Shown: positions 1 to 28,769 of the stretch, piece by piece
Layout: each line of letters starts with the position of its first letter
Numbering within the stretch: position 1 is the first letter of the stretch
Source: a virus
Virus record (IMG/VR): IMGVR_UViG_3300008266_000359
Span: 1 to 28,769 of that record
Direction: 5' to 3' (one strand)
Length of the DNA stretch: 28,769 nt
Notes under the pieces: generated by a model
The model's input: only the letters and a program-made list of their open reading frames with translations
Databases searched by the model: none
Told to the model about the DNA's origin: nothing
Program-made: the position numbers and the translations under genes

Positions 1-1
1 C

Positions 2-610
2 AACAAAATCATTCGTTCGAAGCATTATTCGGGAACGATTGTTCAAGGTTCATTCGTTCACCTCGGTGTCTTCATAAACAACCAAAACGTTGGCGCGTTA
101 CAATTCGGGCCGGCAATGAATCCGGCATCGTGTTCGTCGGTCGTGACCGGGACGCAACAAGACGAATACCTTGAACTCAACCGAATGTGGTTGGGCGATG
201 AGGCGCCGCGGAATTCGGAATCGCGTGCGGTGTCGTATGCAATCAAATTCATTCGCCGAACGCACCCACGCGTGAAATGGATTCAGTCATTTGCCGACGA
301 GCGTTGCGGTGGTTTGGGAATTGTGTATCAAGCGTGTTCGTTTGATTTTTACGGAATGCACGTGAATACGTTTTGGGAACTCGACGGCGAATGGTATCAC
401 AACAAGGCAATGACGATCAAAGACCCAAACAAACGAACGGCAAAGGAATTCAATTTACAACAAAACAAAGAGCGCGCGACGCCGCACGAATTGCGCCAAT
501 TCCGATACATCAAATGGCTCGACCAGCGCGTCAAAAAAAATTGCACATTGAAACAACAACCATATCCAAAACATTACAACGATGCCGGGACGCAAACGAA
601 AACCAACTGA
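2..610 (+). CDS. Mom-like DNA adenine-modification protein (GNAT fold), left-truncated
   Basis: The reading frame is open from base 2, so the gene starts outside the window and the in-frame ATG at 116 is internal. Residues before it (around GVFINNQNVGALQFGP) look like the first beta strands of a GNAT-type fold. The strongest signal is the block SFADERCGGLGIVYQA (residues about 96-111 of the visible part) followed by FDFYG, which resembles phage proteins annotated as Mom-like. Phage Mu Mom converts adenine in DNA to N6-carbamoylmethyladenine and blocks host restriction. The last 29 bases overlap the small terminase gene, so the modification gene appears to be co-expressed with packaging genes. 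Catalytic activity is inferred from family resemblance only. A different GNAT acetyltransferase is possible. Confidence 0.72.
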   Translation, partial: NKIIRSKHYSGTIVQGSFVHLGVFINNQNVGALQFGPAMNPASCSSVVTGTQQDEYLELNRMWLGDEAPRNSESRAVSYAIKFIRRTHPRVKWIQSFADERCGGLGIVYQACSFDFYGMHVNTFWELDGEWYHNKAMTIKDPNKRTAKEFNLQQNKERATPHELRQFRYIKWLDQRVKKNCTLKQQPYPKHYNDAGTQTKTN

Positions 611-995
611 AATGCTCAAAGCCGCGGGAACGTTCCGCGACGATCGGCACGCCAACAAAATGGTGTTGCCGCTGGGATCACCAACACCGCGCGCGGCCGT
701 CGGTGATAACCTTGGTGTGGTTGCTGAAATTGATACGTTCGCGTTGCAAATGTTTTCCGACGCGTGGGAGGACTACATCGCCGCACGCGAGGTCATTCGT
801 CGCGATGGGCCAACGTACGCCACGACGACCAACACGGGCGATACTATGTGGCGGCCGCGTCCCGAACTGGCGATGATGAACAACGCGTGGGATCGGTTGA
901 AAAAAATCATTCCCGAATTCGGATTGACGCCGAGTAGCCGCGCAAAGATTGACGCCAAAGACGAAGTTCAAGACATTGACGATTTATTATTGTAA
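582..995 (+). CDS. terS: Terminase small subunit (P27 family-like)
   Basis: This 137-residue protein begins with a basic KPTEMLKAAGTFRDDRH segment, typical of P27-type small terminases, where a Lys-Pro motif is followed by an L-K-x-x-G-T-x-R-x-D-R-H signature. The middle is helical and the C-terminus is acidic (DEVQDIDDLLL). Small terminases recognise the packaging site and load the large subunit. The ATG at 582 lies inside the end of the Mom-like gene. The stop codon overlaps the start of the large subunit by one base (TAATG), which suggests translational coupling. The position directly before the large subunit strongly supports the call. Confidence 0.88.
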   Translation: MPGRKRKPTEMLKAAGTFRDDRHANKMVLPLGSPTPRAAVGDNLGVVAEIDTFALQMFSDAWEDYIAAREVIRRDGPTYATTTNTGDTMWRPRPELAMMNNAWDRLKKIIPEFGLTPSSRAKIDAKDEVQDIDDLLL

Positions 996-2557
996 TGGCC
1001 AAGCGACAAAATAAAATCGACGAGCAACGTGCCGCGCGTGCGATCAATTTCATCGAACGCATTTGCACGCACGTAAAGGGCGACCTCGCGGGTCGGCCGT
1101 TTTTGCTGGAGGACTGGCAACGCGCGTATTTGCGCGAATTGTTCGGCGCCGTAGGTCGGGATGGTTTGCGTCAATATCGCACGTCATTCGTGTTCCTACC
1201 GCGTAAAAACGGCAAATCGAATTTGATTGCCGCCATCGGTTTGTACCTATTGTTTGCCGACGGCGAACCCGGTGCGGAAATCTACGTCGCCGCGGCCGAC
1301 CGCGAGCAAGCGAACGCAATTTTTGAGGTGCAAAAACAAATGGTTTTGAACTCGCCGTTTCTGCGCGGCAAGTGCAAAATATACCGCAACTCGATCACGC
1401 TGAACGGAACGAACTCGTACATCAAAGCGATTTCCGCCGACGCATCGACAAAGCACGGATTCAGCGCGCATGCGGTGTTGTACGACGAATTGCATTCCGC
1501 ACCAAACCGCGAATTGTGGGAGGTGTTGTCCACGTCCGTCGGCGCACGTTCCCAGCCATTGGTTTTGGGCATCAGTACGGCGGGCATCGACCGCGGCGGT
1601 TTGTGTCGCGAATTATACGAATACGGCAAGCGCGTATCGTCGGGCGCGATCAAAGACAACACGTTTTTGCCGCTGATTTACGAGGCACCGCAAGACGCCG
1701 ACCCGTTCTCACCCGACACGTGGGCGGTGGCGAATCCGAACCTTGGCGTGTCGGTACGGATGGATTATTTCCAAAAGATGGCGGCCGAAGCGAAGGTATT
1801 GCCCACGTCGGAAATCGCGTTCAAGCAACTGCACTTGAACCAATGGATTTCAGCGTTCGACGGATGGCTGACCGACACCGATTGGATGGCGTCGGCGGGC
1901 GACGTGTCGTTCGAGGAACTGCGTGGCGAGCCGTGCTACGGCGGTTTAGATTTGGCGTCGGTGTCCGACGTCACCGCGCTGGTGTTGGTGTTTCCACGCG
2001 ACGACGGGTCAATGAAGGTCGTGACGCGGTTTTTCGTTTCGTCGGCGGCCGTTGAACAACGCCGCGGCAAGACGGGTGCGTCGTACGACCAGTTCGTTTC
2101 ACGTGGTGAACTCATCGTGACCGACGGCAATTCAACGGATTACGACGTGTTGCTTCGAGAGATACTTCAACTCTGCGAGGTGTTCGACGTGCGGTCGATT
2201 GCCTTTGACCGGTGGAACTCGTCCGCGTTGGTGCAGAAACTTGTCGAGGCGGGCGTTGATATGGATCCGTTCGGCCAAGGGTTCGCGTCGATGACGCAAC
2301 CGATTCGCGAAATGGAAATACTGGTAAAGAAAAAATTACTTCACCACGGCGGCAATGCGATGCTTCGTTGGATGGTTTCGAATATCCAAACCAAGTACGA
2401 CGAGGCGATGAACGTCAAGTTCGTGAAGAATAAATCGGGCGACAAAATCGACGGCGTGGTGGCGCTGGCGATGGCCATCGGTGAATACCTAACGTCGGCG
2501 AATGCGGACGCGAACGGCAGTTCAGTATATGAAACAACTGGAATACGATATTTGTGA
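995..2557 (+). CDS. terL: Terminase large subunit (HK97-like, Terminase_1)
   Basis: This is the 520-residue ATP-driven DNA packaging motor and nuclease. The Walker A variant is RKNGKS at residues 70-75. Walker B is VLYDE at 161-165, with D164 and E165. The C-terminal RNase H-like nuclease shows candidate metal ligands at D319 (GGLDLAS), D405 (IAFDRWN) and D486 (KIDGVVALA). Length and motif order match complete Terminase_1 proteins, so it looks intact. It cuts concatemeric phage DNA and pumps it through the portal. It starts one base into the small-subunit stop codon and its own stop overlaps the next ATG at 2557. Confidence 0.96.
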   Translation: MAKRQNKIDEQRAARAINFIERICTHVKGDLAGRPFLLEDWQRAYLRELFGAVGRDGLRQYRTSFVFLPRKNGKSNLIAAIGLYLLFADGEPGAEIYVAAADREQANAIFEVQKQMVLNSPFLRGKCKIYRNSITLNGTNSYIKAISADASTKHGFSAHAVLYDELHSAPNRELWEVLSTSVGARSQPLVLGISTAGIDRGGLCRELYEYGKRVSSGAIKDNTFLPLIYEAPQDADPFSPDTWAVANPNLGVSVRMDYFQKMAAEAKVLPTSEIAFKQLHLNQWISAFDGWLTDTDWMASAGDVSFEELRGEPCYGGLDLASVSDVTALVLVFPRDDGSMKVVTRFFVSSAAVEQRRGKTGASYDQFVSRGELIVTDGNSTDYDVLLREILQLCEVFDVRSIAFDRWNSSALVQKLVEAGVDMDPFGQGFASMTQPIREMEILVKKKLLHHGGNAMLRWMVSNIQTKYDEAMNVKFVKNKSGDKIDGVVALAMAIGEYLTSANADANGSSVYETTGIRYL

Positions 2558-2766
2558 TGCAACAATTTGAAAATCAATGTGCAACGCTTGAATCCTTCAA
2601 GCGATTGTTTAACCTTTACACGGACGAGGGTACGCCAAAAATCGTGGCGTACGAGGCGGTCGAATCGATGCACGTTTCGATCTACGGACGCCGCCGTTTT
2701 TCCCGGTATGAATCATTCCAAAACTCAATCAAAAATGCGAACCGACACATCAGCAACCACGAATGA
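2557..2766 (+). CDS. Small hypothetical protein
   Basis: This 69-residue protein of unknown function starts at an ATG that overlaps the large terminase stop codon (TGATG). An in-frame GTG three bases earlier is a weaker start. The sequence is hydrophilic, mostly helical in character, and ends RRRFSRYESFQNSIKNANRH, a basic C-terminus that could contact nucleic acid. No family is recognised. It sits between the large terminase and the Nmad1-like gene and overlaps the latter by about 32 bases, so it belongs to the same transcription unit. Confidence 0.6.
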   Translation: MQQFENQCATLESFKRLFNLYTDEGTPKIVAYEAVESMHVSIYGRRRFSRYESFQNSIKNANRHISNHE

Positions 2767-3016
2767 CCAAATCCAAGCCATCATTGAGAAACTCGAAGAT
2801 TTGGTGCTGGCTAAAAACACGACGTACGGCGATTCGTTGCAAAACCCAGTACGTGTGTTCTCACGCGCTACATCGGTGGAATCGATATGCGCCCGCATCG
2901 ACGACAAGTTGTCCCGCATTGCGGCCGTGGGCGTGAACGACGAAACCATCGACACAATATACGATTTGATGGGGTATTACATTCACCTCATTATTGCGTA
3001 CGAACGTGAACTTTGA
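2735..3016 (+). CDS. Nmad1/DUF1599-like protein
   Basis: About 93 residues counted from the ATG at 2735. That ATG is preceded by an A-rich stretch, and another start at 2708 would add nine residues. The signature is KNTTYGDS (27-34), followed by ARIDDKLSRI (53-62) and a C-terminal DTIYDLMGYYIHLIIAYE helix. This arrangement, K-N-x-x-Y-G-D-S then R-I-x-D-K-x-x-R-I then D-L-x-G-Y, resembles the nucleotide-modification-associated domain 1 family and related all-alpha NTP pyrophosphatase-like proteins. A role in handling modified nucleotides is inferred and would fit the Mom-like gene upstream. It is the last gene before the long hairpin cassette. Confidence 0.68.
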   Translation: MRTDTSATTNDQIQAIIEKLEDLVLAKNTTYGDSLQNPVRVFSRATSVESICARIDDKLSRIAAVGVNDETIDTIYDLMGYYIHLIIAYEREL

Positions 3017-3020
3017 CGTT

Positions 3021-3180
3021 TGTCGATAAGTTATTATCGTTCGTATTGATGCGCGTTGTATTTTATTTTTATTTATATATCCCTAAAGGGATATATAAAT
3101 AAAAATAAAATCAACTACGCGTGTCAATAAATTTTTTCGGTCAATTCCAACACTTGCTTGGGATTTATTTCGTACATTCG
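3021..3180 (+). repeat. Regulatory cassette copy 1: long hairpin, T6 tract, promoter-like motif
   Basis: This intergenic element occurs again at 21142-21303 in the same orientation. It begins TGTCGATAAGTTATTATCG. A perfect 24-bp inverted repeat follows (3061-3084 with 3087-3110, loop AA, core CCCTAAAGGG). An outer imperfect stem pairs TATTGATGCGCG (3044-3055) with CGCGTGTCAATA (3118-3129), including two G-U pairs if it forms in RNA. T6 lies at 3132-3137. A promoter-like CTTG-N16-TACATTCG ends at 3180, 17 bases before the portal start. The two copies differ in the stem, yet each remains perfectly paired. The function is not known. A terminator-promoter insulator or a replication-related site is plausible. 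Confidence 0.85.
3044..3137 (+). terminator. Candidate giant terminator hairpin with T6 tail
   Basis: An approximately 86-nt hairpin has a 24-bp perfect A/T-rich inner stem and a 12-bp outer stem, and is followed within a few bases by T6 (3132-3137). This is the layout of a Rho-independent terminator with an unusually long stem. It lies between the Nmad1-like gene and the portal gene, so it could separate the terminase transcript from the structural transcript. Because the inner stem is nearly all A/T with a two-base loop, cruciform extrusion or protein binding is an alternative. Confidence 0.5.
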
Positions 3181-3196
3181 TACGGGATCCCGTATT

Positions 3197-4402
3197 ATGG
3201 CCGAATCACAAAACACAATCCTCGACCGCGTTCGCGGTTTGTTCCGCGCGTCACCGAATAACCCGTCGACGTCGTTGGCTAAACCCGCCGAATGGTTGTT
3301 CTCGGACGAACGTTCGAAAACGGGTGTTTCCGTAAACGAAAAATCCGCGATGACCTTTTCCGCGGTTTGGGCCTCCGTTCGCATCTTATCGGAAACAATC
3401 GGTTCGCTGCCGTGGAACGTTTACACCATCGAAGGCGAATCGCCCGTCGTGGTAACGGGTAACCCCATCGGCCAACTGCTTCACCGCCCAAATTCGATGA
3501 TGACGTCGATGGTGTTCCGCGAAACGATGATGGCGCACCTTTGCCTACACGGAAACGCGTACGCATTCATCGAGCGCGACGGCACGGGCAAGCCAACCAA
3601 ATTGGTTCCGATTCACCCGCTGCGTGTTGAGGTCAAAGTCGTCGACGGCGAGAAATTTTACCACGTTGACAAAAAAGAGGTATACGCCGATTTCGAAATG
3701 ATCCACGTCTGCGGATTGTCGTTCGACGGCGTTGTCGGTTTGTCACCGATCAAGGCCGCCCGCGAAACCTTCGGCATTGGTTTGGCGGCAAACCAGTTCG
3801 GCGCCGAATTCTTCGGCAACGGCGCAAACGTCGGTGGCGTGCTAACGCACCCCGGTCGTTTGTCCGACGAAGCATACGTTCGTTTGCGCCAATCGTGGGC
3901 CAACTCGTACGGCGGTTTGGGTAACTCGCACAAAACGGCAATCCTCGAAGAGGGAATGCGTATCGAGAAAATGACGATTCCGCCCGACCAAGCGCAGTTC
4001 CTACAAACGCGCCAATTCCAAACGCAAGAGGTCGCCCGCTGGTTTTTAATCCCGCCGTATATGCTCGGCGATTTGTCGCAGTCGTCCACGCGCGCAAACA
4101 TCGAGGAACAAGGTATTCAATTTGTCCGCAATACGATTCGCCCGTGGGCGGTTCGCTGGGAACAAGAATTCACCGACAAATTGTTCGGTATGGATTCAAC
4201 GTTGTTCGTTCAGTTCAACCTCGAAGGTCTGCTTCGTGGTGACATTAAATCACGATACGATGCGTACGCCGTCGGCCGCCAATGGGGTTGGTTGTCGGTG
4301 AACGACATTCGCAAAAAAGAAAATCTCGGCGACGTTGAAGGTGGCGACGTGTACCTTCAGCCGCTGAATATGGTCAACGCCGGAAACGACGAAGGTATCT
4401 AA
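3197..4402 (+). CDS. Portal protein (HK97 family)
   Basis: A 401-residue portal starting at ATG 3197. A TTG-initiated extension at 3158 is unlikely because it would overlap the promoter-like motif of the upstream cassette. Recognisable blocks include VWASVRILSETIGSLPWNVY, HGNAYAFIERD, a GVVGLSPIKAARETFG segment, and VARWFLIPPYMLGDL with the nearby SSTRANIEEQ typical of HK97-type portals. Twelve copies form the ring through which DNA enters and leaves the capsid and to which the connector attaches. The length matches the family, so it looks complete. It opens the structural gene block and is followed after three bases by the maturation protease. Confidence 0.96.
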   Translation: MAESQNTILDRVRGLFRASPNNPSTSLAKPAEWLFSDERSKTGVSVNEKSAMTFSAVWASVRILSETIGSLPWNVYTIEGESPVVVTGNPIGQLLHRPNSMMTSMVFRETMMAHLCLHGNAYAFIERDGTGKPTKLVPIHPLRVEVKVVDGEKFYHVDKKEVYADFEMIHVCGLSFDGVVGLSPIKAARETFGIGLAANQFGAEFFGNGANVGGVLTHPGRLSDEAYVRLRQSWANSYGGLGNSHKTAILEEGMRIEKMTIPPDQAQFLQTRQFQTQEVARWFLIPPYMLGDLSQSSTRANIEEQGIQFVRNTIRPWAVRWEQEFTDKLFGMDSTLFVQFNLEGLLRGDIKSRYDAYAVGRQWGWLSVNDIRKKENLGDVEGGDVYLQPLNMVNAGNDEGI

Positions 4403-4405
4403 ACT

Positions 4406-5917
4406 ATGCCGTGGTCTAATTATCCCCAAGCCGCAACGGACAACGCACAACGTGCGTTGGATCACCGCGCCGAATACGATTCGGAGTGCGGAACCGCCGT
4501 TGGTTGGGAAACTGCCCGCATATTGGCCAACCGCGAGGAGGTATCCGTTGAGCGTCTGCCGCGCATTTATTCGTTTTTATCCCGCGCCAAGGTATACGAC
4601 CAAGGCGATTTCATCGATTCCGAAGGAAAGGAAATTTGTGGATCGGTAATGTTCGCCGCGTGGGGTGGCGATGAAATGCTCGAATGGGCGACGGAAATCT
4701 ACAAGACGTCCGAAGAATACAACCGCGCCGCTGGCGAGCGTGTGTCGTTCGATTACGACGGCACGCTTACGACCGCCACGGGACGCGAGTTGCTGGAAAA
4801 GGAACAAAACGATGGTTCCGAAATCTACATCATTTCCGCGCGCGACAACGACGACGAGTTGTTGACGTTCGCGGCCGAACACGATATTCCCGCGTCGCAC
4901 GTGTACGCTACGGGATCAAACGAAAAAAAGATTGAAAAGGTGAACGAACTTGGTATCGTGCGTCACTACGACAACAACGTCGACGTGATCGCTGAAATCG
5001 GTGGCGTTGGCGTGTTGGTTGCCGACCGCGCAATGCCCGACGAATTAGAATTGGGCGATTTCGTGCGTTGGAATACGTCGAACGGGTATGCCTATGGTCG
5101 TGTCATCGAAATCGCAATGGATGGCGATTTGGAGGCCGATTCGGGCTTCGTTGTCACGGGTACGCCCGACGACCCCGCCGCCAAAATCCGCGTGTACGAA
5201 TTCGATGAGGAAATCGGCGCATACGTTGAGCAACAACCGCCGTTGAACGTCGTTCACCGATTCTCAACGCTTGAGGAATACGACGCCGACGTCCGCAAGG
5301 GCGCACCCGTAATGGAGCGCCGTATCACGACGCAACGCGCCGACGTAACGGGCAACACCATTCGTGGTTATGCCGCCGTATTCAATTCGCCGTCCGAAGA
5401 TTTGGGTGGGTTCGTTGAGTACATCGCGCCGGGTGCGTTCGACGCCGTAATGAACGACGACGTTCGTGGGTTCTACAACCACGATTGGAATTACCTTCTC
5501 GGCCGCGTGTCGTCGGGAACGCTTCGCATTTTTGTCGACGAGGTTGGTTTGGGTTACGAAATCGACCTACCGAACACGTCATACGCCAACGATTTGGTGG
5601 AACTTATGAAGCGCGGCGACGTCAACCAATCGTCGTTCGCGTTTATGATCGAAGCCGACAAATGGGAAACCAAAGGCAAACAAAACATTCGCACCATCAC
5701 CAAGGTGTCGCGTTTGATTGACGTCGCGCCCGTCGTGATCCCCGCATACCCAGCGGCAACGTCCAAATTGGTTTCGCGCGCATTGAACGCCGACACCGAT
5801 TTGATAACCGATATAAATGTGGAGGCCGCCGCCGAAGCAACTACCGAAAACGTGAACGAGGTCGAACGGCCGAATTTGCGCTCTTTTATTCTACGAATTA
5901 TTAACCTTCATTCCTAA
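4406..5917 (+). CDS. Composite capsid maturation protease with HAD-like and Tudor-like domains
   Basis: This protein has 503 residues, far longer than a usual 180-250-residue HK97 prohead protease. Residues 1-95 form a helical domain with conserved Asn, Cys and Gly. Residues about 110-198 resemble a HAD hydrolase: FDYDGTL places D116 and D118, IISAR gives S144, lysines lie at 174-178, and HYDNN gives D189. Residues about 217-290 (GDFVRWNTSNGYAYGRV) look like a Tudor-like/HVA1 small barrel. Residues 304-460 are the U35-type protease, with likely catalytic H359 (FYNHDW) and S409/S410 (NQSSFAF). It would cleave the capsid protein and itself in the procapsid. An internal ATG at 5312 could yield a stand-alone protease. 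The protease call is firm; the HAD and Tudor calls come from motifs. Confidence 0.88.
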   Translation: MPWSNYPQAATDNAQRALDHRAEYDSECGTAVGWETARILANREEVSVERLPRIYSFLSRAKVYDQGDFIDSEGKEICGSVMFAAWGGDEMLEWATEIYKTSEEYNRAAGERVSFDYDGTLTTATGRELLEKEQNDGSEIYIISARDNDDELLTFAAEHDIPASHVYATGSNEKKIEKVNELGIVRHYDNNVDVIAEIGGVGVLVADRAMPDELELGDFVRWNTSNGYAYGRVIEIAMDGDLEADSGFVVTGTPDDPAAKIRVYEFDEEIGAYVEQQPPLNVVHRFSTLEEYDADVRKGAPVMERRITTQRADVTGNTIRGYAAVFNSPSEDLGGFVEYIAPGAFDAVMNDDVRGFYNHDWNYLLGRVSSGTLRIFVDEVGLGYEIDLPNTSYANDLVELMKRGDVNQSSFAFMIEADKWETKGKQNIRTITKVSRLIDVAPVVIPAYPAATSKLVSRALNADTDLITDINVEAAAEATTENVNEVERPNLRSFILRIINLHS

Positions 5918-5920
5918 AAA

Positions 5921-7120
5921 ATGAACTCGATTCAACTGCGCGAAAAGCGCGCCGCGTTGGTCAACGAAATGAATCATATCGTTGCCGCCGCACAAACCGA
6001 AGGCCGTTCACTGAACGCCGAAGAAAACCAAAAGTTTGACGCTATCGAAAACGACGTACGCGCCCTTGGCGATAGCGTCGAGAAAATCGAGCGCGCCGAG
6101 CAAATGAAAAAAGAAATCGCCGCCGGTCGCGAGGCACGTGCCGAGCAAAAGGAAATCACCAAGCGTGAGGCGTTTTCTAAATACCTTCGCCACGGCCTCG
6201 CCGGACTGAACGCCGAGGAGCGTTCACTGGTTGAGCAGCGTGGAACGGATCCCCAATTGACCACGCCCGCAAGCGCTGGTGGATATTTGGTTCCCGAAGA
6301 TTTTTCATACGCGTTGAGCGTTGCAACCAAGTTCACCGGTGAGGTTGAGCGCCTTGCCCAAGTGTTGAACACGCAAAGCGGTGCTACCCTTCCTTACCCG
6401 AAGGTCGACGACACGAGCGTTGTTGGTGCTATCTTGAGCGAAGGTTCTGCCGACGTTGTTAGCGATATGACGTTTGCCGCCCTTAACCTCGGCGCCTACA
6501 CGTACTCGTCTAAAATCGTTAAGGTTTCTTACCAACTTTTGCAAGACGCCGCCTTCGACCTCGACGCCTTCTTGGTTGACGCACTTGGTACCCGTATCGC
6601 ACGTGGCCAAAATGCTCACTTCACCACGGGTGATGGTTCAAGCAAGCCGACCGGTTTGATCACCGCGGGTTCATCTGCCCTCACTACCGCGAGCGCAACC
6701 GCTATCACGGCCGACGAAATCTTGACCCTTATCCATAGCGTTGACAAGTCGTACCGCAATTCTGCTTCGTTCGCTCTTATGGGTGCCGATTCTACCGCCG
6801 CTGCTATCCGCAAACTCGGCGTTGGTTCATCTAACGACTTCCCCGTGTTTATCCCGGGTATGGCCGCTGGCGAACCCGACCGCGTATTCGGTGTTCCGTT
6901 CTACGTGAACAACGATATGGCTGCGATTGCCGCTACGAACAAACCATTGGTTGCCGCTGATTTCAGCAAGTACGTTGTTCGCAACGCCGGTGGTGTTCAA
7001 ATGCTTCGCTTGAACGAGCGTTACGCTGACGCCTTGTTGGTTGGTTTCATTGCGTACAAGCGTTCCGACGCTGGTGCGATCAATGGTAGCGCCATCAAGT
7101 ACATCACGATGAAGGCCTAA
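5921..7120 (+). CDS. Major capsid protein (HK97 fold)
   Basis: A 399-residue capsid protein. Residues 1 to about 95 are a charged coiled-coil delta/scaffold domain rich in Glu, Lys and Ala. The HK97-type shell domain follows, with PASAGGYLVPEDF near the mature N-terminus, then SKIVKVSYQLLQDAAFDLDAFL and GSSKPTGLI (the E-loop and spine helix region), and FSKYVVRNAGGVQMLRLNE near the end. The upstream protease probably removes the scaffold domain somewhere around residues 90-115. Codon choice shifts to GCT, TCT, CTT and GGT relative to neighbours, consistent with very high expression. It starts three bases after the protease stop. Confidence 0.96.
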   Translation: MNSIQLREKRAALVNEMNHIVAAAQTEGRSLNAEENQKFDAIENDVRALGDSVEKIERAEQMKKEIAAGREARAEQKEITKREAFSKYLRHGLAGLNAEERSLVEQRGTDPQLTTPASAGGYLVPEDFSYALSVATKFTGEVERLAQVLNTQSGATLPYPKVDDTSVVGAILSEGSADVVSDMTFAALNLGAYTYSSKIVKVSYQLLQDAAFDLDAFLVDALGTRIARGQNAHFTTGDGSSKPTGLITAGSSALTTASATAITADEILTLIHSVDKSYRNSASFALMGADSTAAAIRKLGVGSSNDFPVFIPGMAAGEPDRVFGVPFYVNNDMAAIAATNKPLVAADFSKYVVRNAGGVQMLRLNERYADALLVGFIAYKRSDAGAINGSAIKYITMKA

Positions 7121-7124
7121 TCGA

Positions 7125-7310
7125 ATGGAAATTCGATTCATTCAAACCTTGGTTGGTAATGGGTTTGCATTTCGCGCTGGCGAAGTGCATTCCCTTGCCG
7201 CCGAGGTGGCGATGGAGTACGTTGGCGCGGGTTTGGCCGAAGTTGTGGCCAAGCCCGTCGCCGAACGTGCTGAACGCGCCGTCCCCAAAGCAAAAGCACA
7301 AAAGCGCTAA
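7125..7310 (+). CDS. Small head-region protein, unknown
   Basis: This 61-residue protein lies directly between the capsid and connector genes. The first half (MEIRFIQTLVGNGFAFRAGE) looks like a beta-hairpin, followed by an Ala-rich helix and a Lys/Ala/Arg-rich tail. Small proteins of this layout are common next to phage connector genes. The exact role, possibly a capsid-associated or connector accessory factor, is not known. The same layout occurs in the 57-residue gene at 9146-9319. Confidence 0.65.
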   Translation: MEIRFIQTLVGNGFAFRAGEVHSLAAEVAMEYVGAGLAEVVAKPVAERAERAVPKAKAQKR

Positions 7311-7316
7311 AAAACA

Positions 7317-7898
7317 ATGAACGCACAAAAAACCATTCAAGTTGTCACGCCGCCCGCATCGGAACCGCTAACGCTGGCCGAGGTGAAGGAATTTTTGCGC
7401 GTTGACCATTCGGATGACGACGCAACGTTGGCGATTTTCATCGCCGCCGCGCGTCAATTGTGCGAATCATATACGCGGTTGGCGTTACTGCCGACCACGT
7501 TCGAAGAATACTTCGACGAATTCCCCGAATACACGGGAACCTATAAAGACGAAATTCGTTTGTCGCGTTCGCCCGTTTCCGCCGTTACCTATGTGAAATA
7601 CATCGACGGCAACGAAACGACGATCACGGCGAGCGCATCGGACTACAAAACCGATTTGATTTCGCAACCCGCACGCATTTCACCCGACAACGGATGGTTC
7701 GGAACCTACGAAACAATCAACGCGGTGTTCATTCGCTACGTTGCGGGATATGCTAATGCCGCCGCCGTACCGGCGCCGTTGAAACACGGAATGTTGCTGG
7801 TCATCGGCGATATGTACGAAAACCGCACCGATTCGGTCAAGCGTTTGCCGACGGCCGCGGAATACCTTTGGAATCCCTACCGCGTATTTTCATTCTAA
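7317..7898 (+). CDS. Head-tail connector protein (gp6/phiE125 gp8-like)
   Basis: A 193-residue protein that begins with the classic connector pattern TPPASEPLTLAEVKEFLRVD, followed by a helix IFIAAARQLCESYTR. That pattern is a beta strand, the LTLAEVKxxLRVD helix and an AR-x-x-x-E-x-Y-T helix. The C-terminal PLKHGMLLVIGDMYENR helix followed by an unstructured tail is also typical. It forms the ring under the portal that adapts the head to the neck proteins. Its stop codon overlaps the ATG of the next gene (TAATG at 7896), suggesting coupled translation. Confidence 0.9.
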   Translation: MNAQKTIQVVTPPASEPLTLAEVKEFLRVDHSDDDATLAIFIAAARQLCESYTRLALLPTTFEEYFDEFPEYTGTYKDEIRLSRSPVSAVTYVKYIDGNETTITASASDYKTDLISQPARISPDNGWFGTYETINAVFIRYVAGYANAAAVPAPLKHGMLLVIGDMYENRTDSVKRLPTAAEYLWNPYRVFSF

Positions 7899-8215
7899 TG
7901 AATCCGGGCGATTTCGACCAGCGCATCACGATTCAAAACGTGACCGAATCCGTTGATACGTTTGGACAACGCGTCCAATCGTTTTCGACGTTGGCGGTTG
8001 TATGGGCGAAGGTCGAGGAAAAACGCGGCGCCGAGGGGGAACAATCGAACCAAATTGTCGCCACGCGGATGGTTGAGTTCTTGATTCGCTACCGCGCGGG
8101 GTTAAACGAACGTATGCGCGTCGTTTACCGCGGAAACACGTATATGATTGAATCAATCATTTCGGGCGACGAACGCAAAAACACATTGCGAATCCATACC
8201 AAATTGTCGGACTAA
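7898..8215 (+). CDS. Head-tail joining/head closure protein
   Basis: This 105-residue protein starts at ATG 7898, chosen over an upstream in-frame ATG at 7868 because it sits on the preceding stop and gives the family-typical N-terminus MNPGDFDQRITIQ. The later RYRAGLNERMRVVYRGNTYMIESI segment matches SPP1 gp16-type closure proteins (Phage_H_T_join), in which the R-x-x-x-x-x-x-x-M-R-V-x-Y-x-G-x-x-Y-x-I strands form a small beta barrel. It closes the connector channel after packaging. The stop overlaps the next ATG by one base. Confidence 0.87.
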   Translation: MNPGDFDQRITIQNVTESVDTFGQRVQSFSTLAVVWAKVEEKRGAEGEQSNQIVATRMVEFLIRYRAGLNERMRVVYRGNTYMIESIISGDERKNTLRIHTKLSD

Positions 8216-8763
8216 TGGCGCGCACGTATGTTCATAAGGGTGGCGACACGTCCGGCATCGGAATCGATGGTGCTGAATTGAACCGCGAAATTTCGCGTGT
8301 GCTGAACGAACTCTCGCAATATGCAAAGAGTATCGACGCCCGCGATTTGGGCGTCTTACAACGCAACGCAATGGCCCTAACGCGCGACGCGATGCGTGCT
8401 GAAATCACCGATTCAAAGGAAACTATCAAAGTTTACCGCAATGGCGGTTTGTATGCGGAAATCGAACCGGGAACATTGAAGCGTTCCATTGGTATTGGAC
8501 GTTCCAAAACCAATGGCCCAGCCCGTTTGTTTTCCGCATATTGGGTCGGCCCACGCGTGAAAAACGCATTCAAAGACCCCGAGAAGGGCGGATGGTTCGC
8601 GCATTTCATCAACTACGGAAACATCAAATCGGGCAACTATTCCGGCTCGAACCGCGGGTTTGCCGATCGCGCCAAGTCCCGCACGATGCCGCTGGTGTTG
8701 GCCAAGTTCACCGCCAATGCGAAGGTGTACCTCGAAAAAGAATTCAATAAAGTGGTGCAATGA
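8215..8763 (+). CDS. Neck/tail completion protein (HK97 gp10-like)
   Basis: A 182-residue protein with the HK97 gp10-like plan. An N-terminal helix is followed by GTLKRSIGIGRSK, a WVGPRVKNAF strand, the WFAHFINYGN block (the usual Y/F-x-x-x-x-E/N-x-G signature), RGFADRAKSRT, and a long C-terminal helix. These proteins link the neck to the tail tube in siphoviruses. Gene order (connector, closure, gp10, then terminator) supports the call. The stop codon overlaps the next start as ATGA at 8760. Confidence 0.85.
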   Translation: MARTYVHKGGDTSGIGIDGAELNREISRVLNELSQYAKSIDARDLGVLQRNAMALTRDAMRAEITDSKETIKVYRNGGLYAEIEPGTLKRSIGIGRSKTNGPARLFSAYWVGPRVKNAFKDPEKGGWFAHFINYGNIKSGNYSGSNRGFADRAKSRTMPLVLAKFTANAKVYLEKEFNKVVQ

Positions 8764-9149
8764 TTGGTAAGGTAATCAAATCCAAGTTCACGACCGATTC
8801 GAATTTGAATTCGTTATTCGCTGGCCGTGTGTTTCCATCCGTTGGCGCGCAATCGCAAACGACGCCGTTCGCCGTTTACGAGGTAATCAATAACACGCCG
8901 TCGCGATCCAAAGATTCCGATTCTCACATTGATGAGGTCGACGTGCGGATCACGTTGATTTCAACAAACTATTCCGACACCGCAAATGGTGTGGAATATG
9001 TGCGTTCGGCATTTGTCCGAATGCGCGAAATTATTTTGGACGTTGCCGTCCAAAGTTGTAAATTTGAAGGCGAACGGGATTTGTTTTCGGACGACGAACG
9101 TTACTTCGCCAAGCAAGTTGATTTAACCTTTAGAATCATTCGACTATGA
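8760..9149 (+). CDS. Tail terminator/completion protein (DUF3168, gp17-like)
   Basis: This 129-residue protein shows the DUF3168 plan. An N-terminal helix is followed by GRVFPSVGAQSQTTPFAVYEVINN, where the VFP-x-x-x-P-F-x-V-Y strand is typical. Next come DEVDVRITLIST, a helix (YVRSAFVRMREII), and a terminal strand that includes DLTFRII. It caps the tail tube and joins it to the neck. It begins at the ATGA overlap with the gp10-like gene, and its stop overlaps the start of a very small gene at 9146. Confidence 0.84.
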   Translation: MIGKVIKSKFTTDSNLNSLFAGRVFPSVGAQSQTTPFAVYEVINNTPSRSKDSDSHIDEVDVRITLISTNYSDTANGVEYVRSAFVRMREIILDVAVQSCKFEGERDLFSDDERYFAKQVDLTFRIIRL

Positions 9150-9319
9150 TCAAAATTCAGTTGGCCAAAGATTGGGAGGTAATGAACGAACGCATCATTC
9201 TCGCGGGTTCATTCGTTATGGTTCCAGCCCATACCGCCGAGCAATTAGAAAACGCCGGGTACCTCGTTACCGAGAAACCCGTCGAGAAACCCGAAATCAA
9301 AAACCCAAAAAAACAATAA
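9146..9319 (+). CDS. Very small protein, unknown
   Basis: This 57-residue open frame starts at ATG 9146 inside the stop of the DUF3168 gene (ATGA) and stops three bases before the tail tube gene. It starts MIKIQLAKDWEVMNERIILAGSF in two segments, continues with a short helix HTAEQLENAGYLV, and ends in a Lys/Pro/Glu tail. The plan (beta-hairpin, A-G-x-x-V-x-V, helix, charged tail) resembles the 61-residue gene at 7125-7310. Perfect placement between stops supports a real gene. Its function is unknown. Confidence 0.68.
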   Translation: MIKIQLAKDWEVMNERIILAGSFVMVPAHTAEQLENAGYLVTEKPVEKPEIKNPKKQ

Positions 9320-9322
9320 AAA

Positions 9323-9757
9323 ATGCCCGCTTCTACTGCTATTATGAATGCGACGGACGTACTGATTCAGTTCAGCACGGATGGCGTTACTTACGACGAG
9401 GTTGGACGTATGACCAACGCATCGTTGTCAATTTCAATGGAAACCCGCGACACGTCAACCAAAGATTCAGCCGGATGGCGTGAACTTTTGAGCGGTCAAC
9501 GTTCGTGGTCTTTGTCCGGCGACGGACTTGTTGTGTACTCGCTGACGAGTGCCGACGGATATTCCGACCTTTTCGGCTACCTTAACGGCCGCACCAATTT
9601 GTACGTCAAATTTGGTTCCGTTGCAAGTGGCGAAAAAGTTTATTCCGGCCGTGGATTTATCACCTCGCTGGATCAAGAAGCCGGAATGGAGGACAACGCC
9701 ACGTTCTCATTCTCGTTCGAAGGTACCGGAGTTTTGGCCGAGGCCGCAAACGCCTAA
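9323..9757 (+). CDS. Major tail tube protein
   Basis: A 144-residue tail tube subunit. The VLIQFSTDGVTYDEVG start, the ASLSISMETRDTSTKDSAGW block and the GQRSWSLSGDGLV strand are characteristic of TP901-1/HK97-type tube proteins, in which T-K-D-S/x-x-x-W leads into W-x-x-S-x-x-G. It ends in FSFSFEGTGVL. Stacked hexameric rings of this protein form the tail. The gene is preceded by TAAAAAATG, an A-rich Bacteroidetes-type start region, and followed at once by a strong terminator at 9764-9787. Codon use (TCT, CTT, GTT) suggests high expression. Confidence 0.92.
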   Translation: MPASTAIMNATDVLIQFSTDGVTYDEVGRMTNASLSISMETRDTSTKDSAGWRELLSGQRSWSLSGDGLVVYSLTSADGYSDLFGYLNGRTNLYVKFGSVASGEKVYSGRGFITSLDQEAGMEDNATFSFSFEGTGVLAEAANA

Positions 9758-9763
9758 TTAACT

Positions 9764-9787
9764 GGGGGTCGATTTCGACCCCCTTTA
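9764..9787 (+). terminator. Rho-independent terminator after tail tube gene
   Basis: GGGGGTCGA (9764-9772) pairs with TCGACCCCC (9775-9783), followed by TTTATTT. It lies seven bases after the tail tube stop and 11 bases before the chaperone gene, so it should partially stop transcription between highly expressed head/tube genes and the later tail genes. No separate promoter is obvious downstream, so readthrough is presumably tolerated. Confidence 0.85.
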
Positions 9788-9797
9788 TTTCCTTTTT

Positions 9798-10106
9798 ATG
9801 GTTGAATACATCGAAACAAACAAAAAGCGCTATCCCGTACGATTCGGGTTCAACGCATTGCGTGAATTTACACGCGTCACCGGTATGCCGCTTGCGGCAC
9901 TAACCTCGTTGCAAAACGAAATCACCCTCGACCAAGCCATCACCTTGGTTTGGTGCGGATTTAAGGACGGCGCCCGCAAAGAAAAAATGCCGTTCAAAAT
10001 GGAAATCGACGACGTCGCCGATTTGCTGGATGAAGATCAAACGATTCTCGAAAAATCGTTCGATATCTTCGGCCGACAATTCAACGGCGAAGGCGAAAAA
10101 AAGTAA
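9798..10106 (+). CDS. Tail assembly chaperone, short form
   Basis: This 102-residue protein contains RFGFNALREFTRVTGMPL and TLDQAITLVWCGFKDGAR, a pattern typical of gpG-like tail assembly chaperones in which R-F-x-x-N-A-L-x-E-F is followed by a helix and L-x-x-x-x-x-G. It coats the tape measure protein during tail assembly. The frame ends GAA AAA AAG TAA, so the stop directly follows an A AAA AAG heptamer that allows -1 slippage into the next frame. Its position between tail tube and tape measure is the standard place for the G/GT chaperone pair. Confidence 0.86.
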   Translation: MVEYIETNKKRYPVRFGFNALREFTRVTGMPLAALTSLQNEITLDQAITLVWCGFKDGARKEKMPFKMEIDDVADLLDEDQTILEKSFDIFGRQFNGEGEKK

Positions 10107-10459
10107 GCGGCCAAAGCATCGACGGCAACGCTGATTTCGAGGTTCCCACGTGGGATTCGTTAGAAGCGTATGCGTTTGGTCAAATTGGGTTGTCGCCGTC
10201 CGAGTTCTACGATATGACCCCGCGCGAGTTTTCAAACACGTCGCGGGGATTTTCGGAAAAGGTAGAACGGCAATACCGCGCAGATTGGGAACGAGCGCGG
10301 TGGATTGCGTCGGTGACGATTGCGCCACATACGAAAAAGCGATTGTCGCCGACCGATTTGATTCGGTTCCCGTGGGAAAATAAACGGCAAAGCCCGAATC
10401 ACGTTTGGTCACGTGGTGAGGTGCTTGCGGCACACAATCAAAAATTTGGTTCGAAATGA
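9798..10459 (+). CDS. Tail assembly chaperone, frameshifted long form (G-T type)
   Basis: A -1 slip at 10097-10103 joins the 102 residues of the short form to 118 more residues read from 10103 to 10456, giving about 220 residues. The downstream part includes WDSLEAYAFGQIGLSPSEFYDMTP and RYRADWERARW-like helices typical of the T domain. In that frame there is no ATG between 10103 and about 10208, yet conserved-looking sequence starts well before. That argues against an independent gene and for a fusion. The frame stops at 10457-10459, overlapping the tape measure ATG. Frameshift efficiency cannot be seen from sequence. Confidence 0.78.
10097..10103 (+). other. Programmed -1 frameshift slippery site A AAA AAG
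   Basis: The zero frame reads GAA AAA AAG TAA, so the heptamer A AAA AAG has the X XXY YYZ form and the same sequence as well-known bacterial -1 slippery sites. The stop codon follows immediately. A possible downstream stem pairs AGCG (10106-10109) with CGCT about 20 bases further on, but this is weak. Chaperone frameshifts before the tape measure gene are widely conserved in long-tailed phages. Confidence 0.8.
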
Positions 10460-12858
10460 ATTTATCGTCCATAAACTTAAGTTTTTTCGCCAACATCGCA
10501 CCATTGGTTGCGGGGTTGAACAAAGCCGAACGGGCGCTCGACAAAGCCGGACGGCAAATGCAAGCGACCGGCAAAAAACTCACGTTCCAATTAACGGCAC
10601 CCATCACCGCGTTGGGTGCCGTTGCCGTTAATACGTTTCAAGCGTTCGAGCAACAAATGGCCGAATTGAAGGCCGTTTCGGGCGCCTCGGCCGAGGAACT
10701 CAAGCGGTTGTCGGACAACGCCAAAGAATTGGGCGGAACCACGATTTTCACCGCCAAAGAGGTTGGCGCGCTGCAAACCGAATTCGCACGTTTGGGTTTT
10801 TCGGCCGCCGAAATTGAAAAGGTAACCGAGGCCACGTTGTATTTGGCGCAAGCGTCGGGCGAAGATTTGGCGCGTTCTGCGGAAATCGCTGGTTCAACGA
10901 TCCGCGCATTTGGTTTGGACGCATCGCAAACCACGCACGTCGCCGACGTGATGGCGGAATCGTTCAACAAATCGGCATTGGATTTGTCGACGTTTGCCGA
11001 TTCAATGAAATACGTTGGCCCGGTTGCGGCGTCTGCGGGAATTTCATTAGAGGAAACGTCCGCGATGCTTGCCGTGTTGTCGAACGCGGGCATCAAAGGT
11101 TCGATGGCTGGTACCGCATTGCGGAAAATTATTGGCGACCTCGCTGGCGGTTCGCAACCATTGACTGAAAAATTGAAGCAACTCGCCGCGTCGGGAATGA
11201 CATTTTCGGATGCGAACGAAGAGGTCGGACGCACCGCGCAATCGGCGTTGTTGGTATTGTCAAAGGGCGCCGGTCAAATCGACCCGCTGACGGAATCATT
11301 CAAAAACGCCGACGGCGCCGCAAAGTCGATGGCCGAAACGATGGGCGCAACCGCGCAAGGCGCATTCAAAAACCTCGAATCCGCATTCGAGGCGGTGATG
11401 ATTTCCGCGGGCGAATTGATTGCCGTTGCATTGGTTCCGTTGGTGAATAAAATCACGGATTTTTTGTTGTTGATAAATTCCGCGCCCGGCCCAATCAAAG
11501 TTTTGACGCTGGTCATTGCGGGATTGGTTGCGGCGCTTGGGCCGTTGTTGTTCACGTTCGGATTGCTGCAACGCAACTTCATCGCGATGCTGCCGTACCT
11601 CACGAAAATCGGAACGGCGTTGCGGTTCATCGCCGTTCAAGGGTTGCGAATGTTAATCGGCCCAATCGGTGTTGTGATTGCCGCAATGGCGGCGTTGGGT
11701 GCGATTGCGATTTACGTCGGGTATAATTTCGAAGCGTTCAAAGCGATGGCGTTGAATGCCGTCAAAATGTTCGTCAACCTATCGATTGGGTATTTGAACA
11801 AATGGATCGGCGTATTCAACGCAATCGCCGACACGCTTGGTATGGATTCCATCAAAATTCAGTTGTTCGACAAACTTGAATTGGAGGCCGTACCAAAATT
11901 GAAATCCATTTCGCAAGTCGCCAAAGAGGTCAAGCGCGACGTCGCCGCAATGTTCGGAACCGGCACGGGATCGCCCGCGTCCGACCCGCAAGTTGCTGCC
12001 GAGGGTTTCGCCGACGCGAATTTGCAAGCGGCGGGTTCGATGAACGTCGCCAAAAAATCGGCCGAAGAACTGAAAAAAGAGGCCGAGGAACTTCGCAAAA
12101 AATACGAGGGTTTCAACCAAATGCTCGAAAACCAAATGTCGTTGATGAAGCAATACGCTTCGGAAACGCAACGCGAGGTTGAAGATCAATTGCGTACCGA
12201 CATTCAGTTTTTGCCGACGATGGAACCCGTCGATATGGATGACATCGTCGAACCCGAGGTGTTCACCAAGTTGCCGAAAAATTTTGCACAATTGTCGTTG
12301 GCGGCGCAAGAAATGAGCAAAAACATTTCCGATTCAATCACAAGCGCCGCAACGTCGTTCGCGATCGGAATCGGTGAAATGCTTGGTTCGGCATTGGCGG
12401 GCGGCGAAGGGTTCAAGAACTTCGGGCAATTCGCGTTGATGACGTTGGCGGGACTGCTTCAGCAAGTCGGTGAAATGGCCGTGCAAACCGGTATCGCGTT
12501 GATGGGTATCAAAGTGGCGCTCAAAACGCTGAACCCCGCCGTTGCAATCGCTGGCGGTATCGCGCTGATCGCGCTGGCGTCGGGCATCAAAACGTCATTG
12601 GCGAAGCGTGCCGAATCAATCCAAGGCGGCGGCGGTATTCCAATGCTCGCCGAGGGCGGCATCGCTACCGGCCCAACCCTCGCAATGATTGGTGAGGGAC
12701 GTGGCCCCGAAGCCGTCATTCCGTTGGATAAACTCGAAGGGATGATGGGCGGTTTCGGCGGACAAAACGTCGTCGTGACGGGACGCATTCAAGGTTCCGA
12801 TATTTTGATTTCAAGCGAACGCGCCCAGCGCGAACGTTCGCGGTATCGTGGTTTCTAA
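10456..12858 (+). CDS. Tape measure protein (TP901 core)
   Basis: An 800-residue tape measure protein. The N-terminal part contains KKLTFQLTAPITALGAVA and the TP901 core (GTTIFTAKEVGALQTEFARLGF and VGPVAASAGISLEETSAML). Hydrophobic segments lie at about residues 348-372, 398-425 and 655-713. A Lys/Glu-rich coiled coil spans about 530-580. The C-terminus has the typical LAEGGIATGPTLAMIGEG and PEAVIPLDKL blocks. It sets tail length and may help DNA cross the membrane. At about 1.5 angstrom per residue a tail near 120 nm is expected. It starts at ATGA overlapping the chaperone stop. Confidence 0.94.
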   Translation: MNLSSINLSFFANIAPLVAGLNKAERALDKAGRQMQATGKKLTFQLTAPITALGAVAVNTFQAFEQQMAELKAVSGASAEELKRLSDNAKELGGTTIFTAKEVGALQTEFARLGFSAAEIEKVTEATLYLAQASGEDLARSAEIAGSTIRAFGLDASQTTHVADVMAESFNKSALDLSTFADSMKYVGPVAASAGISLEETSAMLAVLSNAGIKGSMAGTALRKIIGDLAGGSQPLTEKLKQLAASGMTFSDANEEVGRTAQSALLVLSKGAGQIDPLTESFKNADGAAKSMAETMGATAQGAFKNLESAFEAVMISAGELIAVALVPLVNKITDFLLLINSAPGPIKVLTLVIAGLVAALGPLLFTFGLLQRNFIAMLPYLTKIGTALRFIAVQGLRMLIGPIGVVIAAMAALGAIAIYVGYNFEAFKAMALNAVKMFVNLSIGYLNKWIGVFNAIADTLGMDSIKIQLFDKLELEAVPKLKSISQVAKEVKRDVAAMFGTGTGSPASDPQVAAEGFADANLQAAGSMNVAKKSAEELKKEAEELRKKYEGFNQMLENQMSLMKQYASETQREVEDQLRTDIQFLPTMEPVDMDDIVEPEVFTKLPKNFAQLSLAAQEMSKNISDSITSAATSFAIGIGEMLGSALAGGEGFKNFGQFALMTLAGLLQQVGEMAVQTGIALMGIKVALKTLNPAVAIAGGIALIALASGIKTSLAKRAESIQGGGGIPMLAEGGIATGPTLAMIGEGRGPEAVIPLDKLEGMMGGFGGQNVVVTGRIQGSDILISSERAQRERSRYRGF

Positions 12859-12871
12859 TTAAACAAAACAA

Positions 12872-15800
12872 ATGGCCGTTCGTCTTTATTCCGAGTTTAA
12901 ATCCGACCAAGGGGATCAATACAAAATTGAAATCCACGACACGCAATGGTTGGCCGCGTCGACGACATTCAACGTCGATTCACGCGGTTTCGAACTGACG
13001 TACGAGGGTGAAACCGACGACATCGTTTCGCCAATCGTATCGTCACGTTTGACGTTCGGCGCATACGCTACGGACAACACGTTCGAAACGTTCATCGACA
13101 CGCTGAAATTGTTTCAAGAAAACCGATTCCGCGTTGTCGTGTACCGATCCGAAACCATCACGGGGCGCAACGTCGACAACGGATTGGTGATGCAATCGTT
13201 GTTGACGAATGAAGGTGACACGGAATACCAATTGTTTTGGATTGGTTGGTTGACGCAAGACCTCGTTTCGGTCGAGGACGCGTCCGCGCCATACATTTAT
13301 GAAATCACGGCAACGGACGGCATCGGACGTTTGGCGAACGTTGAATATGACGAGGCGAATACCATAATCGAAACCAATGGATTGCAGTTGACGCGCGTCA
13401 CCGACGTGCTGAAAAACGCATTGACGAACATTGGTACGGCCGACCTTTGGGGTGCGTCCGACGTATTCTTTGAAACGGCAGTTGACTGGTGGGAAACGAA
13501 CGCGCAAACATATTCGACGTCGGTTGACCCCGCCGTGAATCAAGCGTTCGACGTTCGGTATTTCAACGAACGCGATGACGACGGCAACGTCGTATATCCG
13601 TCAACGTTGGAAATACTGCGTCAAATGGCGACGTTGTACAACGCGCGCATTTTTATGCAACGCGGTCGATTCGTTTTCGAACAATACGGCAACCGCGACA
13701 CGTCGTCGCGTTACGTTTCACGATACACAAAAACCGCGTCGGCAATTTCGCGAACGTTGGTTTCCGACGACGTCGTTTTCGACCAAACGTTGTACGGCGC
13801 ACGTCGTTCGGGAAACAATTGGAATTTTTTACCCGCCGCACAAACGGCGAAAATCCATTATGTTCAGCGGTTCCTAAACCCATTCAACGCGTTCGGTTTG
13901 TTCCGATTCCGCGTGTCGCCAAATTCATATACCGCGGGATTCATCGCCGGCGGTTCGGGCGTTCAACTTGGTATGGGAACCGCCGAGTTCAACGTGAAAA
14001 TCGTTGGCGCCGCATCGCTAACGGCGCCAATTTTCCCCGTGTTCAAAATGCGAATCCGCATCAAAGATTCGTCAACGGGTACGTTTTATTATTGCAACCG
14101 ATCATACAATGGCGTCGCAACGGGTGGCGCAATGTTTGGAATACCGGCGTGGTCAACAACCGCGGGTGAATACTATTTTGATTTGCCCGCATTCTTCACG
14201 TCGGGAATCGCCGTCGTCAAATATCCCGTTCGCATAATCACGCCCGACATGCCGGTCAACGGCGAATTGGATTTTCAATTGCAATTGCACGGCGTGTTCC
14301 GTTCGTCGAATGGTTCGGCATATACGCCGTCGCAACCCGTATTGTTCGACACGACGTTCGTGTTTGACATCAGCACCGACGGCGCAACCAACGCGCCGGG
14401 TGCGACGTTCTCGTCGGTCAACGCCGAGGCGGGCATTGATTCACGATTGACAATTGATTTGGGCGACGTAGTGATCGCGGACGGCCCATTGCAATCGGGA
14501 CACTTGGCCGCGTACAATGGTTCGGCGTGGATTGGTACACAAGATTGGCGCAAAGGTTCCAGCGGAACGGCGTTGCCGATTTTGAAGTTGTTGTCGAACG
14601 AAACGCTGGCGTTGCACGTACGCCCGATCGAACAATATAACGGAAACGCAATATACGCGTTCGATTTCGGCCAACGCATTGTGTTCGATTCCGACGCGTA
14701 TTTGATGACGTCGGGAACATACACGGCGAACAACGACGAATGGAACGGCACGTGGTACAAAATCCAAACCATTCGTGCGTCCGTTTCTGCGATTGATCCC
14801 GTCGATGATTTGGTTGAACGTTCAACGCTTAATTCCGCTACGACGTCGGGCGTATCGCCAAACGATATTGTCGGCGGCCGAATCGGCGGGATGGTTGTTG
14901 ATATTGAAAACAAAAAGGTCGGCCCATTCGAACAAACCGCAACGGGCGGTAAAATCGGCGGTACGTTGGACGTCACCGGCAACGCCGTGTTCGACGCCAA
15001 CGTTCAAGTTGATGGCGATACGACGATTGTCGGAACCATCGACGTGACCGATTTGGAGGTGTCCAACGATTTGTCCGTCACGGGATCGTCAACGTTGGGC
15101 GGGTTGTCTGCCGGCACCACGACGTTGGGCGCATCGACCATTTCGTCCGCATCGGTAACGGGCAACACGTCCGTTGGCGGTACGTTGGGTGTAACGGGAA
15201 CGTCAACGCTCGGCACGCTGAACGCGGGAACGTCAACACTTGGTTCGGCATCGGTTACGGGCAACACGTCCGTCGGCGGTACGTTGGGTGTCACCGGCAC
15301 GGCAACGCTTGGAACGCTGAACGCGGCGGCCACGTCGGTGACGACGTTGGCGGCATCGTCAAACACCACGATTGGTGGAACGTTGGGCGTCACCGGCACG
15401 TCAACGCTCGGCACATTGAACGCCGCGGCGACGTCCGTTTCAACCCTCGCCGCATCGTCAAACGCCACGATCGGTGGAACGTTGGGTGTCACGGGGAAAT
15501 CAACCCTCGGAACGCTTGAGGCGGGATCGTCCACGTTGGGCGCGTCAACCATTGGTTCAGCCGTCGTCACGGGTGAAACCGAACTAATCGGCGCAACGCG
15601 AATCGTGGAATCGTTGCAAGTCGACCGCGCCGCATCGTTCACGCAAGGCGTCAACGTCGGCGGTGGCGAGGGCATCGTCACCAACGGATTGGTGTTCGGA
15701 TTGGACGTCAACGCATTTTTGATGAACGTCATCGGCCCATCGAAGATTGACGGCACGTTAAACGTCGCCGCCGCCGCAACCATTGGTTCGGAACTGAACG

Positions 15801-16690
15801 TCGGCGGAACGTCACGATTGGCGGACATCACCGCAACGGACGCATCGTTGTCGACGTTGGAAACGTCGGGCGCGGCAACCATCGGTCAAACGCTGGACGT
15901 CGTTGGGCGAACGTCAACGCAATACGTTCAACTCGATACGGACTTTGTTCCGAACGGCGAACCAGCGGGCGCATTTTATTGGGATCCCGACGGCGGAATC
16001 GCAGCCGTTCGCGGCATCGATGGCGTTTCGTTGGATTTGAACGAAAAGGAAATATGGTTCGTGAAAAACCAAACGGGTTCGTCGATTGCGGCGGGTTCGG
16101 TGGTTTACGCGGCGGGAACGCTGGGTGCGTCGGGACAATTGTTGATTGCGAAAATGATTGCGAACGGAACCATAAACGCGAAATACTACCTCGGCATCAC
16201 GCAATCGACGATTGCAAACGGCGCCGACGGGTACGTCGTTCGCGTCGGTAAAATCAAAGGACTGAACACCACGGCGTGGAACGACGGCGACGTGTTGTAC
16301 GTCGATGAAACGACGGCGGGTGCATTGTCCGATACCGAACCAACGGCGCCGAACCTCAAATTGCCGACGGCGTTTGTCGTTCATTCGGCGGCCAACGGAA
16401 CGATTGCCGTACGCCAAACGGCGGGGACGTATTTGTACGAATCGCACGACGTTCAAATCGTATCGGCGACCACGAACGAGGTATTGGCGCGCACGTCATC
16501 GGGACGATGGGAAAATAAAACCATCGATTCGTTGTTGTCGACGTCGGATCAAACGCCGACGGAAACCGACCAATCGTCGTTCAGTAAGGTCTACGGCGGT
16601 TCGGGTACGATGATGGGCGACCCCGAAATATGGATGCCCATAACCATTGGTGGGGTTGACTACCTCATTCCGTTGTACCTCGCACCATAA
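12872..16690 (+). CDS. Large tail hub/fibre protein with 33-residue repeats
   Basis: A 1272-residue protein. The N-terminal part (MAVRLYSEFKSDQGD, then YEGETDDIVSPIVSS) resembles the hub/baseplate domain placed after tape measures in marine Bacteroidetes phages. The middle (about 250-690) is beta-rich. From about residue 696 a Gly/Thr/Ser-rich repeat region follows, with four exact-period units built on GGTLGVTG at residues 769, 802, 835 and 868, suggesting a beta-helical or triple-stranded shaft. The C-terminal part (AGSVVYAAGTLGASGQ, VGKIKGLNTTAWNDGDVLYVD) resembles repeated modules in phage fibre tips. It probably combines tail-tip attachment and receptor contact. Domain limits are approximate. 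Confidence 0.8.
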   Translation: MAVRLYSEFKSDQGDQYKIEIHDTQWLAASTTFNVDSRGFELTYEGETDDIVSPIVSSRLTFGAYATDNTFETFIDTLKLFQENRFRVVVYRSETITGRNVDNGLVMQSLLTNEGDTEYQLFWIGWLTQDLVSVEDASAPYIYEITATDGIGRLANVEYDEANTIIETNGLQLTRVTDVLKNALTNIGTADLWGASDVFFETAVDWWETNAQTYSTSVDPAVNQAFDVRYFNERDDDGNVVYPSTLEILRQMATLYNARIFMQRGRFVFEQYGNRDTSSRYVSRYTKTASAISRTLVSDDVVFDQTLYGARRSGNNWNFLPAAQTAKIHYVQRFLNPFNAFGLFRFRVSPNSYTAGFIAGGSGVQLGMGTAEFNVKIVGAASLTAPIFPVFKMRIRIKDSSTGTFYYCNRSYNGVATGGAMFGIPAWSTTAGEYYFDLPAFFTSGIAVVKYPVRIITPDMPVNGELDFQLQLHGVFRSSNGSAYTPSQPVLFDTTFVFDISTDGATNAPGATFSSVNAEAGIDSRLTIDLGDVVIADGPLQSGHLAAYNGSAWIGTQDWRKGSSGTALPILKLLSNETLALHVRPIEQYNGNAIYAFDFGQRIVFDSDAYLMTSGTYTANNDEWNGTWYKIQTIRASVSAIDPVDDLVERSTLNSATTSGVSPNDIVGGRIGGMVVDIENKKVGPFEQTATGGKIGGTLDVTGNAVFDANVQVDGDTTIVGTIDVTDLEVSNDLSVTGSSTLGGLSAGTTTLGASTISSASVTGNTSVGGTLGVTGTSTLGTLNAGTSTLGSASVTGNTSVGGTLGVTGTATLGTLNAAATSVTTLAASSNTTIGGTLGVTGTSTLGTLNAAATSVSTLAASSNATIGGTLGVTGKSTLGTLEAGSSTLGASTIGSAVVTGETELIGATRIVESLQVDRAASFTQGVNVGGGEGIVTNGLVFGLDVNAFLMNVIGPSKIDGTLNVAAAATIGSELNVGGTSRLADITATDASLSTLETSGAATIGQTLDVVGRTSTQYVQLDTDFVPNGEPAGAFYWDPDGGIAAVRGIDGVSLDLNEKEIWFVKNQTGSSIAAGSVVYAAGTLGASGQLLIAKMIANGTINAKYYLGITQSTIANGADGYVVRVGKIKGLNTTAWNDGDVLYVDETTAGALSDTEPTAPNLKLPTAFVVHSAANGTIAVRQTAGTYLYESHDVQIVSATTNEVLARTSSGRWENKTIDSLLSTSDQTPTETDQSSFSKVYGGSGTMMGDPEIWMPITIGGVDYLIPLYLAP
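14957..15570 (+). repeat. In-frame 99-bp tandem repeats in fibre shaft
   Basis: The core GGCGGTACGTTGGGTGT or close variants begin at 15176, 15275, 15374 and 15473, each exactly 99 bases (33 codons) apart. A more distant relative of the core occurs at 14957. The repeats encode GGTLGVTG followed by STLGTLNA-type strands. They are coding, not intergenic. The regular period fits a beta-solenoid or fibre shaft that can lengthen or shorten by recombination. Confidence 0.85.
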
Positions 16691-16731
16691 GTTGTCGAAA
16701 AAATTTTTCGTAATATAAACAAAAAAATTCA

Positions 16732-16739
16732 TACATTTA
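16732..16739 (+). promoter_or_regulatory. Weak candidate promoter before the LamG module
   Basis: TACATTTA lies 8 bases before ATG 16747 and resembles the Bacteroidetes -7 box TAnnTTTG, but the last base differs and no clean TTTG lies 19-21 bases upstream (TTTTTCG is nearest). A perfect short inverted repeat CGAAAAAATTTTTCG lies at 16696-16710 just after the fibre gene stop and may act as a weak terminator or binding site. The leader would be almost absent, so this is tentative. Confidence 0.3.
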
Positions 16740-16746
16740 CACGGAA

Positions 16747-17484
16747 ATGAACCCGCTTCAGTACATTGTAACGTTTGCCCGCGCCGCTGGCGGGGCAATT
16801 ATTGACGGGTTGATTGCCCGCCCAAACTTTAACGATATGGCGAACCTATCCCTCACCTCACCATCTAACGGCTCGGCCACGTTCAACGGGACGAGTGATT
16901 ATGTGGCCACGAACATACCGAACGCCTCTTGGCCGACGCAATATAGCGTTTCATTTTGGGCGAACATTAAAAGCGGATCTTCGGATGGTATGCCGTTTGT
17001 GCTTGGTGGTGGCTATTCAGTAGACGGCTTTTTTATTCAGTATCGACCATCAAGTAATGCGTGGGAGATTTGGTGGACTTTAGCAAACAATACAAACTCA
17101 AGCATACAAATCGCAAACGTAGCGGTCGCTGGCGAGTGGGCATTTATTACGATGACCTACAACGGCTCGACGTTAAACCTTTACAAGAACGGCTCGTTAA
17201 TTGGTTCGGCAAGCACCACAATCAAAACGCCGACCACATATAACGCGCAGATCGGAAGGTATCAAAACGGCGCCGCTGGTTACTGGTGGAACGGCAACCT
17301 CGCCAACGTCGCCGTGTGGAACCGCGCGCTCACGTCGGACGAGATCAACTCGATCCAGTGGAAGCGCTACGACCTTTTGACCTCGGGCGAGTCGACGGGA
17401 CTGGTCGCGTGGTACGCGCTGGACGACATCACGGGTACGAGCGTACCCGATAGCACGGGAACCTACAACGCAACGGCATACTAA
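16747..17484 (+). CDS. LamG/concanavalin-like tail-associated protein
   Basis: A 245-residue protein with one LamG/concanavalin A-like jelly-roll domain at about residues 40-200. Supporting features are SATFNGTSDYVAT, YSVSFWANIK, GEWAFITMTYNGSTLNLYKNG and the terminal ANVAVWNRALTSDEINSI, where the V-W-N-R-A-L-T-x-x-E-I ending is a hallmark of LamG_3. Such domains bind glycans. A receptor or surface polysaccharide binding role at the tail tip is inferred from position. Codons such as CAG, CTC, CTA and AGC are frequent, unlike the CAA/TTG/TCG-rich neighbours, which suggests separate ancestry. It is followed after three bases by a related gene. Confidence 0.82.
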   Translation: MNPLQYIVTFARAAGGAIIDGLIARPNFNDMANLSLTSPSNGSATFNGTSDYVATNIPNASWPTQYSVSFWANIKSGSSDGMPFVLGGGYSVDGFFIQYRPSSNAWEIWWTLANNTNSSIQIANVAVAGEWAFITMTYNGSTLNLYKNGSLIGSASTTIKTPTTYNAQIGRYQNGAAGYWWNGNLANVAVWNRALTSDEINSIQWKRYDLLTSGESTGLVAWYALDDITGTSVPDSTGTYNATAY

Positions 17485-17487
17485 ACT

Positions 17488-19356
17488 ATGGCTACAACGA
17501 CCACAACGACCAACAAGCCGCTAAACCCACGCGCGCAAGACCTATCGCCCAAAGGGTACAACCGCGCGGCGCTATTTAGCGGTAAGGCGCTTGACTTCGA
17601 TGGCGTGAACGACCTCGTCACGGGTTCATCTGCCGCACTACCATCAAGCGACTACACAATCGCGGCGTGGTTTAATGTTGACACATTAAAAGCCAGCGGC
17701 CTCGTAATATGGGGCGACGAAACCGCAAGCGAGCGCCGTGGTATGGTTCTTTGGGACGGCGGCGTCGGTAACTGGCGTTTATTTTCTTCAACCTTCGCCT
17801 CAAACATACCATCTACCACAACCATACAAGCGGGACGCTGGTACTTTGGCGTGGTTACGCTTACCGCCGCTGGCGCCGCTACGATCTACATCAACGGCAA
17901 GCAAGACGGAACGGGTACGAACACTTTGGCCGCCTACACTGGTACGCAGTATAAGATCGGCGATAGCGGATCGAGTGAATTCACCGACGGCAAGATCGCT
18001 GGCGTTCGTGTTTTTAATCAAGTGCTCACCGCCGCGCAAGTGGCCGACCTATACCTCAACCCCGAGAAGATCACGCCCGACGGCGTGGCGACGTCGGCGC
18101 TGAAGTTATGGCTCCCTATGATGGAGGGCGCTGGCGCGTCGGCCTACGACGGATCGGGCAACGGCAACGACGGCACCATCAACGGCGCAACGTGGACGGC
18201 TGGCGTCGGTTCGCCCGTAGCGCAGACGGCGCTGGTAAGTTGGAATAAGGGGGTAAATATCCTCAAGTACAGCCGCGCTCAATTTACTGCGGGGTCGGTA
18301 GAAAACTGGAACGAAGGCGGTGGAAACCCGCTGACGCCGTTAAGCGTTACGGGTATCGACGGACAAACGAACGCCGCCGCGACCTACTTGAACGACCAAA
18401 ATAGCGACGCCGACTTCGCGTACTACCGAGCCGCGCCAGTAGTAAGCGGAACGCAGTACAAGGTAACGGGATGGCTGAAACTTGGAACCGCGACCAACGC
18501 GGTGGTCGTGCTTAACAATTCGGTCGACTGGAACACCATCACTGGCGGCAATTTCGTCGCTACGGCCGCCGCTGGGTACGATCAGTGGAAAGAGTTTAGC
18601 ATCACCTTTACCGCGCCAGCGTCTACCACCATAAATATCCACGTCGGGTACCATCTTGAAACGGGTGTAGCGGCACAAACGCTTGGCTCGTTTTATATGG
18701 ATGCGTTCTCACTTCGCCGCGTTAGTGATGGCGACGCCTACATCAAAACGAACGCCACGGCGCAGACGTCGGCCGTGTTGGTTCCCGAAGGGCTAACGGC
18801 GGGCGCCTCGATCTTCGGCACCGACATCATCACCCCGCGCAACGCCTTCGCCCTTAACCTCGACGGCGCGTCGTGGGCGCAAGTGGGGGATAATGCGTCG
18901 CTGGACTTTGGTAGCGGCGAGTTCTCATTTGAGGCGTGGGCTAATTTCGGGCTGAACGATAACCAGCAGACCATATTTCAAAAAGGCGACGCGGGTATCG
19001 GAAGCGCGCGCGGTATTAACCTATTTAGAACGACGGCCAACTTGGTGCGTGTAATTATTACCGCCGATAGCGAGGTTACTATAATCGGCCCATCTGTCAC
19101 TATTTCAACTTGGAATCACGTCGTAATAACAAAGGACGCCTCGAACGTTAAAATGTACATCAACGGCGTGTATAATTCACAAGTCGGCTCACCCGCTGGC
19201 ACTATAAACGTGGACACGCCTTTGAGAATTGGAACCTTTAATAATGCCCAATACATCAGCGGCGCCATCGCCAACCCGCGCATCTATAACCGCGCGCTAA
19301 CGGCCGCCGAGGTGCTTCGTAACTATAACGCTGACAAAGCGAAATTTGGACTTTAA
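17488..19356 (+). CDS. Two-LamG glycan-binding tail protein with central CBM-like domain
   Basis: A 622-residue protein. The first LamG domain (about 30-190) runs from ALDFDGVNDLVTG to IAGVRVFNQVLTAAQV. A linker with WLPMMEGAGASAYDGSGNGNDG follows (the usual D-x-S-G-N-x-N-x-G-x-x-x-G-A-x-W motif). A beta-sandwich of carbohydrate-binding-module character spans about 255-410 (YKVTGWLKLG, FSITFTAPASTTINIHVGY). A second LamG domain spans about 455-610 (LNLDGASWAQVG to NPRIYNRALTAAEV). It probably binds host surface polysaccharide. No catalytic residues are evident. In the first 60 codons Leu is CTA, CTC, CTT or TTA, whereas surrounding phage genes favour TTG. Confidence 0.83.
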   Translation: MATTTTTTNKPLNPRAQDLSPKGYNRAALFSGKALDFDGVNDLVTGSSAALPSSDYTIAAWFNVDTLKASGLVIWGDETASERRGMVLWDGGVGNWRLFSSTFASNIPSTTTIQAGRWYFGVVTLTAAGAATIYINGKQDGTGTNTLAAYTGTQYKIGDSGSSEFTDGKIAGVRVFNQVLTAAQVADLYLNPEKITPDGVATSALKLWLPMMEGAGASAYDGSGNGNDGTINGATWTAGVGSPVAQTALVSWNKGVNILKYSRAQFTAGSVENWNEGGGNPLTPLSVTGIDGQTNAAATYLNDQNSDADFAYYRAAPVVSGTQYKVTGWLKLGTATNAVVVLNNSVDWNTITGGNFVATAAAGYDQWKEFSITFTAPASTTINIHVGYHLETGVAAQTLGSFYMDAFSLRRVSDGDAYIKTNATAQTSAVLVPEGLTAGASIFGTDIITPRNAFALNLDGASWAQVGDNASLDFGSGEFSFEAWANFGLNDNQQTIFQKGDAGIGSARGINLFRTTANLVRVIITADSEVTIIGPSVTISTWNHVVITKDASNVKMYINGVYNSQVGSPAGTINVDTPLRIGTFNNAQYISGAIANPRIYNRALTAAEVLRNYNADKAKFGL

Positions 19357-19367
19357 ACAAAACTAAA

Positions 19368-19739
19368 ATGGCTAACGGAAACGTCTTTTTATTGGTACCG
19401 GAAAATAAGTTCGATACCAAATTGCCCGCCGATTTGAAAACGTACGATTGGACGGAATACCAATACGACCCGAACGACCCTACGGCCGAACCAACGCCCG
19501 TTGTGATTCACCCTACGTGGCGTCAATTGGCCGAACATAACGTGTACGAGTTCGGCCCCGCGGTACCCGTGCAACACCAAGGTGCGGTTGTGTACGTCGT
19601 TGAACTGCTCGCATCGTGGATCAAAGGCGACGTCGCCAAAATTCAAGCAACGGGTTTCACGTTGTTGGAGGTCGTCGAGGCACGTCAATTCATCGCCGAC
19701 AACCAACCCGAACCCGTTGAACCCGTAACCGCTGAATAA
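19368..19739 (+). CDS. Hypothetical protein
   Basis: A 123-residue protein of unknown function with an acidic C-terminus rich in Pro and Glu (QPEPVEPVTAE). It contains TYDWTEYQYDPNDPTAEPTPVV and a central hydrophobic helix VVYVVELLASWIKGDVAKI that is too charged to be a clear membrane span. Codon use returns to the CAA/TTG/GGT pattern of the main phage genes, so the LamG module ends before it. It lies between the LamG genes and the lysis block and could be a tail accessory or chaperone. Confidence 0.7.
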   Translation: MANGNVFLLVPENKFDTKLPADLKTYDWTEYQYDPNDPTAEPTPVVIHPTWRQLAEHNVYEFGPAVPVQHQGAVVYVVELLASWIKGDVAKIQATGFTLLEVVEARQFIADNQPEPVEPVTAE

Positions 19740-19741
19740 CA

Positions 19742-19921
19742 ATGACACGTGGCGAACAAACTGGTTTGGCGTGGGGTTCCACGATCGCGTCGTGGTTGAC
19801 GTTGGAAATTAACCCGATTTTGTCGGCACTTGCGTCAATCTTTGCATTGGTGTTGTCGGCGATGCTGATTTACAAAGCATATTTGGACATCAAGCACCGC
19901 AAATCAACGATGGGCAAATGA
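19742..19921 (+). CDS. Small membrane protein, holin candidate
   Basis: A 59-residue frame starting at ATG 19742, two bases after the previous stop. It carries a hydrophobic stretch of about 30 residues (ILSALASIFALVLSAMLIY) preceded by a weaker one (GLAWGSTIASWLTL), and a basic C-terminal tail KHRKSTMGK. Size, charged tail and position just before a second small membrane protein and an amidase fit a holin or antiholin, which forms membrane lesions at lysis time. The stop overlaps the next start as ATGA. Confidence 0.65.
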   Translation: MTRGEQTGLAWGSTIASWLTLEINPILSALASIFALVLSAMLIYKAYLDIKHRKSTMGK

Positions 19922-20097
19922 TTGACCGGTTATTTCGCAACCCGAAAACGACCATCATCGGTTTACTGGTGATGGTTGTTTCGTTTGTATTCGTTTGGTT
20001 CGGCAAAGCGACGTTGTCGGACGTGAGCATTTTGCTCGCTGGTGGATTCACCGCACTATTCCTCAAAGACCCCAACCAAGATGGCGGCAAAAACTAA
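19918..20097 (+). CDS. Second small membrane protein, holin-like
   Basis: This 59-residue protein starts at the ATGA overlap at 19918. The N-terminus is basic (MIDRLFRNPK), followed by one strong transmembrane segment (IIGLLVMVVSFVFVWFG), a short turn, and a second, weaker segment (SDVSILLAGGFTALFL). It ends in a hydrophilic tail DPNQDGGKN. Paired with the preceding small membrane protein it could form a holin/antiholin set or be a pinholin-type protein. Its function is inferred from layout alone. Its 3' end overlaps the next small gene by 17 bases. Confidence 0.65.
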   Translation: MIDRLFRNPKTTIIGLLVMVVSFVFVWFGKATLSDVSILLAGGFTALFLKDPNQDGGKN

Positions 20098-20209
20098 ATC
20101 GCAATCCGTTTCGACCTACGTTTCGAAATCACGCAAGCGTCGCAAGCACGCCAAATCCACGAAGCACGGGAACAAGGCGAAGGCATACCGCGGCCAAGGT
20201 CGGGTGTGA
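20081..20209 (+). CDS. Tiny highly basic protein, unknown
   Basis: A 42-residue protein beginning MAAKTKSQSVSTYVSKSRKR and made almost entirely of Lys, Arg, His, Ser, Gly and Ala, with a GNKAKAYRGQGRV end. Very short basic proteins with a similar ending occur in other Bacteroidetes phages from what I recall. It has no hydrophobic core and is probably disordered or nucleic-acid binding. It starts 17 bases inside the preceding membrane protein gene and ends 45 bases before the amidase. Its role in a lysis block is unclear. Confidence 0.6.
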   Translation: MAAKTKSQSVSTYVSKSRKRRKHAKSTKHGNKAKAYRGQGRV

Positions 20210-20254
20210 AAATCAAAACCAATATCTGCGTGTTTTTTATTAAAAACAAAACCA

Positions 20255-20671
20255 ATGCGTAAACTGACCCGAATCATTCTGCATTGCACCGCAACGCCCG
20301 AAGGACGTCACGTTGACGTCGCAACGATTCGCGAGTGGCATCGCAAACGCGGTTGGTCGGACATCGGGTACCATTTCGTTATTTACCTCGACGGGTCGGT
20401 TCACAACGGACGCCCCGTTGAAAAGGCGGGCGCGCACGTATCGGGCCACAACGCCGACACCATTGGTGTGGTGTACGTCGGTGGAACGGACGCGGCCGGT
20501 AAAGCAAAGGACACGATGAACGACGCCCAGCAAACGGCGTTCGTGAATTTGGTCAAAGCGTTGCGCGACAAATACGGCGCGTTGACGCTACACGGCCACA
20601 ACGAATACGCCGCGAAGGCGTGTCCGTCGTTTAACGTAAAACAAAAATTCGGATGGCTCGTTGGATACTGA
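20255..20671 (+). CDS. N-acetylmuramoyl-L-alanine amidase (endolysin, Amidase_2)
   Basis: A 138-residue amidase of the T7 lysozyme type. The strand IILHCTAT gives zinc ligand H10. GHNEYAAKACPSF gives H115 and C123, eight residues apart as in T7 lysozyme H122/C130. Y39 (DIGYHFVI) and K121 match the catalytic Tyr and Lys. It cuts the bond between muramic acid and the stem peptide and so degrades the cell wall at lysis. It has no signal peptide, so it needs a holin. Length matches single-domain enzymes. It is followed by an overlapping spanin gene. Confidence 0.95.
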   Translation: MRKLTRIILHCTATPEGRHVDVATIREWHRKRGWSDIGYHFVIYLDGSVHNGRPVEKAGAHVSGHNADTIGVVYVGGTDAAGKAKDTMNDAQQTAFVNLVKALRDKYGALTLHGHNEYAAKACPSFNVKQKFGWLVGY

Positions 20672-21093
20672 ACCCAATCACAATCGTCGCGCTCGAGGCG
20701 TTGTTGTTCACGTCGTGTGGTGCGGAATATCACCTACGCCGTGCGATTGCAAAAGACCCGACGATTTTAAAACCGACCGCAGTTCGGTTCGATACCATCG
20801 TCGTGACGAAGGAACGAAAATTGACCGACACGATCGTGATGAACGACGTTGATACCATCACGATTCAAAACGACCGCGTACGGGTGCGTTTGGTGCGTTC
20901 TTACGACACTTTGCGCGTCGAGGGTACGTGCCTACCCGACACGATACGAATCAACGTTATACGCCAAATTCCGCAAGTCGTCCAACGTCGGTCGTTTTTC
21001 GCCCGCCGTGAGTTCGGTACGTGGTTGGGATTGGTCGTCGCTATATTCGGAATCGCGTTTGCCGTTTGCGGTTACCGACGCCGCTGGTACTGA
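20653..21093 (+). CDS. Unimolecular spanin (lipoprotein plus C-terminal membrane anchor)
   Basis: A 146-residue protein with an N-terminal signal peptide and lipobox FTSC (Cys22 would be lipidated), a central region rich in beta-forming residues (DTIVVTKERKLTDTIVMND), and a C-terminal transmembrane helix (GTWLGLVVAIFGIAFAVCGY) followed by a basic RRRWY end. An outer-membrane lipid anchor at one end and an inner-membrane anchor at the other is the u-spanin layout that fuses the two membranes in the last step of lysis. It overlaps the amidase gene by 19 bases and precedes a terminator. The family is recognised by topology, not by sequence match. Confidence 0.82.
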   Translation: MARWILNPITIVALEALLFTSCGAEYHLRRAIAKDPTILKPTAVRFDTIVVTKERKLTDTIVMNDVDTITIQNDRVRVRLVRSYDTLRVEGTCLPDTIRINVIRQIPQVVQRRSFFARREFGTWLGLVVAIFGIAFAVCGYRRRWY

Positions 21094-21114
21094 TTATTCC
21101 GAACCAATTGAATG

Positions 21115-21136
21115 ACCCGCTTCGGCGGGTTTTTTT
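21115..21136 (+). terminator. Rho-independent terminator closing the late operon
   Basis: ACCCGC (21115-21120), loop TTCG, GCGGGT (21125-21130), then a T-run to 21136. It lies 22 bases after the spanin stop codon and just before the second hairpin cassette. A UUCG-type tetraloop and a GC stem make it a strong terminator. It ends the structural and lysis transcript. Confidence 0.92.
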
Positions 21137-21141
21137 GTTTA

Positions 21142-21303
21142 TGTTGATAAGTTATTGCCGTCCGTATTGATGCGCCGTTTATTTTATTTATTTATATATA
21201 TCCCTAAAGGGATATATATAAATAAATAAAATCAACAACGCGTGTCAATAGTTTTTTAGGGTGAACAAAATTTGGTTTGGAATCAATTTGTGTCGTACGT
21301 TTG
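21142..21303 (+). repeat. Regulatory cassette copy 2: long hairpin, T6 tract, promoter
   Basis: Second copy of the element at 3021-3180. It starts TGTTGATAAGTTATTGCCG. A perfect 25-bp inverted repeat follows (21181-21205 with 21208-21232, loop AA, core CCCTAAAGGG). The outer stem pairs TATTGATGCG (21165-21174) with CGTGTCAATA (21241-21250). T6 lies at 21252-21257. A near-consensus promoter (TTTG at 21271, TACGTTTG at 21296) follows. The distance from outer stem to promoter box differs by only two bases between copies. Stem sequences differ between copies, but each arm matches its own partner. Confidence 0.88.
21271..21303 (+). promoter_or_regulatory. Bacteroidetes-type promoter for the early block
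   Basis: TTTG (21271-21274), 21 bases, TACGTTTG (21296-21303). This fits the Bacteroidetes primary sigma consensus TTTG-N19-21-TAnnTTTG. Transcription would start near 21310, about 18 bases upstream of ATG 21328, with an A-rich leader of AAAC repeats ending CAAACGCA. A second TTTG at 21276 has 16-base spacing, the same as the corresponding motif in cassette copy 1. Confidence 0.75.
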
Positions 21304-21327
21304 CCGAAACAAACAAAAACAAACGCA

Positions 21328-21507
21328 ATGGAAAACCACGAAACGTACCTCGGTAAAGCAATGATTCAAACCGCCATCGGTGTTGTGCTGGGCGTAACCG
21401 CCGCATCGCACACGTCAATGACGTGGACAATCATTCTCGGAACGCTTGCATTGGTATGGTGTGCAGCCGCGCACGACAACTTCAACAAATACGAACGTCG
21501 GGGCTGA
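21328..21507 (+). CDS. Small membrane protein
   Basis: A 59-residue protein starting at ATG 21328 after an A-rich leader. An in-frame extension to 21277 would run through the promoter and is rejected. It has two hydrophobic segments (MIQTAIGVVLGVTAASHTS and TWTIILGTLALVWCAAA) and a charged C-terminus DNFNKYERRG. It is the first gene after cassette copy 2 and has its own terminator at 21550, so it is transcribed as a single-gene unit. That suggests strong early expression. Its function is unknown; an inner-membrane superinfection exclusion or host-takeover role is only a guess. Confidence 0.72.
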   Translation: MENHETYLGKAMIQTAIGVVLGVTAASHTSMTWTIILGTLALVWCAAAHDNFNKYERRG

Positions 21508-21549
21508 CGTTTGTTTGTTTGTTTCTTTTATTCCGAAGCCCCGAACACG

Positions 21550-21577
21550 CCCCGCCCGTCAAACGGCGGGGTTTTTT
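21550..21577 (+). terminator. Rho-independent terminator after small membrane protein
   Basis: CCCCGCC (21550-21556), an eight-base loop, GGCGGGG (21565-21571), then T6 to 21577. It isolates the small membrane gene from the SSB gene, which has its own promoter at 21605-21636. Confidence 0.92.
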
Positions 21578-21604
21578 ATTGTGGATAATTTTATACACGG
21601 CGTG

Positions 21605-21636
21605 TTTGGATTGTTGAAAAACTTGCCGTACGTTTG
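21605..21636 (+). promoter_or_regulatory. Bacteroidetes-type promoter for replication genes
   Basis: TTTG (21605-21608), 20 bases, TACGTTTG (21629-21636). This is close to the ideal Bacteroidetes consensus. It lies 28 bases after a terminator and 33 bases before the SSB start. The leader contains AAACAAACAAACG (21645-21657). The -7 box is identical to that of the promoter at 21271-21303. Confidence 0.82.
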
Positions 21637-21668
21637 TCAAGCGTAAACAAACAAACGCACTTTTAATT

Positions 21669-22184
21669 ATGAACAAACCCGATTTCCAAAAAGGTGTCCG
21701 CGTCATTTTGTCCGGCACCGCACAATGGGCGCAACTGACGCCCAAATCCGGCCCAAACAAAATGGCCAATAAATACCAATGCGATTTGATGCTCGACGAA
21801 GCATCGGTCGCACAACTTGAAGCGCTCGGCGCATACAAGTTCGTCCAAATCAAAGGTGTGGACGGCAAACCCAAATACGAGGTTCCCGCCGTTCGCATCA
21901 AAGCCAACAACCCGCCCAACGTGTTCGATACGCACAAAGCGACGTTCGACGATTACATCAACAACGGATCCACGTTGAAGACCAACTGCATCGTCAAAGC
22001 GTACGAATACAACGGCAAAAAAGGTTTGTCGGTATGGGTGAACGACGTCATCGTTCTAACGCTCGCCGAGCGTGGCGAGGGTGGCGGTACGCCGTCCGAC
22101 TTTTTTGATGGCGTGGTACCAACAACCCCGTCGTTTAGCAACGAACCCGTGAACGCGACCGAGGATGACAATTTCCCGTTCTAA
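21669..22184 (+). CDS. Single-stranded DNA-binding protein (T7 gp2.5-like)
   Basis: A 171-residue OB-fold-like protein. The block FDDYINNGSTLKTNCIVKAYEYNGKKGLSVWVNDVIVLTL matches the gp2.5/DUF2815 pattern (N/D-G-S-x-V/L then a KKGLS-type strand and a V-x-V-x-x-L strand); it is given here in pieces as FDDYINNGSTLKT and GKKGLSVWVNDVIV. The C-terminal tail is acidic and ends TEDDNFPF, like the D-D-x-P-F tip of SSB proteins that recruits replication partners. It protects single-stranded DNA and coordinates replication and recombination. It begins the replication operon and overlaps the next gene by 20 bases. Confidence 0.82.
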   Translation: MNKPDFQKGVRVILSGTAQWAQLTPKSGPNKMANKYQCDLMLDEASVAQLEALGAYKFVQIKGVDGKPKYEVPAVRIKANNPPNVFDTHKATFDDYINNGSTLKTNCIVKAYEYNGKKGLSVWVNDVIVLTLAERGEGGGTPSDFFDGVVPTTPSFSNEPVNATEDDNFPF

Positions 22185-22593
22185 CGTCGTTGATCGGATT
22201 ATGCACGCCGAATGGCTGGTTCAGTTCGCCGAGAACTGGGCCGGCCTATCGGACGGCGTAATCAAACGCTCGTCACGGATGGCGAACATCAACGAGGTGC
22301 GCCGTATGGTGATCGCGTACGCGTACTATGAAATCGGTTTGTCGCAAATGCAAACCGCCGCCGTAGTCGGACGCAAACACCCAGCCGTTCACCATCAGTT
22401 GACCGAGCATAACGAATCACTGTCAATGGTTGGGAATACAAACCGACAATTGAACCCAACGTATGCTCGCACGTACAAAATGTTTTGCGACGACGTTGCG
22501 TACCATTCACGCACGCAAGACGCGGAATACCTACAACGGGAAATTGCCCGTTTACAAATGTTGTTAAACGATTTACAAAAGGAAACAAAATGA
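22165..22593 (+). CDS. DnaA domain IV-like DNA-binding protein
   Basis: A 142-residue protein with a helix-turn-helix segment (NEVRRMVIAYAYYEIGLSQM and AAVVGRKHPAVHHQLTEHN) that resembles DnaA domain IV. There the pattern R-x-x-A-x-Y-L precedes a helix-turn-helix ending G-R-x-H-x-x-V-x-H. No AAA+ ATPase domain is present, so it is only the DNA-binding part plus a C-terminal coiled coil (EYLQREIARLQMLLNDLQKE). It may bind the phage origin or act as a regulator. Its position between SSB and RecE-like genes supports a replication role. Origin binding is inferred. Confidence 0.68.
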   Translation: MTISRSNVVDRIMHAEWLVQFAENWAGLSDGVIKRSSRMANINEVRRMVIAYAYYEIGLSQMQTAAVVGRKHPAVHHQLTEHNESLSMVGNTNRQLNPTYARTYKMFCDDVAYHSRTQDAEYLQREIARLQMLLNDLQKETK

Positions 22594-22733
22594 CCATCGA
22601 ATTCACTTGGCGCAACGAGGACGCATTTTTCCTCACGCCGTCCGTCGTAGTGTTCGCCGACGTTGACACCCGTTACATCGTCGCATCGTTCACGTTCGCC
22701 ACAATGCTGGTGTCGATACCGAAATGGAAATGA
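22590..22733 (+). CDS. Very small hypothetical protein
   Basis: A 47-residue frame starting at the ATGA overlap with the DnaA-like gene stop and ending 10 bases inside the RecE-like gene. It has hydrophobic strand-like stretches (TPSVVVFADVDTRYIVASFT), no clear membrane helix and no recognised family. Exact stop-start overlaps at both ends support it as a real coupled gene. Confidence 0.5.
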   Translation: MTIEFTWRNEDAFFLTPSVVVFADVDTRYIVASFTFATMLVSIPKWK

Positions 22734-23464
22734 GCCGTTCGCCATTTTTGCCGCTATCGTTTTCGTCGATCAAAGAATTCGCGAAATCGCCAAACCATTT
22801 CCTCGCGTACAAAAACAAACAACGGGAAACGACCGCGTCGATGACACGCGGGTCTGCCCTACACACGTTTGTTTTGGAACCCGACGAATTCGAAAAGCGC
22901 TACCTCGTGGCGCCCGACATTCGTCGCGGAACGAACGCGTGGAAGGAGGTAGAATCCGCCGCGGGCGATCGTGAAATTCTCAAAGATTCCGAATTCGAGG
23001 TCATCGAGAATATGGCGGAAGCGTTGTACCAACACCCCGCCGCCGCACAATTGTTCGCCCGTAAGACGGCCGTCGAGCAAGGTGTGGAATTCAAGTTCAA
23101 CGGACTGCCGTTCCGCGGGTTCGTCGACCTCGTTGGCGATACGTTCGTGGCCGATATTAAAACCACGCAAGACGTTTCGCCGCGCGAGTTCCAACGTTGG
23201 GTGTTCGGAAACAAATACCATTTGCAAGCGGCATTGTACTGCAAAGCAACCGGTTTGGACGAGTTCTACTTCGTCGGCGTCGAGGCCGCGCGACCGCACA
23301 ACGTGATGGTTTATTTGATGGACAAAACGTCGATTGAATTCGGTATATTTGAACTAATCCAAATCACCGAGCGATTCAAACAATGGGACGGAATGCCCGC
23401 GACATACGACAACGACATCAACGTTTTAATGCCGCCGAAATGGCTGACGTTACCGAACGACTGA
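22724..23464 (+). CDS. RecE-like exonuclease (PD-(D/E)XK)
   Basis: A 246-residue nuclease of the RecE/exonuclease VIII C-terminal type. Key signatures are RGSALHTFVLEP (with H47), E118, RGFVDLV (D135), VADIKTTQD (D144 and K146) and YHLQAALYCKATG (Q168 and Y172), following the RecB-type D-x(n)-D-x-K-Q-x-x-x-Y layout. It would degrade one strand of duplex ends to expose single strands for recombination. No RecT/Erf annealing partner is seen in the window, so the gp2.5-like SSB upstream may serve that role. Starts at 22724 or 22730 are equally possible. Confidence 0.85.
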   Translation: MEMSRSPFLPLSFSSIKEFAKSPNHFLAYKNKQRETTASMTRGSALHTFVLEPDEFEKRYLVAPDIRRGTNAWKEVESAAGDREILKDSEFEVIENMAEALYQHPAAAQLFARKTAVEQGVEFKFNGLPFRGFVDLVGDTFVADIKTTQDVSPREFQRWVFGNKYHLQAALYCKATGLDEFYFVGVEAARPHNVMVYLMDKTSIEFGIFELIQITERFKQWDGMPATYDNDINVLMPPKWLTLPND

Positions 23465-23697
23465 ACCGCGTTGCCGAGTTCGCGCATAACGCGCGTTCGA
23501 TTGCCGAGCGCTGGGAATCCGACGAATTGATCGGGTTGTGCGACGACATCGAAATAATGGTCGCATTTTGCGAAATGAACCTACCAAATTATGCCCTTAC
23601 CACGTACCTTGCCGGAACTGCGCCAATTCGCCACACGGGTGAACGCGACGAAATACGCCAACATTCCCGCGGCGGCGATCCCGAAGCCGACGTTTAG
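23440..23697 (+). CDS. Hypothetical protein
   Basis: An 85-residue frame from ATG 23440 (MADVTERLNRVAEFAHNARS), overlapping the RecE-like gene by 25 bases. The first 50 residues look like two amphipathic helices with an acidic middle (ESDELIGLCDDIEIM). The last 35 residues overlap the VRR-NUC gene by 107 bases in another frame and read less like protein. It may be a small regulator or a nuclease partner. A long overlap of this kind makes the 3' end uncertain. Confidence 0.5.
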   Translation: MADVTERLNRVAEFAHNARSIAERWESDELIGLCDDIEIMVAFCEMNLPNYALTTYLAGTAPIRHTGERDEIRQHSRGGDPEADV

Positions 23698-24022
23698 CGA
23701 CACGACGGCAAATGGACTTACCAACGCGATCATTTACGACCTCGTTCACGTGTGGGGTGGCGCGGCATACCGAATCAACAACGGCGCCACGTATGACGGC
23801 AAAAAGGGTGTATATCGTGCGGGCGTCACCCGCCGTGGAATACCCGACATCATTGGTGTGGTCGGTGGACGATTCATCGGCATCGAGGTAAAAATCGGAA
23901 CCGACCGCCAATCGGCGCACCAACGTGAGGTCGAGGACGAAATCACCCAAGCGGGCGGTTTTTATTTCATCGCGAAAACGTACACCGATTATGCTGGAAA
24001 AATCGCCGCGGCGCTCGGATAA
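23591..24022 (+). CDS. VRR-NUC domain nuclease
   Basis: A 143-residue VRR-NUC-type protein. The catalytic core has D86 in GIPDIIG and E99/K101 in IGIEVK, followed by the QSAHQREVEDEITQAGG helix and FYFIAKT strand typical of the family, with an N-terminal helix around ANGLTNAIIYDLV. VRR-NUC proteins are Holliday-junction or flap-type nucleases, common in phage replication blocks. ATG 23591 is taken as the start, though the conserved domain begins only around residue 37. It overlaps the next gene at its 3' end. Confidence 0.85.
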   Translation: MPLPRTLPELRQFATRVNATKYANIPAAAIPKPTFSDTTANGLTNAIIYDLVHVWGGAAYRINNGATYDGKKGVYRAGVTRRGIPDIIGVVGGRFIGIEVKIGTDRQSAHQREVEDEITQAGGFYFIAKTYTDYAGKIAAALG

Positions 24023-24431
24023 GCGAAACGGCGAATGGGCCGAAGCGCAGTTCGTCGCCGACGCAATGCGCCAAGGGTTTGACGTGTTCCGACCGATTGG
24101 TGATTCCGCGTCGATTGACTTCATCATTTCGAAGCGGAACATCATTCAAACGATACAAGTCAAATCCACGTGGGTCGATTACAACGGCAAATCGAAATGG
24201 AACCTCGGCAAAGGTTCCGAATCGAAGGGGCGATATACGGACGAGGACGTCGATTTTTTCGCTTTATACGACGGAACGTTGAACGCGTGGCGGTTCGTCC
24301 GCCCCGAACACACGAACGGACAAAAGACATTTAGAATACATCAAAACGAAACAAACAAACTTGAAAACTGGAATGACCTCGAAACACGACATCGCGGACA
24401 TCGCGCGTCGGTACCTCGCCGCGGGATTTAG
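23991..24431 (+). CDS. PD-(D/E)XK endonuclease-like protein (PDDEXK_5-like)
   Basis: A 146-residue protein starting at ATG 23991, preferred over a start at 23925 that lies deep within the VRR-NUC gene. It has the pattern K-R-N-G-E-W-A-E-A-Q (E18 possible), then IDF (D43) and IQVKST (Q56, K58), where Gln replaces the more usual Glu before x-K. That variant occurs in the PDDEXK_5 family. DEDVDFFALYDGTLNAWRFV follows. The last 20 residues, overlapping the primase gene, are low-complexity and basic and may not be conserved. Its role is probably DNA cutting or repair, but the substrate is unknown. Confidence 0.7.
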   Translation: MLEKSPRRSDKRNGEWAEAQFVADAMRQGFDVFRPIGDSASIDFIISKRNIIQTIQVKSTWVDYNGKSKWNLGKGSESKGRYTDEDVDFFALYDGTLNAWRFVRPEHTNGQKTFRIHQNETNKLENWNDLETRHRGHRASVPRRGI

Positions 24432-26349
24432 CCCCGTACCATTGGTGCGCGGGGAAAAGCGCCCCGCGGTAAAAAATTGGCAACGCCTTGGTTCGGAACC
24501 CATCAGTTGGGCCGACACCGAACAAATGTTCAACGAAACGGATTCCATCGGTATCGTATGCGGGTACGACGGCCTCGAGGTATTGGACATCGACGCGAAG
24601 CACTTTGACGGCGACGAAATGACCGAGTTCATCGCGATGCTGGACGAGGCCGCGCCCGGTCTGCGCGATAAAATGACGATCCAGCACACGCGGTCGGGCG
24701 GCCAACATTGGATATACAAATGCGATGCGGTCGAGGGGAACCAAAAACTCGCACGCAACCTCGCGGGTGAAACGACGTTCGAAACACGCGGCACGGGCGG
24801 TCAAATCGTGGTGTTCCCGTCGCCGGGCTATCGTATGGCGTCCAAAATCACGATGGTTCAGCGCATCACGCCCGCCGAGCGCGACGTATTGTTCCGCTGC
24901 GCGCGGTCGGTGACAAAAACCATTGAGGTCGTGTCACGCGCTACGGCGCAGAAGGTCGCCACGGAGGTCGACGACAAAACGCCGTGGGGGGAGTTCCGAG
25001 CGACACACACGGCGTTGGAAATACTCGAAGCCAACGGATGGCGCGTCGTCGGGAGAAATGCAAAATATACATATTTGAAGCGCCCCGGCGATACGGACGC
25101 GAAAACGTCGGGCGTCATATTCAACGACACCGGTTTGTTTTGGCCGTGGACGACGTCAACGCAGTTCGACGCAGAACGCCCGTACGACGCGTTTCAATGC
25201 TTCGTCGTGCTGGAATGCAACGGCGACTTTGACGAAGGGTACCGCCAACTGCGCGCCCGCGGTTACGGCGCGACCTACACGATCGCAAACGACGTACCCG
25301 AACCCGTGGTTGAGGATGAATTGACCGAGGACGAAATGATGGCGACGCTATTGTCGCTTGAGGTGGATTCGACCATACCAGTTGAACGCCCGCCCGTCGC
25401 CGTTGACGTGTTCACGGGCGTGGAATCGTTCGTGTTGGGTTCGCTGGGTAACTTCGTGCTAATCCAAGGCAAAGCCAAATCGCGCAAATCGTATTTCGTT
25501 TCCGCCGTTGCCGCCGCCGCACTTGCCGACGGCGTCGTCGCCGAAGCGTTGCGCGGGTACATCGGCGACCGCGTGGTGTTGTACATCGACACCGAGCAAG
25601 GCGATTACCACGCAGCGAAGGGCAAAAAACGGATCCTTACGATGGCGGGGTTGAACCCGAACGAAAACCACGACCGGTTGAAGTATTTCAAGTTCCGCGG
25701 GTTGGAACGCAACCGCGAACGACTGGCATTCGTGGAATTCGCCCTATCGCGGATCCCGAACATTGGTTTGGTAATCATCGACGGCATCGTTGACCTCGCG
25801 TCGAAGGGCGTGAACGACGAAGAAGAAGCGACCGAAATCGCGTCGCGTCTTTTGAAATGGACGACCGATTACAATTGTATGATGGTGGCGATTCTGCACG
25901 AAAACAAAAACGACAAAAACGCAAAGGGTCACCTCGGCGCATATTTGGTGCAAAAGGCCGAATCGGTCGTCGGCGTGGCCAAAAACGAAAACGATGCGTC
26001 GGCGTCGACCATTACGCCCGAGTACACGCGGAATATCGAATTCCCAACGCTGACGATGCGCGTGAACAACGACGACACAATCACGATTGGCGAACACGAA
26101 GAATCGGATTTTTACGAACTTGACCGCGTATGGACGCCCGACGACCTTCAACGCATCGGCCGCAAGATAAACGGCAAGATGAAAACGGAGGTCGTGCCGT
26201 TCATTCGCGACACCGAAGGCGCGAAGCAAAAGGAGGCCACGAAGGCGCTCAACTTAATGCTCGACCAAGGAATCGTCACGTTCAGCGCGGGACGACCACA
26301 ACGCGCCATTTTTAACGACAACAACGACGAAATCGATGCACCCTTCTAA
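24373..26349 (+). CDS. Bifunctional primase-polymerase/RepA-like helicase
   Basis: A 658-residue replication protein starting at ATG 24373; the earlier TTG at 24361 is less likely. The N-terminal prim-pol domain shows VLDIDAK (D72 and D74) and SGGQHWIYK (H112). A linker follows, then a RecA-fold ATPase with Walker A GKAKSRKS (366-373), YIDTEQG (D406 to E408), and Walker B LVIIDGIVD (D470). The C-terminus has a winged-helix-like ending (KEATKALNLMLDQGIVTF). It would prime and unwind DNA at the fork. This fused layout is common in phages and plasmids. It is the largest gene of the replication block. Confidence 0.9.
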   Translation: MTSKHDIADIARRYLAAGFSPVPLVRGEKRPAVKNWQRLGSEPISWADTEQMFNETDSIGIVCGYDGLEVLDIDAKHFDGDEMTEFIAMLDEAAPGLRDKMTIQHTRSGGQHWIYKCDAVEGNQKLARNLAGETTFETRGTGGQIVVFPSPGYRMASKITMVQRITPAERDVLFRCARSVTKTIEVVSRATAQKVATEVDDKTPWGEFRATHTALEILEANGWRVVGRNAKYTYLKRPGDTDAKTSGVIFNDTGLFWPWTTSTQFDAERPYDAFQCFVVLECNGDFDEGYRQLRARGYGATYTIANDVPEPVVEDELTEDEMMATLLSLEVDSTIPVERPPVAVDVFTGVESFVLGSLGNFVLIQGKAKSRKSYFVSAVAAAALADGVVAEALRGYIGDRVVLYIDTEQGDYHAAKGKKRILTMAGLNPNENHDRLKYFKFRGLERNRERLAFVEFALSRIPNIGLVIIDGIVDLASKGVNDEEEATEIASRLLKWTTDYNCMMVAILHENKNDKNAKGHLGAYLVQKAESVVGVAKNENDASASTITPEYTRNIEFPTLTMRVNNDDTITIGEHEESDFYELDRVWTPDDLQRIGRKINGKMKTEVVPFIRDTEGAKQKEATKALNLMLDQGIVTFSAGRPQRAIFNDNNDEIDAPF

Positions 26350-26797
26350 CATCACCCGCGCGGAAACGTTCCAATGCGAAGCCGACGCAATGCTAATGCT
26401 CGGCGACCTATTCGGTTGGCGGGTACAAAAAACAACCGAGTTCGCCCGAATGGACGGCATCATTTCCAGTGCCGACAACGATATGTTGTTCGTGTACGAA
26501 TTCAAATGCCGCGACCTATCGTTGGACGAACTGAACAAAATGGGTTCGTTTCTGCTCACGTACGAGAAAATCACCGACGGGTGTCACGCCGCCCGTGTGC
26601 TGGGCGTGCCGTTCATATTGGTGGCGTATCTGCGTAAATCGGAAAACATCGTCGTGTTTCGGATCGCAAACGATAGCGGCGATTTATTGTTCGGGTTTGA
26701 CGTCAACCGCACGACGACGCGCAAAAACATTTACGGCGGTATTGTGGATCGGTACAACGCATTTTTGCCGGTATCGGAAATGAAGGTCGTACGATGA
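26336..26797 (+). CDS. Putative PD-(D/E)XK-like nuclease
   Basis: A 153-residue protein with a D-x(n)-E-x-K layout: D40 in RMDGIIS, E55 and K57 in YEFKCRDLSL, a possible E15, and then KMGSFLLTYEKITDG and VPFILVAYL strands. The core resembles a minimal restriction-endonuclease fold, making it the fourth such protein in this block. It overlaps the primase-helicase gene by 14 bases. Nuclease activity is inferred from residue spacing only. A non-catalytic relative is possible. Confidence 0.62.
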   Translation: MHPSNITRAETFQCEADAMLMLGDLFGWRVQKTTEFARMDGIISSADNDMLFVYEFKCRDLSLDELNKMGSFLLTYEKITDGCHAARVLGVPFILVAYLRKSENIVVFRIANDSGDLLFGFDVNRTTTRKNIYGGIVDRYNAFLPVSEMKVVR

Positions 26798-27105
26798 TAC
26801 TGAACGGGCTTACACGCGAGGAAATCATCAAAGCGGGGTTGGGTTGGATATTGGACGACACGTCCGACGACCAAACCAAGTTGGTCGACAAAATAATCGA
26901 ACGATTGATGGACATACCAGTCGGGGCGGTCGTGCCGATCAAAGACCCGTCGAAGATACCGCAAATCAAAGCCGCCAATCGGTCGGCCGTGGTGTACAAC
27001 GCCATCGAAATCGACGAGGTGGCGTGTACGTTCACCAAGGTTCGGGAATGCCGCATTCACCGACTGGCGCCGTATATGGGCGGCAAACCATTGAAAATCG
27101 GTTAA
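26794..27105 (+). CDS. Hypothetical protein
   Basis: A 103-residue protein of unknown function starting at an ATGA overlap with the previous gene. The N-terminal half is helical (LTREEIIKAGLGWILDDTSDDQT). The second half is strand-rich and basic (ANRSAVVYNAIEIDEVACTF and RECRIHRLAPYMGG). It closes the replication operon and no terminator hairpin is obvious in the 108-base gap that follows. No family is recognised. Confidence 0.65.
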   Translation: MILNGLTREEIIKAGLGWILDDTSDDQTKLVDKIIERLMDIPVGAVVPIKDPSKIPQIKAANRSAVVYNAIEIDEVACTFTKVRECRIHRLAPYMGGKPLKIG

Positions 27106-27150
27106 AGTATATCCATTTTTGGTATATTGGTTGAAATTCGTGTTCGGGTG

Positions 27151-27180
27151 TTGTGGGTTTAACAATTTGTTGTATATTTG
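27151..27180 (+). promoter_or_regulatory. Bacteroidetes-type promoter with overlapping dyad
   Basis: TTG (27151-27153), 19 bases, TATATTTG (27173-27180). The -7 box is flanked by inverted arms TTTGTTG (27166-27172) and CAACAAA (27184-27190), which could be an operator. It drives the small-gene cluster from 27214, with an AAAC-repeat leader. Confidence 0.75.
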
Positions 27181-27213
27181 AATCAACAAACAAACAAACA
27201 AACACAAAACGAA

Positions 27214-27405
27214 ATGAAACTTCAAGACCTCACCCCCGGTTCAGTTATCAAGTACACCAACGGCGACGAATACATCGTTTCAAGCGGTTGGACTGGTTTC
27301 GAATCTTACATTGATATCGTTTCAATCGAAACCGATTACGCTATGCCGATGCATAAACTGACGCGCATCGACGGCAAGCGTTGGGAACTCGTTTCACAAT
27401 TCTAA
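27214..27405 (+). CDS. Small beta-rich hypothetical protein
   Basis: A 63-residue protein starting at ATG 27214 after an AAAC-repeat leader; the in-frame extension to 27178 would include promoter sequence. It has an SH3-like or small-barrel look: LQDLTPGSVIKYTNGDEYIV, then a Trp-containing turn and a final KRWELVSQF strand. It is the first gene of its own transcription unit, with a strong promoter. Codon use (TCA, TCT, GTT) suggests good expression. No family is recognised. Confidence 0.7.
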   Translation: MKLQDLTPGSVIKYTNGDEYIVSSGWTGFESYIDIVSIETDYAMPMHKLTRIDGKRWELVSQF

Positions 27406-27418
27406 AACGATTAATCGC

Positions 27419-27574
27419 ATGAAAACGGAAATCACCGAACTGACCGCCGCTTGGTCGGCGTACACGTACCCAACGTCCGAGGCGGCGTTCTACGACGCGG
27501 AAAAGGTACTGCTCAAGTTCCACGCCAAATACGGAACCATCGACATTCCAACCATCAAACAACTGATCCGATGA
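27419..27574 (+). CDS. Very small hypothetical protein
   Basis: A 51-residue frame starting at ATG 27419, 13 bases after the previous stop, and ending at the ATGA overlap with the next gene. It is helical and acidic at first (MKTEITELTAAWSAYTYPTS) and then basic (KVLLKFHAKYG). It ends TIKQLIR. Its function is unknown. Its perfect fit between neighbours supports a real gene. Confidence 0.6.
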   Translation: MKTEITELTAAWSAYTYPTSEAAFYDAEKVLLKFHAKYGTIDIPTIKQLIR

Positions 27575-27810
27575 ACACATTGCTCACCCCGTTTGAAAAC
27601 GCCATATTGCGTTTGCATCGACGATACCTTGTCGGCGACAACTGGCGCGCCGCCGCACGTTTGGTCATACGCGCCAAACTGCAATTCAAATTCACGCTCG
27701 TTCGCGCATTACAACAACAAACCGACACGTTCACGCCCGAACCCAAGTGCGTCGTGTGCAACTGCCGAAACAACAAAACCAATACCGAAACGTGCAATGA
27801 ACACGCGTAA
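27571..27810 (+). CDS. Small protein with possible zinc-binding C-terminus
   Basis: A 79-residue protein starting at ATG 27571. The N-terminal 50 residues are basic helices (LRLHRRYLVGDNWRAAARLV). The C-terminal part holds C60, C63 and C65, then C75 and H78, so C-x2-C-x11-C-x2-H could bind zinc. It may be a small DNA- or RNA-binding regulator. The role is inferred from composition. The stop lies 14 bases inside the next gene. Confidence 0.6.
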   Translation: MNTLLTPFENAILRLHRRYLVGDNWRAAARLVIRAKLQFKFTLVRALQQQTDTFTPEPKCVVCNCRNNKTNTETCNEHA

Positions 27811-28105
27811 AGGCTTTACCGAATGGCTGGAACATATTGGTTCCGTACACCGCGCAAACAAACCCGCCGTTGAACGCGCCCTTCAACGATTGGCGGACGG
27901 CGACCAAGCGGCGGCCACGCCGCGATGGGTCGATGACCGCACCAAACAATTGTCGTGCGTCCAAACCATTGGTTCGGAACACAAATACACCGCGGCCGAC
28001 GAACCATTCGACTGGGCGGCCGTTGAGGACGAACTGAACCGCCGAATGGATATAATCGGAACCAACGGAAACGAGGGAACCCATTACGCCGACATCGATG
28101 CCTAA
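27797..28105 (+). CDS. Hypothetical protein
   Basis: A 102-residue protein starting at ATG 27797, chosen because a longer frame to 27593 would lie fully inside the previous gene. The N-terminal part is basic (MNTRKGFTEWLEHIGSVHRA) and the C-terminal part acidic, with a helix (DWAAVEDELNRRMDIIG). No family is recognised. It overlaps both neighbours by a few bases, consistent with the same operon. Confidence 0.6.
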   Translation: MNTRKGFTEWLEHIGSVHRANKPAVERALQRLADGDQAAATPRWVDDRTKQLSCVQTIGSEHKYTAADEPFDWAAVEDELNRRMDIIGTNGNEGTHYADIDA

Positions 28106-28403
28106 CCTACCGCAACGCAAACAACGCCCGTGGTTGACGGGATCGGGGTTCGACAAAGGACGCCGCAACGCCAACTCAACGTTCTACCAGTCGTCGCCGT
28201 GGCGCAAACTGCGGGGAATGTTTATCCGCGAAAACCCGACGTGCGTCCTATGCGGTCGCGTCGGTGCCGTCGTCGACCACATCGTTCGCGTGAACGATGA
28301 CCCAACCAAAGCATTGGAATGGGCAAACCTTCAAACAATGTGTCACCCGTGCCACAACGCCAAATCGGGGCGTGAGGCGCACAACAAAGCAACCGACAAA
28401 TGA
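28098..28403 (+). CDS. HNH endonuclease
   Basis: A 101-residue HNH protein. The zinc-binding cysteines are C49/C52 (CVLC) and C82/C85 (MCHPC). The catalytic motif is D60-H61 (VDHI), N78 in the LQT segment and H86 (CHNAKSGRE). This matches HK97 gp74-type HNH proteins that assist terminase in packaging, and such genes often lie near terminase genes. It may cut host or phage DNA at packaging. It starts eight bases inside the previous gene and its stop overlaps the next ATG. Confidence 0.9.
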   Translation: MPNLPQRKQRPWLTGSGFDKGRRNANSTFYQSSPWRKLRGMFIRENPTCVLCGRVGAVVDHIVRVNDDPTKALEWANLQTMCHPCHNAKSGREAHNKATDK

Positions 28404-28769
28404 ATCAACCATTCCGCATCACGATCGAGCATTACGACCAACGCGTGTCCGTCGAGGTCGACCATTCCGACGTCAGCGCCGACGAAGCGGTGGAAATGTT
28501 CCAGCGTGCAATGCGCGCCGCTGGGTTTGATTACGTCAATCTAAACGTTGACAACGAAGGCGGTGACGTCAACCACGACGTTGACGCCGACCACGACGCG
28601 TACATCGCCGCGGCCGACGCTCTGCTCGGTGGGAACATCGCAAACGAGTTCTTCGATTGGATTGACTACAAACCCAAGCGCGGTGAAATCGTCGAGGTGT
28701 CGAATGATGGTATCGATTGGGACACCCGCGTGTTCGACTGGCACGACGGCAAAGCGTATCGCGTACCGG
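28400..28769 (+). CDS. Hypothetical acidic protein, right-truncated
   Basis: A frame starting at ATG 28400 (ATGA overlap with the HNH stop) and open to the window edge, giving 123 residues. The first part (MNQPFRITIEHYDQRVSVEV) is strand-like, followed by a helix with an Asp/His-rich stretch (DVNHDVDADHDAY). The last visible part, KRGEIVEVSNDGIDWDTRVF, is a small-barrel pattern (kG-x-x-V-x-V-S-x-D-G-x-x-W) seen in many phage proteins of unknown role. The end lies outside the window. Confidence 0.65.
   Translation, partial: MNQPFRITIEHYDQRVSVEVDHSDVSADEAVEMFQRAMRAAGFDYVNLNVDNEGGDVNHDVDADHDAYIAAADALLGGNIANEFFDWIDYKPKRGEIVEVSNDGIDWDTRVFDWHDGKAYRVP

Follow-up and report, generated by a model that had tools for sequence, protein, structure and literature searches.

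A duplicated hairpin with matched arm changes lies beside likely promoters at two operon boundaries in a narrow clade of uncultivated phages

The window analyzed here, 28,769 bp long, is an entire IMG/VR virus record. Its genes are those of a tailed phage (terminase, portal, HK97-type head, tape measure, lysis, and replication), and the recognized ones lie on the + strand; a tRNA search of the window returned none. A Mom-like DNA modification protein (phrog_1384, E 1.6e-44) is encoded upstream of the terminase genes (1-610), and the open reading frame (ORF) at 12872-16690 holds four tandem 99-nt units (33 codons each; 15112-15507) that are 61 to 77% alike. The replication-type genes encode a Prim-Pol/helicase, a gp2.5-like SSB, exonuclease VIII, VRR/Hjc-like and PD-(D/E)XK nucleases, and a DnaA-domain-IV-like protein; nuclease-like ORFs around the Prim-Pol gene (23591-26797) match VRR-NUC/Hjc-like (weakly), PD-(D/E)XK (PF11645), and PDDEXK_14 (weakly) families. 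The DnaA-domain-IV-like protein (22165-22593, + strand), a candidate DNA-binding factor, is a helix-rich HTH protein with weak Pfam matches to HTH_23 and Bac_DnaA_C, and the best PDB matches of its predicted structure are DnaA DNA-binding-domain entries (E 0.026 and weaker).

Two sites in this genome carry copies of one element. At the first, site P, the element lies in the gap between a phrog_1485 ORF and the portal protein gene (3197-4402, + strand; phrog_12, E 8e-127), which is the first gene after it; at the second, site E, it lies behind amidase/spanin-like lysis genes and ahead of a ~59-amino-acid ORF and the gp2.5-like SSB gene of the early operon. A repeat search of the window returned a direct-repeat family at 3021-3144 and 21142-21265 (both + strand; 124 nt, 85% identical), with a start-to-start spacing of 18,121. 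The first-pass annotation had described a duplicated cassette of ~160 bp (3021-3180 and 21142-21303); the duplication stands at 85% identity, but homology is reported only to 3144 and 21265. Each unit contains a hairpin core (3044-3129 in P and 21165-21250 in E, + strand) in which outer half-sites (TATTGATGCGC and GCGTGTCAATA, at 3044-3054 and 3119-3129 in P) enclose an inner hairpin (3060-3111 and 21181-21232, + strand). In both copies, the arms of this inner hairpin pair perfectly over 24 bp and the loop is TAAA. As had been noticed, the inner arms differ in sequence between the copies (ATTTTATTTTTATTTATATATCCC versus ATTTTATTTATTTATATATATCCC), and within each copy the two arms are fully complementary. 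The stem lengths of 24 and 25 bp first given for them become 24 bp in both, the larger figure probably having arisen because the T-A pair that closes the loop was included for just one of them. The outer TATTGA/TCAATA stem is confirmed and is longer than first described, with 11 pairs in all (TATTGATGCGC/GCGTGTCAATA), two of them adjacent G.U wobbles on the + strand. Perfect arms reached at most 11 bp in 20 block-shuffled windows and 12 bp in 2000 shuffles of the element's bases, and the longest elsewhere in the window is 8 bp; therefore, the inner hairpins are not due to chance.

We searched 2.9 million viral contigs for the core, for the full pattern, and for either half-site separately and found the element in one narrow clade only, the same clade that was recovered by a portal protein search (portal 83 to 98% identical); its three subgroups are here called A (window-like), B, and C. 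Each of the six longest contigs (window, G001, G002, G004, G005, and G008) has exactly two copies of the full pattern, so that the search of related phages proposed by the first-pass annotation yielded homologous copies, two per longest genome, and its placement of the element at the two main module boundaries was borne out in six of six. Exactly two copies at fixed sites in one clade among 2.9 million contigs rule out a mobile element or MITE. A host-derived element is likewise ruled out, with 0 matches in 84,980 prokaryote genomes, as is a known RNA family, since the window has no Rfam match at gathering thresholds (two sub-threshold miRNA matches were taken as chance). Searches of INPHARED DNA returned only chance-level matches to the element, and a portal search of prokaryote genome contigs for prophage relatives found none. 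The sequences are uncultivated and mostly partial contigs, and no cultured member of the phage group was found here. Most copies have identical outer half-sites, although TerL has diverged to about 80% identity. The hairpin is a genuine, conserved element.

Sister clades hold unrelated hairpins at the same sites. Two relatives (L063 and L020; portal 68 to 70%) have long imperfect hairpins of unrelated sequence at P, and clade D (L086 to L091 and L093; TerL ~78%) has a T-rich/CCCCC-GGGGG hairpin there, whose inner core was also found at E in L085 (SSB 61%). The clade D outer stems differ between P and E yet pair in both, and the CTT/A bulges are kept. Other clade-specific states are likewise shared by the two sites, namely a CGTTT versus CGTGT left flank, a TAC loop in both G005 copies, and CCCCC in clade D. 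P and E copies therefore change together between clades, through gene conversion or a shared factor. Among the farther relatives listed (TerL 57 to 65%), ordinary terminators plus a promoter mostly take the place of such a hairpin at P. In the TerL-portal gap of L123 and L124 (TerL 57%), there is a long hairpin, TTAGCTA...GGGAGGGC / GCCCTCCC...TAGCTAA, without a T run.

Bacteroidota promoters have a TTTG / TAnnTTTG pattern, with transcription starting 4 to 5 nt after the -7 box (PMC6847099), and this sigma-A pattern, TAnnTTTG with TTTG near -33, was found beside the element. The E promoter is TTTG-N21-TACGTTTG (21271-21303, + strand), with its -7 box (21296-21303) 45 nt past the core. On the P side, a -7-like box, TACATTCG (3173-3180, + strand), lies 43 nt past the core as a putative portal/structural promoter, and the published spacing rule places its expected start at about 3185. 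The P boxes read TATTTTTG in most copies and TACATTCG in some, with no clear -33, and the promoter scan gave no -7 box match in the P copy of L004. The distance from core to -7 box is 42 to 43 nt (P) and 34 to 47 nt (E) in clades A to C and 51 to 53 nt (P) and 56 nt (E) in clade D. The window has two further good TTTG/TAnnTTTG matches (21605 and 27151), neither with a hairpin. From the promoters only, we infer that the host is probably a member of the Bacteroidota.

Behind the lysis genes, a canonical intrinsic terminator (21114-21137, + strand) has a T run that ends 28 nt upstream of the E core. In the 23-copy set, a canonical terminator stands 28 to 103 nt ahead of six of the seven E copies (none was found for L049); P copies of clade D are also preceded by canonical terminators, whereas those of clades A to C are not. 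Downstream of E, the order is promoter, small ORF, terminator (21549-21572), second promoter (21605), and SSB gene. The small ORF (21328-21507, + strand; 59 amino acids) probably encodes a membrane protein, judging hydrophobicity by eye; the small gene (21328-21577) is flanked by terminators, is preceded by the E hairpin and promoter, and is conserved in relatives (60 to 71% identity). A DnaA box, TTATCCACA (21580-21588, - strand), lies beside the 21605 promoter and is present in L041, L044, and L053 and absent in others.

We compared arm sequences over 23 distinct copies plus L081 and L092 (~25 copies). These contain 11 inner-arm sequences of 22 to 26 bp, all exactly self-complementary, with matched substitutions and matched indels; the arm-perfection check gave a total of 31, a figure in which some rows are counted twice, alignment files also having been read. 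In two gapless alignments, each of the seven variable inner pairs had changed in both of its bases (six A-T/T-A swaps and one C-G/A-T), with none changed on one side and none changed to G-U, while controls with the structure slid by 1 to 3 columns gave almost no double-sided pairs. The claim that arm changes are matched is therefore strengthened by 11 perfect haplotypes and seven of seven pairs. The loop has also inverted while the arms remained unchanged, as TAC/GTA (L014-type versus L010 and L011) and as TAAA/TTTA (L006 versus L005); these inversions rest on assembled contigs, and the GTA-type loop recurs in L010 and L011, two contigs with different flanks. Arm homogenization together with spacer inversion is a published signature of template switching (PMC8604942; PMC8794818). 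The outer 11-bp stem behaves differently: it is invariant in most copies, but L013, L081, and L092 have changes on one side only and true mismatches, so full outer-stem pairing is not essential. Unpaired substitutions in related copies, the observation that the first-pass annotation had set against its own reading, are thus absent from the inner arms and present in the outer stem. It had also left the choice between selection for pairing and copying between arms. Copying is clearly indicated, by the lack of one-sided intermediates, the A-T/T-A swaps plus one C-G/A-T change, and the loop inversions; the inner symmetry looks renewed by copying and the outer sequence looks conserved as sequence. 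Because template switching creates matched changes mechanically, covariation alone is weaker evidence of selection than had been assumed. Selection for a structure is supported by another route, since sister clades hold unrelated hairpins at both sites.

Our preferred reading, to which we give a probability of roughly 0.4, is that the hairpin is a cis-acting, promoter-linked operon-boundary element that works as a DNA hairpin or cruciform. In its favor, the element is tied to promoters at both boundaries, its arms have the wrong polarity for a terminator, and its shape and place are kept while its sequence changes. Under this model, the arms would be homogenized at the DNA level by replication template switching, as intra- or interstrand copying through the hairpin. 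The unit could be extruded readily, because its arms are AT-rich and polymerases that leave the neighboring promoter build up negative supercoils in their wake. The conserved outer half-sites might then be read by a phage or host factor, for which the protein at 22165-22593 is only a candidate, and the effect would be to set off and control the promoters that open the two operons. The outer-stem mismatches in L013, L081, and L092 count against the model. Clade D bears against pure copying between arms, in that its bulges (CTT / A) persist though copying would erase them. A more specific version strikes us as unlikely in its entirety: an extruded cruciform switch at both operon-opening promoters (or replication entry points), with symmetry renewed by template switching or hairpin processing and sequence changing in both copies together.

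An RNA element is a doubtful alternative, though one with several points in its favor. Here, the + strand transcript would form a boundary structure, such as an RNase III site, a 3′-end protector, or a put-like nascent-RNA signal at the 5′ end of an operon transcript that begins just upstream. The window copies do fold as RNA far better than shuffles (z, -8 to -10), and the outer stem carries + strand G.U wobbles in two unrelated sequence versions (two wobbles in clades A to C and two in clade D P copies), which slightly favors RNA on that strand over the DNA reading. Clade D bulges are conserved and its P/E outer-stem differences are compensatory. Readthrough RNA would contain the P hairpin in clades A to C, since no canonical terminator stands in front of it; at E (six of seven copies) and in clade D P copies, however, such a terminator does intervene. 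A conserved T-rich block ending in TATTTGG, TATTTGC, or TATTTGGT lies directly ahead of the stem in 18 of 23 copies, but it fits TAnnTTTG poorly and is absent in five (both window copies, L003, L022, and L004). The lack of an Rfam match at gathering thresholds and of G.U intermediates in the inner arms also weighs against RNA. Strand preference from folding energy is not decisive, the difference between strands being small in most A to C copies (about 0.6 kcal/mol in most copies).

A replication or packaging role is quite unlikely. In that case, the element would be a priming, initiation, or nuclease-entry site in the form of a single-strand hairpin or a cruciform, with mirrored arms as a by-product of replication; arm copying and loop flipping are indeed replication dependent, the two sites divide a ~30-kb genome, circular or permuted, into two large segments, and the phage encodes the replication-type proteins listed above. 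Yet one origin does not need two promoter-tied sites, and the single perfect DnaA box in the window lies apart from the element and is missing from some relatives. GC-skew analysis at the hairpins, suggested at first pass as a way to locate replication starts, revealed no clear switch at either site, and an origin placed by GC skew or DnaA boxes was rejected.

We consider an intrinsic, possibly bidirectional, terminator at both operon junctions very improbable. A stem-loop at such junctions, followed in clades A to C by 4 to 6 T about two nucleotides past the outer stem, invites that reading, but the 5′ arm is T-rich and the 3′ arm A-rich, and on either strand this is the reverse of what a terminator has. 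A scan for terminators around E left the hairpin out but listed 21114-21131 nearby. In clade D, about 14 nt separate the hairpin from the same CAATAGTTTT block, which assigns the T run to the promoter region. Least probable of all is a nonfunctional palindrome kept perfect by template-switch mutation alone, or an assembly artifact of palindromic sequence: template switching by itself can give matched changes and loop inversion (PMC8604942), but not readily the two fixed sites, the conserved outer sequence and promoter spacing across clades, or the substitution of other hairpins at the same two sites, and an assembly flip is unlikely given that L010 and L011, independent contigs that differ in their flanks, share a loop variant.

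Matched two-arm changes are usually taken as proof of selection on RNA pairing, and the phage element is a warning for covariation tests. In its natural series of ~25 copies, a phage hairpin is cleanly seen to be renewed by template switching, with mismatches tolerated in the outer stem. The element marks operon boundaries and likely promoters of an uncultivated phage group, probably of Bacteroidota, and yields a testable claim on how such phages separate transcription units. If the cruciform switch were true, it would be a regulatory element defined by its structure, and the replication machinery itself would keep renewing its pairing.

Several known systems share part of this picture. The putL/putR antitermination RNAs of phage HK022 resemble the element in that one phage genome has two related structured copies and these are linked to operon promoters; put follows its promoter, folds into two stem-loops within ~70 nt, and works as nascent RNA (PMC9378689), whereas the element is a single hairpin of ~85 to 90 nt and lies not downstream but upstream (34 to 56 nt) of the recognized promoter. 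Intrinsic terminators and RNase III sites at phage operon junctions are also hairpins at operon boundaries; the element differs from intrinsic terminators in its arm polarity, in having no adjoining T run in clade D, and in the separate terminators at six of seven E copies, on which grounds we rejected a simple terminator. In the phage N4 vRNAP promoters, the F plasmid Frpo, and the M13 complementary-strand origin, the hairpin itself is the polymerase or primase site; these share with the element a DNA hairpin near a start site, but the phage element has a separate TAnnTTTG promoter downstream. Quasipalindrome mutagenesis has been described in phage (Ripley 1982, as cited in PMC8604942). The template-switch mutagenesis of quasipalindromes studied by Monttinen and Loytynoja (PMC8794818) shares with our copy series arm homogenization, loop inversion, and multibase compensatory changes without G-U intermediates. 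That work concerns a mutational process, whereas the phage case shows its repeated action on one element at two fixed sites.
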